From positions 1,054,001 to 1,118,000 of the forward strand of contig NZ_CP123448.1 of the NCBI RefSeq assembly GCF_030177895.1: a DNA stretch of 64,000 nt, written 5' to 3'. Position numbers and translations under genes: made by a program. A model generated the notes under the pieces. The model ran no database searches. It saw only the letters and a program-made list of their open reading frames with translations, and was not told where the DNA came from. Positions 1-64,000 of the stretch are shown here, in pieces. The stretch's first letter is position 1; every line of letters begins with the position of its first letter. Source of the stretch: Kingella negevensis. Lineage in GTDB: Bacteria > Pseudomonadota > Gammaproteobacteria > Burkholderiales > Neisseriaceae.

Positions 1-230
1 TCTGCCATCGTTAAGATTTCCATCAGGTTATCGTTTGTTGGTGCGCAAGTCGGTTGCAAGATGAATACATCGCGACCGCGCACATTTTCCAACAATTCAA
101 CAGCGATTTCGCCATCGGAGAATTTTTTTACAGAAGCATTGCCTAGAGTGGTATCTAAGTGTTTTGCCACTCTTGCAGCCATTTCTGGGTTGGCGTTGCC
201 TGTGAACACCATTAAGCTATCGTTAGCCAT
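1..230 (-). CDS. prs: Ribose-phosphate pyrophosphokinase, N-terminal part (cut by window edge)
   Basis: Makes PRPP from ribose 5-phosphate and ATP in the cytoplasm, for nucleotide, His and Trp synthesis. The 76 visible residues include the family N-terminus ([13 protein letters not shown]), FSDGEI, and [14 protein letters not shown] with the [12 protein letters not shown] stretch of the nucleotide-binding flexible region. The start at 230 is chosen because AGGTGA lies seven bases before it and it matches the usual MA-DSLMVF start. An in-frame ATG at 278 with a weaker GGGA would add 16 residues and cannot be excluded. The gene lies downstream of ispE and two tRNA-Gln genes on the same strand, the ispE-tRNA-prs order familiar in Neisseriaceae. 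The rest lies beyond base 1. Confidence 0.95.
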
Positions 231-309
231 TTCTTCGTCACCTGAGTGTTTGATTGGGTTTTTAGGATTGGGGAACATTGGTTTCCCTTTCACAACAAAT
301 GTTACACAC

Positions 310-453
310 AGAAACCTTTGTAAAACTTCAGATTTGAGCAGTTTTCAAAGCTATAGCAGCGCAAAAAGCGACTACATACATCAAGTACGTTGAGCTTTTG
401 AGCAGCGCGTGGCAAAGAAAAATGCTAAAGATGAAGATTTTTCAAAGGTTTCA
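310..453. repeat. MITE-like element, TGAAACCTTTGCAAAA family, copy 1
   Basis: A 144 bp non-coding block with inverted ends (GAAACCTTTGTAAAA on the left, complement of TTTTTCAAAGGTTTCA on the right). Its interior is closely similar to the reverse complement of 12477-12620, sharing runs such as ATTTGAGCAGTTTTCAAAG and ATCAAGTACGTTGAG. It lies between the tRNA-Gln genes and prs, so it would be transcribed with them if they are co-transcribed. No transposase is nearby. Its identity as a miniature transposable element is inferred from structure and copy number. Confidence 0.7.
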
Positions 454-580
454 TACCCTTTTTTTGGGCAGCCGATATTATACGCGATTGTGTGATTGCA
501 TTGAAGTAGGAACGATTTGATATTTTCAGGCAGCCTGAAAAAAGAATAAGCGCGTATGAAAAAACATACACGCTTGAATC

Positions 581-656
581 TGGCTGGGGTGGAAGGATTC
601 GAACCTTCGCATGCTGGAATCAAAATCCAGTGTCTTAACCGCTTGACGACACCCCA
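581..656 (-). tRNA. tRNA-Gln (anticodon TTG), copy 1
   Basis: A 76-base cloverleaf on the minus strand: acceptor TGGGGTG pairs with CACCCCA, anticodon arm CTGGATTTTGATTCCAG carries TTG, the T arm contains GGTTCGAATCC, and CCA is encoded. It is the downstream member of a tandem pair. Its 5' end and leader are partly duplicated just upstream (see 645-684). Confidence 0.96.
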
Positions 657-684
657 ATAAGAAAGACGACACCCCAATAAGAAA
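645..684. repeat. 20-bp tandem duplication of a tRNA-Gln 5' end
   Basis: The unit GACGACACCCCAATAAGAAA occurs twice head to tail at 645-664 and 665-684. Each unit contains the first 12 bases of tRNA-Gln copy 1 (in reverse) plus its leader. The upstream unit is therefore a stub of the tRNA 5' end in the spacer between the two tRNA genes. Confidence 0.9.
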
Positions 685-690
685 GGGCTT

Positions 691-766
691 TGGCTGGGGA
701 GGAAGGATTCGAACCTTCGCATGCTGGAATCAAAATCCAGTGTCTTAACCGCTTGACGACTCCCCA
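691..766 (-). tRNA. tRNA-Gln (anticodon TTG), copy 2
   Basis: A 76-base cloverleaf like copy 1 but with acceptor stem TGGGGAG/CTCCCCA instead of TGGGGTG/CACCCCA, so both sides changed together and pairing is kept. Anticodon TTG, encoded CCA. It is the promoter-proximal copy. Confidence 0.96.
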
Positions 767-846
767 ACTTGTTTTCACAAAATTAGTGAAGCGCGAATTA
801 TGCTGTTTTTGTTACTTTGCGTCAAGCTTTTTTCTTGAATATTAAT

Positions 847-1695
847 TTATCTATTTGATAATAATGGATATAAAGGGTGTTTATCAATCGCTTGCACACA
901 CCAGCTTTGTAAACTTTCAGACAACATTTTTTGAATTTCCTGCGTTTGTTCAACGGATTCACAAGGTAAGAACAAACACGCACCCGAACCCGTCATTCTC
1001 GGCTCACCATGTTTTGCCAATTCCGCAAACGCAGCCTGAACCTTCGGATAATCTTGTAGAACAACGGCTTGCATATCATTTCGCAAAGGCTGTAAGTTTA
1101 CCCAAGTAGGATTGGGATTGCTTAGGCTATTTCGTGGCAAATCAGGGTGCGCGAAAATTTTTGGCGTGGCAACATGTGCTTCTGGGCGAACTAAAACATA
1201 ATGCTGCGCTGGCACATCAATTGCTTGTAATTGCTCCCCCACTCCACGCGCAAACGCAGTCTGCCCGAAGATAAAAAAGGGAACATCTGCGCCCAACGTT
1301 ACGCCAATGTCAATCAACTGTTGCTGATTCAATCCGCAGCCCCACAAATGATTCAATACCAGCAAAACCGTTGCCGCGTTGGAACTACCTCCGCCCAATC
1401 CGCCCCCCATCGGAATGCGTTTTTCAATCCAAATATCCGCACCTTTCAGGCTGCCTGAAAAGTGTTGCAATAATGTTGCAGCGCGAACCGTTAAATCTTG
1501 CTCGGTTGGTACGCCAACTGTGGGCGTGTGCAACACAATTTGCGTGTCGTTGCGCGGCTGAATTTTTAGCGTATCGTATAAATCAATCAGCGTGAAAATG
1601 CTTTCTAACGCGTGATAACCGTTGGGTAATTTACCGATAATGCGCAAATCTAAATTTAATTTTGCTGGGGATAAATAGATATTTTCAGGCTGCAT
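847..1695 (-). CDS. ispE: 4-diphosphocytidyl-2-C-methyl-D-erythritol kinase
   Basis: ATP-dependent kinase of the MEP isoprenoid pathway, cytoplasmic. 282 residues, the usual length. N-terminal GHMP motif SPAKLNLDLRI-KLPNGYHAL, central ATP loop PMGGGLGGGSSNAA at about 95-108, and a C-terminal MTGSGACLF stretch typical of IspE. The start codon lies inside a DUS: ATGCAGCCTGAAAAT encodes MQPEN. An in-frame TAA two codons upstream rules out an earlier start, and no convincing Shine-Dalgarno sequence is visible. A second DUS near codons 79-83 encodes SGSLK. Upstream of the tRNA-Gln pair and prs on the same strand. Confidence 0.96.
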   Translation of the reverse strand: MQPENIYLSPAKLNLDLRIIGKLPNGYHALESIFTLIDLYDTLKIQPRNDTQIVLHTPTVGVPTEQDLTVRAATLLQHFSGSLKGADIWIEKRIPMGGGLGGGSSNAATVLLVLNHLWGCGLNQQQLIDIGVTLGADVPFFIFGQTAFARGVGEQLQAIDVPAQHYVLVRPEAHVATPKIFAHPDLPRNSLSNPNPTWVNLQPLRNDMQAVVLQDYPKVQAAFAELAKHGEPRMTGSGACLFLPCESVEQTQEIQKMLSESLQSWCVQAIDKHPLYPLLSNR

Positions 1696-1952
1696 GATAG
1701 ATTAAGGGATAATAAAATTTCATAGTATCTTAAATTTATTTCGATACGCAAAATCAAGATAAAGTTTTTTATAAATTTCTATTTATAATGAAAAAAATAG
1801 GATAAAATATCCACTTTATCGATTAATATTCGTTGAAAAGTTAATATTTATACCAAGCTGCTGCCATCTTCCAAATATAAGGCAATATTTCTTTCAGGCT
1901 GCTTGTTAAGAGCAACATATTTTCTTTCACACAACACAAAGAGGTTTTATTC

Positions 1953-2804
1953 GTGAAAAAAACGGCTTTATTCGTTTCTTGCTTATTGGCATTGACTGCT
2001 TGTGGCGACAACACACAATCTTCAAACAATGCTGCACCTGCTGCAGACAAACCAGCTGCTTCTGCACCTGCTGCCACAGCTTCAACACCAACAGCTAACG
2101 CAGAAACCTTAATCGTAGGTACAGACGCAACCTTCCCACCATTTGATTTCAAAGACAACAATGGTCAAATCGTTGGTTTCGATATAGACATCTTGACTGC
2201 AATTGCCAAACAACAAGGTCTCTCAGTTACTTTCATTTCTGCGCCACGCTCTGATTTGTTCACCAACTTAAACGCAGATGCGTACCACATTTTGGCGGCG
2301 TGTTTGGGCATCAATCCAGACCGCTTGTCTAAATCAGAAATGTCAGACCCTTATATTTTCTCACCAAACGTGATTATGGGTAAAGAAGATGGTGCAAAAG
2401 CACAAGTTTTAACTGACTTAGTCGGCAAAAAAGTAGCCATTCAGGCTGGTTCATACAGCACAGAAGCTCTGAAGAAAGCACAAGTAACCGATGTTAAAGA
2501 AGAGAAAACAGCTTTTGCTGCTTACTCTGATTTATTGCGTGGCAACGTGGATTACATCGTAGGCGATGCGGGTGTATTGTCTTACCACCACGCAGAAAAC
2601 AAAGAAGCAGGCAAACCTAAATTATATACTTCTATCTACGACAAAACTGAAGACGCTCGCGTAGGTTTTGCAGTGAAAAAAGGCAATGTTGAATTGCAGA
2701 AAAAACTGAACAATGGTTTGAAAGCCATTAAAGAAGACGGCACTTACGACAAAATCTATGCAAAATGGTTCGGCGATAACGATTCATTGCGCGTGAAACA
2801 ATAA
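1953..2804 (+). CDS. Amino acid ABC transporter substrate-binding lipoprotein (SBP family 3)
   Basis: Binding lipoprotein for a polar amino acid importer, exported and lipidated. The first 20 residues are a lipoprotein signal with lipobox LTAC (mature Cys about 17), then an Ala/Ser/Thr/Pro-rich linker to about residue 50, then a family 3 fold starting at VGTDATFPPFDFKD and GFDIDI. The C-terminal GTYDKIYAKWFGD is typical of cystine/arginine binders. The start is GTG at 1953, with GAGG eight bases upstream. No permease or ATPase is adjacent, so the partner is elsewhere. Substrate cannot be told from sequence alone. Confidence 0.88.
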   Translation: MKKTALFVSCLLALTACGDNTQSSNNAAPAADKPAASAPAATASTPTANAETLIVGTDATFPPFDFKDNNGQIVGFDIDILTAIAKQQGLSVTFISAPRSDLFTNLNADAYHILAACLGINPDRLSKSEMSDPYIFSPNVIMGKEDGAKAQVLTDLVGKKVAIQAGSYSTEALKKAQVTDVKEEKTAFAAYSDLLRGNVDYIVGDAGVLSYHHAENKEAGKPKLYTSIYDKTEDARVGFAVKKGNVELQKKLNNGLKAIKEDGTYDKIYAKWFGDNDSLRVKQ

Positions 2805-2811
2805 ACCACTC

Positions 2812-2835
2812 AAGCCCCTGAATAAGGGGCTTTTC
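2812..2835 (+). terminator. Intrinsic terminator after the binding-protein gene
   Basis: AGCCCCT-GAATA-AGGGGCT hairpin followed by TTTTCTATTTT, eight bases after the stop codon. A DUS inverted pair (2837-2874) follows and may be a second hairpin. Confidence 0.85.
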
Positions 2836-2916
2836 TATTTTCAGGCTGCATTTTATTAGAACGCAGCCTGAAAACCCGTTTTGCATTAAAATATCCCCTT
2901 TTCTCAAAAGCCCACA

Positions 2917-4314
2917 ATGTCCTCCCCGTTCAATCCCCCACCACACAAATTTCTCCCCCTCTTGCTCGCCTTCGCCATTTTCATGCAACTGCTGGACGCA
3001 ACCATTTTAAACACCGCGCTCACCAGCATGGCAAAAGACTTACACGAATCCCCTTTGCAAATGCAATCAGCAGTCGTGTCTTACTCGCTGACTTTAGCGT
3101 TACTCATGCCATTAAGCGGCTGGCTTTGCGACCGCTTCGGCATTCGTCAAGTTTTCTTTGCCGCCATGCTAATATTCGTAACAGGCTCAGCACTTTGCGC
3201 TGCTGCCCCCACCCTACCCTTATTGGTTGTCGCACGTGTGGTTCAAGGCATTGGCGGCGCAATGATGACCCCCATTCCGCGCCTCGTTATGGTTCGCGCT
3301 TACGACAAAAGCCAATTGATTAGCATGATGAATTATGTCGTGATGCCCGCCTTGGTTGGACCAATTATTGGTCCAATTATCGGCGGTTATTTGGTGGACT
3401 ACGCTTCATGGCATTGGATTTTTTTGATTAACATTCCGTTTGGTTTGATTGCCGCCGCGTTCACATTAAAAATCATGCCCAATTTTCCGTTAGTTACAGA
3501 AAGAAAACCGTTTGATTTGCTGGGATTTTTGTTATTTGGCTGCAGCGTGGTGGGGCTAAGTTTGGCAGTAGAACTGGCGCAACATCCACAATCAGGTTGG
3601 TTAGCATTATCCACAGGGATTTTAGCGATTTTGGCGTTGGCTGGTTACGGCTGGCACGCGCATTTATCTGATAAACCCTTGTATGAAAAAGATTTGCTTG
3701 ATGTGCGTACTTACCGACTGGGTTTAATGGGCAACCTAGTCAGCCGCTTGGGGATGAGTTCCATGCCATTTTTGCTGCCTTTGCTGCTGCAAGTCGGTTT
3801 TGGACGCAGCGCAGCCGTAGCAGGTTGGGTACTTGCGCCGATTGCATTCGCATCTATCATCGCCAAATCACTGGTTAAACCCATCGCGACTAAGCTGGGC
3901 TATCGAAAAATGTTGATGTGGAACACGTGTGCTGGCGGGTTGCTGATTATGTCTATGGCATTACCCACACCGTCTATGCCATTGTGGACGCTGCTGCCTT
4001 TGTTGTTTTTGATGGGCGCGTGCAATTCCGTGCAGTTCACAGGCATGAACACGATTACGCTTGCAGATGTGCGCCCACGCCAAGCAGCAAGTGGCACCAG
4101 TTTGATGTCCGTAAATCAGCATCTTGCTGTGGGTTTTGGTACGGCGATTGCCGCCGCGTTGGTGCGCTGGTTTAACACGCAGCCTGAAATCGTGCCAACG
4201 GTGCATACAGCGTTCCGTTATACGTTTGTGGCAATGGGCGGTTTAACGATGTTGTCTAGCCTAATTTTTGCACGATTGCATTGGCGCGACGGGGCGAATT
4301 TGATTCAGAAATAA
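2917..4314 (+). CDS. hsrA: MFS drug:H+ antiporter, DHA2 family, HsrA-like
   Basis: Inner membrane proton-driven exporter, 465 residues with many hydrophobic segments. QLLDATILNTAL near residue 30, the motif A equivalent GWLCDRFGIRQVF, motif C-like VVQGIGGAMMTPI and NTITLADV near residue 380 closely follow the remembered E. coli HsrA (YieO) sequence. The start at 2917 fits the HsrA N-terminus, although no Shine-Dalgarno sequence is obvious. Substrates of HsrA are poorly defined; a drug or metabolite export role is inference. Transcribed alone. Confidence 0.85.
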   Translation: MSSPFNPPPHKFLPLLLAFAIFMQLLDATILNTALTSMAKDLHESPLQMQSAVVSYSLTLALLMPLSGWLCDRFGIRQVFFAAMLIFVTGSALCAAAPTLPLLVVARVVQGIGGAMMTPIPRLVMVRAYDKSQLISMMNYVVMPALVGPIIGPIIGGYLVDYASWHWIFLINIPFGLIAAAFTLKIMPNFPLVTERKPFDLLGFLLFGCSVVGLSLAVELAQHPQSGWLALSTGILAILALAGYGWHAHLSDKPLYEKDLLDVRTYRLGLMGNLVSRLGMSSMPFLLPLLLQVGFGRSAAVAGWVLAPIAFASIIAKSLVKPIATKLGYRKMLMWNTCAGGLLIMSMALPTPSMPLWTLLPLLFLMGACNSVQFTGMNTITLADVRPRQAASGTSLMSVNQHLAVGFGTAIAAALVRWFNTQPEIVPTVHTAFRYTFVAMGGLTMLSSLIFARLHWRDGANLIQK

Positions 4315-4359
4315 AAAAAGCAGCCTGAAAACTGATTTTGTAGTTTTCAGGCTGCTTTC
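4313..4359 (+). terminator. DUS inverted-pair terminator after hsrA
   Basis: AGCAGCCTGAAAACT and AGTTTTCAGGCTGCT form a 15-bp stem followed by TTTCT. It overlaps the stop codon by two bases and has an A-run on its left side, so it could act on both strands. Confidence 0.75.
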
Positions 4360-4362
4360 TGC

Positions 4363-4427
4363 TGTAGGTTGGATTCTTGAATCCAACATTTCACAAAATT
4401 CCATGATTGTTGGATACGAGTATCCAA
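4363..4427. repeat. GTAGG-type small palindromes
   Basis: TGTAGGTTGGATTCTTGAATCCAACATT at 4363-4390 contains the hairpin TTGGATTC/GAATCCAA; the same text recurs at 12624-12651. A second palindrome, TTGGATAC-GAG-TATCCAA, lies at 4410-4427. No coding content. Confidence 0.7.
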
Positions 4428-4458
4428 GGAAGTTATCAAACTGTGTATAGTTCAGTAT

Positions 4459-4500
4459 AAAAGCAGCCTGAAAAATCATTTTCAGGCTGCTTTTTGTTTT
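4459..4500 (-). terminator. DUS inverted-pair terminator after lgt
   Basis: On the minus strand AAAAAGCAGCCTGAAAA pairs with TTTTTCAGGCTGCTTTT just beyond the lgt stop codon, with a U-rich 3' flank. A third DUS encodes the last residues of lgt. Confidence 0.75.
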
Positions 4501-5353
4501 ATTTTTTCAGGCTGCGTTTACCAAAATAGATAAACCCAATCACACCCAAAACAATCATTGGCAAACTGAGCCATTGTCCCATCGACATACCTAACGCCAA
4601 TTCGCCCAGTTGCGCATCTGGTTGGCGAGCATATTCCGCGATAAATCGGAAAATGCCGTAGCCGCCCAAAAACACCATGGAAACTTGCCCCTCAGGGCGC
4701 GATTTTTTGGAAAACAGCCACACAATCGCAAACAGGCTCAAACCCTCCAGCGCAAATTGATACAGTTGAGACGGATGTCGCGGCAGCATGCCAAACTGGT
4801 TAAACCATTCTAAATATTGTGGATTGCTGGCGGCAAGTGCTTGGTCGGCTTCGTGCGCTTGAGGAAAACCCATTGCCCAGAAATTGTTTGGGTTGGTTAC
4901 GCGCCCCCACAATTCGCCGTTGATGAAATTGCCAATGCGCCCAGATGCCAAGCCAGTCGGCACAAGCGGTGCGACAAAATCCAATGCTTGCCAAAAGCGC
5001 AAGCCGTGTTTTTTGGCGAACAGGAAAATGGCGCACACCACGCCCAAAAAGCCGCCGTGAAACGACATGCCGCCTTCCCACACTTTGAGCATGCTAATCG
5101 GATTGGCAAGGTATTGGTCTAGGTTGTAGAACAAAATATAGCCAATTCGTCCACCCAAAATCACGCCGACTACGCCCCATGTGAGTAAGTCGTCGAGCAT
5201 TTCAACGGTGAAAGGGGAATTGCCTGCTTTGATGCGTTTGCGCCCGAGCCAGATGAACAGCATAAAGCCGACGATGTAGCTGAGTGCGTACCAACGAATA
5301 GCAAGCGGTCCAAGTTGCAGGGCGACGGGGTTGAATTGTGGGTGGATTATCAT
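4499..5353 (-). CDS. lgt: Prolipoprotein diacylglyceryl transferase
   Basis: Transfers diacylglycerol from phosphatidylglycerol to the lipobox cysteine of prolipoproteins in the inner membrane, the first step of lipoprotein maturation; lnt at 58.2-59.8 kb does the last. 284 residues, about seven membrane segments. The N-terminus [20 protein letters not shown] is family-typical, and the signature [14 protein letters not shown] is at about 140-153. The catalytic His region is seen as GGMSFHGGF near residue 100. The C-terminal SLKK is encoded by a DUS. Forms a same-strand run with the TrmH gene behind it. Confidence 0.96.
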
Positions 5354-5392
5354 GGTTTATTCGGTTTCAAAAAGGGAAAAATTATAACAGTT

Positions 5393-6172
5393 TCAGGCTG
5401 CGATTCGTTGGCGCATTTGTTCAAATAGACAAACGGTGGCTGCCATGGCGATATTGAGCGATTCGGTTTCGCCAAGCATGGGGATTTTCACGCTGACGGT
5501 GGCGGCAGCAAGCATTTCTGCGGAAACGCCTGCGCCCTCGTTGCCAAATAACCATGCGCTGGGTTGGCGCAAATCGAGTTCATACAGCGAATAGTTGTTT
5601 TGCTTGGTGAGCGCGGTGGCTAATACGCGGTGGGAATACTGGCTACGCCATTGGGCGAGATTGACGCGCTCGTGAATATTCAGCAGAAAATGTGCGCCCA
5701 TGCCTGCGCGTAATACTTTGGGCGCGTATGCGTCGGCACAACCTTCGCCGAGAATGACGGTGCGTATGCCGCTGGCTGCTGCGCTGCGTAAAACTGTGCC
5801 GACATTGCCTGCGTCTTGTACGCGTTCTAATACAATGCAATCGGTGTTTTCAGGCTGCGTTTGGGGTGGTAGGTTTATCAATGCCATGATGTCGTCTGCG
5901 TTGTCTAGGCTGCTGATTTTTTTCAAGATACCGTCTGATACGGTGGTTACTTGCTCTGTTGGCAGCCTGAAAAGCAGCTTTTGGATTTCAGGCTGCGTTA
6001 AACGGGATTCGGGTATGTAAATGCGCTCGGGTTGTTTGCCTGCGTCTAGATAGGCGGTAAGTAGGTGTGCGCCCTCTAAAACGGTTTGTCCGTGTTCGCG
6101 GCGGTGTTTGCGCTCGGCTAACAGTTTGGATAGGTGCTTGATTTGTGGGTTTTGTGGGGATTGGATTTGCAT
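5393..6172 (-). CDS. TrmH/SpoU-family RNA 2'-O-methyltransferase
   Basis: SAM-dependent ribose methylation of tRNA or rRNA by a SPOUT-fold enzyme. 259 residues: an N-terminal substrate-binding part (SPQNPQIKHLSKLLAERKHR) and a C-terminal SpoU domain with motif 1 DAGNVGTVLRSAAASG, motif 2 WLFGNEGAG and motif 3 IPMLGETESLNIAMAATV, all intact. Family members (RlmB, TsnR and YsgA types) cannot be separated here, so no symbol is given. The stop codon TGA and last two Ala codons are supplied by a DUS (GCA GCC TGA). Confidence 0.9.
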   Translation of the reverse strand: MQIQSPQNPQIKHLSKLLAERKHRREHGQTVLEGAHLLTAYLDAGKQPERIYIPESRLTQPEIQKLLFRLPTEQVTTVSDGILKKISSLDNADDIMALINLPPQTQPENTDCIVLERVQDAGNVGTVLRSAAASGIRTVILGEGCADAYAPKVLRAGMGAHFLLNIHERVNLAQWRSQYSHRVLATALTKQNNYSLYELDLRQPSAWLFGNEGAGVSAEMLAAATVSVKIPMLGETESLNIAMAATVCLFEQMRQRIAA

Positions 6173-6308
6173 AGTGGTTCTTAATGTTGCAGCCTGAAAA
6201 ATGGGTTTCAGGCTGCGTTTTTGTTTTAGATATTTTCAGGCTGCCTGAAAATGACAGTTTGGGTCAATATAAAAATTTAGCTAATGTGGCTCATTTTGTT
6301 CCTTTTAT

Positions 6309-6342
6309 TTTTCAGGCTGCAATCTCTATCGCAGCCTGAAAA
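6309..6342 (-). terminator. DUS inverted-pair hairpin after trkA
   Basis: TTTTCAGGCTGC and GCAGCCTGAAAA separated by a 10-base loop immediately after the trkA stop; the minus-strand 3' flank is AAATAAAAGG, so the U-tract is weak. Similar pairs occur at 6189-6217. Confidence 0.55.
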
Positions 6343-6347
6343 CAGTT

Positions 6348-7766
6348 TTATCCAAAAAATCCCATTTTCACTTGAATCAGTTTTTCCAATTCACGCGACA
6401 CGCGGCGGCGTGAAACAAAGAAAATAATATGGTCGCCGTCTTGCAGCACTTGGCTGTGGTCGCGCCCCATAATCACTTCATCACCACGCACAATCGCGGC
6501 GATGTGGCAGCCTGATGGCCATTTGATTTCGTCCACGCGCCGCCCCACTAATGATGATGTTTTGTGGTCGCCATGCACCACAGCTTCAATGGCTTCTGCC
6601 GCGCCGCGTCGCAAGGGATACATTTCTGCAATATCGCCGCGCCGAACGTGTGCCAACACGCCGCCAATGGTTAATTGGTGGGGCGACACGATAATATCGA
6701 TTTGATGCCCTGTGAGCAAGTCCACATAACGCGAGCGGTTGATAATGGAAATGACGCGTTTCGCCCCCAAGTTTTTTGCCAGCAAGGCGGACATGATGTT
6801 GTTTTCATCATCGTTTGTCAGCGCGAGGAAAATATCCACTTCGTCAATGTATTCACGCGCCAATAGGTCTTCATCTGTGCCTGAGCCGTGCAATACGAGT
6901 GTGTTATCCAAATGTTCAGAGAGCCATTCTGCGCGTTGTTCGTTGTGCTGAATGATTTTGATGTTGAACTGGTTTTCCATTTTTTTGGCGAGGCGATAAC
7001 CGATGTTGCCGCCGCCTGCAATCATCACGCGGCGATTGCTTTTGTTGTATTCAAACAAAACGTACATCACGCTGGATAGGCAACGGGAATCGACAACAAA
7101 TGTGATTTCATCGCCTTCTTCTATCACGGTTTCAGGCTGCGGCACAATAAGGCGCGTGTTGCGGTAAATGGCGCAAATTTGGCAATCGGTGTTTTCAGGC
7201 AGCCGTGCGGCAATTTGCAGCAAACTTTTGCCGATAATCCAGTCTTCCGCTCGTGCTTGCGCGACAACCATTTTTACTTTTTCATGCGTGAATGGCAGCA
7301 CTTGCAAGGCGCGGACGTGGCTGAGCAAACCTGCCAAATGCTCTGTAACCAAGTTTTCAGGATGAATGGAATCGGTTACGGAAAAGGCTTTCAGGCTGCG
7401 TGGAATGTGGTTGGGGTTGTCTTCATCATCGTCTTCAGCACCAAATTCGGAATATTCTGCGGAACGCACTCGTGCAATGCGTTGCGGTATGTTGAACAAA
7501 TCTGCCGCCAGTTTGCAGGCGACTAGGTTAGTTTCGTCGCTGCGTGTGAGGGCGAGCAGCATATCGGTATCTTCCGCGCCTGCGTTTTGCAAAACCATGG
7601 GCGAGGCGGCATTGCCCACCAGCGTGCGCACGTCTAAACGGCTGCCGAGGTTTTTCAACGCGGTTTCGTCCGTGTCCACAATGGTAACGTCGTGGTTGGG
7701 CATGCTCGCCAATTCTTGTGCAATCGCAGCCCCTACTTGACCGCTTCCTAAAATCAGAATTTTCAC
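6348..7766 (-). CDS. trkA: Trk potassium transporter peripheral NAD-binding subunit
   Basis: Regulatory cytoplasmic subunit that gates TrkH/TrkG potassium uptake. 472 residues with two RCK units: GSGQVGAAIAQELA at about 7-20 and a second Rossmann loop AGGGNIGYRLAKK near 250, each followed by a TrkA-C domain (ending near 235 and at the C-terminus). An acidic stretch EDDDEDNPNH near residue 112 interrupts the first RCK domain and looks like a local lineage insertion. No trkH is adjacent. Confidence 0.95.
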   Translation of the reverse strand: MKILILGSGQVGAAIAQELASMPNHDVTIVDTDETALKNLGSRLDVRTLVGNAASPMVLQNAGAEDTDMLLALTRSDETNLVACKLAADLFNIPQRIARVRSAEYSEFGAEDDDEDNPNHIPRSLKAFSVTDSIHPENLVTEHLAGLLSHVRALQVLPFTHEKVKMVVAQARAEDWIIGKSLLQIAARLPENTDCQICAIYRNTRLIVPQPETVIEEGDEITFVVDSRCLSSVMYVLFEYNKSNRRVMIAGGGNIGYRLAKKMENQFNIKIIQHNEQRAEWLSEHLDNTLVLHGSGTDEDLLAREYIDEVDIFLALTNDDENNIMSALLAKNLGAKRVISIINRSRYVDLLTGHQIDIIVSPHQLTIGGVLAHVRRGDIAEMYPLRRGAAEAIEAVVHGDHKTSSLVGRRVDEIKWPSGCHIAAIVRGDEVIMGRDHSQVLQDGDHIIFFVSRRRVSRELEKLIQVKMGFFG

Positions 7767-8120
7767 AGTGTTTTTGTTGTATTAAAATAAGAATGTTGAA
7801 TTATAGTGGGTTTTGGTTGGAATATGAAAATGCAGCCTGAAAGTTTATTGAGTACAGGGTTTTCAGGCTGCGATTATTTGATTTTCTGCAAAATTGGTAG
7901 GTTACGCATTTATGCCCAATATTTGCAGCCTGAAAAAAATGCAGCCTGAAAACCAAATTGTGTTAATAAATGATTAACATACACTTGCCCCCAGCCCCCT
8001 AGTCCACTACAATCACGCGCTTTTAAAATTTTCTTGCTGCCCGAACGCCGCTAAACAGCTCCACTGTCCAAAGCAATCAAACAGCACTATTTCAAACCCC
8101 ACTCATTTGGAGTATTGCTC
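7767..8120. other. Intergenic region between divergent trkA and potG
   Basis: 354 bases without an ORF. It holds DUS copies near 7833, 7864, 7925 and 7940, including a facing pair, and an AT-rich stretch (TTAATAAATGATTAACATA, about 7963-7981) that may contain the potG promoter. The potG Shine-Dalgarno sequence is GGAG at 8109-8112. No operator was recognised. Confidence 0.5.
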
Positions 8121-9230
8121 ATGACTACAACCCAACCTTATTTGCAAATCAAAGGATTGGCTAAAAAATATGGCGATAATCTCGCAGTAAAATACATTGA
8201 TTTAGACATCAATCAACACGAAATTTTTGCCTTATTAGGCAGTTCAGGCAGCGGCAAATCCACGCTGTTACGCATGCTTGCAGGCATGGAGATCCCAACA
8301 GACGGACAAATCATTCTAGACGGTCAAGATATTACCAAACTTGCCCCTTACGACCGCCCAATCAACATGATGTTTCAAAGCTACGCCCTGTTTCCACACA
8401 TGACTGTAGAAGAAAACATCGCCTTCGGTTTAAAACAAGATAAATTACCCAAAGAAGAAATTCAAGCGCGAGTAGATGAAATGCTGCGCTTAGTGCAAAT
8501 GCCACAATTTGCCAAACGCAAACCACACCAATTATCAGGCGGTCAGCAACAACGCGTAGCCTTGGCACGCTCGTTGGCAAAACGCCCAAAATTATTGCTG
8601 CTGGACGAACCACTCGGCGCGTTGGACAAAAAATTGCGCCAACAAACGCAATTTGAATTGGTGAACACGCTGGAAAAAGTGGGCGTAACCTGCATTATGG
8701 TTACCCACGACCAAGAAGAAGCGATGACCATGGCAAGTCGCGTGGCGATTATGTCTCACGGCGAACTGCAACAAGTGGGCACACCAGCAGATGTGTATGA
8801 CTATCCAAACAGCAAATTCACCGCAGAATTTATTGGCGAAACCAATATTTTTGAAGGCAAACTGGTTCACAAAGACGACGCACACGCGTTGATTGAATGC
8901 CCTGAATTGCCAAGCAAAGTTTACACCGACCAAAAATTTGAAGCGGAAGACGGTCAAACCATGTGGGTGTCAATCCGTCCTGAAGACATCGACTTGCACA
9001 AAGAAAAACCAGCGCACCGCGATACGCACAACTGGGCAAAAGGCAAAGTGAAAGAAATCGCCTATTTGGGCAGCTTTGCGATTTACCACGTTCAAATGGA
9101 AAACGGTCGCATTATTAAAAGCCAAGTGCCAGCACCTTATTGGTATGTGCGTGGCATTGAACCGCCAACTTGGGGCGATGAAGTGTATTTGGATTGGCCT
9201 GAAAACCAACCTACCCCATTAACACGCTAA
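8121..9230 (+). CDS. potG: Putrescine/polyamine ABC transporter ATP-binding protein
   Basis: ATPase of a polyamine importer at the inner membrane. 369 residues from ATG 8121, preceded by GGAG at eight bases; an upstream in-frame TTG at 8115 is less likely. Walker A GSSGSGKST (about 40-48), Q-loop FQSYALFPHMTVEEN, signature LSGGQQQRVALARSLA, Walker B LLLLDEPLGALD, switch His in VTHDQEEA, then a C-terminal TOBE domain. Text such as GLKQDKLPKEEI closely follows E. coli PotG rather than PotA. First gene of potGHI. Confidence 0.92.
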   Translation: MTTTQPYLQIKGLAKKYGDNLAVKYIDLDINQHEIFALLGSSGSGKSTLLRMLAGMEIPTDGQIILDGQDITKLAPYDRPINMMFQSYALFPHMTVEENIAFGLKQDKLPKEEIQARVDEMLRLVQMPQFAKRKPHQLSGGQQQRVALARSLAKRPKLLLLDEPLGALDKKLRQQTQFELVNTLEKVGVTCIMVTHDQEEAMTMASRVAIMSHGELQQVGTPADVYDYPNSKFTAEFIGETNIFEGKLVHKDDAHALIECPELPSKVYTDQKFEAEDGQTMWVSIRPEDIDLHKEKPAHRDTHNWAKGKVKEIAYLGSFAIYHVQMENGRIIKSQVPAPYWYVRGIEPPTWGDEVYLDWPENQPTPLTR

Positions 9231-9246
9231 AGGAGGCAGCCTGAAA

Positions 9247-10164
9247 ATGTCTTCTGTCAATATTAAACGCCGTAAACGTCCAGGTTCACGGTTTGTGATT
9301 GGTGTACCGTTTGCATGGCTGGCGGTGCTGGTGTTAATCCCCTTTTTCATCGTGTTCAAAATCAGTTTTGCAGAACAAGCGTTTTCCATTCCGCCGTTCA
9401 CGCCATTGTTTGACCCTGAAACAGGCGCGTTGCATGTGGTAACGCAAAACTTCAAAGAGATTTTTAGCAGCGATGACGGCGAAAACATTTATTTGCTAAC
9501 TTATTGGTTATCCATCAAAACCGCGCTGATGACCACAATCATCTGCTTGCTGGTGGGCTACCCAATGGCATACGCGATTTCACGCGCCAACCCCAACATT
9601 CGCAACGGCTTATTGCTCGCGATTATGTTGCCATTTTGGACATCGTTCCTATTGCGCGTATACGCATGGATTGGCTTGCTGGGCAGCAATGGGATTATTA
9701 ATAACTATTTGATTAAATGGGGTATCATTAAAGAGCCGCTAGAATTATTTTACAACTCGTTCTCGCTGACTTTAGTGATGGTTTACGCCTATTTACCGTT
9801 CATGATTTTGCCGTTGTACACCCAATTAGTGAAACTGGATAAACGCTTATTGGAAGCCGCAGCAGATTTGGGTGCACACCCAATCAAAGCCTTTTTAACG
9901 ATTACTTTACCGATGTCTAAATCAGGCATTATTGCAGGCTCAATGCTCGTGTTTATCCCGTCTGTGGGCGAGTATGTGATTCCAGAATTGGTTGGTGGCC
10001 CAAGCAATTTGATGATTGGTAAAGTGTTATGGCAAGCCTTCTCAGACCAAAACAACTGGCCTTTAGCCGCAGCGATTGCCGTGATTATGGTGTTGTTGCT
10101 GGTTGTACCGATTGGTTTGCAACAATATTTTGATAACCGTGAAGCAGCGAAAGGGGACAAATAA
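9247..10164 (+). CDS. potH: Putrescine/polyamine ABC transporter permease
   Basis: Inner membrane permease, 305 residues, about six membrane segments. The EAA loop is seen as LEAAADLGAHPIKAFLTITLP near 200-220, the contact site for PotG. Upstream sequence is AAAGGAGG followed by a DUS and then ATG, so the DUS fills the space between Shine-Dalgarno and start and shares its first bases with it. Stop overlaps the potI start (TAATG). Confidence 0.92.
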   Translation: MSSVNIKRRKRPGSRFVIGVPFAWLAVLVLIPFFIVFKISFAEQAFSIPPFTPLFDPETGALHVVTQNFKEIFSSDDGENIYLLTYWLSIKTALMTTIICLLVGYPMAYAISRANPNIRNGLLLAIMLPFWTSFLLRVYAWIGLLGSNGIINNYLIKWGIIKEPLELFYNSFSLTLVMVYAYLPFMILPLYTQLVKLDKRLLEAAADLGAHPIKAFLTITLPMSKSGIIAGSMLVFIPSVGEYVIPELVGGPSNLMIGKVLWQAFSDQNNWPLAAAIAVIMVLLLVVPIGLQQYFDNREAAKGDK

Positions 10165-11054
10165 TGCACGGAAATAAAATGTCTCCGTTTTTGAAACTCA
10201 TGCTGGTGCTGGGTTTAGCGTTTTTGTATATTCCATTGATTATTTTGGTGGTTTATTCATTTAACGATTCAAAACTGGTTACCGTTTGGGGTGGTTTCTC
10301 AACCAAATGGTATGGCGAATTGATGAACAATGGCCAAATTCTGGACGCGGCTTGGTTGTCGTTACAGATTGCCGCGTGTTCATCGTTTGCGGCGGTGGTG
10401 TTGGGTACGCTGGCAGGCTATGCACTGGCGCGTATCAAGCGATTCCGTGGTAACACCCTGTTTGCAGGCTTGATTTCTGCGCCAATGGTGATGCCAGACG
10501 TGATTACAGGTTTGTCCATGCTGCTCTTGATTATTCAAGTGCAAACCATGTTGCAAGGCGCATTAGGCAGCGACATCACTTGGCTAGACCGTGGTTTCTT
10601 CACCATTTTCTTGGGGCATACCACGCTGTGCATGGCGTATATCACCGTTGTGATTCGCTCGCGCTTGGCTGAGTTGGACCAATCTTTGGAAGAAGCCGCA
10701 ATGGATTTGGGCGCACGTCCGCTCAAAATCTTTTTTGTAATTACTTTGCCATTGATTGCGCCAGCGATTATGTCGGGTTTCTTGCTGGGGATTACGCTGT
10801 CGCTTGACGATGTAGTGATTGCGTCATTCTTGTCAGGGCCAGGGTCTTCTACTTTGCCTTTGGTAATTTTCTCGGAAATCCGTCGCGGCTTAGACCCACA
10901 AATGAACGTGTTGGCAACAATTATCATCGGGGTGGTTGGCACGTTGGTGATTGTGGCAAACTACTTCATGCTTCGCCAAGCGACTAAGCTAGAGCGCGAA
11001 ATGCAAGCAGCTTACAAAGCAGAGCAAAAAGCATTGGAAAACTTGTCTGCATAA
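10164..11054 (+). CDS. potI: Putrescine/polyamine ABC transporter permease
   Basis: Second inner membrane permease of the importer, 296 residues. FLYIPLIILVVYSFNDSKLVTVWGGFSTKWYGEL is the PotI-type N-terminus, shortened here to its features: one membrane segment then the conserved LVTVW and KWYGEL words. The EAA loop appears as LEEAAMDLGARPLKIF near 180. The A of its ATG is the last base of the potH stop codon; a second in-frame ATG lies at 10179. The soluble PotF-type binding protein is not in this operon. Confidence 0.92.
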   Translation: MHGNKMSPFLKLMLVLGLAFLYIPLIILVVYSFNDSKLVTVWGGFSTKWYGELMNNGQILDAAWLSLQIAACSSFAAVVLGTLAGYALARIKRFRGNTLFAGLISAPMVMPDVITGLSMLLLIIQVQTMLQGALGSDITWLDRGFFTIFLGHTTLCMAYITVVIRSRLAELDQSLEEAAMDLGARPLKIFFVITLPLIAPAIMSGFLLGITLSLDDVVIASFLSGPGSSTLPLVIFSEIRRGLDPQMNVLATIIIGVVGTLVIVANYFMLRQATKLEREMQAAYKAEQKALENLSA

Positions 11055-11057
11055 CAA

Positions 11058-11094
11058 AAAGCAGCCTGAAAATATTTTCAGGCTGCTTTTTTAT
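11058..11094 (+). terminator. DUS inverted-pair terminator after potGHI
   Basis: AAAAAGCAGCCTGAAAAT and ATTTTCAGGCTGCTTTTT form a near-perfect stem, directly followed by T-rich sequence. It separates convergent potI and radC; a third DUS then forms the end of radC. Confidence 0.85.
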
Positions 11095-11096
11095 TT

Positions 11097-11783
11097 TCAG
11101 GCTGCATGTCGAATCAACCCATGCTGCATAAACGAAAACGTATCCGCCACCGTTACAATCATATGGTCAATCAGCGTAATATCCAGCAGTTTCAAAGCCG
11201 CTTGCAATCGCTGCGTAAACGCCAAATCTTCAGGCGAAGGTTTCAGGCTGCCTGAAGGATGATTGTGCGCAAACAACACATTTGCCGCTTGATGTTGCAA
11301 TGCCAATCGCGCCACTTCTCGTGGATAAACCACATTCTCCGCCACCGTGCCACGCGCCAATTCTTCACACGCAATCAAACAATTTTGCGTATCCAAAAAC
11401 AGTGCAACGCTCACTTCCACGCGTTCACGCCCTATTTTCAAGCGCAAATAATCCGCCGCCGTTTGTGGATTATTGAACACAGGCAACTGGCGCAATTCCT
11501 CGCTCAACACGCGCCGACCAATTTCCAGCACCGTGGCAAATTGGGCATAAGCCGCCAAACCCATGCCCTTGTGCTTGCTCAGTTCATTAACCGAAGCGTG
11601 CATTACGCCGCCCAAACCGCCGTAAGTGTCCAACAGCGACCGTGATAAATCCACCGCGCTCATACCCTGTGTACCAACACGCAACAAAATCGCCAGCAAT
11701 TCCGCATCACTCAACGCATTTGCGCCGCGTTCCAGCAATTTCTCACGCGGACGCTCACCTGTTGCCCAATCTTTAATACTCAT
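11097..11783 (-). CDS. radC: RadC family JAB-domain protein
   Basis: 228 residues. N-terminal helix-hairpin-helix-like part (LLERGANALSDAELLAILLRVG) followed by an MPN/JAB metalloprotease-like domain with the metal motif HNHPSG-x3-PSPED near 175-188. Despite its name, a role in recombinational repair is doubtful and the substrate of the family is unknown. The three residues SLK between HPSG and PSPED are encoded by a DUS, so the uptake word sits within the active-site loop. The stop codon and last two Ala codons also come from a DUS. Confidence 0.93.
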   Translation of the reverse strand: MSIKDWATGERPREKLLERGANALSDAELLAILLRVGTQGMSAVDLSRSLLDTYGGLGGVMHASVNELSKHKGMGLAAYAQFATVLEIGRRVLSEELRQLPVFNNPQTAADYLRLKIGRERVEVSVALFLDTQNCLIACEELARGTVAENVVYPREVARLALQHQAANVLFAHNHPSGSLKPSPEDLAFTQRLQAALKLLDITLIDHMIVTVADTFSFMQHGLIRHAA

Positions 11784-11799
11784 ATCGCAGCCTGAAAAA

Positions 11800-12453
11800 T
11801 TAATTGTTTAACAATTCACGATTGAGCGCGTCAAATTCCGCCAAATATTGTTCCGCGAAATATGGGCGCAACAAGCTCAATGTACGCGCCACACCACGCG
11901 CTTTGATTTGATGACCTTGCGCGTTGTCTGCGCCATAAAGTGAGTTATGGAAATCAAACCAGTATTTGCTGACTAACCAGATGTTAATCGTTAAATCATT
12001 CAAGGCGATGTCATCCATTTTGATGATGCCGCTTTCACGCAAATGGCTCAAGACGCACTTCATCATCGGCGAAATTTGTTCGTGGCTAAACAATTTGTGT
12101 TCGCCCAGCAAATCTTTGCCGCGTTCCAGCAAGGTATTGATGTCGCTGAACAAAAAGCGGTATTCCCACAAAATATCATACGCACCAGCCATAAACTCAA
12201 ACGCATCGCGCACAGATTGCGGCTTGTCTTCTTCCGCAACGTAAGTAACCAGTGCTTGCGTGTAGCGTTTGAATAGTTGGACGATGATTTCATCTTTGTT
12301 GGTAAAGTGATAATACAGATTGCCGGGGCTAATACCCATGTAGCTGGCGATGTGGTTGGTGCTGATGTTGCGCTCGCCTTGTTCGTTGAACAGCACAAGG
12401 CTGGCGTCAATGATTCGGTTGTAGGTGTTTGGTTTGGTTGTTTTTTTGGTCAT
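11800..12453 (-). CDS. TetR/AcrR family transcriptional regulator
   Basis: 217 residues. N-terminal helix-turn-helix STNHIASYMGISPGNLYYHF near 30-50, the TetR signature; the C-terminal ligand/dimer half (after about 65) is not a family I can name. An A/T run (TTKKTTK) starts the protein. It stands alone on the minus strand with radC downstream and murB further upstream, so its target is not evident; self-regulation through the short upstream gap is possible but no palindromic operator was recognised. Confidence 0.88.
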   Translation of the reverse strand: MTKKTTKPNTYNRIIDASLVLFNEQGERNISTNHIASYMGISPGNLYYHFTNKDEIIVQLFKRYTQALVTYVAEEDKPQSVRDAFEFMAGAYDILWEYRFLFSDINTLLERGKDLLGEHKLFSHEQISPMMKCVLSHLRESGIIKMDDIALNDLTINIWLVSKYWFDFHNSLYGADNAQGHQIKARGVARTLSLLRPYFAEQYLAEFDALNRELLNN

Positions 12454-12476
12454 GTATTATTTCTCTTTTTTTGAGT

Positions 12477-12620
12477 TGAAACCTTTGCAGAATCTCTATC
12501 TTTGGCATTTTTCTTCGCCATGCGCTGCTCGCAAACTCAACGTACTTGATGTACGTAGTCGCTTGCTGTGCTGCTATGGCTTTGAAAACTGCTCAAATCT
12601 AGAATTTTGCAAAGGCTTCA
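12477..12620. repeat. MITE-like element, TGAAACCTTTGCAAAA family, copy 2
   Basis: 144 bp with inverted ends TGAAACCTTTGCAGAAT and ATTTTGCAAAGGCTTCA, inverted relative to the copy at 310-453 and of identical length. It lies just upstream of the TetR gene. A GTAGG-type palindrome (12624-12651) follows directly, the same text as at 4363-4390. Confidence 0.75.
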
Positions 12621-12690
12621 GGTTGTAGGTTGGATTCTTGAATCCAACATTCGGGGGGGAATATTGAATTGGCAGCCTGAAAACTGCTTA

Positions 12691-13722
12691 TCAATTTTCA
12701 GGCAGCCAATTAGGCTCTGGGTGCAACGTCACTTCAAATTTTTGCCAAACGCTTTGGCAAATGTGGTCTGACAAGGCTTGCACATCGTCTGCTGTAGCGT
12801 GATTCTGGTTCACAATCACAAGGGCTTGTTTCTCGTGAACCACCGCGCCGCCAATTGCATAACCTTTCAGGCTGCATTGGTCAATCAGCCAACCTGCAGC
12901 AAGTTTCACAGAACCATCTGCTTGCGGATAATGCGGCATATTAGGGAACGCAGCCTGTAAACGCGCAGCGTGTTCGGCGGAAACAATTGGGTTTTTATAA
13001 AAGCTGCCCACGTTGCCTAGCACGGCAGGGTCTGGCAATTTGCTGCTGCGGATTTGGCAAACAGCTTGCGCAACATCTTGCGCAGTTGGTGTGCGTTCAC
13101 CGCAGTTTTCCAGCAAAACGGCTGCCAAGTCGCCATATTTTGCGTGTGGCACAAATTCTGTGGACAGGGCAAAAGTAACGGCGGTAATGACATAGCGTTT
13201 TTTGCCTGCGTGTTTGAACAGGCTGTCGCGGTAGGCAAATTGGCAATCGGCGTTGCTAAGTGTGATGAATGTTTGCGTGGCTAAATCAAAGCATTCTACG
13301 CTGTGAATGCGGTCTTTCACTTCCACGCCATATGCGCCGATATTTTGCACGGGGCTTGCACCGACTGTTCCGGGGATTAGGCTGAGATTTTCTAAGCCGC
13401 TCAAACCTATTTGCAAAGTGGTTTGAACAAAATCGTGCCACACTTCGCCTGCTTGTGCTTCTATCAAAACTTGACTGCCTGAATGGGACACTTCACGAAT
13501 GCCACGCGTTACCATGCGTACGACTAAATCGGGATAATCGCGCATAAATAAGACGTTGCTGCCGCCGCCGAGCCAGCAGACGGTTTGCGCGTTGAATTGG
13601 GGCAGTTGGCAGAGTTTAGGGAGGTCTGCTCTGTCGGTCAGTTCAGTATAATACGCGGCTTTGGCGGGCAGACGAAAGGTGGTGTATGGGACGAGATTGT
13701 GGTGCTGTTGTAGGGTAAACAT
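12691..13722 (-). CDS. murB: UDP-N-acetylenolpyruvoylglucosamine reductase
   Basis: FAD-dependent, NADPH-using second step of UDP-MurNAc synthesis in the cytoplasm. 343 residues, type I (E. coli-like) length. FAD-binding features GGGSNVLF near 52 and LIPGTVGASPVQNIGAYGVE near 115-134; active-site YRDSLFK near 165; catalytic Ser in GNVGSFYKNP near 240; C-terminal catalytic Glu in HPEPNWLPEN. The last residues LPEN are encoded by a DUS. Divergent from aat. Confidence 0.96.
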   Translation of the reverse strand: MFTLQQHHNLVPYTTFRLPAKAAYYTELTDRADLPKLCQLPQFNAQTVCWLGGGSNVLFMRDYPDLVVRMVTRGIREVSHSGSQVLIEAQAGEVWHDFVQTTLQIGLSGLENLSLIPGTVGASPVQNIGAYGVEVKDRIHSVECFDLATQTFITLSNADCQFAYRDSLFKHAGKKRYVITAVTFALSTEFVPHAKYGDLAAVLLENCGERTPTAQDVAQAVCQIRSSKLPDPAVLGNVGSFYKNPIVSAEHAARLQAAFPNMPHYPQADGSVKLAAGWLIDQCSLKGYAIGGAVVHEKQALVIVNQNHATADDVQALSDHICQSVWQKFEVTLHPEPNWLPEN

Positions 13723-13830
13723 GGGGTTTCAGGCTGCAAATGAAAAGGGGAATTATAAGGGATTTGGGATTTTTCAGGCAGCATTTGAGTACGCTCCATT
13801 TGGGCAATTTTCAGGCTGCCTGAAAGTTTT

Positions 13831-13851
13831 GGTGCACATGGTGCACCCTAC
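13831..13851. repeat. GTGCACC-type palindrome
   Basis: GGTGCAC-ATG-GTGCACC followed by CTAC, in the murB-aat gap next to a DUS palindrome. Same family as 14667-14731, 20361-20382 and 26885-26956, where the text ends in CACACCCTAC. Confidence 0.55.
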
Positions 13852-13890
13852 GTTAAAATAGGCTTGATTTGATGATTTTAGGTGTTTGTT

Positions 13891-14610
13891 ATGTCTATTG
13901 CTTTTGTATCAGAAAAAAATCCGCGGTTTCCTGAATATTCCCCGGAACGTGATGTAAACGATGGCTTGGTGTGCGTAACACAAACTTTGTCGCCTGTTTT
14001 GCTGCAAAACGCGTATCGCAAAGGGCTGTTTCCTTGGTTCACGCAAGACGGTTTGTTTTACTGGTTTTCTATCCACCCTCGCGCGGTTTTGCAGCCTGAA
14101 AACTTGCATATTCATCGCTCGCTGGCAAAGGTGCTGCGCAATAAATCTTATCGGGTAACAGTGAATCAGGCGTTTGATGATGTGATTGCGGCATGTGCAT
14201 CTGTGCCGCGTGTTGGGCAAGGTGGTACGTGGATTACGCCCGAATTTCAGGCTGCGTACTCGGCTTTGAATAAGCTGGGAAACGCGCATTCTTTTGAGTG
14301 TTGGTTGCCTGATGATTCGGGGGAATGGTGTTTGGTGGGCGGGTTTTATGGAGTACAGATTGGCAGCGTGTTTTATGGGGAATCGATGTTTGCACGGCAG
14401 AATGACGCGTCTAAGATTGCGTTTGCGTGTGCGGTGCCGTTTTTGGCGGACTACGGAGTGCAGTTGATTGATTGCCAGCAGGATTCGGAGCATATGAAAC
14501 GGTTTGGGTCTCAGGTGTTGCCGTTTGGGGTGTTTCGGGAGAAGTTAAGTGTGCTGAATGATGTGGGGTTGCGCCGTGAGATTGGGCAAGGAATAATTGT
14601 GGAAAGATAA
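13891..14610 (+). CDS. aat: Leucyl/phenylalanyl-tRNA-protein transferase
   Basis: Adds Leu or Phe from aminoacyl-tRNA to proteins with N-terminal Arg or Lys, making N-degrons that ClpS recognises; clpS and clpA are also in this window. 239 residues from ATG 13891 (AGGTG six bases before it; a GTG at 13882 is less likely). Family text KGLFPWF, FYWFSIHPRAVL, GTWITPEFQAAY, GNAHSFECW, GGFYGVQIGSVFYGESMF and IDCQQDSEHMKRFG is intact in order. Confidence 0.95.
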   Translation: MSIAFVSEKNPRFPEYSPERDVNDGLVCVTQTLSPVLLQNAYRKGLFPWFTQDGLFYWFSIHPRAVLQPENLHIHRSLAKVLRNKSYRVTVNQAFDDVIAACASVPRVGQGGTWITPEFQAAYSALNKLGNAHSFECWLPDDSGEWCLVGGFYGVQIGSVFYGESMFARQNDASKIAFACAVPFLADYGVQLIDCQQDSEHMKRFGSQVLPFGVFREKLSVLNDVGLRREIGQGIIVER

Positions 14611-14611
14611 G

Positions 14612-14653
14612 TTTTCAGGCTGCGTTTTAGGAATAAAACGCAGCCTGAAACTT
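14612..14653 (+). terminator. DUS inverted-pair terminator after aat
   Basis: GTTTTCAGGCTGCGTTTTA and TAAAACGCAGCCTGAAAC form an 18-bp stem beginning two bases after the aat stop codon, followed by TTTATG. Confidence 0.75.
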
Positions 14654-14666
14654 TATGTGGAATGAC

Positions 14667-14731
14667 GTAGGGTATGCTGTGCGCACCGATTTCAGGCTGC
14701 CTGAAAATATGGTGCGCGTGGCACACCCTAC
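14667..14731. repeat. GTAGGGTATG inverted repeat enclosing a DUS palindrome
   Basis: GTAGGGTATGCTGTGCGCACC on the left faces GGTGCGCGTGGCACACCCTAC on the right, with TTTCAGGCTGCCTGAAAAT between. Lies between convergent aat and rlmK and overlaps neither. Confidence 0.65.
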
Positions 14732-14738
14732 AAGCGCG

Positions 14739-15683
14739 TTATTTATGCTTAATTTCCCAACATTGATGAATTTTCTTATTGCGGAAATCTTCGGGAACAG
14801 ATTGTTTGGAAATATCTTTCACGTTGTATTTCGCGGTGATTTCGTCATCAAGCGTGAATGTGCGTAGGTTATTGGAAAAATACAACACACCGTTTTTGTC
14901 CAGCAAATTTATTGCGCCGTGAATGAGTTTGCCTTGGTCACGCTGAATATCCAAAATGTCCAACATCTTTTTGCTGTTGGAGAAACTTGGAGGGTCTAGC
15001 ACGATTAGGTCAAACTGTTTGCGTTGCTGCGCGGCTTCGGCTAGGTATTGGAACACGTCTGCGCGGACGATTTGGTGCTTGTCTAAATCCATGCCGTTGA
15101 GCTGAAAATTGCGTTTTGCCCAATCTAAATAGGTGTTGGATAAATCAACGGTTTCGCTGCTGGTTGCGCCGCCTGTGGCTGCGTAAACGGTGAAGCTGCC
15201 TGTGTAGGAAAACAAATTCAGAAAGCGTTTTCCTGCGGCGGTTTCGCCCACTTTTTTGCGTGTGTTGCGGTGGTCTAAAAATAAGCCCGTGTCTAAATAT
15301 TTGTCGAGATTGACGATGAATTGCCGTCCGTTTTCGTGGATAACGAAGTCTTCGCCTGTTGTGCCTGTTTTTTCGTATTGGGCTGTGCCTTTTTGTCGGG
15401 CGCGTTGTTTTAAATGGATATTTTCACGCGGAAAACCTGTTACGAATTGAACGGCTTCGCACACGTCTTCTAGCCATGCTTGGTAGTCGTCTTCGTGCAT
15501 GAGCCAGCCTGTGTCGTATTCTTGCAGGTGGATGTGTTCGCCGTAAACATCTATGGCGAAGGGGAATTGGGGAATGTCTTTATCGTAAATGCGCCATGCT
15601 TCGATGTTTTGGCGTTTTGCCCATTTGAACTGGTGTTTGAGGTTTTTGCCTAGGCGGTTAATGAGGTCGGTGGTGTTGGTCAT
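14739..15683 (-). CDS. rlmK: 23S rRNA (guanine 2069-N7)-methyltransferase, RlmK-type
   Basis: SAM-dependent rRNA methyltransferase, 314 residues from ATG 15683. It matches the C-terminal half of E. coli RlmKL: NRLGKNLKH start, RARQKGTAQYEK, DYLDTGLFLDHR-like YLDTGLFLDHRNTRKKV, SAM-binding FLNLFSYTGSFTVYAA near 160, catalytic LDPPSFSNSKKM near 240 and the C-terminal IHQCWEI. The RlmL half is absent, so the two activities are on separate genes here. A longer reading from 15800 adds unlike sequence and is rejected. Confidence 0.88.
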   Translation of the reverse strand: MTNTTDLINRLGKNLKHQFKWAKRQNIEAWRIYDKDIPQFPFAIDVYGEHIHLQEYDTGWLMHEDDYQAWLEDVCEAVQFVTGFPRENIHLKQRARQKGTAQYEKTGTTGEDFVIHENGRQFIVNLDKYLDTGLFLDHRNTRKKVGETAAGKRFLNLFSYTGSFTVYAATGGATSSETVDLSNTYLDWAKRNFQLNGMDLDKHQIVRADVFQYLAEAAQQRKQFDLIVLDPPSFSNSKKMLDILDIQRDQGKLIHGAINLLDKNGVLYFSNNLRTFTLDDEITAKYNVKDISKQSVPEDFRNKKIHQCWEIKHK

Positions 15684-15744
15684 GGTGTCTTTCTGTTTTT
15701 CAGGCTGCCTGAATATGAGCTTGTTGCTGCCAACTCTGTGCTTG

Positions 15745-16186
15745 TTAAACAAATTGTTGCTTTTCATCGGCGGTGTAAATATTTTGCACGCCCTGTTCAT
15801 TGGCGATGAATTGGTTGCTATTCATAAGATAGCCGCGATGATAGACATGATGCAAATAATAGCGCATGGCTACTTTTTGCTTGATAAGGAAAAAAAACAA
15901 TGGTGACAGCAATCGTGGGCAGAATACTGTTTGCATTTTGATAAAGTATATCTGCGCAATCAATTAGGTCGGCATCATACAGAACACTAGCCACACCAAG
16001 AATTTTCCCTGTTGCAGAGCCAATCACGATAGCGCACACCACGAGAATTAGCGTATGGATAAGCCAAATGCCCCAAATATTGCGCAAGAATTTTTTATCG
16101 CTGCGGACAACGTGCTGATTGAATACCGCACTTGCGCGTTGATAGGCTTCGGGGCAAGCGGGGACGGTGTAACGCCATTCGTGCAT
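15745..16186 (-). pseudogene. Small two-helix membrane protein gene with a T8-tract frameshift
   Basis: The gene starts at ATG 16186, with AAGGA seven bases upstream. It encodes a 122-residue product with two hydrophobic segments (about 37-60 and 85-100) in the current frame. At residues 98-100 the coding strand has a T8 run (A8 at 15890-15897 on the plus strand), after which the frame gives PYQAKSSHALL and stops at 15818. Removing one T joins it to the next frame (FLIKQKVAMRYYLHHVYH...), which runs to 15745 and gives about 146 residues. Frameshift, slipped-strand on/off switch or sequencing error are all possible. The family is not recognised. Confidence 0.6.
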
Positions 16187-16222
16187 GATTGTTCCTTTTT
16201 CAGGCTGCCTGAAAGTTTTGAA

Positions 16223-17224
16223 TTATTGGTTTTCTAACAACCAATGAACATAGCGGCTCACACCCTCGTCCACGTCAAAGAAGTTGTCTTCATAACCTGC
16301 TTCGCGCAATTTGCTAATGTCGGCTTGCGTGAAACTTTGGTATTTACCTTTGAGTGAATCAGGGAATGGAATGTAGCGAATTAGCTCACGGTCAACCAAT
16401 TCTTCTAAACTCAGAGCTTGCTTACCTTCGGCAACGCGACAGGCGTTTACTGTGGCGGCGGCTAGGTCGTTAAACGGTTGGCTGCATCCTGTGCCGAGAT
16501 TGAAAATGCCTGATTTTTCGGGGTGGTCGAAGAAGTGCAAATTCACTTTTACCACGTCTTCTACGCTGACAAAATCGCGGCTGTGTTCGCCGTTGCCGTA
16601 TTGTTCATACGCGCCAAATAAGTTTACGAAGCCTTGTTCACGGTATTGGTTGAAGTGGTGGAACGCGACGGATGCCATGCGTCCTTTATGTTGTTCGCGC
16701 ATGCCGTACACGTTGAAATAGCGGAAGCCTACAACTTGGGCGGTTAAGCCTTTTTCCATGCGTTGGCGCAGAATTTGGTCAAACAAGAATTTGGAATAAC
16801 CGTACACATTGAGCGGTTTTTCTAATGGGCGTTCTTCGCGGAAGGTTTCGCCTTTGCCGTAAACCGCTGCGCTTGATGCGTACAAAAACGGAATGCGCTC
16901 GTCTTGACACCAGTCTAGCAAGTCCAATGTGTATTGGTAGTTGTTTTCTAACATATATTTGCCGTCGTAGTTCATAGTGTCGCTGCACGCGCCTTGGTGG
17001 AACACGGCTTTGATGTCGTCAAACGGGAATTGGTGTTCGCGGATTTGGCGGATAAATTCGTGTTTGTCGAGATAATGGGCGATGTCGCTGTCGGCGAGAT
17101 TGCGGAATTTGTCGCCGTTGCTTAGGTTGTCCACGGCAACGATGTCGGTAATGCCGCGCTCGTTCAAAGTTTTGACGATGTTGCTGCCAATAAAACCTGC
17201 TGCGCCTGTTACGATGATGGTCAT
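16223..17224 (-). CDS. hldD: ADP-L-glycero-D-manno-heptose 6-epimerase
   Basis: Epimerises ADP-D-glycero-D-manno-heptose, the last step making heptose donor for the LOS inner core; the adenylyltransferase of the same pathway is at 26.4 kb. 333 residues, extended short-chain dehydrogenase fold: NADP loop [10 protein letters not shown] at 6-15, FHQGACSDT near 75, catalytic Ser/Tyr/Lys in YASSAAVYG and YGYSK near 115-140, GFRYFNVYG near 165. C-terminus intact. Confidence 0.96.
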
Positions 17225-17331
17225 GGTGTTTTTTCCTTATTTTGAAATAGCGCATTATATAATTTTTCAAGCTGCCTGAAGGAGTTTTTAGGCAGCCTGA
17301 AAATTGTCAAACCATTATTTTACCGTTAAAA

Positions 17332-17358
17332 TTTGTATATCTCTCATCTATATACAAA
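17332..17358. promoter_or_regulatory. Likely VapBC operator
   Basis: A perfect 9-bp inverted repeat TTTGTATAT / ATATACAAA with a 9-base spacer (17341-17349), ending ten bases before the vapB start. VapB-type antitoxins bind repeats containing TGTATAT-like half-sites before their own gene, so autoregulation by the VapBC complex is inferred. Confidence 0.65.
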
Positions 17359-17367
17359 GAAAAAATC

Positions 17368-17592
17368 ATGACTCAAGCTGCTGTATTTAAAAACAATCAA
17401 AGCCAAGCCGTGCGATTGCCCAAAGCAGTTGCGTTTCCTGATGACGTGCAAAAAGTGAATGTAGTCGTGTTGGGCAAATCGCGTTTACTCACGCCAGCGG
17501 AAAATTTGTGGGACGATTGGTTTGACCAAACGCCATTAAGCGATTTTCCAGAGCGTGAAATTTGCACACAAGCAGAACGTGAAAGTTTTTGA
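17368..17592 (+). CDS. vapB: VapB-type antitoxin (SpoVT/AbrB-like)
   Basis: 74 residues. N-terminal swapped-hairpin DNA-binding half with FKNNQSQAVRLPKAVAFPDD, followed by an acidic C-terminal tail (WDDWFDQTPLSDFPERE) that would bind and neutralise the toxin. Stop is two bases before the vapC start, a coupled operon. Lies in a small accessory pocket between hldD and radA. Confidence 0.9.
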   Translation: MTQAAVFKNNQSQAVRLPKAVAFPDDVQKVNVVVLGKSRLLTPAENLWDDWFDQTPLSDFPEREICTQAERESF

Positions 17593-17594
17593 TT

Positions 17595-17996
17595 ATGTTG
17601 AAATATATGCTGGATACGAATATTTGCATTTACACGATTAAAAACCGCCCTGCCGAAGTTCGCGAACATTTCAAAGCGAATAGTAATCGCCTGTGTATTA
17701 GCTCGGTGGTGTTGTCTGAATTGCTGTTTGGGGCGGAAAAATCGCAGAATCGTGAACGAGCGTTTGCTGATGTGGAAGGTTTGGTGGCACGTTTGGACGT
17801 GTTGGATTTTGATGAACGAGCGGCGGCTCACGCGGCAGAAATTCGGGCGGAATTGGCAAAAGCTGGCACGCCAATTGGGGCTTATGATGTGTTGATTGCC
17901 GCTCATGCTCGCAGTCAGGGCTTGATTTTGGTTAGCAATAATTTGCGTGAATTTAATTGCGTGGCTGGGTTGCGGACGGAAAATTGGGTGGAGTGA
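17595..17996 (+). CDS. vapC: VapC-type PIN-domain ribonuclease toxin
   Basis: 133 residues from ATG 17595. PIN acidic residues are present: Asp in YMLDTNICIY at about 7, Glu in SSVVLSELLFG near 42, Asp in GAYDVLIAAHA near 98; the fourth position reads SNNLREF near 117, Asn as in many MvpA/VapC. Family members cut initiator tRNA or rRNA; the target here is not evident. All catalytic residues are intact, so it is probably active and held in check by VapB. Confidence 0.92.
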   Translation: MLKYMLDTNICIYTIKNRPAEVREHFKANSNRLCISSVVLSELLFGAEKSQNRERAFADVEGLVARLDVLDFDERAAAHAAEIRAELAKAGTPIGAYDVLIAAHARSQGLILVSNNLREFNCVAGLRTENWVE

Positions 17997-18073
17997 ATGG
18001 TTTAGACAGCCTGAAATGTGCATTTACCTATAAATATATTATTCTAATATTAGTTATTTATGGAAGAATCCTT

Positions 18074-18349
18074 ATGAATAATTCTCTAAACAATAATACC
18101 AAAAATCAATTTGGTCTTTAGCAATTTCTACGAACAACTTTTATTCCTATTTTTTTAATAACTGCTTTTATATTTGCAGCAATTTCTATTCTATTACCAC
18201 TTGAAATAGGTTTTTCTTTTGCTCCAAGTGAAACACCTCAACAATATCAACTAATTTGCAACTATCCTGTACAATTAAAAGACAACAAGTATAGCTACAA
18301 CTGTTTTATAGAAGGAAAAGCTACAAAAATCACGCAATATAAAAAGTAA
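18074..18349 (+). pseudogene. AT-rich single-helix membrane ORF interrupted by TAG at codon 16
   Basis: From ATG 18074 (GGAAG twelve bases upstream region) an in-frame reading gives 15 residues (MNNSLNNNTKNQFGL), a TAG at 18119-18121, then 75 residues to TAA at 18347: one hydrophobic segment (PIFLITAFIFAAISILL) followed by a soluble tail with two Cys (LICNYP, YNCFIEG). Base composition is much more AT-rich than the neighbours, suggesting acquired DNA together with vapBC. Either a decayed small membrane protein gene or one read from a later start; not recognised. Confidence 0.45.
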
Positions 18350-18386
18350 TAAATAACTTATATATTTTCAGGCAGCCTGAAAATAT

Positions 18387-19769
18387 TTATTCATCTTCCA
18401 AATCCCGACACAACCCCACCGCCGCTTGCAAATTCTCCACCCCATAAATCTGCAAATTTGGAAATTCTTTTAAGTTTTTCGGCAAATTCGCTTTCGGCAC
18501 AATCGCGCGTTTAAAGCCCAATTTCTCCGCCTCTTTCAAACGCTCCTGCCCACGTGGCACAGGACGAATTTCGCCACTCAAACCAATTTCCCCAAACGCC
18601 ACCATTTTTTCAGGCAGCGGCTTATTGCGATAGCTAGACAACATTGCCAAAATCACCGCCAAATCCGCCGCAGGTTCGCTGATTTTCACGCCGCCCACCG
18701 CATTCAAAAACACATCTTGGTCAAAACACGCAATTCCAGCGTGGCGATTCAGCACCGCCAGCAACATCGCCAAACGGTTTTGCTCCAAACCCACCGTTAA
18801 ACGCTTCGGCGTGAAACCGTGCGCATCATCAACAAGTGCTTGAATTTCCACCAAAAGCGGACGACTACCCTCTTGCGTAACCAACACGCACGAACCCGCC
18901 ACATCATCGCGATAGCTCGCCAAAAAAATCGCGGACGGATTGGACACGCCTTTCAAGCCCGTTTCCGTCATCGCAAACACGCCCAATTCATTCGCCGCTC
19001 CAAAACGGTTTTTAATCGCCCGAATCATGCGGTAATTGGAATGCTGATCGCCCTCAAAATACAGCACCGTGTCCACCATATGCTCCAACACCCGAGGGCC
19101 CGCAATCGCGCCGTCTTTGGTAACGTGTCCAACAAAAATCATCGCAATGCCCATTTGTTTCGCGATTCGCGTCAGTTGCGCCGCACATTCGCGCACCTGC
19201 GACACCGAGCCAGGCGCGGACGTGATTTGGTCAGAATACATCGTTTGAATCGAGTCAATCACGACTACAGACGGCTCGTGCTGTTTTAAGGCAGCCTGAA
19301 TCGCCTCCAAACGGATTTCCGCCAACAAATTCACGCCGTCCGCATTCAGCCCCAAACGCTGCGAACGCAACGCCACTTGTTGCGCCGATTCCTCGCCCGA
19401 CACATACAACACCTTGCGTTTTTTCGCCATTAAAGCAATGGTTTGCAACAACAAAGTGGATTTGCCAATACCTGGGTCGCCACCGAGCAAAATGACCGCA
19501 CCGTCCACCAAACCGCCGCCCAACACGCGGTCAAGTTCGCCCATGCCAGTGGCTTCGCGTGGGACTTCCATGGCGGTAACTTTGGATAATTCTTGCACTT
19601 GCGTGGTTTCCGCCGCCCACGATTGGAAACGCGCGTTTTTGGGTTCGGGTGCGGTTAGCTGTTCAGAAAGCGTGTTCCATTCGCCACAATGCGGGCATTT
19701 GCCAACCCATTTGGGTGTTGTGCCGCCGCATTCGGTGCATTGGAATTGGATTTTTGGGGCTTTTGCCAT
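18387..19769 (-). CDS. radA: DNA repair protein RadA
   Basis: RecA-like ATPase/helicase that helps branch migration in recombination; in naturally transforming bacteria it also helps integrate imported DNA, relevant given the dense DUS. 460 residues: C4 zinc finger (CTEC ... CPHC) at about 11-29, Walker A GGDPGIGKST near 97, RadA motif KNRFG near 255, and a Lon-protease-like C-terminal domain (from about 300) ending in LCRDLEDE. Start preceded by AAGGA. Confidence 0.96.
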   Translation of the reverse strand: MAKAPKIQFQCTECGGTTPKWVGKCPHCGEWNTLSEQLTAPEPKNARFQSWAAETTQVQELSKVTAMEVPREATGMGELDRVLGGGLVDGAVILLGGDPGIGKSTLLLQTIALMAKKRKVLYVSGEESAQQVALRSQRLGLNADGVNLLAEIRLEAIQAALKQHEPSVVVIDSIQTMYSDQITSAPGSVSQVRECAAQLTRIAKQMGIAMIFVGHVTKDGAIAGPRVLEHMVDTVLYFEGDQHSNYRMIRAIKNRFGAANELGVFAMTETGLKGVSNPSAIFLASYRDDVAGSCVLVTQEGSRPLLVEIQALVDDAHGFTPKRLTVGLEQNRLAMLLAVLNRHAGIACFDQDVFLNAVGGVKISEPAADLAVILAMLSSYRNKPLPEKMVAFGEIGLSGEIRPVPRGQERLKEAEKLGFKRAIVPKANLPKNLKEFPNLQIYGVENLQAAVGLCRDLEDE

Positions 19770-19851
19770 TTGGTTTTTTCCTTGTGTCGTGCAGGTCGGG
19801 TTGGCAACCCGACAAGTTTTTATTCGTGTGAATTTTCAGGCTGCCTGAAAA

Positions 19852-20280
19852 TTATAATTGCAATTCTTCGGGTGGATTAAAAATAGGTTTTGGTTTAGCA
19901 CGACAAGTTTGTTGTGTAACAAATTGTTCATTGCGTTCTACTGTTAAAAAATAACTCTCTTCATGCTCGTCCGTTAATCTATCCATTGACCAACCTAAAC
20001 TGTATTGATATTGACCATTTTTCAACGTTAAATTAATCCACAAATTTCGCCCTATACCTTGCCAACGTGGCGAACGTTTAATCGCTTCGGCGCGATTATT
20101 TTCAAACACCAATTCAGGTGTGTTTGCCTTGCCATATTGATAACGGTAAACATCGCCACGCTCGCTAACGCGAACGCTTTTGCCGTTGTCAAATGCGCAA
20201 GCGAAAACAGTTTTCTCAGCAGCTTTAGCTTGCGCGAAAATGGGAAAACTCAATGCGAGTAATAAAATCCATGTTTTCAT
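19852..20280 (-). CDS. Secreted hypothetical protein
   Basis: 142 residues; family not recognised. The first 20 residues are a Sec signal (MKTWILLLALSFPIFAQAKA), cleaved near AQA-KA, so the product is periplasmic or secreted. The mature part has beta-rich text (VFACAFDNGKSVRVSERGDVYRYQYG shortened: Cys near 27, second Cys near 129) that could form one disulfide. The start has AAGGAACC upstream. Transcribed alone between relA and radA. Confidence 0.7.
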   Translation of the reverse strand: MKTWILLLALSFPIFAQAKAAEKTVFACAFDNGKSVRVSERGDVYRYQYGKANTPELVFENNRAEAIKRSPRWQGIGRNLWINLTLKNGQYQYSLGWSMDRLTDEHEESYFLTVERNEQFVTQQTCRAKPKPIFNPPEELQL

Positions 20281-20360
20281 TTGTGGTTCCTTTCAGAGGG
20301 TGGAAAATAGCAGTGCGGACATTTTTCAGGCTGCCTGAAAGATTGTTTTATTTGAAAAAA

Positions 20361-20382
20361 TGGTGCGCGTGGCACACCCTAC
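20361..20382. repeat. GGTGCGCGTGGCACACC-type repeat, half copy
   Basis: The text TGGTGCGCGTGGCACACCCTAC is identical over 21 bases to the right arm at 14710-14731; the left arm is absent here. Lies in the relA / hypothetical gap. Confidence 0.6.
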
Positions 20383-20389
20383 AAAAATA

Positions 20390-20428
20390 TTTTCAGGCTG
20401 CGATAAAACACAAATCGCAGCCTGAAAA
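20390..20428 (-). terminator. DUS inverted-pair hairpin after relA
   Basis: TTTTCAGGCTGCGAT and ATCGCAGCCTGAAAA make a 15-bp stem with an 8-base loop just beyond the relA stop on the minus strand; U-tract is short. Confidence 0.6.
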
Positions 20429-20433
20429 CCATT

Positions 20434-22647
20434 CTAAATCCGCGCCACGCTGCTCACGCCTTTCACATCAGCCAGCGTTGCCAACACGCGTGGCAACTCG
20501 TTGATTTGGCGCACTTCCAGCGTAAAACGCATGCTCACTTCCAAATCGCGGCTGTGGGTTTGCACCGAAGTTACATTCAGCTTATGCCGCGCCAATGCGT
20601 CCGACACATCGCGCAGCAAACCACTTCTGTCTTGTGCGCGGATTTCAATATCCACAGCAAACATCTGATTTGCGTCCAATTCCGCCCAGCTTGCCGACAA
20701 AATTCTATCGGGCGATTGCTCGGCAAGGTGCAGCAAATCAGGGCAGCCTGAACGGTGAATCGACACGCCTTTGTCGCGCGTAACAAAGCCGACAATTTCA
20801 TCAGGCGGCACAGGTTTGCAGCAGCGCGCCAAATTGGTCAGCAAACCGCCTTCGCCGTTTACCAGGACGCCATTTTGTCCGCCCGATTTGATTTTGGACT
20901 TTTTAATAATCGTGGTTTCGCTCACGGGTTCAGGCTGCGGTTCTACCAACGTGCCGCAGGCTTTTTGCACGGTGCGCGGTGTGATTTCGCCTTGTCCAAT
21001 CGCCGTATATAAATCGTCCAACGTTTTGAAATTGAGTTTTTCGCACAATTTGCTCAAATTTGGTTTCAGGCTGCTTTTTGCCAACACTTTTTCAAACTGG
21101 TTTTTGCCCTCTTCGCGCACGGTTTCAGCGTTTTGTTGGCGAATGTAGGCGCGGATTTTGTTGATGGCTTTGGTTGATTTCACCCAGCCTTCATACAACC
21201 AACTTACAGACGGTTCGCCCTCTTTGGCGGTGATGATTTCCACGCGCTGTCCGTTTTCCAAAGGGGTGGACAGAGGAATAATTTTGCCGTCAATCTTTGC
21301 ACCACGGCAGCGCGCGCCCAAATCCGTGTGAATGGCGTAGGCAAAATCAATCGCGGTTGAACCCACGGGCAGAGAAAATACTTTGCCTTTGGGCGATAAA
21401 ACGTAAATCGTGTCGCTGAACAATTCGGTTTGAAACGCGGACGCTAAGTCTTCTTTGTCGCTTTCCGCCATGTTTTCGCGCCAGTCTAATAATTGGCGCA
21501 ACCATGCGATTTTTTGTTCATATGCGCTGTCGCCTTTGCCGCCTTCTTTGTATCGCCAGTGCGCGGCAACGCCAAATTCGTTGAATTGGTGCATTTCAAA
21601 AGTGCGGATTTGCACTTCAATGCCTTTGTCTTCAGGACCGATAATCACGGTGTGCAAACTTTTGTAGCCGTTGGGTTTCGGGTTGGCGATGTAATCATCA
21701 AATTCGCCCGGAATCGGTTGCCATAAGCTGTGAACAATGCCGAGCGTGGAATAGCATTCTGGCACGGTGTTCACCAAAATCCGCACAGCACGAATGTCGT
21801 ATAAACCGTCAAAATCCAGCTTTTTCTTTACCATTTTTTTGTAAATGGAATAAATGTGTTTGGGGCGACCCGCAACATCGTATTGAATGCCAATTTTGTC
21901 CATTTCGCTGCGAACGGTGTTCAGGAAATTTTCAATATATTCCAAGCGTTCCACGCGTTTTTCGTCCAATAATTTGGCGATGCGTTTATATTCTTCTGGG
22001 TTTTGGTGACGAAAACCTAAGTCTTCAAGCTGCCATTTGAGTTGCCACACGCCTAAGCGGTTGGCAAGCGGCGCGAACACGTCCAGCGTTTCTTGTGCGA
22101 TGGCGCGTTTTTCGGGGTTGTCTGGCACATACGCCATATATTGCATGGTTCGCGTGCGCAAGGCGAGTTTGATTAACACAACGCGAATGTCGGACACCAT
22201 GGCGAGCAACATTTTGCGCATGGTTTCGGATTTGGCGGCGCGTTCTTCGGGGGTTTTAGGGTTGTCGCTGCGAGCAAATTCGGTGAGTTCGTGAATCGTG
22301 CCGATGCCTTGTACCAGTTCAAAAATGGCGTTGCCGCATTGCTCGGTGATGATTTCGCCCCATGCCTCGGCTGCCAGTGGGGATTCTTTTTGTTTGGCAA
22401 TCACGGGGAATTCGGATAGCACGGTGGCGGCTACGGCTTCAGGCAGCAAATCCATGTCGGCAACCATTTTGGCAGACGCTAAAACGTGCGTTAAAACGGG
22501 TTCGCCCATGAAATGGGTGCAGTTAGCGTAGTGTTTTTGGGCGTACGCTAGGGCATTTCGCAGTTGTTTTTGTGTGTTTTCAGGCTGCTTGCTGGTGTAT
22601 GCTTCATAGTCTTGTAGGGCTTGTTGTAAGTCACTGATGTCGCTCAT
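20434..22647 (-). CDS. relA: GTP pyrophosphokinase (ppGpp synthetase), RelA type
   Basis: Makes (p)ppGpp on starved ribosomes. 737 residues. The N-terminal HD-like region lacks the HD metal residues (text reads VAATVLSEFPVIA), so hydrolase activity is not expected. The synthetase domain has YDVAGRPKHIYSIYKKM near 240 and EFDDYIANPKPNGYKSLHT near 325; the acidic EFDD is the mark of monofunctional RelA rather than SpoT (R-K-D). TGS domain near 405-465 (IYVLSPKGKVFSLPVGSTAIDFAY region) and C-terminal ACT near 660-737. Start preceded by AGGAG. Confidence 0.95.
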   Translation of the reverse strand: MSDISDLQQALQDYEAYTSKQPENTQKQLRNALAYAQKHYANCTHFMGEPVLTHVLASAKMVADMDLLPEAVAATVLSEFPVIAKQKESPLAAEAWGEIITEQCGNAIFELVQGIGTIHELTEFARSDNPKTPEERAAKSETMRKMLLAMVSDIRVVLIKLALRTRTMQYMAYVPDNPEKRAIAQETLDVFAPLANRLGVWQLKWQLEDLGFRHQNPEEYKRIAKLLDEKRVERLEYIENFLNTVRSEMDKIGIQYDVAGRPKHIYSIYKKMVKKKLDFDGLYDIRAVRILVNTVPECYSTLGIVHSLWQPIPGEFDDYIANPKPNGYKSLHTVIIGPEDKGIEVQIRTFEMHQFNEFGVAAHWRYKEGGKGDSAYEQKIAWLRQLLDWRENMAESDKEDLASAFQTELFSDTIYVLSPKGKVFSLPVGSTAIDFAYAIHTDLGARCRGAKIDGKIIPLSTPLENGQRVEIITAKEGEPSVSWLYEGWVKSTKAINKIRAYIRQQNAETVREEGKNQFEKVLAKSSLKPNLSKLCEKLNFKTLDDLYTAIGQGEITPRTVQKACGTLVEPQPEPVSETTIIKKSKIKSGGQNGVLVNGEGGLLTNLARCCKPVPPDEIVGFVTRDKGVSIHRSGCPDLLHLAEQSPDRILSASWAELDANQMFAVDIEIRAQDRSGLLRDVSDALARHKLNVTSVQTHSRDLEVSMRFTLEVRQINELPRVLATLADVKGVSSVARI

Positions 22648-22727
22648 ACGTTTGCTCCTGTTTTTTTGTTTAAAAGGTAAAAAAGCATTGTAACCTTATG
22701 TAAAGCAATGGGCTAGGGTTTTGCAGC

Positions 22728-22868
22728 CTGAAATCTTTGCGAAACTTGCGCAAGGTGGGATTTATCTCGCCAAAACAATAGCAAAATATCAGCACAATTT
22801 ATTTTCAGGCTGCAAAATCGTTCAAAAATGGTGTGGGATAAATCCCACCTTATGAGTTTTGTAAAAAT
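22728..22868. repeat. Inverted-repeat element with AAGGTGGGATTTATC arms
   Basis: Left arm TTTGCGAAACTTGCGCAAGGTGGGATTTATC (given here as 22735-22766) faces a right arm whose complement reads TTTTACAAAACTCATAAGGTGGGATTTATC (22836-22866). The left end TGAAATCTTTGCGAAA is two changes from the TGAAACCTTTGCAAAA family, and the outer bases run into DUS copies on both sides. Possible fourth, diverged copy. Between relA and yaaA, no ORF. Confidence 0.5.
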
Positions 22869-22869
22869 T

Positions 22870-22931
22870 GCAGCCTGAAAAATAAAGAAACCAATTAAAC
22901 GAGCTTGTTTAATCGGTTTCTTTCAGGCTGC
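22870..22931 (-). terminator. Nested hairpin terminator after yaaA
   Basis: A DUS pair (GCAGCCTGAAA / TTTCAGGCTGC) encloses a second inverted repeat, AAGAAACCAATTAAAC facing GTTTAATCGGTTTCTT, giving one long stem with a small bulge immediately after the yaaA stop. Confidence 0.75.
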
Positions 22932-22933
22932 AT

Positions 22934-23698
22934 TTATCGCAAAAACACCCATTCGTTTTCTGAAGACGCAGCGGCGTTGAATTGATAGCCATCCAAATTA
23001 AATTGCTTGAGCTGTTCAGCATCGGTAACGCCGTTTTGCGCGGCATGACGCACCATCAAGCCACGCGCGCGTTTGGCGTAAAACGAGATGATTTTATACA
23101 CGCCATTTTTTTCGTCTTTAAAGACTGGTGTGATGATTCGCGCATTCAGTTTTTCAGGCTGCACAGCTTTGAAATATTCTTGTGAGGCTAGGTTCACAAT
23201 GGTGTTTTCTTGCTTTTCGTGCAGCTCGGTGTTGATACGCTCAGTAATGCGGTTGCCCCAAAATTCATACAGATTTTTGCCACGTGAATTGGCAAGTGCG
23301 GTGCCCATTTCTAGGCGATACGGTTGCATTAAATCGAGTGGTTTCAGCAAGCCATATAAGCCTGAAAGCATGCGCAAATTTTGCTGTAAATATTGAATTT
23401 GCTCAGGTTTCAGGCTGCGTGCGTCTATGCCGTCGTACACATCGCCATTAAAAAGATACAGGGCTTGTTTGGCGTTTTCTGGGGTAAACGGGGGCTGCCA
23501 GACTTGGTTACGTTCCACATTCAGCAAGGCGATTTTGTCAGAAACGTGCATGAGTTTGGCGATGTCTTGCGGGGCGAGTGGTCGCACGTCTTGCATGAGA
23601 ATTTCGGACTGTTCAAGCATTTCAGGCTGTGTGTATTGTGCTGGCAGCGTTTCTGCTTTTTCGTTGAGATTTTTGGCGGGAGAAATTAAAAAATACAT
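22934..23698 (-). CDS. yaaA: Peroxide stress protein YaaA
   Basis: DUF328/UPF0246 protein, 254 residues, reported in E. coli to bind DNA and lower intracellular iron under H2O2 stress. [12 protein letters not shown] start, [14 protein letters not shown] near 80, [22 protein letters not shown] near 110-132 and the C-terminal [11 protein letters not shown] / LDGYQFN text are typical. It starts one base after the misS stop codon, so it is the third gene of misR-misS-yaaA and probably co-expressed with the envelope stress system. Confidence 0.92.
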
Positions 23699-23699
23699 A

Positions 23700-25145
23700 T
23701 TATTCTTTCAGGCTGCCTGAATGGTCTGGTTGGTATTCTTCTGTTGGCTCTTCGTTTTTTTTGCTGTGTTTGGGCACGGTGGTTTTGGGGAACACGAAGT
23801 GCATTTTTAAGCCGTTGGGTTGCACGTTTTCGGCGAACAATTTGCCGCAGTGTTGTTCGGCAATGTGTTTGGTGATGGCTAAGCCTAAGCCAGTACCTGG
23901 TTTGTTCGCGCTGCTGTCGGCACGGTAAAACGCGGTGAAAATGTGTGGCAACTGGTCGGGTTTGACGCCTGGTCCGTTGTCAGTGATTTCCACGTGCAAG
24001 TTTTTGCGGTCTTCGTGCATTTGGATTTTGATGGTGCTGCCTTCTGGGCTGTAGTTCATGGCGTTGCGGATAACATTGTCGAAGGCGCGATATAAGTAGC
24101 TTTCATTGGCTTGCAATCGAGCTTCTTCTTTCAGGCTGCCTGTGTCTAATGTGATGTGGTGTCCGCGTTGTTCGGCAATGGCTTGGCTGTCTTCTACCAA
24201 CTGTTCCATGAATGGGACGATAGGCAGCGGCTCTTTTTCCATTGCCATGTTGGCGGTTTCTAGGCGCGATAGGGTGAGCAATTCGCCGACTAGGTTATCC
24301 ATGCGTGTGAGTTCGCTTTCCAGTTTGGCGATGTATTCGTTTTGCTTTTCTGGGCGGGCTTGCATTAAGCCTAACAGGGCTTGCAATCGGGCAAGCGGTG
24401 AGCGCATTTCGTGCGATACGTGGTGTAACAAATGGCGTTCTTTTTCAACAAGTTGTTGCAGTTGTGCTGCCATTCGGTCGAACTGAATGCCTAGACTGGC
24501 AAGTTCGTCTTTGCGGTCGTCTAACTGGTGTGAAACGCGCGTTGTCAGCTCGCCTGATGCTAGGCGGTTCATACCGTTTTCTAAAATGCTAATGGGCTTG
24601 GCGACGTTGTTGGCAATCAAGTAGGCAAGAGTTAAACCAATCACGAAAATCACGCCGACAACGATAAATTCATGCCAAATGGGGGCGACTGGTAAGCCAG
24701 GAATCATTAGCGTTGGCATGCGCTCTACTTTTGGCTGGTCGAAATGGCGCACGAACAGCAGGTATTCTTCGCCGAATGGGTCGTAATACACAAAAGCGAG
24801 TGTGGAATTGCGATTTTGCAGGGAATAATTGTAGGCTTGGTTGATTTCTTCTTCGCTGATTTTGCGATTCAAGATATTGTGTTTGCCGCGCCCTGAAATC
24901 ACGATGATGTTTTTAGAAGCGGGTAAGTCTTCCCAGCGTTGAAATAGGCGACGCACACCATCTTCGCCTTGTGCTTGCAGGGTGATGAGTGTGTTGAGCA
25001 ACAAGGTGCTTTCCATGTTTCGCATTTGGCGCGAGTGGGTTTCGCTCATGCGGGTTTGCACTGCCCACAAGCCAAAGCTGACAAAAAAGACGGTGCAGAT
25101 GATAACGGTACAAAAGGTAAAAAAGACGCGTTGAAAGAGTTTCAT
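23700..25145 (-). CDS. misS: Sensor histidine kinase of the MisR/MisS (Cpx-like) system
   Basis: Inner membrane sensor kinase, 481 residues: first helix about 8-30, periplasmic sensor to about 155, second helix about 158-180, HAMP to about 235, H-box [14 protein letters not shown] (phosphorylated His near 247), N-box [12 protein letters not shown] near 355, G boxes DNGPGV and GTGLGLAI near 390 and 423. Gene order and similarity to CpxA suggest MisS. The start codon lies five bases after a DUS whose AGG may serve as a weak Shine-Dalgarno. The C-terminal GSLKE is DUS-encoded. Confidence 0.85.
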
Positions 25146-25149
25146 AATG

Positions 25150-25222
25150 TTTCAGGCTGCCTGAAAAATAAAATCATAATGATACAAAAAATTCAGGCTG
25201 CCTGAAATACAAGCAGCCTGAA
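25150..25222. repeat. Cluster of three DUS between misR and misS
   Basis: TTTCAGGCTGCCTGAAA at about 25150-25166, TTCAGGCTGCCTGAAA at about 25191-25206 and GCAGCCTGAAA at about 25212-25222 lie within 75 bases, two of them near-palindromic and readable in both orientations. A hairpin here could lower misS expression relative to misR. Confidence 0.8.
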
Positions 25223-25237
25223 ATTGATGAAGGAAAA

Positions 25238-25921
25238 TTAGTTTTTAACAAACAAATAACCCAAACCGCGAACCGTTTGAATCAACGAAGCGTCGCCCAA
25301 TTTGTGGCGAATGCTAGAAATATGCACGTCAATGCTGCGGTCGAATTTAGCCAATTTGCGGTCTAACGCTTCTTGAGACAAATTGTCTTTGCTCACAACC
25401 TGACCTGCGTGGCGCATCAACACTTCCAACAAGTTAAATTCAGTGCTGGTTAATTCCAAAGTATTGTCGCCAATCATCGCTTGGCGTTTTGATGGGAACA
25501 AGGTTACACCGCTTGCAGAAATGCTGTTACCAGCGTTTGCCGCTTCAGGTGCGGTTTGCGAACGGCGCAAAATCGCGTTGATACGCGCCAACAATTCGCG
25601 TGGTTGGCAAGGTTTTGGTACATAATCATCTGCACCCATTTCCAAGCCGATAATGCGGTCAATGTCATCGCCTTTAGCGGTCAGCATCAACACAGGGATT
25701 TTGCTTTGTGCGCGAACAGTTTTCAACACGTCCAAACCGTTCATTTTTGGCATCATAGAGTCCAACACCACAACATCGTACTCACTGCCATTGTTCAAGA
25801 TTTCTTGAACACCGCTTTCGCCGTCAGGCATGCGATTCACTTCCAAACCTTCTGCTGTTAAGTATTCAGTCAGCAATTCGGTCAATTCATTATCATCATC
25901 TACCAATAACACGCGACTCAT
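25238..25921 (-). CDS. misR: OmpR-family response regulator of the MisR/MisS system
   Basis: 227 residues. Receiver domain with acidic pocket DDD at 8-10, phosphorylated Asp in VVLDSMMPKMNG near 54, Lys in VPKPCQPREL near 105; C-terminal winged helix with LTSTEFNLLEVLMRHAGQVVS and the DVHISSIRHKLGD / TVRGLGYLF ending. The text matches remembered meningococcal MisR closely. First gene of misR-misS-yaaA. In Neisseria the system controls envelope and LOS functions. Confidence 0.88.
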   Translation of the reverse strand: MSRVLLVDDDNELTELLTEYLTAEGLEVNRMPDGESGVQEILNNGSEYDVVVLDSMMPKMNGLDVLKTVRAQSKIPVLMLTAKGDDIDRIIGLEMGADDYVPKPCQPRELLARINAILRRSQTAPEAANAGNSISASGVTLFPSKRQAMIGDNTLELTSTEFNLLEVLMRHAGQVVSKDNLSQEALDRKLAKFDRSIDVHISSIRHKLGDASLIQTVRGLGYLFVKN

Positions 25922-26367
25922 TCTGTTTTCCTTTAAATATCAGTGTTGAGAAAGAAAAGCTATCTTATCAGCATCGTCTTTACATTTCTAGCTGTTTGTT
26001 TAATGGTTTTGCGCTTTTTTCATATTTGGGCTCAGTCTTTACAATTTAAACCAATGAAAACACAAATAAATAGTAAAAAATGCCAACCCTTTATTTAAAC
26101 GACTCTTTCACGAAATCACGCAAAGTAGCGCACAAGGCAGCCTGAAAAAATTTAAAAATGCAGCCTGAAAACCATTTTCTCAATTTTAAAGAACGTGGCG
26201 TTGCGCCGCCACACCCACGCTTCAAATTCGTGAAATGCAAAAATTTGCAGCCTGAAACTAAATTTATGACTGAAATTATCTGTAGTTTTCAGGCTGCGAT
26301 TTGTTCCCATACGCCCTAAAATCGGTTATATTTACTCAAAAAAACATATTTTAACAAGGCAATCACA
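25922..26367. promoter_or_regulatory. Divergent control region of misR and the heptose adenylyltransferase gene
   Basis: 446 bases without an ORF. On the misR strand TGTAAAGAC occurs twice (TGTAAAG cores at 25978-25984 and 26037-26043), resembling the remembered MisR box (core TGTAARG), which suggests autoregulation; each copy departs from the full consensus. DUS copies lie near 26139, 26160, 26250 and 26289. At 26194-26220 is a GC-rich hairpin, GTGGCGTTGCGCCGCCAC, whose near copy in inverted orientation is at 27005-27031. Confidence 0.5.
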
Positions 26368-26859
26368 ATGCACAATCAATACCCTACTCCAGCGTTTGAA
26401 AACAAAATCCTATCGCCCAAACAACTCGCGCAAAAATTAGCAGAATTGCCACGCCCTCTCGTGTTTACCAATGGCTGCTTTGATATTTTGCACCGTGGAC
26501 ACGTTACCTATTTAGCGCAAGCCCGAACATTGGGCGCGTGCATGATTTTAGCGTTGAACACAGATACGTCTGTGAAACGCCAAGGCAAAGGCGAAGACCG
26601 CCCGATTAACCCACTGGAAAACCGTGCCGCCGTTGCCGCCGCATTGGAAAGCGTGGATTTTGTAACGTGGTTTGATAGTGATACACCTGCGGATTTGATT
26701 GAACTCATCAAGCCAGATGTGTTGGTAAAAGGCGGCGATTGGCAGCCTGAAAATATTGTCGGCGCAAAAGAAACGCTGGCGCGTGGTGGCAGCGTTCACA
26801 GCATTCCGTTTTTGCACCAAACTTCTACTACAAAAACTTTAGCGAAAATTCGCGGCTGA
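26368..26859 (+). CDS. hldC: D-glycero-beta-D-manno-heptose 1-phosphate adenylyltransferase
   Basis: Transfers AMP to heptose 1-phosphate to form ADP-heptose for LOS; HldD at 16.2-17.2 kb then epimerises it. 163 residues, the stand-alone nucleotidyltransferase (RfaE domain II) rather than the fused HldE. Motif FTNGCFDILHRGHVTYL near 33-49, LNTDTSVKRQGKG near 66-78, and the C-terminal TSTTKTLAKI family ending. A DUS encodes QPEN near 127 in KGGDWQPENIVG. Start follows AACAAGGCAATCACA. Confidence 0.93.
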   Translation: MHNQYPTPAFENKILSPKQLAQKLAELPRPLVFTNGCFDILHRGHVTYLAQARTLGACMILALNTDTSVKRQGKGEDRPINPLENRAAVAAALESVDFVTWFDSDTPADLIELIKPDVLVKGGDWQPENIVGAKETLARGGSVHSIPFLHQTSTTKTLAKIRG

Positions 26860-26884
26860 TTTGTGTTTTCAGGCTGCGATTAAT

Positions 26885-26956
26885 GTAGGGTATGTGCGGT
26901 ATGCACGCACCGATGAGGCTTTTCAAATGGTGCGTGAACACGTTCACACACCCTAC
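26885..26956. repeat. GTAGGGTATG / CACACCCTAC inverted repeat
   Basis: Left arm GTAGGGTATGTGCGGTATGC and CGCACC face GGTGCGTGAACACGTTCACA and CACCCTAC; complementary in the outer 10 and inner 7 bases. Lies after hldC with a DUS on each side. Same family as 14667-14731. Confidence 0.6.
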
Positions 26957-27004
26957 AAGCCACTTTAATGCAGCCTGAAACCGTTACAGTCCTGCAATCA
27001 AAAG

Positions 27005-27031
27005 CGTGGGTATGGCGGCACAACGCCATGC
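27005..27031. repeat. Inverted second copy of the GGCGTTGTGCCGCC hairpin repeat
   Basis: The reverse complement (CATGGCGTTGTGCCGCCATA then CCCACGC) matches 26194-26220 with a few changes, so the two copies flank hldC in opposite orientation. Confidence 0.55.
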
Positions 27032-27097
27032 AAACCGTTAAATTTAACAAAATGTAATTGCAGTCTGAAAACTATTTTTTAAGAAAGGAAAAATTTC

Positions 27098-28330
27098 ATG
27101 TCCAAACAACCCTCGCTGCTCGGCGGCGCAATGATTATCACTGGAACGGTGGTGGGCGCAGGTATGCTCGCCAACCCCACAGCCACTTCAGGCGTGTGGT
27201 TTCTCGGCTCTTTGCTTGTGTTGTTGTACACATGGTTTTCCATGCTCACTTCAGGCTTGATGATTTTGGAAGTGAACACGCATTACCCTAGCGGCGCGAG
27301 CTTTGACACTTTAGTCCGTGATTTATTGGGCAAAGGCTGGAATATTGTGAACGGCATGGCGGTAGCATTTGTGTTGTATTTGCTTACTTACGCCTATATT
27401 TTCGTGGGCAGCAACTTAACTACAGCCGCGATTGGATTGAACCCTGCCGAAAATTTATGGGTGGGACAAATGGTGTTTTTCCTGATTTTTGCAGGCTGCG
27501 TGTGGTGGTCTGCGCGTGTGGTGGATAGATTTACTAGCGTGTTAATCGGCGGCATGATTTTGACGTTTATCTGGGCGACTAGCGGCTTGCTCAGCACCGC
27601 GAAAATACCTGTTTTGCTGGATTCTGCCGCGCCTGCCGACACGCGTTACTGGATTTATGCTGGCACGGCTTTACCTGTTTGCTTGGCTTCGTTTGGCTTT
27701 CATGGCAACGTGTCTAGCTTGTTCAAATATTTTGATGGCGATGCGCCGAAAGTGGCTCGTGCTTTGTGGATTGGGACGCTGATTGCGCTGGTGATTTATG
27801 CGCTATGGCAGTTGGCGATTCACGGTAATTTGCCGCGTTCTGCGTTTGCGCCTGTGATTGCGGCAGACGGCGATATTGGTGTGTTGATTGGCGAATTGTC
27901 TAAATTTGCCAGCACAGGCAGCATGGCGAAAATTCTTAGCTTTTTCTCTTACATGGCGATTGCGTCTTCATTCTTGGGCGTAACGCTGGGTTTGCTGGAT
28001 TATCTGACGGATTTGTTTGGTTTTGATAACTCGCGCTCTGGTCGCAATAAAGCGGCGGCGATTACGTTCTTGCCGCCATTGGTGGCTTGCTTGCTGTTCC
28101 CGACTGGTTTTGTAACTGTGATTGGTTATGTGGGTTTGGCGGCAACTGTGTGGACGGGTTTAGTGCCTGCGTTGCTGTTGTACGCTTCGCGCAAAAAACA
28201 CGGCTTGGGCAAAGGTTATCGCGTGTATGGCGGTACGGGTTTGGTGATTTGGGTGTTTGTGTTTGGGGTGATTAACATTTTGGCGCAGTTACTCAGCCGT
28301 GCGGATATTTTGCCGGTGTTTAAAGGATAG
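27098..28330 (+). CDS. Aromatic amino acid permease (HAAAP family, Mtr/TyrP-like)
   Basis: Inner membrane proton-coupled importer of tryptophan or tyrosine, 410 residues with about eleven membrane segments. N-terminal GGAMIITGTVVGAGMLANP is the HAAAP signature; SFGFHGNVSSLFKYF near 203 is the conserved cytoplasmic region. Trp versus Tyr specificity cannot be decided from sequence, though the length and HGNVSSL text are Mtr-like. Start has AAAGGAAAAA upstream. A decayed DUS (GCAGTCTGAA) lies before it. Confidence 0.88.
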   Translation: MSKQPSLLGGAMIITGTVVGAGMLANPTATSGVWFLGSLLVLLYTWFSMLTSGLMILEVNTHYPSGASFDTLVRDLLGKGWNIVNGMAVAFVLYLLTYAYIFVGSNLTTAAIGLNPAENLWVGQMVFFLIFAGCVWWSARVVDRFTSVLIGGMILTFIWATSGLLSTAKIPVLLDSAAPADTRYWIYAGTALPVCLASFGFHGNVSSLFKYFDGDAPKVARALWIGTLIALVIYALWQLAIHGNLPRSAFAPVIAADGDIGVLIGELSKFASTGSMAKILSFFSYMAIASSFLGVTLGLLDYLTDLFGFDNSRSGRNKAAAITFLPPLVACLLFPTGFVTVIGYVGLAATVWTGLVPALLLYASRKKHGLGKGYRVYGGTGLVIWVFVFGVINILAQLLSRADILPVFKG

Positions 28331-28393
28331 AAATAGTAGTGCCTTGCAGCATACCCTTTTATACCCAAATCAGAGATTTGGACAAAAAGGCAA

Positions 28394-28428
28394 AAGCAGC
28401 CTGAAAAATATTTTCAGGCTGCTTTTTT
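28394..28428 (+). terminator. DUS inverted-pair terminator after the permease gene
   Basis: AAAAGCAGCCTGAAAAATA faces TTTTCAGGCTGCTTTT, followed by TTGTG. Serves the permease gene; an A-run on the left would allow action on the opposite strand. Confidence 0.8.
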
Positions 28429-28448
28429 GTGTTCTATAGATAAAAAAA

Positions 28449-28469
28449 TTCCAGCTAAAAAAGCTGGAA
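28449..28469 (-). terminator. Intrinsic terminator after the tRNA-Thr pair
   Basis: TTCCAGCT-TTTTT-AGCTGGAA on the minus strand, followed by TTTTTTTATC, ten bases after the last tRNA-Thr. Confidence 0.85.
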
Positions 28470-28478
28470 TATAAAGAA

Positions 28479-28554
28479 TGGTGCCGGCGGCAGGAATCGA
28501 ACTCGCGACCCCCTGATTACAAGTCAGGTGCTCTACCAACTGAGCTACACCGGC
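28479..28554 (-). tRNA. tRNA-Thr (anticodon TGT), copy 1
   Basis: 76-base cloverleaf: GCCGGTG pairs with CGCCGGC (one G-U), anticodon arm CTGACTTGTAATCAG carries TGT, T arm GAGTTCGATTC, CCA encoded. Identical to copy 2. Confidence 0.97.
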
Positions 28555-28577
28555 CTTAAAGAAAGGATTATTTGGAA

Positions 28578-28653
28578 TGGTGCCGGCGGCAGGAATCGAA
28601 CTCGCGACCCCCTGATTACAAGTCAGGTGCTCTACCAACTGAGCTACACCGGC
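28578..28653 (-). tRNA. tRNA-Thr (anticodon TGT), copy 2
   Basis: Same 76-base sequence as copy 1, 23 bases upstream in the transcript. No difference between the two was seen, so the pair is either recent or kept identical by gene conversion. Confidence 0.97.
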
Positions 28654-28753
28654 ATTCCAAAGAAGAGAGAATTATGCTGTATTTTTTATTTTTTGACAAG
28701 ACTTGTCTTACAAAAAATCAATAATTCATTATTTATAAAACACATTTATTTTT

Positions 28754-29446
28754 TCAGGCAGCCTGAAAAGGCACAAGCGAACCTTCTTGTACAGTCAAAA
28801 CACGATTGAATTTAGTCGCCAATTCATCATCGTGCGTTACGACTACCAACGCCGTTCCCAATTCCGCCTGCAATTCCAACATCATATCCAGCACCACCCA
28901 CGCATTTTTGCGGTCAAGGTTGCCAGTGGGTTCATCGGCAAGCAAGCATTTCGGATTATTCACCAACGCACGCGCAATCGCTGCACGCTGACGCTCGCCG
29001 CCCGACAATTCCGTTGGGCGATGTTCCATGCGTTTGCCCAAGCCTACTTTTTCCAACATCGTTGCCGCTTGTTCACGCGCTTGCGCTTTGGACATTTTGC
29101 CAATCAACAACGGCATCATCACATTTTCCAGCGCGGTAAATTCCGCCAGCAAATGATGGAATTGGTACACAAAACCCAAATATTGGTTGCGTAACTGTCC
29201 CAATTTCGCTTGCGATAAAGTGGCTAAATCATGCTCCATGAGCGAAATGCTGCCTGAAGTAGGCGTGTCCAAACCGCCTAAAATATGCAGCAACGTGGAT
29301 TTACCGCTGCCTGAAGCCCCAATAATACTCACGCTTTCGCCAGCTTGAATTTGCACATTTAAATCATGCAAAACGTCCACATTCAGGCTGCCATCACGAT
29401 ACGTTTTGGCAACATTTTGGCAATCAATCACAGGAATATTATTCAT
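28754..29446 (-). CDS. lolD: Lipoprotein-releasing system ATP-binding protein
   Basis: ATPase that powers release of mature lipoproteins from the inner membrane to LolA, downstream of lgt and lnt action. 230 residues from ATG 29446 (GGAGG nine bases upstream). Walker [10 protein letters not shown] near 44, [18 protein letters not shown], signature LSGGERQR, Walker [13 protein letters not shown], His in VTHDDELA. Start overlaps the end of lolC by eight bases (ATGAATAA). C-terminus FQAA and the stop codon are a palindromic DUS. Confidence 0.95.
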
Positions 29447-30695
29447 AACGCAGAGCCTCCGCAGGTTGGGTACGCGCCGCGCGCCAACTTGGATAAAGTG
29501 TTGCAAGGAAAGACAAAGTCAGCGAAATACAAATCACGCTAATCACATCAGACGCGTGAATATCGCTCGGCAAATAGTCCAAAAAATACACTTTTGATGA
29601 AACCAATTTGCGCCCCATATTTTGCTCAATAAACGCGACAATTTTGCCCACGTTTGCCGCCAAAGCCAGCCCCAAAATCGTGCCGCTTGCTGTGCCGACT
29701 ACGCCTGCCACCATGCCTTGTACCACAAACACTTTCATCACGCCGCGTGGTGACATGCCCAAAGTTCGCAAAATCGCAATATCAGATTGTTTTTCAGTAA
29801 CCGCCATAACCAACGATGAAACCAAGTTGAACACAGCAACCAAAATAATGAACGCCAGCAACAAAGTCAGCAATCGTTTTTCCATTTCTACTGCGTTGAA
29901 ATAACTGCGATTATTGTCCGTCCAGTTTTGCGCCCAAATGTTTAGGCGTTGGTTTTCAGACAGTAATTTTTCCATAACGGCAGGCGCGTTTTGTGGGTCT
30001 GCCAAACGCAAACGCAAGGAAATGGCAGCATCGTCCACGCGGAACAGTTTTTGCGCGTCTGCCATGTGAATCATCGCCATGCTGTTGTCCGCTTCGTCTG
30101 CGCCTGTTTTCACGATGCCGACAACGGTAAATTGTTTCAAGCGCGGCACAACACCAGCAGGAGTTACGTTGCCTTCTGGCGTAATCACGGTTACTTTGTT
30201 GCCGATTTCTGCGCCTAGGTTTTGCGCCAAACTTTCGCCCAGCACAATATCAAATTCATCGGGTTTTAAATCGTTCAGGCTGCCTGAAACAAGGTTATCT
30301 GCGTAATCCACCACTTTGCGTTCTTGGTCTGGCAAAATGCCGCGCAGCTGTATGCCTTGCACTTCGCCTTGGTTGGCGATTAAGCCTTGTCCCGCAATGT
30401 AAGGGGCTGTGGCAATCACGCCGTTTTTGCCGTCAAACATTTTTTGCAGGTCTTGCCATTTTTGGTTTTGCTCGCCATCGCCCATCATGTAGCCCACTTC
30501 AGCGTGGGGCGCAATGTTGAGCAATTTGCCGCGAATATCTTTTTGGAAACCGTTTACCACAGACAGCACGGTAATCAAAACAATCACGCCCAGCGCAATG
30601 CCGATAATGGAAATCAGCGAGATGAACGACATAAAGCCGCTCCGTTTTTTGGCGCGTAGATAACGCAGACCAATCCAAGTTTCTAATGTTGCCAT
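29439..30695 (-). CDS. lolC: Lipoprotein-releasing system permease
   Basis: Inner membrane permease of the Lol exporter, 418 residues from ATG 30695 (a longer reading to 30800 is not supported). Four membrane segments in FtsX/MacB arrangement: one near 20-45, a large periplasmic loop (about 50-270), then three near 275-400. [19 protein letters not shown] at the N-terminus and the C-terminal [15 protein letters not shown] are typical of LolC/LolE. With a single permease gene present here it may be a LolF-like dual subunit; LolC versus LolE is not separable. Confidence 0.9.
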
Positions 30696-30735
30696 TTTTT
30701 TGTATTGTGTTAAAAATAAAGAAAGGCGGATTATA

Positions 30736-30775
30736 GCAGCCTGAAAGATTTTCAGGCTGCATTGACGTATATCAA
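30736..30775. promoter_or_regulatory. FNR-type site and DUS hairpin before feoA
   Basis: TTGAC-GTAT-ATCAA at 30762-30775 fits the FNR consensus TTGAT-N4-ATCAA with one change. It lies 85 bases before the feoA start. A DUS pair (30736-30760) abuts it and separates it from divergent lolC. FNR control of ferrous iron uptake is known in E. coli; here it is inference. Confidence 0.6.
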
Positions 30776-30859
30776 TCATATTTAACGAGAATTTGCACAT
30801 TTATTACGACAAGAATAAACTGATAATAGTTCTTACTCGTTTCAAAAAAGGAAAAATAA

Positions 30860-31135
30860 ATGGAGAAATTCGAGTTACATAAACTGCCCAAAAACACCTT
30901 GGCAACCATTCAAACAATCGCGCCCAACCCAGAATTTGGCGAACTAGACGTGCAAGTCTCCCAACGCTTAACTGATTTGGGTTTCAACTCAGGCACGAGC
31001 ATTCAAATCATTGCCACAGGCATTTTTGGCGTAGAACCTTACGCCGTTCGCTTGGACAATCAATCGCAATTTTCGCTGCGCCGAGCCGAAGCGAAAAAAA
31101 TTTTGTGTTCCGTTTCTGAAGAAAAGGCAGCCTGA
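30860..31135 (+). CDS. feoA: Ferrous iron transport protein A
   Basis: Small SH3-like cytoplasmic partner of FeoB, 91 residues. RLTDLGFNSGTSIQIIATGIFGVEPYAVRL matches the FeoA core in parts: LxDLGF, then G-x-F-GxP. Start follows AAAAGGAAAAATAA. Its final two Ala codons and TGA stop are the DUS GCAGCCTGA, whose next four bases run into the feoB ATG. Confidence 0.9.
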   Translation: MEKFELHKLPKNTLATIQTIAPNPEFGELDVQVSQRLTDLGFNSGTSIQIIATGIFGVEPYAVRLDNQSQFSLRRAEAKKILCSVSEEKAA

Positions 31136-31137
31136 AA

Positions 31138-33009
31138 ATGGCAACAGCACAATTTGCTTTAGTGGGCGCACCCAACTGCGGTAAAACTGTTTTATTCAAT
31201 GGCTTAACAGGCGCAAACGCGAAAGTAGCGAACTACGCAGGCGTTACGGTGGACAAACGTTCAGGCAGCCTGAAAGGTGAACCCAACATCAAAATCATTG
31301 ATTTACCTGGCACTTACAGCCTGCACACCACTAGCCCAAACGAAGAAGTTACCCGCGATGTGGTGCTAGGCAAACGCGACAAACGCCCAGACGCAATCAT
31401 CGCCGTGGCAGACGCCACCAATTTACGCATGACGCTGCGCATGATTTTGGAACTGAAACAGCTCAACTTGCCCATGGTTGTGTCGCTGAACATGATTGAT
31501 GTGGCGCAAGCGCGTGGGCTGAAATTGGACGTGGCGAAATTATCCGAAAAACTCGGCGTACCTGTATTGGCAACAGTGGCAATTCATTCACGCGACATTC
31601 AGGCTGTGCGCGATGAAATTGCCAAATTACCGCGACAAAATGGTCAAGTTACCGTCAATCAAGCGGATTTGCAGCAACACGCCGTTTCGCGGATAGACAC
31701 GGAAAAACTGTACGCGCAAGTTGATGAAATCCTGAAAGACGTGGTTTTGCGCCCCATGCAGTTACCGAGTTGGCACACGAAATTAGACGCGTTATCGCTG
31801 CATTCATTGTTTGGCATTCCTGTTTTATTGCTGATTTTGCTGCTGGTTTTTCAGGCTGTGTACGCATGGTCTGCGCCTGTAATGGACAGGATTGAAGGCG
31901 CGTTTGGTTGGCTGGGCGAACAAGTCGCCACCAAAATGCTTGAAGGCGTGTTGAACGATTTGATTGTGAACGGCGTGATTGCTGGCGTGGGCGGCGTGTT
32001 GGTTTTCCTGCCGCAAATTACGATTTTGTTCGCGTTTATTTTGCTGCTGGAAGACTCAGGTTATTTGCCACGCGCCGCATTTATGTTGGACAACGTGTTG
32101 GCAAAAAGCGGTTTATCAGGACGCGCGTTTATCCCACTACTCTCCAGTTTCGCGTGTGCCGTGCCAGCCGTGATGTCCGCACGAACCATCAGCGACCCGC
32201 GTGAACGCTTGGTTACGATTGCGATTGCGCCCATGCTGACTTGCTCGGCGCGGTTGCCTGTTTACGCCTTGATTATCGGCGCAATTATTCCCGAGCAAAC
32301 CGTTTGGGGCGTGTTCAATCTGCAAGGGCTCACGCTGTTTGGGTTGTACGTTTTCGGGATTGTATCAGCAGGTTTAACCGCGTATGTGATGAAACGCTTG
32401 GCACGCCGACAAGGCAACGTGCAACAATTTCCATTGCTAATGGAATTGCCGACTTTCCGCACACCCAACTTGCGCCACATTTTGCGTTCATTGTGGGAAC
32501 GCGTGGCAGCGTTTTTGAAACGCGCTGGCACGGTGATTTTTGCGCTGAGCGTGATTTTGTGGGCTTTGACCACGTTCCCAGCCGCCCCAGAAGGCGCAAC
32601 GGGCGCAGCGATTGATTATAGTTTTGCGGGTATGTTGGGACGCGCCATTCAGCCGATTTTTGCGCCGATTGGCTTCACTTGGCAGATGTGCATTGCCATG
32701 ATTCCTGGTATGGCAGCGCGTGAAGTGGTGGTAGCGGCGCTGGGTACGGTGTACGCAGTTGAAGCGGCTGATGAAGATGCGATTCAAAATGCGCTGTCTC
32801 CGATTGTGGCGCAAGATTGGGGCTTGGCAACTGCATTTGCGTTTTTAGCGTGGTATGTGTTCGCGCCGATGTGTTTGGCAACGCTCGCTGTGATTAAACG
32901 GGAAACCAATTCTGCGAAGAAAACTTGGTTGATTACGGGTTATCTCTTTGCTTTGGCTTACTTTTTTGCCTTTGTGGCTTATCATATTACTTCATGGGTG
33001 CAATCATGA
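31138..33009 (+). CDS. feoB: Ferrous iron permease with GTPase domain
   Basis: Inner membrane Fe(II) importer, 623 residues, shorter than the 770-residue E. coli form but usual for Neisseriaceae. G1 GAPNCGKT at 9-16, G3 DLPGTYS near 59, G4 NMID near 119. Gate regions LPRAAFMLDN and AIAPMLTCSARLPVYALI (with conserved Cys) near 320 and 380; membrane segments to residue 620. A DUS encodes SGSLKG near 41-46, between G1 and G3. Spacing to feoA is two bases, and the sequence before the ATG is AAAAGG followed by a DUS. Confidence 0.95.
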   Translation: MATAQFALVGAPNCGKTVLFNGLTGANAKVANYAGVTVDKRSGSLKGEPNIKIIDLPGTYSLHTTSPNEEVTRDVVLGKRDKRPDAIIAVADATNLRMTLRMILELKQLNLPMVVSLNMIDVAQARGLKLDVAKLSEKLGVPVLATVAIHSRDIQAVRDEIAKLPRQNGQVTVNQADLQQHAVSRIDTEKLYAQVDEILKDVVLRPMQLPSWHTKLDALSLHSLFGIPVLLLILLLVFQAVYAWSAPVMDRIEGAFGWLGEQVATKMLEGVLNDLIVNGVIAGVGGVLVFLPQITILFAFILLLEDSGYLPRAAFMLDNVLAKSGLSGRAFIPLLSSFACAVPAVMSARTISDPRERLVTIAIAPMLTCSARLPVYALIIGAIIPEQTVWGVFNLQGLTLFGLYVFGIVSAGLTAYVMKRLARRQGNVQQFPLLMELPTFRTPNLRHILRSLWERVAAFLKRAGTVIFALSVILWALTTFPAAPEGATGAAIDYSFAGMLGRAIQPIFAPIGFTWQMCIAMIPGMAAREVVVAALGTVYAVEAADEDAIQNALSPIVAQDWGLATAFAFLAWYVFAPMCLATLAVIKRETNSAKKTWLITGYLFALAYFFAFVAYHITSWVQS

Positions 33010-33143
33010 TTCAGGAAATTATTGTCGGTGCTATCGTGTTGGCGGCGGTGGCTTTTGTGGTGCGGAAATATTTTTGGAAAAGCAAAAAGGCTTCAGGCGG
33101 CTGTGGGAACTGCGGTGGGTGTGATAAGGGGAGTTGTTCTTGA
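33006..33143 (+). CDS. FeoB-associated Cys-rich membrane protein
   Basis: 45 residues from ATG 33006, overlapping the feoB stop by four bases (ATGA). One membrane helix (IIVGAIVLAAVAFVVRKYF) and a cytoplasmic tail with CGNCGGCDKGSC, four Cys. Family with this arrangement follows feoB in many bacteria (FeoB_associated) and may bind iron or assist FeoB; function not settled. A longer reading from 32925 has no support. Confidence 0.85.
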   Translation: MIQEIIVGAIVLAAVAFVVRKYFWKSKKASGGCGNCGGCDKGSCS

Positions 33144-33152
33144 GTAACCAAG

Positions 33153-33222
33153 TTTTCAGGCTGCGATTGTTTGATTGCAGCCTGAAAAACAAAAAGAGCA
33201 GAAATGATTTCTGCCCTTTCTT
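33153..33222 (+). terminator. Terminator pair after feoAB
   Basis: A DUS pair (about 33153-33189) is followed by GCAGAAAT-GATTTCTGC and CCTTTCTTT at about 33198-33222. The second hairpin lies just before the convergent SBP gene stop at 33225, so it may serve both strands. Confidence 0.65.
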
Positions 33223-33224
33223 TA

Positions 33225-34070
33225 TTATGCACCGTGATTCGTGTGTTTTTTCACCAACGCATCTAATTCACCGCTTTGTTTCAAATCTGCAATACCTGCG
33301 TTGATTTTGTTTACCAAGTCAGGTTTATCTTTGCTCACCATCAACGTCATAGCAAAACTTTCTTCTGTTTGACCCGCGTGGTTGTAGTCCACAATATTAA
33401 AAGTATAAGATTTCAAAGTGTCGCCTTTGGAATAGTATTTCAAAACTGAGCAGTCCCCTACCGCTGCATCCGCCTTGTCTTTTACCAAAGCAGTTAAAGT
33501 CAAAAAGCTGGTTTTTTCCATGCTGATTTTTTCAGCAGGTATACCATTCGCTTTCATAACTTCCTCTTTCATTGTTTCATCATCGGCTACAGTTACCCGA
33601 CCTTTTGTCCAATCAGGCAATTTTTTATCATGCAGCGTCGCCACACAGTCACCCGAATGCATATAGGTGCTAGTTGGCACAACCACGCTGGTATCAGCTT
33701 CATCGACCGCTGTCCCCATTGCTATCACATCAAATGTTTTATTTTTAACGTCTTGATAAGCTTTGCTCCAAACTGTGGTATTAAATTCCACTTTAAATCC
33801 CTGTTTCTCAGCCACTTTTTGCAACAACTCCACTTCAATCCCTTGTGCTTTTTGGCTTTCATAGAAAGAAAACGGACGATAATCGCCAGAAATCGCTACT
33901 TTCACCACTGAAGCATCTGTTGCTGTAGGTGCTGCTGAAGGCGTTGCTGAAGACGTTGCTTCAGGGGTTGATTTTGCAGGGGTTTCAGTTTTCGCAGCCT
34001 CTTGATTGGAACAAGCCACCAATAATGCCAAAGCTAAAACGCTTAATTGAGTACGAATAGTAGTTTTCAT
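33225..34070 (-). CDS. Amino acid ABC transporter substrate-binding lipoprotein (SBP family 3), second paralogue
   Basis: 281 residues: lipoprotein signal with lipobox LLVAC (Cys near 20), a Ser/Thr/Pro/Ala-rich linker to about 50, then a family 3 fold beginning VAISGDYRPFSFYE. Only weakly like the binder at 1953-2804; it lacks the arginine-type TDATFPPF word and has an internal pair of Cys (SGDC, VGDC) near 137 and 203 that could form a disulfide. No ABC partner genes adjacent. Substrate unknown. Confidence 0.82.
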   Translation of the reverse strand: MKTTIRTQLSVLALALLVACSNQEAAKTETPAKSTPEATSSATPSAAPTATDASVVKVAISGDYRPFSFYESQKAQGIEVELLQKVAEKQGFKVEFNTTVWSKAYQDVKNKTFDVIAMGTAVDEADTSVVVPTSTYMHSGDCVATLHDKKLPDWTKGRVTVADDETMKEEVMKANGIPAEKISMEKTSFLTLTALVKDKADAAVGDCSVLKYYSKGDTLKSYTFNIVDYNHAGQTEESFAMTLMVSKDKPDLVNKINAGIADLKQSGELDALVKKHTNHGA

Positions 34071-34383
34071 TTTTTATTTCTCGTTATATTCTCTAAGACT
34101 TGATAAATCGTTCTCTTAAATGAAGATTTCTTATTGTTTGGTCGTTTGCCCACGCCATGAAATTATCAGCTAAGGTAACAATAAAATCATTCTACGCCTG
34201 AAAGTTTTTAATTTTCTAGACGCAAGTCAAATATTGTTAAAGTTTGTAGATTTATTGTATCTAATTTATATAAATACGTATTTTCTTTTTAGATTATGCC
34301 TATAAATTGCAGCCTGAAAAATATTTGCGCCTAAATTTTGAACGCAGTACACTTCACTACATCTCACTACAAAGGACAAACCC
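34071..34383. other. Intergenic region between the SBP gene and fbp
   Basis: 313 bases, AT-rich, divergent promoters expected on both sides. One DUS near 34309. A short run of ACTACA-like words (CACTTCACTACATCTCACTACA, about 34350-34371) precedes the AAAGGA ribosome site of fbp. No operator recognised. Confidence 0.45.
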
Positions 34384-35343
34384 ATGCAAACCTTAAACCA
34401 ATATCTGCAACAACAAACCGCCCCTGCCGAACTCATCAGCACCTTGCAAACCATTATTTCAGGCTGCAAAACCATCAGCCAAAACGTCCGCTTGGGCGCA
34501 TTGGCTGGCGTATTGGGCGAAGCTGGCACAGGTAACGTGCAAGGCGAAGCGCAGAAAAAATTAGACCTGATTGCCAACCAAACGCTGATTGACGCGCTGC
34601 GCCAAAACCCAAACGTGGCAGGTTTAGCCAGCGAAGAAGAAGACACCTTTGTTGCTGCCAACGAATCGGGCAAATATTTGGTTTTGTTTGACCCGTTAGA
34701 CGGTTCGTCCAATATTGATGTAAACATTTCTATTGGCACGATTTTTTCTGTTTTAGCCAAACCAGAAGGCAGCCTGAAAACCGAAAGTTTCTTGCAAAAA
34801 GGCAGCGAGCAAGTCGCCGCAGGATATGTATTGTATGGCGTGCAAACGCTACTGGTTTTCACGCTGAAACGCGGTGTAGTCGGCTTCACACTGAACAAAC
34901 AAGGCGAATTTGTGCTGACCCACCCTACTCTAGCCATTCCCAAACAAACCGCTGAATTTGCCATTAATGCATCTAACCAACGCCATTGGGAAGCGCCTGT
35001 TCAGCAATACATCGGCGAATTGTTGGCTGGCAAAGACGGTGTGCGTGGCAAAAATTACAATATGCGCTGGGTTGCCAGCATGGTGGCGGAAGTGCATCGG
35101 ATTTTGGTGCGCGGCGGCGTGTTCCTGTATCCCAAAGATGGGCGAGACCCGAGCAAGGCGGGCAAATTGCGTTTGATGTATGAAGCCAATCCGATGAGTT
35201 TACTGGTGGAACAGGCTGGCGGTGCGGCGAATAATGTGCGTGAAGAGATTTTGTCGATTTGCCCAACAGGGTTGCATCAGCGTATTGCGGTGGTGTTGGG
35301 TAGCAAAGAAGAAGTGGAATATGTGAAGGAATTGCACAAATAA
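34384..35343 (+). CDS. fbp: Fructose-1,6-bisphosphatase, class I
   Basis: Gluconeogenic phosphatase, cytoplasmic; it fits growth on lactate through lutABC. 319 residues. Metal-binding SEEEDT near 80, signature [20 protein letters not shown] near 101-120, substrate site YVLYGVQT and the C-terminal [20 protein letters not shown] near 262-280. Start with AAAGGA upstream. A DUS encodes EGSLKT near 127. Transcribed alone. Confidence 0.96.
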
Positions 35344-35345
35344 GA

Positions 35346-35379
35346 AAAAGCAGCCTGAAAATGTTTTCAGGCTGCTTTT
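35346..35379 (+). terminator. DUS inverted-pair terminator after fbp
   Basis: AAAAGCAGCCTGAAAA-TG-TTTTCAGGCTGCTTTT, a perfect 16-bp stem with a two-base loop region, three bases after the stop codon. Confidence 0.85.
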
Positions 35380-35385
35380 CAATTG

Positions 35386-35492
35386 TATAGTGAATTAAAT
35401 TTAGATTAGTACAGCGTTGCCAACTCCCTTATGTACTAGATGTACACGGCGGTCGTTGTCGCCTTGTCCTAATCTAAATTTAATCCACTATA
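35386..35492. mobile_element. Correia/Nemis-like element, copy 1 (107 bp)
   Basis: Inverted ends TATAGTGAATTAAATTTAGA and (complement) TATAGTGGATTAAATTTAGA match the ends of neisserial Correia repeat enclosed elements. The inside, read on the minus strand, contains GACAAGGCGACAA, CCGCCGTGTAC, CATAAGG and TTGGCAACGC. Lies between fbp and aniA. Correia elements carry no protein, move with a TA target, and can bring promoters or RNase III-cut hairpins; those effects are known from Neisseria, not shown here. Confidence 0.9.
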
Positions 35493-35503
35493 TTTTTGTC
35501 AAC

Positions 35504-35519
35504 GAGCCGCCGACGCTCC
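35504..35519. repeat. GAGCCGCCGACGCTCC 16-mer, copy 1
   Basis: GAGCCGCCGACGCTCC here is the exact reverse complement of 51115-51130. It directly follows the Correia-like element. Not a DUS; purpose unknown. Confidence 0.6.
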
Positions 35520-35535
35520 ATTTCAAAATGCAGCC

Positions 35536-35691
35536 TGAAACTTTTGCAAAACTACCATTTAGTAGGGACAGGGTTTATCCCTGTCCTTTTTCACTTTTCA
35601 GAAAAATCAAAATTTCCAATAGGTTAAGAATTGGACAAGGATAAACCTTGTCCCTACCAAGTAAAGATTTCTTGATTTTGCAAAGGTTTCA
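35536..35691. repeat. MITE-like element, TGAAACCTTTGCAAAA family, copy 3
   Basis: 156 bp with ends TGAAACTTTTGCAAAA and TTTTGCAAAGGTTTCA. Inside are two facing GTAGG-type hairpins, GTAGGGACAGGGTTTATCCC and the complement of ATAAACCTTGTCCCTAC. The left end is continuous with a DUS. The interior differs from copies 1 and 2. Confidence 0.6.
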
Positions 35692-35694
35692 GCC

Positions 35695-35733
35695 TAAAAA
35701 AGCTGCCTGAATCGTAACGATTACAGACAGCTT
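35695..35733 (-). terminator. Intrinsic terminator after aniA
   Basis: AAGCTGTCTGTAATCG faces CGATTCAGGCAGCTT on the minus strand, followed by TTTTTAGG. Imperfect stem with a bulge; right arm is a DUS-like word. Confidence 0.75.
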
Positions 35734-35749
35734 ACCTTACAAGGAACTC

Positions 35750-37267
35750 TTATTTTTTACCACGTTCTGCAGCGATTTCTTCAGGTTTCACTTCGCCGCC
35801 TTTGTTGCCAAAGCTGTTCAACACATAAGTCATCACATTGGCTACTTTTTCATCGGTAAAGCCCAATGGTGGCATCACGTTGTTGTACTCTTTGCCATTC
35901 ACGGTAATCTTACCGCTCAAGCCATTCACAACAGCACGAATACCGCGTTTAGGGTCTTCGTTCAAGTAGTCAGATTTTGCCAATGGAGGGAATGCACCTT
36001 CCACGCCTTTACCTTCTGAACCGTGGCAAGCAATACAGTTGGCTTCGTACAATGCTTTACCAGCCGTTATACGTTCTTCTTTGCTGCCTGCTTTTGGCGC
36101 ACCTGCGTTCACTTTAGCAGTGTCGCTAGCGTTCAACGGTTGGTCTTGCAACATGCCGCCTTCAGTTTGATAAACCTCTTCTTGAGTTTTACCAGAGAAG
36201 ATAGTTTTATTTTCAGGACCTTCTGCAATCAATTGACCCAACGCACCTTTGTTGAACGCGCGGAAGATTGAGTGGTCAACCAAAGTATAGCTGCCTGGAA
36301 CGTCCAGTTTCATTTCAACAATCGCTGCGCCACCTGCTGGAATAATGGTGGTTTGAACGTTTTTGTTGATTAAATCGCCACCTTCAACATAAACCTTGTC
36401 GAAAATCTCGCCAATCACGTGGAATGAAGACACTAAGTTTGGACCACCGTTACCCACATACATACGAACAGTCTCGCCCACTTTAGCTTTCAATGCTTTA
36501 TCGCCTGCAATCGCGCCCACGTGTCCATTGAATACCACGTATTCAGGTTCTTCTCTAACAGCTTTTTCCATGTCAAATGGTTGCAAGCCCAAATCACTGT
36601 TTTTACCTTTGGTATAGAAGTCGCCTTGAACAACGTAAAATTCTCGGTCTACTTTTGGCAAGCCTTCTTTTGGTTCAACCAAAATCAAACCGTACATACC
36701 GTTCGCAATGTGCATGCCCACTGGCGCAGTTGCACAGTGATAAATGTATAAACCAGGTTGCAGCGCTTTAAAGCTGAATACGCTGGTATGACCTGGCGCC
36801 GTGAACGAAGCCGCTGCACCACCACCAGGACCTGTTACGGCATGGAAGTCGATATTGTGCGGAACAGTAGAATCAGAACGGTTAGAGAAGTGGACTTCCA
36901 CTTCATCGCCTTCACGCACGCGAATCATTTGACCTGGAACATCGCCACCAAACATCCAATATTTGTATTCAACGCCAGCATCAGTCATTTTCATCACTTT
37001 TTCTTGCACTTCAATGTTCACTTTCACACGTGCCGCGTGGTTGCGGTTTACTGGTGGAGGAACTTCAGGTGCATGAGTCATCACGGCATCAATCACTGGC
37101 AATTCGCCAGTTTGCGTTTCCGTTTCGGCAGCAGCAGAAGCGGCAACAGGTGCTGGAGCTGAAGCAGCAGGTGCAGGCGAAGCGTTAGACTCGTTACCTT
37201 TGGGCTTCATACATGCAGAAACCATAAACATCGAAGAAATTAATACTGCTAAAGTACGTACTTTCAT
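35750..37267 (-). CDS. aniA: Copper nitrite reductase (NirK type) with fused C-terminal cytochrome c domain
   Basis: Reduces nitrite to nitric oxide at the outer membrane/periplasm. 505 residues: lipobox VSAC near 19; Ala/Pro-rich linker to about 45; two cupredoxin domains with copper ligands in [14 protein letters not shown] (His near 137-142) and [17 protein letters not shown] (His, Cys, His and Met near 178-195), plus SSFHVIG near 287; and a cytochrome c domain after about 395 with CIACH near 415 and Met in NNVMPPLGF near 470. The neisserial AniA usually stops before this domain (about 390 residues). Heme may receive electrons directly. Divergent from norB. Confidence 0.94.
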
Positions 37268-37393
37268 GGTTATGTCCTTAAATAGAAAAGGGAGAAAATG
37301 GTTTTTCAGGCTGCTTTTATTATTGTTAATAATTTATAAGCCTTTTGTAAGATTTTGTAATCATTATTGTGAGTTAAATAAACTTCGTTTGTT

Positions 37394-37407
37394 TTGACTT
37401 AAGTCAA
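37394..37407. promoter_or_regulatory. FNR-type site between aniA and norB
   Basis: TTGAC-TTAA-GTCAA at 37394-37407, fully symmetric, one change per half from FNR consensus. It is 127 bases before aniA and 255 before norB. FNR activation of aniA is known in Neisseria. The rest of the 394-base gap (37268-37661) is AT-rich. Near norB, TACAAT at 37589-37594 is a possible -10 region and CATTC-N6-ATAATG text just after it may be an NsrR-type repressor site, unverified. Confidence 0.65.
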
Positions 37408-37661
37408 AATTCATATTAAATAATTCTTTAAAAAAATAAGTTATTGTTAAATAAAATTTTATTTAATTACAGTCTGAAAACCAGTTATCTCAAAAAAGCC
37501 ACATTATTTCTAATTCATTTAAAAAACAACATACTAACTTAAAAATAAATTTCTTAAAAAAACTATACCTATTTAAAAGCAAGCGTGATACAATTTTTAA
37601 CATTCAAAAATAATGAATTTTTAAACCACTTCCCTTTATTTTTATCTTTAGGAGCACAAAA

Positions 37662-39905
37662 ATGGGTGAATATAAAAAGTTATGGTACGCGCTGATTAGC
37701 GTGTTAATCGTAACCTTTTCATTACTCGGCTACCTTGGCACAGAAGTTTATCGCCAAGCGCCACCATTCCCTGAAAAATACGTTTCGGCAGACGGCACAA
37801 CACTGTTTACCAAAGACGATATTTTGAAAGGTCAATCCGCTTGGCAAAGCACAGGCGGTATGGAATTAGGCTCTGTATTGGGTCATGGTGCATACCAAGC
37901 CCCAGACTGGACAGCTGATTTCTTGCACCGTGAATTAGTAGTATGGTTAGACTTAACCGCACAAAAAGAACACGGCAAAAAATTTGATGAATTGACTTTT
38001 GACCAAAAAGCAGTCATCAGCGCACGTTTGAAAGACGAATACCGCAACCAAAGCGCAGTTGATGGCAATGGCGTGGTGAAATTATCAGACACACGCGCCA
38101 AAGCGATTGAGCAAGTTTCTCAATACTATATTGATTTGTATGGCGACAAACCTGAGTTGGACAAATCACGCGAATCTTTCGCTATGAAAACCAATACCCT
38201 GCCAGATTTAGAAGCGCGTAAACATTTAACGCAATTCTTCTTCTGGACAGCTTGGACAGCATCAGCAAATCGTCCAGACAGCATCGCAACGTACACCAAC
38301 AACTGGCCACATGAGCCTTTGATTGACAACGTGCCAACTGCTGAAAACTATATGTGGTCGTTTGCATCATTCGTATTCTTGTTGATGGGTATCGGCTTCT
38401 TGGTTTGGGGCTACCATTTCTTGCGTACGCACAATGATGAACCAAAAGTTCCAGAAACAGACCCATTAGCAAAAATCGTTTTGACCGACTCACAAAAAGC
38501 CTTATGGAAATACGCTGCTTTAACTGTGATTTTGTTCATCGTGCAAATTTTGTTAGGCGGCTTGGTTGCTCACTACACAGTGGAAGGTCAAACGTTCTAC
38601 GGTATTGAATTGTCAAAATTGTTGCCTTATTCATTGGCACGTACTTGGCACTTGCAATCAGCATTGTTTTGGATTGCGACTGGTTTCTTGACGGCTGGTT
38701 TGTTTATTGCCCCTGTATTGAACGGCGGCAAAGACCCTAAATTCCAAGCGTTGGGCGTGAACTTGTTGTATGTTGCCTTGTTCATCGTAGTGGCTGGTTC
38801 TTATGCTGGTAACTTCGTTTCTTTGGTATTGAACAAACTTTCAGACAGCGCGAACTTCTGGTTCGGTCATCAAGGTTATGAATACTTAGACTTAGGTCGC
38901 TTCTGGCAATTATTGCTGACAGTGGGTTTCTTGTTGTGGTTGTTCCTGATGTTGCGTTGCGCAGTACCAGCGTTCCGTCAAGGTGGCGACAAAAACTTAC
39001 TGACGATTTTCGTGGCTTCAATCGTAGGAGTGGGCGCGTTCTACGCACCAGGTTTGTTCTACGGCGAACACACGACTTTGGCGGTAATGGAATACTGGCG
39101 TTGGTGGGTGGTTCACTTGTGGGTAGAAGGCTTCTTTGAAGTATTCGCGACCGCAGCGTTGGCATTCATTTTCTACAACTTGGGCTTGGTAAGCTACAAA
39201 TCTGCAACAACCGCTTCTTTGGTAGCAGGTAGCTTGTTCTTGGTTGGCGGTGTACCTGGTACATTCCACCACTTGTACTTCACAGGTACAACCACTCCAG
39301 TAATGGCAGCGGGTGCATCATTCTCAGCTTTAGAAGTTGTGCCATTGATTCTGTTGGGTCATGAAGCGTATGAACACTGGTCTTACCAACACAAAGCCCC
39401 TTGGATGCAACGTCTGCGTTGGCCTTTGATGTGCTTTACCGCAGTGGCATTCTGGAATATGTTGGGTGCAGGCGTATTCGGTTTCTTGATTAACCCACCA
39501 ATTAACTTGTACTACTTGCAAGGTTTGAATACATCAGCTGTTCACGCACACGCAGCATTATTTGGTGTGTATGGTTTCTTGGCTTTAGGCTTTGTTTTGT
39601 TGGTAGGTTGCTACATCAAACCTGGCTTCACTTACGACAGCAAACAAATGACTTACGGCTTCTGGATGATGAATGCAGGCTTAACCTTGATGATTGTGTC
39701 AAGCCTGTTACCAATCGGTATTTTCCAAGCCTACGCATCTATCACACAAGGTTTGTGGTATGCACGTAGCGAAGAATTCTTGCAACAAGGCTACTTGGAA
39801 ATGTTCCGTTGGATTCGTACGATTGCAGACTTCATCTTCATTGGCGGCGCATTGTTGTTCGCTAATCAAGTGATTCGTATGTCAATCAGCAAAGATAAAC
39901 AATAA
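37662..39905 (+). CDS. norB: Quinol-dependent nitric oxide reductase
   Basis: Reduces nitric oxide made by AniA to nitrous oxide; inner membrane. 747 residues, single-subunit qNor: an N-terminal helix, a large periplasmic domain to about 225, then about 13 helices. Heme/metal His ligands appear in ARTWHLQSALFW near 328, in RWWVVHLWVEGFFEV near 485, and in HHLYFTG and HAHAALFGVYG near 535 and 628. Ribosome site TTAGGAGC at eight bases. With aniA it makes a nitrite-to-N2O branch. Confidence 0.95.
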   Translation: MGEYKKLWYALISVLIVTFSLLGYLGTEVYRQAPPFPEKYVSADGTTLFTKDDILKGQSAWQSTGGMELGSVLGHGAYQAPDWTADFLHRELVVWLDLTAQKEHGKKFDELTFDQKAVISARLKDEYRNQSAVDGNGVVKLSDTRAKAIEQVSQYYIDLYGDKPELDKSRESFAMKTNTLPDLEARKHLTQFFFWTAWTASANRPDSIATYTNNWPHEPLIDNVPTAENYMWSFASFVFLLMGIGFLVWGYHFLRTHNDEPKVPETDPLAKIVLTDSQKALWKYAALTVILFIVQILLGGLVAHYTVEGQTFYGIELSKLLPYSLARTWHLQSALFWIATGFLTAGLFIAPVLNGGKDPKFQALGVNLLYVALFIVVAGSYAGNFVSLVLNKLSDSANFWFGHQGYEYLDLGRFWQLLLTVGFLLWLFLMLRCAVPAFRQGGDKNLLTIFVASIVGVGAFYAPGLFYGEHTTLAVMEYWRWWVVHLWVEGFFEVFATAALAFIFYNLGLVSYKSATTASLVAGSLFLVGGVPGTFHHLYFTGTTTPVMAAGASFSALEVVPLILLGHEAYEHWSYQHKAPWMQRLRWPLMCFTAVAFWNMLGAGVFGFLINPPINLYYLQGLNTSAVHAHAALFGVYGFLALGFVLLVGCYIKPGFTYDSKQMTYGFWMMNAGLTLMIVSSLLPIGIFQAYASITQGLWYARSEEFLQQGYLEMFRWIRTIADFIFIGGALLFANQVIRMSISKDKQ

Positions 39906-39918
39906 TTTTGTTTCAATA

Positions 39919-39953
39919 AAAAGCAGCCTGAAAACATTTTCAGGCTGCTTTTT
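39919..39953 (+). terminator. DUS inverted-pair terminator after norB
   Basis: AAAAGCAGCCTGAAAA and TTTTCAGGCTGCTTTT form a 16-bp stem with a small loop, ending where the Correia-like element starts. Confidence 0.8.
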
Positions 39954-40060
39954 ATAGTTGATGTAATTATTTTTTGATACAAAGCGACAACACCCGCCGT
40001 GTACGCGTGGCACATAAGGGCGTTGGCAACGCAGTAGCAAACGATAAGTGCATTAACTAT
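39953..40060. mobile_element. Correia/Nemis-like element, copy 2 (about 107 bp)
   Basis: Ends ATAGTTGATGTAATT and (complement) ATAGTTAATGCACTT. Core AAAGCGACAACACCCGCCGTG then ACATAAGGGC and GTTGGCAACGC lines up with copies at 35386 and 56221. Lies between norB and tig and ends about 95 bases before tig, so it could influence trigger factor transcription. Confidence 0.8.
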
Positions 40061-40157
40061 CAAAGCAACGCGCAAAAATAATGCGGATAAAGCAGCCTTA
40101 TGATACACTTGCACGTTTTATTTACCCACCCATTTAACTAACGAAAGAAAGAATGCC

Positions 40158-41465
40158 ATGAGCGCAACAGTTGAAACTTTAGAAAATTTGCAACGTAAAA
40201 TTGTCGTATCAGTATCTTGGTTGGACATCAACGAAGCCACTGATAAAGAATTGAAAAATGCACAAAAACGCGTGAAAGTTGATGGCTTCCGCCCAGGTAA
40301 AGCACCTTTGAAAATGGTTGCACAAATGTACGGTGCAAGCATTCAAAACGACGTATTGAACGATTTGGCACAACAAGCATTCAACAAAGAAGCACAAGAA
40401 CAAAACTTGCGCATTGCTGCCGTTGTAGGTATTGAGCCAGTTCAAGGTGAAGCAAACGAAGACTCATTCAAAGTAGCATTCATCTACGAAACATTCCCAG
40501 AAATCACAATCGCTGATTTGTCTGCTTTGGAAATTGAAAAAGTATCTTCAGAAGTGGGCGACAAAGAAGTAGACAGCACAATCGAAATCTTGCGCAAACA
40601 ACGCACTCGTTTCAACCGTGTTGAACGCGAAGCAAAAAATGACGACCGCGTGATTATTGACTTTGAAGGCAAAATTGACGGTGTAGCATTTGACGGCGGT
40701 TCTTCTACAAACTACCCATTCGTTTTGGGTCAAGGTCAAATGTTGCCAGAATTTGAAGCTGGCGTGGTTGGCTTGAAAGAAGGCGAAAGCAAAGACGTTG
40801 AAGTAAACTTCCCAGAAGATTACCACGGCAAAGATGTTGCAGGTAAAACTGCAGTATTCACTATCACTGTTCGCAACGTGGCTGAACCAGAATTGCCTGC
40901 AGTTGATGAACAATTTGCTAAAGCATTGGGTATCGCTGACGGCGACGTAGCAAAAATGCGCGAAGAAGTGAAGAAAAACGTGGGTCGTGAAGTGAAACGT
41001 CGCGTTGATGCACAAAACACAGATGCTGTGATGAACGCTTTGCGCGCTGCTCACACATTTGACTTGCCAAAAGCATTTGTTGCAGACGAATCTCAACGCT
41101 TGGCTGACGAAATGAAACAACAATTCGCTCAACAAGGTTTGGACGCGAAAGATTTGGAATTGCCTGCTGAAATGTTCGCAGAACACGCTGAACAACGCGT
41201 AGCATTGGGCTTGTTGTTGCCAGCTTTGGTTGAAGAATTCAAATTGCAAGCAACTGACGAACAAGTAAAAGCTATCGTTGCTGACTTCGCAGACAGCTAC
41301 GAAGACCCAACTGAAGTGATTGATTGGTACTTCGCAGACCGCACTCGCTTGGCTGGCCCAACTAACTTGGCAGTTGAAGCAAACGTGGTTGAATACGTAT
41401 TGAGCAAAGCAAAAGTAACTGAAAAAGCATTGAGCTTTGATGAAGTAATGGGCGCAAACGCTTAA
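40158..41465 (+). CDS. tig: Trigger factor, ribosome-associated chaperone and prolyl isomerase
   Basis: Cytoplasmic chaperone at the ribosome exit. 435 residues, family length: ribosome-binding domain with GFRPGKAPLKMV (residues about 43-54), FKBP-type isomerase at about 150-245 (IIDFEGKIDGVAFDGG and LGQGQMLPEFE), and a helical C-terminal domain. Codon use is strongly biased (GAA, AAA, TTG), as for a highly expressed gene. Followed by clpP after a terminator. Confidence 0.97.
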   Translation: MSATVETLENLQRKIVVSVSWLDINEATDKELKNAQKRVKVDGFRPGKAPLKMVAQMYGASIQNDVLNDLAQQAFNKEAQEQNLRIAAVVGIEPVQGEANEDSFKVAFIYETFPEITIADLSALEIEKVSSEVGDKEVDSTIEILRKQRTRFNRVEREAKNDDRVIIDFEGKIDGVAFDGGSSTNYPFVLGQGQMLPEFEAGVVGLKEGESKDVEVNFPEDYHGKDVAGKTAVFTITVRNVAEPELPAVDEQFAKALGIADGDVAKMREEVKKNVGREVKRRVDAQNTDAVMNALRAAHTFDLPKAFVADESQRLADEMKQQFAQQGLDAKDLELPAEMFAEHAEQRVALGLLLPALVEEFKLQATDEQVKAIVADFADSYEDPTEVIDWYFADRTRLAGPTNLAVEANVVEYVLSKAKVTEKALSFDEVMGANA

Positions 41466-41480
41466 TTTTGTGAATAAGAT

Positions 41481-41512
41481 AAAGCACCAAAGCGATTTTG
41501 GTGCTTTATTTT
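41481..41512 (+). terminator. Intrinsic terminator after tig
   Basis: AAAGCACCAAA-GCGA-TTTTGGTGCTTT followed by ATTTTC, 15 bases after the tig stop; no DUS in the stem. Confidence 0.85.
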
Positions 41513-41549
41513 CAAGGCAGCCTGAAAAACTATTTTTGAAAGAAAACCT

Positions 41550-42179
41550 ATGTTTCCCGAAATTCAAAATAACACCCTAATCCCAACCGTGATTGAACAA
41601 AGCGGACGCGGCGAACGCGCATTTGATATTTACTCACGCTTGTTGAAAGAACGCATCATCTTCTTGGTTGGTCCTGTAAACGACCAAACCGCTAATTTGG
41701 TGGTTGCGCAACTGCTGTTTTTGGAAAGCGAAAACCCAGATAAAGACATCTATTTCTACATCAACAGCCCCGGTGGTAGCGTAACTGCAGGCATGAGCAT
41801 TTATGACACGATGAAATTTATCAAGCCAGATGTGCAAACTTTGTGCTTGGGTCAAGCCGCAAGCATGGGTGCGTTCTTGTTGTCCGCAGGCACAAAAGGC
41901 AAACGTTTTGCCTTGCCAAACAGCCGCGTAATGATTCACCAACCATTAATTAGCGGCGGCTTGGGCGGTCAAGCGTCTGATATTGAAATTCACGCGCGTG
42001 AGTTGTTGAAACTGAAAGAAAAATTAAACCAAATGCTTGCCGACCACACAGGCAAAACTTTAGCTGAAGTGGAACGTGATACTGACCGTGATAATTTCAT
42101 GTCGGCGCAAGAAGCCATGGAATATGGTTTGATTGACAAAGTAATTACCACTCGCGCAGATGCTGCAAACGAAGCGTAA
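41550..42179 (+). CDS. clpP: ATP-dependent Clp protease proteolytic subunit
   Basis: Serine peptidase core of ClpXP/ClpAP. 209 residues. Catalytic Ser in [14 protein letters not shown] near 101, His in MIHQPL near 126, Asp in DTDRDNFMS near 175. Follows tig as in many Gram-negatives, but clpX does not follow; ubiC does. Partner clpA and adaptor clpS are at 61-64 kb. Starts after a DUS and GAAAGAAAAC. Confidence 0.97.
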
Positions 42180-42256
42180 TACACTTGCAGCTTGAAAATC
42201 AGCGTGTTTGCATTTTAATCACACGAAATGTAAACACGTTTTTTAATGAGAGAAAC

Positions 42257-42718
42257 ATGACTTGGCAACAAAATTATCCACAGCAAGCAGAAAAAATTAA
42301 GCATTTAGCCACCGCCTCTTCGCTCACTGCCGCTTTATCAGATTTGAACGCAACCTTTTCCGTGAAACTATTGGCTCTGGGCGAGACGCAAAATAGCGCA
42401 TATTTTACTGATTTCAGGCTGTCTGAAATGCTATTTCAGCGCGAAGTTTTGCTGTGCTTAGATGGAATACCAGTCGTTCATGCGCAGAGTATTTGTGCGG
42501 CAGATTCCGCGTGGCGCGAAATTTTAAATTGTGGAACATTACCGCTGGGGAAAATCTTGTTTTCAGGCAGCCTGAAAGGCTTAACACGCAGCGAAATCAC
42601 TTTCAGGCTGCCTGAAAATGGTGTTGTTTCGCGGCGGTCTTGGTTTGAATGGCAAGGCGAACGCTTGTATTTAATGGAACATTTTTTGCCTGAGATTTTA
42701 CAATTTAACGCAGCCTGA
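42257..42718 (+). CDS. ubiC: Chorismate-pyruvate lyase
   Basis: Makes 4-hydroxybenzoate from chorismate for ubiquinone synthesis. 153 residues from ATG 42257; an earlier reading at 42185 has no support. FQREVLLCLDGIPVVHAQSI near 62-80, TLPLGKILF near 102 and SRRSWFEWQGERLYLMEHFLP near 128-148 match UbiC. Two DUS copies lie in the coding region (SGSLKG, FRLPEN), and the last two Ala codons and TGA stop are a third. Confidence 0.85.
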   Translation: MTWQQNYPQQAEKIKHLATASSLTAALSDLNATFSVKLLALGETQNSAYFTDFRLSEMLFQREVLLCLDGIPVVHAQSICAADSAWREILNCGTLPLGKILFSGSLKGLTRSEITFRLPENGVVSRRSWFEWQGERLYLMEHFLPEILQFNAA

Positions 42719-42728
42719 AAACAAAAAA

Positions 42729-42779
42729 CGGGTTGTTCAGGCAGCAAAACTATAAAAATTCTGCTGCCTGAACAACCCG
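42729..42779 (-). terminator. Long hairpin between convergent ubiC and prx
   Basis: CGGGTTGTTCAGGCAGC and GCTGCCTGAACAACCCG are perfect 17-base arms, 17 bases apart. On the minus strand the hairpin is followed by TTTTTTGTTTTC, making it a good terminator for the prx gene; on the plus strand no T-run follows. Confidence 0.75.
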
Positions 42780-42883
42780 AAAGTTGTTCAGGGGGATACG
42801 CCAGAAAAGGAGGAGAAAACTGTCGTATCCCAAGGATGAAGATGTATTATACCAAATAATTAGGTGGATTATATCACAAATAA

Positions 42884-43633
42884 TTATTTTGCAAAGTATG
42901 CTTCTAAATCTTCGCTGCCGCCGATGTATTTACCACCGATAAACACTTGAGGCGCAGTTGCTTTGCCAGTAATTGCACGAACTGAAGTGATAGAAGCATC
43001 ACGACCCAAAACGATTTCTTCGTAAGCAAAGCCTTTTTCTTTCAACAATGCTTTAGCTTTCGCGCAGAATTGGCAACCAGGTTTCGTGATGATAGAAACA
43101 GACTCGTGTGGCATCCAAGTTGGATCAATGTGTTTCAACATTGTGTCAGCGTCAGACACTTCAAATGGGTCGCCATCTTTTACTGGTTCGATGAACATTT
43201 TTTCGATTTTGCCATCTTTAACCAGCATAGAATAACGCCATGAACGGTCGCCGAAGCCCAATGCTTCTTTGCTTACCAACATGCCCATGCCTTTAGTGAA
43301 TTCACCGTTACCGTCAGGTACAACAGTGATATTTTCTGCTTCTTGGTCAGCCAACCAAGCGTTCATCACAAATGTGTCGTTTACAGAAATACAAACAATG
43401 CTGTCCACGCCGCGCGCTTTAAATTCAGCAGCCAATTCGTTGTAACGCGGCAAGTGAGTAGAAGAGCAAGTTGGGGTAAACGCGCCTGGCAAAGAGAACA
43501 CAGCAACGGTTTTACCTTTGAACAAATCATCAGTTGAAACATCAACCCAAGCATCATCTTGGCGAGTGTGGAACACAACTGAAGGAACGTTTTGACCTTC
43601 TAATTCAGCAGCAGTTTTAATTTGAACAGACAT
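42884..43633 (-). CDS. Hybrid peroxiredoxin-glutaredoxin
   Basis: Peroxide-reducing enzyme powered by glutathione through its own glutaredoxin. 249 residues: Prx5 domain to about 165 with peroxidatic Cys in PGAFTPTCSSTHLP near 55, and a glutaredoxin domain with GCQFCAKAKA near 185 (CxxC), GKATAPQVFIGG and GGSEDLEAYF. Fusion of this kind is typical of Haemophilus and Neisseria. No regulator beside it. Confidence 0.95.
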   Translation of the reverse strand: MSVQIKTAAELEGQNVPSVVFHTRQDDAWVDVSTDDLFKGKTVAVFSLPGAFTPTCSSTHLPRYNELAAEFKARGVDSIVCISVNDTFVMNAWLADQEAENITVVPDGNGEFTKGMGMLVSKEALGFGDRSWRYSMLVKDGKIEKMFIEPVKDGDPFEVSDADTMLKHIDPTWMPHESVSIITKPGCQFCAKAKALLKEKGFAYEEIVLGRDASITSVRAITGKATAPQVFIGGKYIGGSEDLEAYFAK

Positions 43634-43829
43634 TTTTAAACTCCAATAAGTTTGGTTAAGAATAGGGCGAATTATAAATCTTGCTGAAAATTCTGCAATT
43701 TATATTCTCAATAAGGAAAATTATATAAGTTTATAAATTCTAATTGTGAAAATTTATCAATACCCATTTTCAGGCTGCATTTATTACTTTCCTTCATAAT
43801 GCAAAGAATTATTTTTCATAGTAATCAAC

Positions 43830-43858
43830 TTGACAGATACCGTTAAATAAAGTTAAAT
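43830..43858 (+). promoter_or_regulatory. Promoter of metNIQ
   Basis: TTGACA at 43830-43835, 17-base spacer, TTAAAT at 43853-43858. Perfect -35 region and spacing, weaker -10 region. Predicted start near 43865. Confidence 0.65.
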
Positions 43859-43865
43859 CACATTT

Positions 43866-44006
43866 ACTTCATCACGCCGATTTCATATCGCTTGCGGGCA
43901 ACAGGACACCTGACCTGAAACAGCTAAGCATACAGAATTGACTGTATTTTTAGCCCGTTGTTTCTCGCAAACATCGGGTTTTATTGTATTTAAAAGAAGC
44001 CAAATT
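43866..44006 (+). promoter_or_regulatory. Structured leader of metNIQ with an intrinsic terminator (candidate attenuator or riboswitch)
   Basis: About 140 bases with no ORF containing Met codons. GCGGGC (43894-43899) can pair with GCCCGT (43953-43958), enclosing the small hairpin CAGG-ACA-CCTG and the hairpin ATACAG-AATTGA-CTGTAT (43930-43947). GCCCG instead can be the left side of a terminator, CCCGTTGTTT / AAACATCGGG (43954-43978, loop CTCGC) followed by TTTTATTG. The two folds exclude each other. It does not match SAM-I, SAM-II, SAM-III, TPP, cobalamin, glycine or T-box consensus that I know. See the finding. Confidence 0.6.
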
Positions 44007-44744
44007 ATGATTACCTTAGAGAACGTTTACAAAACCTACCAAACGCGCGACAACAAGCAATTTGTTGCCGTTCAGCCAACCAGCCTCACGATTGAACAAG
44101 GCGAAGTGTTTGGCTTAATGGGTTACTCAGGCGCAGGCAAATCTTCTCTTTTGCGCCTAATTAACCTATTAGAACGCCCAGACACAGGCAAAGTGTTAAT
44201 CGATAACCAAGACTTAACCGCCATGAACAAAAGCCAGCTACGCCAAGCCCGTCAAAGCATCGGCATGGTGTTTCAGCAATTCAATTTATTGAGCAACCGC
44301 ACCGTAGCTGAAAACGTCGCGTTTCCCTTAGAAATTGCAGGTTGGGACAAAGAAAAAATTGAAAAACGCGTGGCAGAATGTTTGGAAATCGTGAACCTAA
44401 CCGAACGCGCAGGACACTACCCCGCCCAATTATCAGGCGGACAAAAACAACGTGTCGGCATTGCCCGCGCACTTGCCCCCAACCCCAGCGTGATTTTGGC
44501 AGACGAACCCACTTCCGCGCTCGACCCAATTACCACACGCAGCGTGTTGCAATGCTTAAAAGACATCAACGAGCGTTTCAAAGTAACCATCGTGATTGTT
44601 ACCCACGAAATGTCGGTGATTCGCAAATTATGCAACCGCACCGCCCTACTGCACTTGGGGCAATTATTAGAAGTGGCAGAAGTAAAAGACGGCGTGATTT
44701 TGGCAAAATCTGAAATCGGTCAAGAATTATTGCGAGACGATTAA
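44007..44744 (+). CDS. metN: Methionine ABC transporter ATP-binding protein
   Basis: 245 residues, the short neisserial form lacking the C-terminal Met-sensing (ACT/NIL) domain of E. coli MetN (about 343 residues), so transinhibition by methionine would not be expected. Walker A GYSGAGKSS near 38, signature LSGGQKQRVGIARALA, Walker B VILADEPTSALD, His in VTHEMSVI. ATG 44007 is preceded by a weak AGAAG; a reading from 43938 has no support. First gene of metNIQ. Confidence 0.93.
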   Translation: MITLENVYKTYQTRDNKQFVAVQPTSLTIEQGEVFGLMGYSGAGKSSLLRLINLLERPDTGKVLIDNQDLTAMNKSQLRQARQSIGMVFQQFNLLSNRTVAENVAFPLEIAGWDKEKIEKRVAECLEIVNLTERAGHYPAQLSGGQKQRVGIARALAPNPSVILADEPTSALDPITTRSVLQCLKDINERFKVTIVIVTHEMSVIRKLCNRTALLHLGQLLEVAEVKDGVILAKSEIGQELLRDD

Positions 44745-44793
44745 TTTTTCAGGCAGCCTGAAAATCTTGTAAACCAGAAAAAGAAGAAAAAAC

Positions 44794-45459
44794 ATGGAAT
44801 TTGATAATATCCCCAAATTACTACCCGATTTTAAACAAGCCATTTTGGAAACTTTAACCATGGTGGGTGTTTCTGCCACAATTAGCGTGATTATCGGCGG
44901 TTTGCTTGGCGTGTGGTTGTTTACCAGCGGACACGGACAAATTTTTGCCAACCGATTGGTTCATCGCGTATTAGGAACAGCCGTCAGCTTTATGCGCTCG
45001 TTTCCGTTTGTGATTTTGATGATTGTTGTGATGCCGCTAACGCGCCTGATTGTCGGCACATCATTTGGACCATTCGCCGCCAGCGTTTCGTTGAGCATTG
45101 CAGGCAGTTTTTATTTTGCACGACTGGTGGAACAGAATTTGAAAGAAGTTTCACGCGGTGTGGTGGAAGCCGCGCAAGCCATGGGCGCGTCGCCAGCTAC
45201 CATTATTTTTAAAGTGTTGCTGAGCGAAGCCCGTTCAGGTTTGGTTTTGAGCATTACCATTTTGCTGATTGGTTTGCTGGAAGCCAGTGCGGCGGCAGGC
45301 ATGATTGGCGGCGGTGGTATTGGCGACTTGGGTATTCGCTACGGACACCAGCGTTATATGGTGGACGTGATGATTGCCGTTGTCGTGATTTTGACGATTT
45401 TAGTGGTGGTTATTCAATCGGCAGGTAACTTCTTGTCAGCAAAATTGAATAAACGTTAA
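44794..45459 (+). CDS. metI: Methionine ABC transporter permease
   Basis: Inner membrane permease, 221 residues, about five helices. EAA loop VVEAAQAMGASPATIIFKVLL near 127-147 (given as AQAMGASPATII) for contact with MetN, and AAGMIGGGGIGDLGIRYG near 166-183 typical of MetI. Gap to metN is 49 bases with a DUS palindrome. Confidence 0.94.
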   Translation: MEFDNIPKLLPDFKQAILETLTMVGVSATISVIIGGLLGVWLFTSGHGQIFANRLVHRVLGTAVSFMRSFPFVILMIVVMPLTRLIVGTSFGPFAASVSLSIAGSFYFARLVEQNLKEVSRGVVEAAQAMGASPATIIFKVLLSEARSGLVLSITILLIGLLEASAAAGMIGGGGIGDLGIRYGHQRYMVDVMIAVVVILTILVVVIQSAGNFLSAKLNKR

Positions 45460-45463
45460 TTCA

Positions 45464-45506
45464 GTTTTCAGGCTGCCAATTCTTATAAAATGCAGCCTGA
45501 AAAATA
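45464..45506 (+). repeat. DUS pair between metI and metQ
   Basis: TTTTCAGGCTGC and GCAGCCTGAAAA separated by 15 bases, right before metQ; possible RNA hairpin protecting or terminating mRNA. Confidence 0.6.
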
Positions 45507-45545
45507 ACTCAGTAGTTTCAACTTATCTTATCTTGGGAGAAAACC

Positions 45546-46490
45546 ATGAACACAACATTCAAATTATCTTTGGCTGGCATCATCGCATTGACATTGTCAG
45601 CTTGCGGCGGTCAGCAAGAAGCAGCGAAACCAGCAGCCGCATCAGGCGCAGGTTCAGCACCAGCCAGCGCAGCCCCAGTCGTTGAGAAAACAGAAATCCG
45701 CTTCGGCACAACCCCTGGCGATTTCAGCGACCAAATCAAAGATAGCATTCAAGCGATTTTGGAGAAAAAAGGCTACAAAGTTACCGTACAAGAATTTTCT
45801 GATTACGTCACCCCAAACAAAGCCTTAGCTGAAGACGCGATTGACGTAAACGTGTTCCAACACAAACCTTATTTGGACAACTTCAAAGCCGAACACAAAT
45901 TGGATTTGGTTGAAGTTTACCAAGTGCCAACTGCGCCATTGGGCTTGTATTCAGGCAAATTGACTTCGCTTGACCAAGTGAAAGACGGCAGCACAGTAGC
46001 CGTGCCAAACGACCCATCAAACTTCGCGCGTGCGTTGGTGATGATGGACAGCCTAAAATGGATTAAATTGAAAGACGGTGTGAACCCATTGACTGCCAGC
46101 AAAGCAGACATCGCTGAAAACTTGAAAAACATCAAGTTGGTAGAGATTGAAGCACCGAACTTGCCACGCAGCCGTCAAGACGTTGATTTTGCAGTGGTAA
46201 ACGGTAACTTTGCGATTTCTAGTGGCATGAAATTGACTGAAGCCTTGTTCCAAGAGCCAAGTTTTGCTTATGTAAACTGGGGCGCAGTCCGCACCGCAGA
46301 CAAAGACAGCAAATGGGTGAAAGACGTTGCGGATGCTTACAACTCTGACGAATTTAAAACTTATGCGAAAACTCGTTTTGCAGGTTACAAATTCCCAGCA
46401 ACTTGGGGTGAAAGTGCCGTTGAAGGCGCGAAAGCTGAAGCCTCTGCTGTAGCGGTTTCTTCAGCGTCTGCTGCTTCTGCTGCACAATAA
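45546..46490 (+). CDS. metQ: Methionine-binding lipoprotein
   Basis: NlpA-family binding lipoprotein of the importer, equal to the surface-exposed neisserial antigen GNA1946 family. 314 residues: lipobox LSAC near 20, an Ala-rich linker (to about 48), then FGTTPGDFSDQI and the family words AEDAIDVNVFQHKPYL near 96-111 and APLGLYSGKL. The C-terminus is again Ala/Ser-rich (SAVAVSSASAASAAQ), an unusual tail. Ribosome site GGGAG. Confidence 0.94.
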   Translation: MNTTFKLSLAGIIALTLSACGGQQEAAKPAAASGAGSAPASAAPVVEKTEIRFGTTPGDFSDQIKDSIQAILEKKGYKVTVQEFSDYVTPNKALAEDAIDVNVFQHKPYLDNFKAEHKLDLVEVYQVPTAPLGLYSGKLTSLDQVKDGSTVAVPNDPSNFARALVMMDSLKWIKLKDGVNPLTASKADIAENLKNIKLVEIEAPNLPRSRQDVDFAVVNGNFAISSGMKLTEALFQEPSFAYVNWGAVRTADKDSKWVKDVADAYNSDEFKTYAKTRFAGYKFPATWGESAVEGAKAEASAVAVSSASAASAAQ

Positions 46491-46500
46491 TCAGCTATAA

Positions 46501-46546
46501 AAATTTTCAGGCTGCGTTTAGTTATCTAAACGCAGCCTGAAAATTT
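46501..46546. terminator. Bidirectional DUS terminator between metQ and the ABC ATPase gene
   Basis: A perfect 21-bp stem, AAATTTTCAGGCTGCGTTTAG and its complement, with loop TTAT. T-rich on both outer sides, and both convergent genes end next to it. Confidence 0.9.
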
Positions 46547-47272
46547 TTAAACCGCACACCACTCATCTTCATCAGCAGCTTGCGCTAACATATTCGCCTT
46601 ATTCAACCACTCATCTTGCAGCACAGTTTCCGTTTTCCCACACGCCACTTTTTCACGTGCAATCAAAAACGTATTCGGGAAATACGCGCGAACTTGCTCA
46701 TAATCATGCAACACTGCCACAACCGCGCGCCCCGCCTGATTTTCCTGTCTCAGTAATTCCAACATCGCATAAGTGGTTTTGGCATCAACCGCATTGAATG
46801 GCTCGTCCAGCAGCAAAAACTTTGCGTCTTGCACCAGCATTCGCGCAAACAACACGCGCTGAAATTGCCCATTCGACAGCTCGCCAATGCCTCGCTCTGC
46901 AAATTCGCCCATTTCCACACGATTTAACGCAGCCTGAACACGCTCACGTTGCGCTGCGGTTACGCCGCCAAAAAAGCCAATTTCATACCACAAACCCATC
47001 GCCGCCAATTCAAAAACCGTCATCGGCTGGCTTCTGTCTACATCGGATTGCTGCGGCAGATACGCAATATCGCGGCGCGTCATGCCTTGCCATTGTACTG
47101 AACCTGTGTCGCAACGCAATAAGCCCATAATCGCTTTGAGCAAGGTGGATTTGCCTGCGCCGTTGGGCCCAAAAATCGCATACATGCAATGCTGTGGAAA
47201 TTCCATGTCCACATGATGAACGGCTGGGCGCACGTTGTAACTCACCGTTAAATTATTGACCACAATGCTCAT
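46547..47272 (-). CDS. Metal-type ABC transporter ATP-binding protein (orphan)
   Basis: 241 residues, similar to ZnuC/MntB ATPases. Walker A GPNGAGKST near 36, signature LSNGQFQR (Asn in place of Gly), Walker B FLLLDEPFNAVD, His in VLHDYEQV. A permease and binding protein are not adjacent: metQ lies downstream on the other strand and a 37-residue membrane ORF precedes it (ATGA overlap). Zinc or manganese import is inference. Confidence 0.85.
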   Translation of the reverse strand: MSIVVNNLTVSYNVRPAVHHVDMEFPQHCMYAIFGPNGAGKSTLLKAIMGLLRCDTGSVQWQGMTRRDIAYLPQQSDVDRSQPMTVFELAAMGLWYEIGFFGGVTAAQRERVQAALNRVEMGEFAERGIGELSNGQFQRVLFARMLVQDAKFLLLDEPFNAVDAKTTYAMLELLRQENQAGRAVVAVLHDYEQVRAYFPNTFLIAREKVACGKTETVLQDEWLNKANMLAQAADEDEWCAV

Positions 47273-47382
47273 ACGCTCACCTCAGCCGTTGCCCAAAAAT
47301 AAATGCCCCACAGCAGGGACAGCACCACAAAGGCGATGAGTAAACGAACCCAAACGCTCGTTAGTAACAAAGAATTTTTCAT
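47269..47382 (-). CDS. Small single-helix membrane peptide coupled to the ABC ATPase
   Basis: 37 residues (MKNSLLLTSVWVRLLIAFVV, continuing SLLWGIYFWATAEVSV), a short polar start and one hydrophobic segment. Its TGA overlaps the ATPase ATG (ATGA), so they are translated together. The start is preceded by AGGCAGCCTGAAAC, a DUS; its AGG may act as the ribosome site. Not recognised; could be a cut-down permease remnant or a small partner subunit. Confidence 0.55.
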   Translation of the reverse strand: MKNSLLLTSVWVRLLIAFVVLSLLWGIYFWATAEVSV

Positions 47383-47441
47383 GTTTCAGGCTGCCTAAAA
47401 ATAATGCAATAATGATACTTTATAACACGCGTGTGAACAAG

Positions 47442-48080
47442 CTAACGCTCAATCGTGATATTGGGTAAATTCCAGTTTCGATACACTGCCAGCATGCGAA
47501 TCGCCACAATTAACGCAATGCTGCTAATCCCCAGCAACCAACGGTTCATCTGCGTGTGCGACATCACAATATAGTACAAACTGCCCAGCACGGAAGCGGT
47601 GATGTAAATTTCTTTTTGCAACACAAGCGGAATTTGTCGGCAAACAATATCGCGCAACACGCCGCCGCCTGCGCCTGTAATCGCGCCCATGCAAATGGCA
47701 ATTGGTGCGCTCATGCCACGGCTTAACGCAGCCTGAACGCCAATCACGGTAAACGCGGCTAAACCGATTGCATCAAACCAGCGCAAGGTGTGGTCGATGC
47801 GTTCAAACGTGTGATAAAAAATCAACGTGATGATGCACAAAACCAAAATCAGCCCCAAGTAATTCAAGTCGTGCAGCCAAAAAATGGGGTGGCGGTTAAT
47901 CAGCAAATCACGCAATGTGCCGCCGCCAATGCTGCCTAGCACGGAAATAATAAACGCACCTGTGAGGTCAAAGCTCAGTCGTTTGGCTAACACGGTTGCA
48001 GCAATGGTGCACGCGCTCACTCCTACCATGTCGAGCGCGTAAATAATGGTATTGATTTGGGGTAAGGTGTCGTAAATCAT
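47442..48080 (-). CDS. TRIC-type cation channel (UPF0126)
   Basis: 212 residues, seven hydrophobic segments in two repeats: LGSIGGGTLRDLL near 50-60 and ITGAGGGVLRDIV near 134-146, the glycine-rich GGG-LRD marks of the bacterial TRIC family. Potassium/cation channel activity is known for relatives; the physiological role is unclear. Transcribed with the orphan ABC ATPase but with a 60-base gap. Confidence 0.88.
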   Translation of the reverse strand: MIYDTLPQINTIIYALDMVGVSACTIAATVLAKRLSFDLTGAFIISVLGSIGGGTLRDLLINRHPIFWLHDLNYLGLILVLCIITLIFYHTFERIDHTLRWFDAIGLAAFTVIGVQAALSRGMSAPIAICMGAITGAGGGVLRDIVCRQIPLVLQKEIYITASVLGSLYYIVMSHTQMNRWLLGISSIALIVAIRMLAVYRNWNLPNITIER

Positions 48081-48124
48081 GCTTCAGGCAGCCTGAAAAA
48101 TAAAAGGCGGTATTTTAATGAAAA

Positions 48125-48215
48125 TGCAGCCTGAAAAATAGTTTTCAGGCTGCGTTTGTGTTTTATAACTAGATTTTAAATGCAGCCTGAAAAACCACTT
48201 TCAGGCTGCATTTTT
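48125..48215 (-). terminator. Two DUS hairpins after the flavoprotein gene
   Basis: GCAGCCTGAAAAATAG / CTATTTTTCAGGCTGC-like pair (48126-48154) and a second pair at about 48182-48211, both on the minus-strand exit of the gene at 48224. Confidence 0.6.
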
Positions 48216-48223
48216 CAGACTGC

Positions 48224-49630
48224 TTACAGTTTCGCTGCTACATCACGCAAAGCGGTACGCAAACCTTCTTCAATCACAGGATGATAGAACGGCATGTCCA
48301 ACATTTGCGGAATCGTCATTTGCATTTGATGCGCCCAAGCGAGCAAGTGCGCGATGTGTTCTGCAGCAGGGCCAACGGCTTCTGCACCCAAGAAACGACC
48401 TGTATTCTTGTCCGCATAAACGCGCATATGACCTTTATTCACCAACATTACGCGGCTACGACCTTGATTTTTAAACGACACTTGTCCAATCACCACATCG
48501 CTTTCAAATTTATTGCCATACTGCGCTTGCAAAGTTGCGTAACGCGCACCCACTGACGCAATTTGAGGATTAGTAAACACCACACCAATCATGCTGCGAC
48601 GCAAACCTTCGGTGATATTTGGGAATTTACCCGCATTTTCACCTGCGATTTTGCCTTGGTCAGCCGCTTCGTGCAGCAATGGCAACTGGTTAGATGCATC
48701 GCCCGCAATGAAAATGTGTGGAATACTGGTCTGCATCGTCAAAGGATTGGCAACGGGAACACCGCGAGGGTCTTTTTCAATGTTGATGTTTTCCAAGCCC
48801 AAATTATCCACATTCGGGCGACGACCTGCCGCCGCCAACGCGTAATCCGCCACAAAAACGCCGCTTTCGCCATCTTGTTCCCATTTCACTTCCACTTTGC
48901 CGTCCGCGTTCAGAGAAACTTCTGTTTTTGCGTCTAAATGTAAAACCAATTCTTCGCTGAATGTTGCAATTGCTTCATCGCGTACCACAGGGTCGCTGAT
49001 GCCGCCAATCATGCCACCTAAGCCGAAGATTTCCACGCGCACGCCCAAACGCACCAACGCTTGACCAAGTTCCAAACCAATCACGCCTGGTCCAAACACC
49101 GCCACGCTTTCAGGAAGCGTTTCCCATGAAAATACATCATCGTTCACGATTAATTTATCGCCTAATACTTCCCATTGTGGGAATACCATAGGGCGCGAAC
49201 CTGTGGCAATCACAATACGGTCAGCCATGATTTGCGTGTGGTCGTCAATTTGAATCGTGTGTTCATCGATGAATTTTGCCGCGCCCATAATGCGTTTATC
49301 CGCGTCCCATTCTTCCACGTCTGACACCACAAAACCGACAAAACGGTCGCGCTCAGATTTCACGCGGTTCATCACTTCTTCGCCGTTTACAGTAATGCTG
49401 GATTTGTCCAAATGAACGCCGAATGGGTCAGTATGCAAAGCGTGATGACGTGCTTCTGCGGCGGCAATCAGCAATTTTGATGGCATACAGCCGACACGCG
49501 CACAAGTCGTACCAAATACATGGCTTTCAATCAAATAAGCGTTTTTTGTGTACAACAAAGCATTGCGATACGCGCCCATGCCTGCCGTGCCGCCACCAAT
49601 CACCACTACATCTGCGTTAATTTTTTTCAT
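48224..49630 (-). CDS. Pyridine nucleotide-disulfide oxidoreductase, dihydrolipoyl dehydrogenase-like
   Basis: FAD enzyme, 468 residues. FAD loop VVVIGGGTAGMGAYRNA near 9-25; redox disulfide in GTTCARVGCMPSKLL near 41-55; NAD-binding AVFGPGVIGLELGQAL near 176; second FAD site HIFIAGDAS near 310; C-terminal HPVIEEGLRTAL near 450, with His and Glu of the active pair. Stand-alone, not beside E1/E2 genes, so it may be a quinone- or thiol-reducing paralogue rather than the 2-oxoacid E3. Confidence 0.85.
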   Translation of the reverse strand: MKKINADVVVIGGGTAGMGAYRNALLYTKNAYLIESHVFGTTCARVGCMPSKLLIAAAEARHHALHTDPFGVHLDKSSITVNGEEVMNRVKSERDRFVGFVVSDVEEWDADKRIMGAAKFIDEHTIQIDDHTQIMADRIVIATGSRPMVFPQWEVLGDKLIVNDDVFSWETLPESVAVFGPGVIGLELGQALVRLGVRVEIFGLGGMIGGISDPVVRDEAIATFSEELVLHLDAKTEVSLNADGKVEVKWEQDGESGVFVADYALAAAGRRPNVDNLGLENINIEKDPRGVPVANPLTMQTSIPHIFIAGDASNQLPLLHEAADQGKIAGENAGKFPNITEGLRRSMIGVVFTNPQIASVGARYATLQAQYGNKFESDVVIGQVSFKNQGRSRVMLVNKGHMRVYADKNTGRFLGAEAVGPAAEHIAHLLAWAHQMQMTIPQMLDMPFYHPVIEEGLRTALRDVAAKL

Positions 49631-49746
49631 AATGTTTTCCTATTAAGTTAAATTAATAAAGTGGAACCATTCTAAATGGATTTTTATTAACTTTTAATTA
49701 AAAGATTTAATCTGAATTATATCTTGTATTGCAGCCTGAAAAATAG

Positions 49747-49890
49747 CATGAGCTAAAATCTCAATCAAACAGAATAAACCCTGCGATTTTTGACGAAATG
49801 CGTGAAGGCAAAATTTCAGGTCGCATGGTGATTGATATGCACAAAACTTCTTCAGGCTACTGTGGGACTTGTGGCGGTGCAGGACACTAA
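49747..49890 (+). pseudogene. C-terminal remnant of a zinc alcohol dehydrogenase
   Basis: An open frame after TAG 49744 reads NPAIFDEMREGKISGRMVID then MHK, which fits the end of zinc-dependent alcohol dehydrogenases, followed by SSGYCGTCGGAGH and TAA. No start, Rossmann domain or zinc sites remain. A leftover of a deleted gene; the Cys-rich tail is not typical of the family, so it may instead be a small unknown ORF starting at ATG 49798. Confidence 0.4.
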
Positions 49891-49904
49891 TTATCAATAG
49901 ATAA

Positions 49905-49942
49905 ATGCAGCCTGAAAACATCTTTCAGGCTGCATTTTTATT
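49905..49942 (+). terminator. DUS hairpin before coaD
   Basis: AAATGCAGCCTGAAA and TTTCAGGCTGCATTT face each other, followed by TTATTG. Confidence 0.6.
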
Positions 49943-49999
49943 GACCCACGTTTCAATACTGTTTAACCTTGCCAACTGTTTTTCATTTGGACAACTTTC

Positions 50000-50509
50000 A
50001 TGCCCCAACGCACCTTCCGCCGCGCCGTGTACGCAGGCAGCTTCGACCCACCCACCAACGGTCATCTATGGATGATAACCGAAGCACAACAATTATTTGA
50101 TGAACTGATTGTCGCCATTGGCGTAAACCCCGACAAAAAAAGCAGCTACACCGTCGCCGAACGCATGGCGTTTTTGCAAGACATGGTTGCCCCGTTTGAT
50201 AACGTGCGCGTTGCATCATTTGAATACGAGTTTCTCGTGAACTACGCCCACGACGTTGGCGCAACCTTTATCGTACGTGGCATTCGTTCCGCAACGGACT
50301 ACGAATACGAACGCGCCATTCGCTACATCAACGCCGATTTACAGCCGTCTATTCAAACCGTTTTCCTGATGCCACCGCGCGAAATTGCCGAAATTTCGTC
50401 CACTATGGTAAAAGGATTGGTCGGGCCAAAAGGCTGGCGCGACATCGTTCATCGGTATGTCCCAGACCCCGTTTATCAAAAAATATTGGCGGATAATATT
50501 CACAAATAA
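50000..50509 (+). CDS. coaD: Phosphopantetheine adenylyltransferase
   Basis: Fourth step of coenzyme A synthesis. 169 residues. Nucleotidyltransferase motif [16 protein letters not shown] at 11-26 and the C-terminal [10 protein letters not shown] near 131-140; [12 protein letters not shown] near 92-103. All in usual order and length. Followed by the HNH gene after 26 bases, with a DUS between. Confidence 0.96.
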
Positions 50510-50535
50510 ACGCAGCCTGAAAAAAGAGGATTGTC

Positions 50536-51072
50536 ATGAGCATTTCAGAAATAAAAAAGCAAAAAGCCTACGACAAAACCCAAGGGGTGTGCATTATTTG
50601 CGGCAGACAAGTGGGCGTCAGCGAAAAATGGTCGGTAGAGCATTACATACCACGCGCCATTTACAAATGGATAGACAATCAAGAGCTAAAAAACAAATTA
50701 GAAAGCATTGATAATTTATTCATCGTACACGCCTACTGCAATTTCCAAAAAGATTCCAGCCTGCCCACCAGCAAATTGATTGACGAACTGCCCATCAACG
50801 AAGCCCTACGTGCCGATATTCATCAGCTTTATAAAAGCGTAAAAAGTCACGTTTTAGAATACAAAGCCATGAAACAAAGCGTATGGGATTGTCAGCAACA
50901 CAAATGCGTTTTTTGCCACAAAGAAATCACGCTCAGAAATTCCATTTTACGCCGTAAAAACAACAAACTAACCCGTTTCAGAGAAAACGCCATGTGTTTG
51001 TGCTTCAAATGCAGCATCCGCGCAGGCAATCAGCACTATAAGCACCGAATGGTTAAAAAGAAGCAACTGTAA
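50536..51072 (+). CDS. HNH-type nuclease-like protein with two zinc-knuckle modules
   Basis: 178 residues. First module: C19-x2-C22, EH at 35-36, N60, IVH65 and C68-N69, a good HNH arrangement with zinc ligands. Second module near 118-160: CVFC, ...ENAMCLCFKC, with N in RAGN, more degenerate in the H-N-H part. A helical spacer rich in Lys and Glu lies between. RBS GAGG at seven bases. Not part of a recognised restriction or phage locus; role unknown. Confidence 0.7.
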   Translation: MSISEIKKQKAYDKTQGVCIICGRQVGVSEKWSVEHYIPRAIYKWIDNQELKNKLESIDNLFIVHAYCNFQKDSSLPTSKLIDELPINEALRADIHQLYKSVKSHVLEYKAMKQSVWDCQQHKCVFCHKEITLRNSILRRKNNKLTRFRENAMCLCFKCSIRAGNQHYKHRMVKKKQL

Positions 51073-51075
51073 ACA

Positions 51076-51110
51076 AACGCAGCCTGAAAACAATTTTTCA
51101 GGCTGCAATT
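51076..51110 (+). terminator. DUS hairpin after the HNH gene
   Basis: AACGCAGCCTGAAAA-CAA-TTTTTCAGGCTGCAATTTC; T-run weak. Confidence 0.55.
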
Positions 51111-51114
51111 TCTT

Positions 51115-51130
51115 GGAGCGTCGGCGGCTC
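51115..51130. repeat. GGAGCGTCGGCGGCTC 16-mer, copy 2
   Basis: Exact reverse complement of 35504-35519. Lies just after the DUS hairpin in an otherwise AT-rich gap. Confidence 0.6.
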
Positions 51131-51289
51131 ACCGACATTTTCCCCTATACCGCTTATTAACTTTTCAAACTACCTAAACGCTTTGTTATCAAGCAGAAAA
51201 CCCCATTTTCAGATATAATAGCGCGTTCGTTTCAGGCAGCATTTACCCCTATCGCAGCCTGAAAAATCCCACAGCATTTTGAAAGACAA

Positions 51290-52171
51290 ATGATGAAAAT
51301 CACCAGTTTTGGCAAAGTCCTTTGGGACAACTTTCCCAACTACAAAGTCCTAGGCGGCGCACCCCTAAACGTATTAGTCCGACTCAGCGCATTAGGCGCA
51401 GATTGCAGCTTAATCAGCCGCTGCGGCAACGACCAAGACGGCGAAGCATTGCTCAAGCAAGTTCAAAACACCATCGCCACCGATTTAATCCAAGTGGACA
51501 ACCAATACCCCACCAGCCTCGTAAACGTTCAATTAGACAAACATGGCAACGCCAGTTACGACGTCGTTTACCCCTGCGCGTGGGACAACATCGCCGCCAC
51601 CGAAGCCGCCAAAACCCGAATCGCCCAATCAGACGCATTCATTTACGGCAGCCTAGGTGTCCACGACGAACGTTCACGCCAAGCTCTGAACGAACTATTG
51701 CCACACGCCAAATTCAAAATATTCGACGCCAACTTGCGTAAACCGCATTACGACATCAACCACTTGCACGAGATGATGAACCAAGCCGATTTCATCAAAC
51801 TCAACGACGACGAGTTATACGAAATCGCCGCCGCACTCGGTTCGCCCTATCACGGTTTAGAACAACACATTCACTATCTCGCCGAACACACGCAAACGCA
51901 GCATTTCTGCATTACCTTAGGCGGATACGGCGCACTGTATTACCGCAACGGCGAAATCTTCGCCCACCACGGCTATCGCGTGAACGTTATCGATACAGTC
52001 GGCGCAGGCGATAACTTTTTAGCAGGCTTTATCTACCAATTCCTGCAACACAAAGAACCCAAAGAAATGCTTGCCTTTGCCTGTGCATTAGGTGCGATTG
52101 TCGCTTCACAGCGCGGCGCAACCCCAGAAGTTTCCATGAACGATATTTTGACGTTTATGAATCCGCAATAA
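51290..52171 (+). CDS. PfkB-family sugar kinase, fructokinase-like
   Basis: 293 residues. GGAPLNVLVRL near 22-32 (PfkB signature 1 region), ISRCGNDQDG, catalytic DTVGAGDNFLAGFI near 243-256 (signature 2). Similar to bacterial fructokinases, which phosphorylate free fructose; sugar specificity is inferred. Start at ATG 51290 or in-frame ATG 51293; no clear Shine-Dalgarno. Upstream of gyrB. Confidence 0.82.
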   Translation: MMKITSFGKVLWDNFPNYKVLGGAPLNVLVRLSALGADCSLISRCGNDQDGEALLKQVQNTIATDLIQVDNQYPTSLVNVQLDKHGNASYDVVYPCAWDNIAATEAAKTRIAQSDAFIYGSLGVHDERSRQALNELLPHAKFKIFDANLRKPHYDINHLHEMMNQADFIKLNDDELYEIAAALGSPYHGLEQHIHYLAEHTQTQHFCITLGGYGALYYRNGEIFAHHGYRVNVIDTVGAGDNFLAGFIYQFLQHKEPKEMLAFACALGAIVASQRGATPEVSMNDILTFMNPQ

Positions 52172-54664
<2,493 letters not shown>

Positions 54665-54686
54665 AAGCGAAATGCAGCCTGAAAAC

Positions 54687-54725
54687 AAAAAACCGTCATT
54701 CTGAAATCAGAATAACGGTTTTTCT
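54687..54725. terminator. Intrinsic terminator shared by gyrB and lutB
   Basis: AAAAACCGTCATTCTG facing CAGAATAACGGTTTTT, followed by TCTATTTATTTTTT; T-rich on both sides between convergent genes. Confidence 0.85.
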
Positions 54726-54727
54726 AT

Positions 54728-56176
54728 TTATTTTTTAATGGAATTACGTTCTGCAGCTAATTGATGCAACGTTTTCTTAGCTGGCGTGATTGGCACATGG
54801 TTTTGCGTCCAGCTCAATTGCCAAGGTGGGGTTAAGCTACGGAATGTCGTCGCTGCCCAGCCTAATGTGCGGTAGGCTTTGTTCATACTAAACGAGCCAC
54901 TGAACACGCGCCAAGCCATGTGTTCGCCCAAACTGTGTGATGCACCCTGCCCTTTGATTGGGTGTTTCACTTCTTCTTTTGGCGAGCGTTGCGCTTCAAT
55001 ACGCAAATTCATCATTTGCTCAGTAATCGGGATTTTCACTGGGCAAACTTCTGCACATGCGCCACACATTGAACAAGCGGTTGGCAAATCACGGGTTTTA
55101 TCTAAGCCAAGCATATGTGGCGACACGATTTCTCCGATTGGACCTGGGTAAGTGGTGCCGTATGCTGCGCCACCAATGCGCGTGTAAACAGGACAGTGAT
55201 TCATACACGCACCGCAACGGATACATTGCAAAGTACGGCGCATTTGGTCTTCTGCGAAGGCTTGTGTACGACCGTTGTCCAACAGCACCAAGTGCATTTC
55301 TTGCGGACCATCCAGCTCTTCGCTGCGGCGAGGACCTGTAATCATGTTGAAATAAGTGGTGATTGGCTGACCAATCGCGCTGCGTGGCAACAAGCTGAAC
55401 AATGGTGCAACGTCTGACAATTTAGCCACCACTTTTTCAATGCCTGTGATGGCGATGTGGATAGGCGGGACAGTTGTCGATAAGCGACCGTTGCCTTCGT
55501 TTTCCACCAAGCACAATGTACCTGTTTCGGCTACGGCAAAGTTCACACCGCTCAAGCCTACGTCTGCGCTGCGGTAAATATCGCGCAAGGCGTTACGTGC
55601 AAAGCCTGTTAATTGGTCCACATCATCTGTTAATGGTGTGCCTAAGTTTTGGTGGAACAATTCGCTGACTTGTTCTTTGGTTTTATGAATTGCTGGCATC
55701 ACAATGTGAGTCGGTTTTTCGCCAGCCATTTGCACAATAAATTCGCCCAAATCGCTTTCCACAGCGCGTATAGATTTGCTTTCCAAATAATGGTTTAGCT
55801 CAATCTCTTCGCTGACCATGGATTTGCCTTTAACCATCAATTTGCCATTATGTGTTTCCATAATGCCGTAGATGATTTGTTGTGCGTCTTCAACAGTTTC
55901 TGCCCAGTGAACGCGTACGCCCAACTTGGTTAAATTAGATTCCAGTTGTTCCAACAAATCAGGCAAACGAGCCAATGAACGTTGGCGCACGTGTTCTGCC
56001 AAAGTACGCAACATTTGCAATTCTTGTTCGTCTGACAAGATGTTTTTGCGGCGTGTCATCAGCATGTCCATCGCGGTGCGCAAACTTTTACGCAACGGCA
56101 AATCGGCTAGGGCTGCTTCTGAATTTTGTTTGAACGTTTCTGGACGGGGATGAAAATGAACGGTTTGTTGGTTCAT
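54728..56176 (-). CDS. lutB: L-lactate oxidation iron-sulfur protein LutB
   Basis: 482 residues, the large subunit of the LutABC complex for aerobic L-lactate use. N-terminal LUD domain (GTPLTDDVDQLTGFAR near 180), then two 4Fe-4S clusters: CIRCGACMNHCPVY near 318 and CSMCGACAEVCPVK near 368. Last gene of lutA-lutC-lutB; a Correia-like element lies between lutC and lutB. Confidence 0.93.
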   Translation of the reverse strand: MNQQTVHFHPRPETFKQNSEAALADLPLRKSLRTAMDMLMTRRKNILSDEQELQMLRTLAEHVRQRSLARLPDLLEQLESNLTKLGVRVHWAETVEDAQQIIYGIMETHNGKLMVKGKSMVSEEIELNHYLESKSIRAVESDLGEFIVQMAGEKPTHIVMPAIHKTKEQVSELFHQNLGTPLTDDVDQLTGFARNALRDIYRSADVGLSGVNFAVAETGTLCLVENEGNGRLSTTVPPIHIAITGIEKVVAKLSDVAPLFSLLPRSAIGQPITTYFNMITGPRRSEELDGPQEMHLVLLDNGRTQAFAEDQMRRTLQCIRCGACMNHCPVYTRIGGAAYGTTYPGPIGEIVSPHMLGLDKTRDLPTACSMCGACAEVCPVKIPITEQMMNLRIEAQRSPKEEVKHPIKGQGASHSLGEHMAWRVFSGSFSMNKAYRTLGWAATTFRSLTPPWQLSWTQNHVPITPAKKTLHQLAAERNSIKK

Positions 56177-56220
56177 GATTGTGTTCTTTCTTTTATTATT
56201 TTTCAGGCTGCCTGAAAATT

Positions 56221-56325
56221 ATAGTTGTTTAAAATGAAAATGAGACAAGGCGACAATGTCCGCCGTGTGCGAATAGCATATAAGGACATTGGCAACGCCG
56301 TATCATTGAAATTTTAAGCAACTAT
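56221..56325. mobile_element. Correia/Nemis-like element, copy 3 (105 bp), inside the lut operon
   Basis: Ends ATAGTTGTTTAAAAT and (complement) ATAGTTGCTTAAAAT, 14 of 15 identical. Core GACAAGGCGACAATG, CCGCCGTGTGC, CATATAAGGAC, ATTGGCAACGC matches copies at 35386 and 39953. Its right end overlaps the lutC stop codon by one base and a DUS palindrome abuts its left end. In transcribed position it could form a hairpin and lower lutB. Confidence 0.85.
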
Positions 56326-57014
56326 TATTCTGCTAAGTCTTCCGCTTTGATGTGTTTTGGCAACACAGCCAACACCACCAAATCGCGCGGACCGTGCGCA
56401 CCATAAGCCAGCGTCAATTGAATATCAGCCGTTTTTGACGGACCTGACACCAAAATCGCATTGGTTGGCATATTGTCAGCCAATTTTTCGCCTTGCAACG
56501 CAGCGTAGAACGTACCGTACATTTTGCTGGTATCAAACAAGCAAATATGCACAGGAGGAACCAAGCTCAAAGTGCGCGGTTGCTCTGGTGAAGACAACAA
56601 CATCAATGTGCCAGTGTTTGCAATACCGCAATGCGCTGCGCTGAAACCTGCCGAAATATCCAAGAACATTTCATCTTTCCAGCTATCAATCGCTGTATCA
56701 AACGCTTTAGTGGCAATATTTGCAGCCTGAAACGCTTTTTGTGCGCGTGTGCCATCTGCGGTTTGTGGCAACAACACGTTTTTCAATTCTTTTTGCTTGG
56801 CAACTTCTACTAAAGCCGTTTCCCAATCGTTTTCATGCACCCAGAAAATCTCTGTTTTCACCGCGCGCATGGCTTTTGCCCAGTGCTTCAAACGTTCAAC
56901 ATCGTTTTCCCATTCAGGCGACATTTCTTGGTAGTACTCTTCAGTTTGTGGTTCAGCCATTGGGTACGCATTCGCTTTACGTAGTTTAGCTAAAATATTA
57001 TCGCGCGCGCTCAT
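56325..57014 (-). CDS. lutC: L-lactate utilisation protein LutC
   Basis: 229 residues, LUD domain of the LutABC lactate oxidase. NTGTLMLLSSPEQPRTLSLVPP (near 143-164) and ILVSGPSKTADIQLTLAYGAHGPRDL near 188-213 are typical of LutC/YkgG. Start overlaps the lutA stop by four bases (ATGA). Followed by the Correia-like element before lutB. Confidence 0.93.
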   Translation of the reverse strand: MSARDNILAKLRKANAYPMAEPQTEEYYQEMSPEWENDVERLKHWAKAMRAVKTEIFWVHENDWETALVEVAKQKELKNVLLPQTADGTRAQKAFQAANIATKAFDTAIDSWKDEMFLDISAGFSAAHCGIANTGTLMLLSSPEQPRTLSLVPPVHICLFDTSKMYGTFYAALQGEKLADNMPTNAILVSGPSKTADIQLTLAYGAHGPRDLVVLAVLPKHIKAEDLAE

Positions 57015-57781
57015 GCTTTACCTCCCGTGCGTTCCAACAAGAATGTGGCAATGTGTTTTGGTTTAGGCATATCTGGTTCATCTTTGGCGATTTTGCCGCC
57101 AATGTTCAACATGCAACCGCAGTCTGCGCTCACAATTTCCACTGCTTGCGTGTCTTTCAATGCCGCCACTTTATCCGTAACCATCGCACCCGCAATATCA
57201 GGGTGTTTCACAGAGAACGTGCCGCCAAAACCGCAGCATTCGCTTTCATGGTCATGCACCACGCGTTCCACATTTTCCAAGCTATCAATCAATTTCCAGC
57301 CTGTGTTATGAACGCCCATTTCACGGCGAGCAGCACAAGAAGTATGCACGGCAACTTTGATTTTATCGCCACTCTTGTCTACAGGCTGATAACCAATCGC
57401 CACCAAGAAATTAGTAAATTCTACAATACGACCCGCCACTTCTTTAGCGCGTGATTCGTATTCGCTGTCTTTAAACAGATTTGGCCAGTGGTGTTTCATC
57501 ATGCCGCCGCAAGAGCCAGACGGTACAACAATCGGATAGTTTTCAGGGAACAAGTCCAGTTGCGCTTTCGCCACTTCAAACGCTTCTTTTGGGTGTCCAG
57601 AAGAATACGCAGGCTGACCGCAACAGCTTTGTCCCATTGGGAAATGCACGGTAATGCCTTGTTGCTCAAGCAACGTCATCGCGTCCATGCCTGCTTCGGG
57701 CATAATCATGTCTACTACACATGTACCGAAAAAATACACGTCGCTAGGTTTGTCCATTGGGGGAGTGTTTAGATTATTCAT
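57011..57781 (-). CDS. lutA: L-lactate utilisation protein LutA
   Basis: 256 residues. Cys-rich CCG domain pairs: GTCVVDMIMPEAG, QSCCGQPAYSSG near 53-64, and HTSCAARREMG plus ECCGFGGTF near 145 and 190. Heterodisulfide reductase-like subunit that with LutB and LutC oxidises L-lactate to pyruvate. First gene of the operon. ATG 57781 chosen; a second at 57757 would remove eight residues. Confidence 0.93.
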   Translation of the reverse strand: MNNLNTPPMDKPSDVYFFGTCVVDMIMPEAGMDAMTLLEQQGITVHFPMGQSCCGQPAYSSGHPKEAFEVAKAQLDLFPENYPIVVPSGSCGGMMKHHWPNLFKDSEYESRAKEVAGRIVEFTNFLVAIGYQPVDKSGDKIKVAVHTSCAARREMGVHNTGWKLIDSLENVERVVHDHESECCGFGGTFSVKHPDIAGAMVTDKVAALKDTQAVEIVSADCGCMLNIGGKIAKDEPDMPKPKHIATFLLERTGGKA

Positions 57782-57845
57782 TTTGATTATTCTGGGTGGT
57801 TTATGTTTTGGGGAAAATGCCTGATTAGGCGTGTAATTTTGCGCT

Positions 57846-57874
57846 ACTTTATGTAATTACGTGTAAGGTGTCAA
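57846..57874 (-). promoter_or_regulatory. Candidate promoter of lutACB
   Basis: On the minus strand TTGACA, 17 bases, TAAAGT, with the palindrome GTAATTAC inside the spacer as a possible operator. Predicted 5' leader about 58 bases to lutA. Confidence 0.55.
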
Positions 57875-58183
57875 GGCAGAATAACCTTATATTTAATAGC
57901 GCAATAATAAAGTCATTTTAAATAAATCTATTTACGCAACAATGAATTAGTTATAAAGAATTAGATTGGAGATAATTACAATAGTCGGTTGTTTTGTAAT
58001 TTCGTTTCAATAAAAACAAGTATGTAGTTGGAATGAAATTTCAGGCTGCAATTTAAAATTTGCATTTAAAAATTAAATCTTACAAACCAAATCATTAGCC
58101 ACGATTAAAAACAGATTTTAAATTCATCAATATTAAATTTACTACATTGCCTGTTTTCTTGTGATATTAAACTACAATCAAAA
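57875..58183. other. AT-rich region upstream of lutA
   Basis: About 310 bases, very AT-rich, no ORF; one DUS near 58038. No gene or known operator seen. Confidence 0.5.
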
Positions 58184-58213
58184 CACGGTTTTCAGGCAGC
58201 CTGAAAACCGTGC
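58184..58213 (-). terminator. Perfect DUS palindrome terminator after lnt
   Basis: CACGGTTTTCAGGC and its complement GCCTGAAAACCGTG, with AG or CT at the centre, form a palindrome whose middle is a DUS readable on both strands. The minus side is followed by TTTTG; lnt ends at 58218. Confidence 0.7.
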
Positions 58214-58217
58214 ATTT

Positions 58218-59762
58218 TTATTTTTCAGGCTGCGATTTGAACACAAATTTCAGCCCCACCAAAACCAACACCAGCAAGCCAATCAACGGTAAACTTCCAC
58301 CCAATTTCATATACAGCGTTTCCCCACTTCGCCCCTGCACCGCGCCCTCCAAAACCGCTTCCGTATCAGGCTGCGCTTGCGCCACCACTTCCCCTTTGTG
58401 CGACACAATCGCCGTTGCCCCCGTATTGGTTGCGCGAATCATCGTGCGCTCCAATTCCAACGCCCGCGTTTGCGATTGCTGCAACTGCTGCCACATCGCA
58501 TTAGACGCGCCATACCAAGCCATATTGCTCGCATTCGCCAACAGTGTCGATTCACGCGCCGAAGCAATCAATTCATCGCCAAACCCGTCTTCATAACAAA
58601 TATTAAACGCCACTTTCTGCCCAGCCATTTCAAACGGCTTTTGCCCCACGCCACCGCGCTGAAAATCCGCCAACGGCATGTTCATGATTTTGTATAACGG
58701 ATTTGTGAGAGCAGGCAACGGCTTGTATTCCCCAAACGGCACCAAATGATTTTTCGCATACAACGCCATTTTTTCAGGCTGCGTTTCATCGTATTGCGAC
58801 AACAAAACCATCGCATTCAAATAATTCGCCTCGTCCGCTGTAAACACAGGAACGCCCACCGCCAACGCGCTGCTATTTTGTTTCGCCGCTCGCGCAAACG
58901 CATTCAAAATTTCAGGCTGCGTGTTTTGCAAAAATTGCGGAAACGCCGTTTCAGGCAGCACAATAATTTGCGCCTTGCTCTGTGAAACTTGGTTGTAATA
59001 ACGGCGATACGTTTCAGGCAGCGCGTTTTCATCAAATTTTAATTGCTGCGAAATATTGCCCTGCGCCAGCGCGACTGTCGTTGTGTCGCCAATCGGTTGC
59101 GTCCACTCCACCGTTTTCAAAATGCAGCCTGAAAACAACACACCCACAATCGCCGCAGCCGCCGCAATACGCTGTTTCACAAAAGAATTGTCCACAAGCA
59201 AAACCAACCACGCACTCACGGCAGCGGTTAGCAACGTAACCAAATGAATGCCACTCACTGGCGCAAATCCTGCCAACGGGCTGCCGCTTGCGATTTGCGA
59301 ATAACCCAACGCGCCCCAGCCAAATCCTGTTAAGACACGTTCGCGCGCAAATTCCGCCAACGTCCAAATCATCGGCAGCGCAACGCCAATGCGCCAACCG
59401 CGTGGCAAATGGTCAAATTTTCCCAACCCCCAAAATGTGGCGGCTGGGTACAACGCTAAAAACATCGGCAGCAAAAATGTAAGTGGAATGGCGAAGACGT
59501 TGGATAAACCTGAAACATCATGCAAAGCCGTGTGAATCCACCAAAATTGTGTCGCGTAAGCCACCACGCCAAACCAATATGCAGACGATACGCGGCGATG
59601 CGGTTTCAGTTCCGTCAAACGAATCAGCGCACCAAACAACAGCGGCATGAGCCAGAATTGGTAATACGGTGCGAAGGTAAACGGTGTAGCGGCGGCGATT
59701 AGCGTTAGCACGAAGAAATAAACTGGCGGTTTTTGCCAAAAGGAATCTAGTTTTGCGAACAT
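58218..59762 (-). CDS. lnt: Apolipoprotein N-acyltransferase
   Basis: Adds the third acyl chain to lipoproteins in the inner membrane. 514 residues: about six N-terminal helices to residue 215, then a nitrilase-like periplasmic domain with catalytic Glu in VLPETAFP near 268, Lys in YAKNHLVPFGEY near 335 and Cys in NICYEDGF near 393, and a C-terminal helix. C-terminal SQPEK is DUS-encoded. Complements lgt and lolCD in this window. Confidence 0.95.
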   Translation of the reverse strand: MFAKLDSFWQKPPVYFFVLTLIAAATPFTFAPYYQFWLMPLLFGALIRLTELKPHRRVSSAYWFGVVAYATQFWWIHTALHDVSGLSNVFAIPLTFLLPMFLALYPAATFWGLGKFDHLPRGWRIGVALPMIWTLAEFARERVLTGFGWGALGYSQIASGSPLAGFAPVSGIHLVTLLTAAVSAWLVLLVDNSFVKQRIAAAAAIVGVLFSGCILKTVEWTQPIGDTTTVALAQGNISQQLKFDENALPETYRRYYNQVSQSKAQIIVLPETAFPQFLQNTQPEILNAFARAAKQNSSALAVGVPVFTADEANYLNAMVLLSQYDETQPEKMALYAKNHLVPFGEYKPLPALTNPLYKIMNMPLADFQRGGVGQKPFEMAGQKVAFNICYEDGFGDELIASARESTLLANASNMAWYGASNAMWQQLQQSQTRALELERTMIRATNTGATAIVSHKGEVVAQAQPDTEAVLEGAVQGRSGETLYMKLGGSLPLIGLLVLVLVGLKFVFKSQPEK

Positions 59763-59822
59763 GGTTTTTAGGCTGCGTGAGGATTAAAGAAAAGAAGAAA
59801 TTATAGCGTGAATATAAAAAAT

Positions 59823-59850
59823 GCAGCCTGAAAATAGGTTTTCAGGCTGC
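59823..59850. repeat. DUS pair between divergent lnt and aspC
   Basis: GCAGCCTGAAAA-TAG-GTTTTCAGGCTGC; hairpin in the divergent promoter gap. Confidence 0.7.
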
Positions 59851-59928
59851 AATAAATGCTATCTGCCTATCCAAAATCCAAACTATAATATGAGCTTAAA
59901 TTTTTACTCACTTTAAGGATGTTTCATC

Positions 59929-61122
59929 ATGTTTTTTGACCATATTCAGGCTGCTCCAGCTGACCCTATTTTAGGCTTAGGCGAAGCATTCAAAGCCGAG
60001 CAACGCAGCGAAAAAGTAAACTTAGGCATTGGCGTGTATAAAGACGCGCAAGGCAAAACCCCGATTTTAAAAGCCGTTAAAGAAGCCGAAACACGCCTAT
60101 TGGCACAAGAAAACACCAAAAATTATTTAACCATTGACGGCGTGGCTGCTTACAACGCCGCGACACAAGTTTTATTATTTGGCGAAAACCACGAAATCAT
60201 CGCCAACAAACGCGCCAAAACTGCGCAAAGTTTAGGCGGCACAGGCGCATTGCGTATCGCAGCCGAATTCATCAAACACCAATCAGGTGCGAAAAAAGTG
60301 TGGATTTCCGCCCCAACATGGCCAAACCACAACGCCATTTTCAAAGCGGTTGGCATGGAAATTGCCGATTATCGTTATTACGACAAAACCACTCATAGCC
60401 TAGACTGGGACGGCTTATTGGCAGATTTGGCACAAGCAGAACGCGGAGATGTGCTGTTATTGCACGGCTGCTGCCACAACCCAACAGGCATCGACCCAAC
60501 GCCTGAACAATGGGAAAACTTAGCAAAAATGTCCGCAGAAAAAGGCTGGTTGCCATTGTTTGACTTCGCCTATCAAGGTTTCGCCAACGGCTTGGAAGAA
60601 GACGCATACGGTTTACGCGCATTCGCCCAACACAATCCAGAAATGCTGATTGCCAGCTCGTATTCCAAAAACTTCGGCATGTATAACGAACGCGTGGGCG
60701 CATTCACTTTGGTTGCCGCCAACGAAGAAACCGCCGTTCGTGCATTCAGCCAAGTAAAAACCATTATCCGCACACTGTATTCCAACCCAGCTTCACACGG
60801 CGGCACAACCGTTGCCATAGTGTTGCAAGACGCTGAATTGAAAGCGCAATGGGAAGCTGAATTGAACGAAATGCGCGCACGAATCAAAGCCATGCGCCAA
60901 AAATTTGTCGATTTGCTCAAAGAATGCGGCGCGGAACAAGATTTCAGCTTTATCGTGCAACAAAATGGCATGTTCTCGTTTAGCGGTTTGACTGCGGAAC
61001 AAGTGGACAGACTGAAAGACGAATTTGCGATTTATGCCGTACGTTCAGGACGCATTAACGTGGCAGGGATTACGGATGACAATATTCGTTATTTGTGTGA
61101 AAGCATTGTGAAAGTGTTGTAA
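59929..61122 (+). CDS. aspC: Aspartate/aromatic amino acid aminotransferase
   Basis: PLP enzyme that moves amino groups between Asp/Glu and aromatic acids. 397 residues. [14 protein letters not shown] start, NLGIGVYKD near 33, [21 protein letters not shown] near 185-196, PLP Lys in [16 protein letters not shown] near 247, and Arg in [11 protein letters not shown] near 374. Closer to E. coli AspC than to TyrB by remembered text, but substrate use can be broad. Start at ATG 59929 after TTTAAGGATG. Confidence 0.93.
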
Positions 61123-61124
61123 GA

Positions 61125-61163
61125 AAAAGCAGCCTGAAAAACCATTTTCAGGCTGCTTTTCTA
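61125..61163. terminator. DUS inverted-pair terminator between aspC and clpA
   Basis: AAAAAGCAGCCTGAAAA and TTTTCAGGCTGCTTTTC form a stem ending in T-rich sequence; aspC and clpA converge here. Confidence 0.8.
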
Positions 61164-61166
61164 TTT

Positions 61167-63443
61167 TCAGGCTGCAACAGCCGTTTTCTTACGTGGGCGT
61201 GATTTTCTAAACGACAATTTCGCTTTCTGCGTCTTCTCGTCCCAATCCACCAACACAAAACCACCGTCCGTCAATTTGCCAAACAGCAACTCATCGGCCA
61301 ACGCCTTACGAATTTGCTCTTGAATCAAACGGTGCATAGGACGTGCGCCCATTTGTGGGTCAAAACCTTTTGCCGCCAAATGTTTACGCATCGCGTCGCC
61401 AAATTCTGCCACCACTTTTTTGTCCGCCAACTGCGCTGCCAACTGCGCCAAAAATTTATCCACCACTTTCGCAATGATTTCAGGCGACAACGGCGCAAAC
61501 GGAATAATCGCATCTAAACGATTGCGAAATTCAGGCGTAAACAATTTTTTGATGTCCACCATTTCATCGCCGCGCTCGCGTTTGCTGATAAAACCAAAAC
61601 TCGGTTTGCTCAACGCTTCCGCGCCTGCGTTGGTTGTCATGATGATGATGACATTGCGAAAATCCGCGCTGCGTCCCGTGTTGTCCGTCAATTTGCCCGC
61701 GTCCATCACTTGCAGCAACACATTGTAAATATCGCGGTGCGCTTTCTCAATTTCGTCTAGCAGCAAAACACAATGCGGCTGTTTGTTAATACATTCCGTC
61801 AGCAAACCGCCTTGTTCAAAACCGACATAGCCTGGTGGTGCACCAATCAAACGCGAAACCGCATGCGCTTCCATATATTCAGACATATCAAAGCGTTGCA
61901 ACGGCACGCCCAATTCCGTCGCCAACTGTTTCGCCACTTCCGTTTTGCCCACACCAGTCGGACCGCTAAACAAAAAACTGCCAATCGGTTTTTCAGGCAG
62001 CCCCAAACCTGAACGCGACATTTTTACAGCAGAAACCAGCGCTTCAATCGCATTATCCTGCCCAAAAACTTTGCGTTTCAGCGTATCGGCAAGCGTTTTC
62101 AAAACCTGTTTGTCATCGTGCGAAACCGTTGTTTCAGGGATTCGGGCGATTTTGGCGACAATGCGTTCAATTTCCGCCTTGTTGATTTGCGTTAAACGAT
62201 TTTCAGGCAGCGCGATTCGTTGCGCCGCGCCTGCTTCGTCAATAATATCAATGGCTTTGTCAGGCAAAAAACGCTCGTTGATGTATTTTGCCGACAATTC
62301 AGCGGCTGCCTGAAACGCCTCGTCCAAATATTCAACGCTGTGATGTTGCTCAAACATCGGGCGCAAACCTTGCAAAATTTGCACCGTTTCCGCCACAGTC
62401 GGCTCAACCACATCAATTTTTTGGAAACGGCGACTCAGCGCGTGGTCTTTGTTGAACACGGTGCGATATTCTTCGTAAGTGGTCGCGCCAATGCAGCGCA
62501 GTTGCCCTTTCGCCAACGCAGGTTTGAGCAAATTACTCGCGTCCATATTGTTGCCTTGCGTGCTGCCTGCGCCGATAACCGTATGAATTTCATCAACAAA
62601 TAAAACCGCGTTTTCCACTTTCGTCAATTCTTTCAGCACCGCTTTCAAACGCGCTTCAAAATCGCCACGATATTTCGCGCCAGCCAACAACGCGCCCATA
62701 TCCAACGCGAAAACAGTTGCATTTGCCAACACGTCAGGTACTTGTTTTTGTTCAATTAAATACGCCAAGCCTTCCGCCAACGCCGTTTTGCCCACGCCAG
62801 CTTCGCCGACCAAAAGCGGATTGTTTTTACGGCGGCGACACAAAATTTGCAACACGCGTTCCATTTCCATTTTGCGCCCGATTAAGGGGTCAATGCGTCC
62901 CGATTGCACTTCTTCGTTTAGATTCACGGTGTAGGCGGCTAATGGGGCGTCTGCCAGCGCGTTATCTTCTTCCTCTTCTTGCGCATTTTTCAGGCTGCCT
63001 GAAAGGGGTTTGCCGTGCGAAAAATAACGCAGCAAATCTAAACGGTTTGCGCCGTGAAGTTGCAATAAATACACTGCTGGGCAGTTTTCTTCGTCCAGCA
63101 GCGCAATCAGGGCGTCTTCAGGCAGCACTTGGTCTTGTGATGAATGCTGAACGTGAATCATGGCGCGCTGCATCACGCGCTGAAAGCCTAATGTGGGCTG
63201 CGGTTCAAAATGGTCAAATTGCTGTTTATCGGGGAAAACGGGGGTGTTTTCGTCAATGTTTTCTTGCAATTGCACGGCAAGCAGCGCGGTTTCGACTTCG
63301 CATTGGCGCAAGGCTGCGTCAATGGTGGGCGAGTGTTGAATCAGTGCCAGCAATAGGTGCTCTAAGCCCACTAATTCGTGGTGCATATTGCGCGCTTGCT
63401 CATACATGATTTGCAAAATGTGTTCTAGTTCGCGTGAAATCAT
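61167..63443 (-). CDS. clpA: ATP-dependent Clp protease ATP-binding subunit ClpA
   Basis: Unfoldase that feeds ClpP. 758 residues from ATG 63443 (GAGGAA upstream); an earlier reading to 63551 is not the gene. N domain 1-143; AAA modules with Walker A GEAGVGKTALAEG near 212 and GPTGVGKTEVAKQL near 496. A DUS encodes SGSLK in the linker before D1 (near 150), in front of an acidic EEEED stretch. The C-terminal AVAA and stop are DUS-made. Start overlaps clpS by four bases. Confidence 0.95.
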   Translation of the reverse strand: MISRELEHILQIMYEQARNMHHELVGLEHLLLALIQHSPTIDAALRQCEVETALLAVQLQENIDENTPVFPDKQQFDHFEPQPTLGFQRVMQRAMIHVQHSSQDQVLPEDALIALLDEENCPAVYLLQLHGANRLDLLRYFSHGKPLSGSLKNAQEEEEDNALADAPLAAYTVNLNEEVQSGRIDPLIGRKMEMERVLQILCRRRKNNPLLVGEAGVGKTALAEGLAYLIEQKQVPDVLANATVFALDMGALLAGAKYRGDFEARLKAVLKELTKVENAVLFVDEIHTVIGAGSTQGNNMDASNLLKPALAKGQLRCIGATTYEEYRTVFNKDHALSRRFQKIDVVEPTVAETVQILQGLRPMFEQHHSVEYLDEAFQAAAELSAKYINERFLPDKAIDIIDEAGAAQRIALPENRLTQINKAEIERIVAKIARIPETTVSHDDKQVLKTLADTLKRKVFGQDNAIEALVSAVKMSRSGLGLPEKPIGSFLFSGPTGVGKTEVAKQLATELGVPLQRFDMSEYMEAHAVSRLIGAPPGYVGFEQGGLLTECINKQPHCVLLLDEIEKAHRDIYNVLLQVMDAGKLTDNTGRSADFRNVIIIMTTNAGAEALSKPSFGFISKRERGDEMVDIKKLFTPEFRNRLDAIIPFAPLSPEIIAKVVDKFLAQLAAQLADKKVVAEFGDAMRKHLAAKGFDPQMGARPMHRLIQEQIRKALADELLFGKLTDGGFVLVDWDEKTQKAKLSFRKSRPRKKTAVAA

Positions 63444-63745
63444 AGCGATAGTTCCTCGATGGTGCACATCAGTGGATAACCTGCGTCTTCGGCGAGCAGG
63501 TTTACTTGATATTGTTTGGTTTCGGCGATGTCGCGCGTGTATGCGCCACACAAACCTTTGCCGTTGTGGTGGACTTCTAGCATGATGGCGGTGGCTTGTT
63601 TTTCAGGCAGCCCAAACACATCGGTGAGAATGTTCACAACAAAATCCATGGGTGTGTAATGGTCGTTTAACAAAAATACGCCCCAGCGTTTGGGTGGCGT
63701 AAGTTTGTGTTTATTTGATTGGCGAGTTAGTTGTGATTGGCTCAT
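63440..63745 (-). CDS. clpS: ATP-dependent Clp protease adaptor ClpS
   Basis: Adaptor that delivers N-degron substrates to ClpA, which aat can create. 101 residues: GVFLLNDHYTPMDFVVNIL near 22-40, and KGLCGAYTRDIAETK near 63-77, the family words for N-degron binding. Overlaps clpA (ATGA). Divergent from the cold-shock gene. Confidence 0.95.
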   Translation of the reverse strand: MSQSQLTRQSNKHKLTPPKRWGVFLLNDHYTPMDFVVNILTDVFGLPEKQATAIMLEVHHNGKGLCGAYTRDIAETKQYQVNLLAEDAGYPLMCTIEELSL

Positions 63746-63956
63746 TTTCTTGCTTCTGTGGTATTTATATGCGCATTTTAATGAAAAAACGGCGTTTTCC
63801 TAAATAAAACTTGACTACAAATTTTAACACAGTCAAAATAACACCAGCGTTAATCGTGCAATATATTAAATTGTGTTAATTTTTGCAGTAATCCAAAAAC
63901 CCTTTTTGATAACTCACGTTACGCTGTATTATCAATTTTTTAAGAAAGTAAGATTT

Positions 63957-64000
63957 ATGGCAACTGGTACTGTTAAATGGTTTAACGACGCTAAAGGTTT
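63957..64000 (+). CDS. cspA: Cold-shock protein, CspA family (start only)
   Basis: 14 codons visible: MATGTVKWFNDAKG, the RNP-1 leading part of the CSD fold. Cut by the window end. Ribosome-site text is AAGAAAGTAAG. The 211 bases between clpS and this gene have no ORF and no element recognised. Confidence 0.85.
   Translation, partial: MATGTVKWFNDAKG

What the first reader, a model, noticed from the sequence alone, without database searches (positions are those of the whole stretch)
43830..44006. Possible new cis-acting RNA switch controlling metNIQ
A perfect TTGACA promoter is followed by about 140 transcribed bases with no Met leader peptide. GCGGGC (43894-43899) pairs with GCCCGT (43953-43958) around two small hairpins, while the same GCCCG starts a ten-base terminator stem with a U-tract (43954-43982). 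The exclusive pairings are the plan of an attenuating riboswitch before a methionine importer. The SAM and other consensus motifs I know do not fit. MetN here lacks the Met-sensing domain, so control could have moved to RNA. Inference from hand-folding; a protein-bound leader is equally possible.
Basis: partly seen in the sequence, partly recalled or inferred. Interest (0 to 1): 0.72.

Follow-up and report, generated by a model that had tools for sequence, protein, structure and literature searches.

The report
Divergent SAM-II riboswitch before metNIQ
The stretch before this bacterium's methionine-importer genes looks like a little-noticed relative of a known RNA switch that reads the methionine product SAM and stops transcription; it is not a new class of switch, but it would fill a gap in how Neisseria-family bacteria are thought to control methionine uptake.

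Summary
The sequence features are real, and the leader is a cis-acting RNA. It is not a new class. It is a divergent member of the SAM-II (SAM_alpha) family followed by an intrinsic terminator.

Evidence:
- The core GAUUU..GCUUGC..GCUAA precedes metN in 46 of 54 metN-bearing Neisseriaceae genomes.
- A model built without the window finds window 43870-43935 at 26.1 bits, against 14.7 for the runner-up.
- Helix P1 covaries. The window also carries a compensatory P2 change.
- Rfam does not flag the window. Its SAM-II model hits 20 of 20 sampled Burkholderiales relatives, 4 at or above threshold. This is a homology bridge to true SAM-II.

Most likely, SAM completes the pseudoknot and the terminator forms. 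Without SAM, GCGGGC pairs with GCCCG and metNIQ is read.

Caveats:
- The window's clade is drifting. Two of its four sampled members have lost the aptamer.
- The window lacks the third A of GCUAAA, a SAM-contact residue.
- Ligand response is inferred, not shown.

In print: metNIQ control in beta-proteobacteria was called unknown (PMC4239095). That paper's metXZ element probably belongs to this family.

The parts
43830..43835 (+). -35 box TTGACA, 49 nt before GATTT
   Evidence: sequence; TTGAC with spacer 16-18 and a -10 of at least 4 of 6 in 43 of 48 aptamer loci, 42-57 nt before GATTT
43853..43858 (+). -10 box TTAAAT, 17-nt spacer, 4 of 6 matches; start of transcription inferred near 43865
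   Evidence: not listed by the consensus scan
43870..43935 (+). SAM-II-type aptamer (pseudoknot)
   Evidence: model R2, built without the window: 26.1 bits, E 1e-4 in 64 kb, next best 14.7; R1 partial hit 17.5 bits, next best in the window 12.6
43876..43878 (+). P1 5' strand GCC (pairs 43897-43899); outer position C43875/A43900 does not pair in the window
   Evidence: P1 covariation in relatives
43879..43883 (+). GAUUU, third strand that lies along P2 in SAM-II/SAM-V structures
   Evidence: conserved in the family; role from PMC6061858, mapping mine
43886..43895 (+). P2 5' strand UAU(C)GCUUGC
   Evidence: pairs checked
43897..43899 (+). P1 3' strand GGC
43894..43899 (+). GCGGGC, 5' arm of proposed antiterminator (pairs 43953-43958); overlaps P1 and P2
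   Evidence: terminator-arm enrichment
43902..43917 (+). loop-3 insertion CAGG-aca-CCUG-accug with a small hairpin
   Evidence: fold; insertion in the R2 alignment
43923..43932 (+). P2 3' strand GCUAAGC-AUA; lacks the third A of GCUAAA
   Evidence: comparison
43953..43958 (+). GCCCGU, 3' arm of antiterminator and 5' end of the terminator stem
43953..43979 (+). intrinsic terminator hairpin, -11.4 kcal/mol
   Evidence: terminator-like hairpin in 45 of 45 distinct aptamer leaders, GCCC..GGG form in 39 of 39
43979..43985 (+). U-tract UUUUAUU
43992..43999 (+). likely ribosome-binding site AAAAGAAG
   Evidence: sequence, inference
44007..44744 (+). metN, no NIL domain
44794..45459 (+). metI
45546..46490 (+). 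metQ lipoprotein

Best explanation
The metNIQ leader is a divergent SAM-II-family riboswitch with a transcription-terminating expression platform. Shown by comparison: homology to the SAM-II family, P1, conserved P2 complementarity, the terminator, and a conserved link to metN. Inferred: when SAM is plentiful it is held in the P1/P2 pseudoknot. That keeps 43894-43899 paired in the aptamer and frees GCCCG (43953-43957) to close the terminator, so metNIQ is not transcribed. When SAM is scarce, GCGGGC pairs with GCCCGU, the terminator cannot form, and the importer is made. In the window itself SAM affinity may be reduced or altered.
For: Model R1, from 34 metN leaders without the window, hits 46 of 83 Neisseriaceae genomes at 26 bits or more, each at metN, with no other listed match above 24.0 bits (33 of these leaders were training rows and 9 were exact duplicates of them, so four were new to the model). 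It hits 61 of 61 genomes of the Paludibacterium family (one training row) and 200 of 399 of the order (some family genomes included). Of 20 sampled order loci, the genes downstream read as metZ-like 12, metN 4, metH 1, small frame plus MATE 3 (three of the 20 confirmed by family models). RF00521 finds the same place and strand in 20 of 20, 4 at or above its cut-off. Sub-threshold RF00521 hits lie on the metN leaders of N. gonorrhoeae (17.2 bits) and Paludibacterium (17.3). The window's U43888-A43930 replaces C-G at a pair that is C-G in 87 of 88 rows. Terminator-like hairpins: 45 of 45. Arm enrichment.
Against: Rfam does not list SAM_alpha in the window even at E up to 10. At 17 bits RF00521 is within genome noise: all 83 family genomes and 13 of 14 control genomes have some match at E <= 10, up to 24.8 bits, most of the listed ones not at metN. 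The reciprocal search is weak: R2 puts the accepted SAM_alpha locus L153 first at 15.5 bits (E 0.057), but L004, beside metN without the motif, scores 14.1, and the accepted locus L154 is missed. The window's P1 is only three pairs, and it lacks the A that contacts the amino-acid end of SAM in SAM-V (A50). Two of four members of its clade have lost the aptamer. Alignment A6 was fitted to a model with P1, so its P1 counts lean that way. Two of the five measures do not clearly exceed shuffles. Antiterminator complementarity is not significant leader by leader (median p 0.175), and its pairs are improbable in the equilibrium fold. An extra hairpin hiding the P2 strand is not supported (1 of 39 at p < 0.05). 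Nothing here measures ligand binding or termination.
Confidence: 0.72

Rival explanations
1. In the window's own lineage the aptamer is a decaying remnant of the SAM-II switch: the terminator remains as a fixed attenuator and SAM no longer matters much.
For: Tree of 43 MetN proteins: window and G083 (both without the third A of GCUAAA) group with G001 and G067 (no aptamer core, no R1 hit), support 100/95. The window has an unpaired outer P1 position and a 23-nt loop 3.
Against: Compensatory changes survive: P1 ACC/GGU in L069 and the P2 change C-G to U-A in the window. The uridines of GAUUU, CUUGC and GCUAA that correspond to SAM contacts are intact.
Confidence: 0.17
2. The variants without the third A have shifted ligand preference, for example to a related adenosyl compound, and the window is such a variant switch.
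For: The state occurs in five loci (window, L069, L080, L097, L098) and needs at least two changes on the tree (gains and losses not told apart). The residue contacts the methionine end of SAM in SAM-V.
Against: No covarying change of the pocket was sought; simple weakening explains it as well.
Confidence: 0.06
3. A protein-bound or sRNA-targeted leader unrelated to SAM-II.
For: None specific found. Two sibling sRNAs affect amino-acid uptake in gonococci (start of the abstract of PMC13104608); no link to metN was seen there.
Against: Nucleotide-level conservation of the SAM-II core and the RF00521 bridge.
Confidence: 0.03

Closest known systems
SAM-II / SAM_alpha riboswitch (Rfam RF00521; metA element, PMC1273637)
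   Same: Single stem P1 plus pseudoknot P2, core GAUUU..GCUUGC..GCUAAA, promoter just before P1, terminator after P2, methionine genes downstream.
   Different: Short P1 and P2, no long GC-rich outer P2 helix, short loop 3, scores below Rfam's cut-off in Neisseriaceae, linked to metNIQ. The window also lacks the third A and has a loop-3 hairpin.
metXZ RNA element of beta-proteobacteria (Leyn et al. 2014, PMC4239095)
   Same: Described as a pseudoknot (regions 1:4 and 2:6) with terminator and possible antiterminator before metX/metZ. Hits of this report's model lie before metZ-like genes.
   Different: Not linked to SAM-II in the passages and section seen; its authors found nothing for metNIQ. 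Their alignment (figures and supplement) was not seen here, so identity is inferred.
SAM-V riboswitch (PMC6061858)
   Same: Same pocket geometry as SAM-II.
   Different: Acts on translation and has a P3 stem; the core here is of the SAM-II type (GCUAAA).
Transcriptional TPP riboswitch of Neisseria thiC (PMC7237195)
   Same: Terminator/antiterminator riboswitch in the same family of bacteria.
   Different: Different ligand and fold. That survey listed a SAM switch before metK (NMB1799) among four elements, none before metN.

Membership tests
SAM-II (RF00521) | Score at or above Rfam gathering cut-off (36 bits) | tested here: not met
   Window: no hit. L001 17.2, L003 17.3 bits. 0 of 83 Neisseriaceae over cut-off. 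Wider family: 4 of 20 at or above. This is a search threshold, not a structural feature.
SAM-II (RF00521) | Homology to accepted members through intermediates | tested here: met
   R1 and RF00521 hits coincide in 20 of 20 loci. Reciprocal R2 search only weakly supportive: L153 first at 15.5 bits, L154 missed.
SAM-II (RF00521) | P1 stem with covariation | tested here: met
   MAFFT alignment A5, 34 rows: CG 23, UA 10, UG 1 at one pair. A6, 88 distinct rows: GC35/AU27/UA1 (25 unpaired) and CG75/UA11/UG1 (1 unpaired). The window keeps three pairs.
SAM-II (RF00521) | P2 pseudoknot | tested here: met
   96.6% of cells paired but mostly invariant, so little covariation. Window double change at one pair.
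SAM-II (RF00521) | SAM-contact nucleotides (U11, U21, U44, A47; SAM-II numbering recalled, mapped from SAM-V U9, U20, U47, A50) | tested here: inconclusive
   The three U present; the A present in the family consensus, absent in the window and four relatives.
SAM-II (RF00521) | Binds SAM and discriminates against SAH | not testable with these tools
   Needs in-line probing or calorimetry.
metXZ element (Leyn 2014) | Six conserved blocks, pairings 1:4 and 2:6, before metX/metZ | tested here: inconclusive
   Topology and metZ context agree; the published alignment was not read.

The most novel reading that the evidence does not exclude
The window's clade, and at least one other branch, carries a natural SAM-II derivative that has lost the residue gripping the methionine end of SAM while keeping a compensated pseudoknot and terminator: a variant switch with a changed ligand or threshold.
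Probability: 0.1. Interest if true: 0.65.

Novelty: new member of a known kind. Interest (0 to 1): 0.5.

Why it matters
Leyn et al. 2014 wrote that metNIQ is not under any known methionine regulator in beta-proteobacteria and that their search failed. The RNA described here offers an answer in Neisseriaceae and its neighbours, including N. gonorrhoeae, whose MetQ has been assessed as a vaccine antigen (start of the abstract of PMC5278169). It also suggests that SAM-II is more widespread in beta-proteobacteria than Rfam's threshold shows, and that the orphan metXZ element is the same thing.

Tried and rejected
New riboswitch class: rejected on homology to SAM-II. Met leader peptide: no ATG between the predicted start and metN. 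Extra hairpin that hides the P2 3' strand in the SAM-free state: not supported across leaders. Significance of the antiterminator in single leaders: not reached; only the comparison with other terminators supports it. 'RNA control replaces the NIL domain': not strict. Plasmid collection search gave two N. gonorrhoeae records, filed as plasmids, plus eight Ligilactobacillus records outside the aptamer. Family search with RF00521 in 83 genomes was too noisy to rank metN leaders first. The order search with MetN (58 of 250 genomes at E <= 1e-70) was not used for leaders.

Rows dropped: nine duplicate aptamers, plus window, L069, L093, L098 and L121, were left out of model R1. L093 (about 135-nt loop-3 insertion) was left out of A3. 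A6 was made from 98 chosen loci, not every locus in hand. The tree used 40 of the 54 family metN genes. L004 lies beside a MetN but lacks the motif (by eye). The 'core present' counts use a regular expression; the eight loci without core also gave no R1 hit up to E 10.

Full report
OBSERVATION. The metN leader from about 43865 to 44006 is 142 nt and contains no ATG. The terminator stem is 43953-43979. Taken alone the evidence is thin. The leader folds only slightly better than shuffles (z -1.96, 6 of 200 as good). The consensus scan lists neither this promoter nor this terminator. The whole-window Rfam search gives four tRNAs only. A permissive search of 43700-44100 gives four weak hits, none of them SAM_alpha or another riboswitch.

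RELATIVES. A nucleotide search found the N. gonorrhoeae metN leader (records filed as plasmids), fetched as L001. A protein scan found Alysiella crassa (87% MetN identity), Paludibacterium and others. The gonococcal and Paludibacterium leaders share GCCGATTTGA..CAGCTTGCGGGC..CAGCTAAAGCG followed by a terminator. Rfam's SAM_alpha model RF00521 aligns to exactly these places at 17.2 and 17.3 bits; its cut-off is 36 and the E-values are 0.069 and 0.076 over all families in stretches of about 200 bases. In whole genomes such scores are noise: all 83 family genomes have some RF00521 match at E <= 10, up to 24.8 bits, none over the cut-off, most of the listed ones away from metN (G039 is at metN), and 13 of 14 control genomes ring too. 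These hits were a lead, not proof.

DISTRIBUTION. MetN was found at E <= 1e-80 in 54 of 83 genomes of the family of A. crassa. All 54 upstream regions were fetched. 46 of 54 carry the core. The eight without are L068 and L070 (relatives of the window), L082, L085, L092, L100 and L105 (metN directly behind another reading frame), and L115 (terminator kept); none of the eight gives an R1 hit up to E 10. A covariance model R1 was built from 34 of these aptamers, including Paludibacterium but not the window. In the 83 genomes it gives 46 genomes with a hit of 26 bits or more, each at metN; the best other listed match scores 24.0 bits (stricter filters; 33 of the 46 leaders were training rows, 9 exact duplicates of them, 4 new). 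In the family of the Paludibacterium genome it hits 61 of 61 at E <= 1e-3, 50 of them twice (one training row). In a draw of 399 genomes of the order it hits 200 at E <= 1e-4, some of them family genomes. The tools name no taxa for these handles; family and order names are my inference from the named seeds.

THE WINDOW. R1 finds 43876-43899 as its best place in the window (17.5 bits, E 0.0026 in 100 kb; next in the window 12.6). R2, built from 102 hits without the window, aligns from its first to its last position to 43870-43935 at 26.1 bits, E 1e-4; the next best place in the window scores 14.7. The window has a 23-nt loop 3 with a small hairpin, a three-pair P1, and GCUAAGC for GCUAAAGC.

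STRUCTURE. P1 covaries. In the MAFFT alignment of 34 rows the second pair is CG 23, UA 10, UG 1; 'pairs changed on both sides' (201 of 500 shuffles as high) and 'further pair types' (499 of 500) do not stand out, the other three measures are reached by 0 of 500. In 88 distinct rows of A6, fitted to a model with P1 and so leaning to it, the outer pairs are GC 35, AU 27, UA 1 (25 unpaired) and CG 75, UA 11, UG 1 (1 unpaired); 0 of 500 shuffles reach the pairing percentage, both-sides cells or covariation score, 22 of 500 the number of pairs changed on both sides, 480 of 500 the pair types. P2 is 96.6% paired but nearly invariant, so it is supported by conservation more than by covariation. The window adds one compensatory change: U43888-A43930, where 87 of 88 rows have C-G and one is unpaired.

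FAMILY BRIDGE. Twenty order-wide hits were fetched. By reading the downstream frames, 12 precede metZ-like genes, 4 metN, 1 metH and 3 a small frame plus MATE transporter. Pfam and NCBIfam confirmed three of the 20, MetZ (L175), MetH (L188) and MetN with NIL (L171), and the MATE protein of L156; the others rest on resemblance by eye. RF00521 matches the same place and strand in 20 of 20, with L175 41.2, L181 39.2, L179 37.5 and L180 36.0 bits at or above the cut-off. In the reverse direction, R2's best hit among 14 outside loci is the accepted SAM_alpha locus L153, but weakly (15.5 bits, E 0.057), with L004 at 14.1 and the second accepted locus, L154, not listed.

EXPRESSION PLATFORM. A terminator-like hairpin follows the aptamer in 45 of 45 distinct leaders, of the form GCCC..GGG in 39 of 39 distinct downstream stretches. 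In 37 of 45 the 5' arm overlaps a stretch of five or more bases complementary to the aptamer's GCGGGC region, but per-leader shuffles reach that often (median p 0.175). GCCC or CCCG lies in the 5' arm of 24 of 28 terminators that follow an aptamer core, against 16 of 155 other terminator-like hairpins in the same 250 kb (related sequences, so not independent). A third pairing that would hide the P2 strand was tested and not supported. Forced folds of the window leader are close in energy (antiterminator -26.1; P1 plus terminator -25.0 kcal/mol, pseudoknot and ligand not counted), while the free optimum is -29.6 and gives the antiterminator pairs 0.002 probability. Switching is therefore plausible, not shown.

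DRIFT IN THE WINDOW'S LINEAGE. In a tree of 43 MetN proteins (40 of 54 family genes plus window, Paludibacterium and L171), window, G083, G001 and G067 form a group (100/95). The first two have GCUAAG, the other two no aptamer. GCUAAG also occurs in L080, L097 and L098; the tree needs at least two changes of this state, without telling gains from losses. In SAM-V the equivalent A50 bonds to the amino-acid end of SAM, and its change to inosine severely reduced binding (PMC6061858, section read). The SAM-II equivalence A47 is my mapping. So membership in the family is firm while normal SAM sensing by the window copy is less certain.

LITERATURE. SAM-II was described from alpha-proteobacteria, with a promoter just before P1, frequent terminators and a few occurrences elsewhere, Bordetella among them (PMC1273637, passages). 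[quoted passage not shown] Leyn et al. found the metXZ element and stated that metNIQ control in beta-proteobacteria is unknown and their search unsuccessful (PMC4239095, passages and section 10). A gonococcal survey predicted a non-significant SAM riboswitch at NGFG_00245 (PMC4176332, section 25); I could not learn which gene that is, so it may be this one or metK. A meningococcal survey listed a SAM switch before metK and none before metN (PMC7237195, passages). NmMetN lacks the autoinhibitory domain (PMC8416018, passages). The listings, several capped well below the number of papers found, showed no paper naming a SAM-II switch before metN in Neisseria; many papers are not held.

VERDICT. 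A real, conserved cis-acting RNA, most likely a transcription-stopping SAM-II riboswitch of a poorly annotated beta-proteobacterial branch; not a new class.

Noticed in passing
L155-L166, L122; L176, L182, L183: Tandem arrangement, mostly before a small MYDC/MFDC-type reading frame and a MATE transporter: a SAM-II-like aptamer with terminator, then a second variant aptamer (GAGUUAAUCGACAACUUGCAG..GCUAAAGCGUCGC or close to it) with no terminator seen (by eye, the print of L164 is cut off). The 99-aa protein of L156 matches no Pfam or NCBIfam family. Tandem SAM-II with terminator first and RBS control second has been reported in general (PMC9481103, section 24).
   Followed up: partly
L169-L188 (14 of 20 loci), L003, window 43842-43984 minus strand: Rfam RF02424 (Burkholderia sRNA Bp2_287) matches the opposite strand of the same element, below its cut-off; that sRNA family may be the antisense reading of this riboswitch and its terminator.
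   Followed up: no
L173-L175, L177-L181, L184-L187: metZ-like leaders in the order carry the element; the orphan metXZ RNA of Leyn et al. 2014 is probably the same family as SAM-II.
   Followed up: partly
L093 468-626: Aptamer with a roughly 135-nt insertion in loop 3.
   Followed up: no
L082, L085, L092, L100, L105: Five genomes have metN directly behind another reading frame and no aptamer; how metN is controlled there is open.
   Followed up: no
window 42884-43633, minus strand: Peroxiredoxin-glutaredoxin fusion gene divergent from metN.
   Followed up: no
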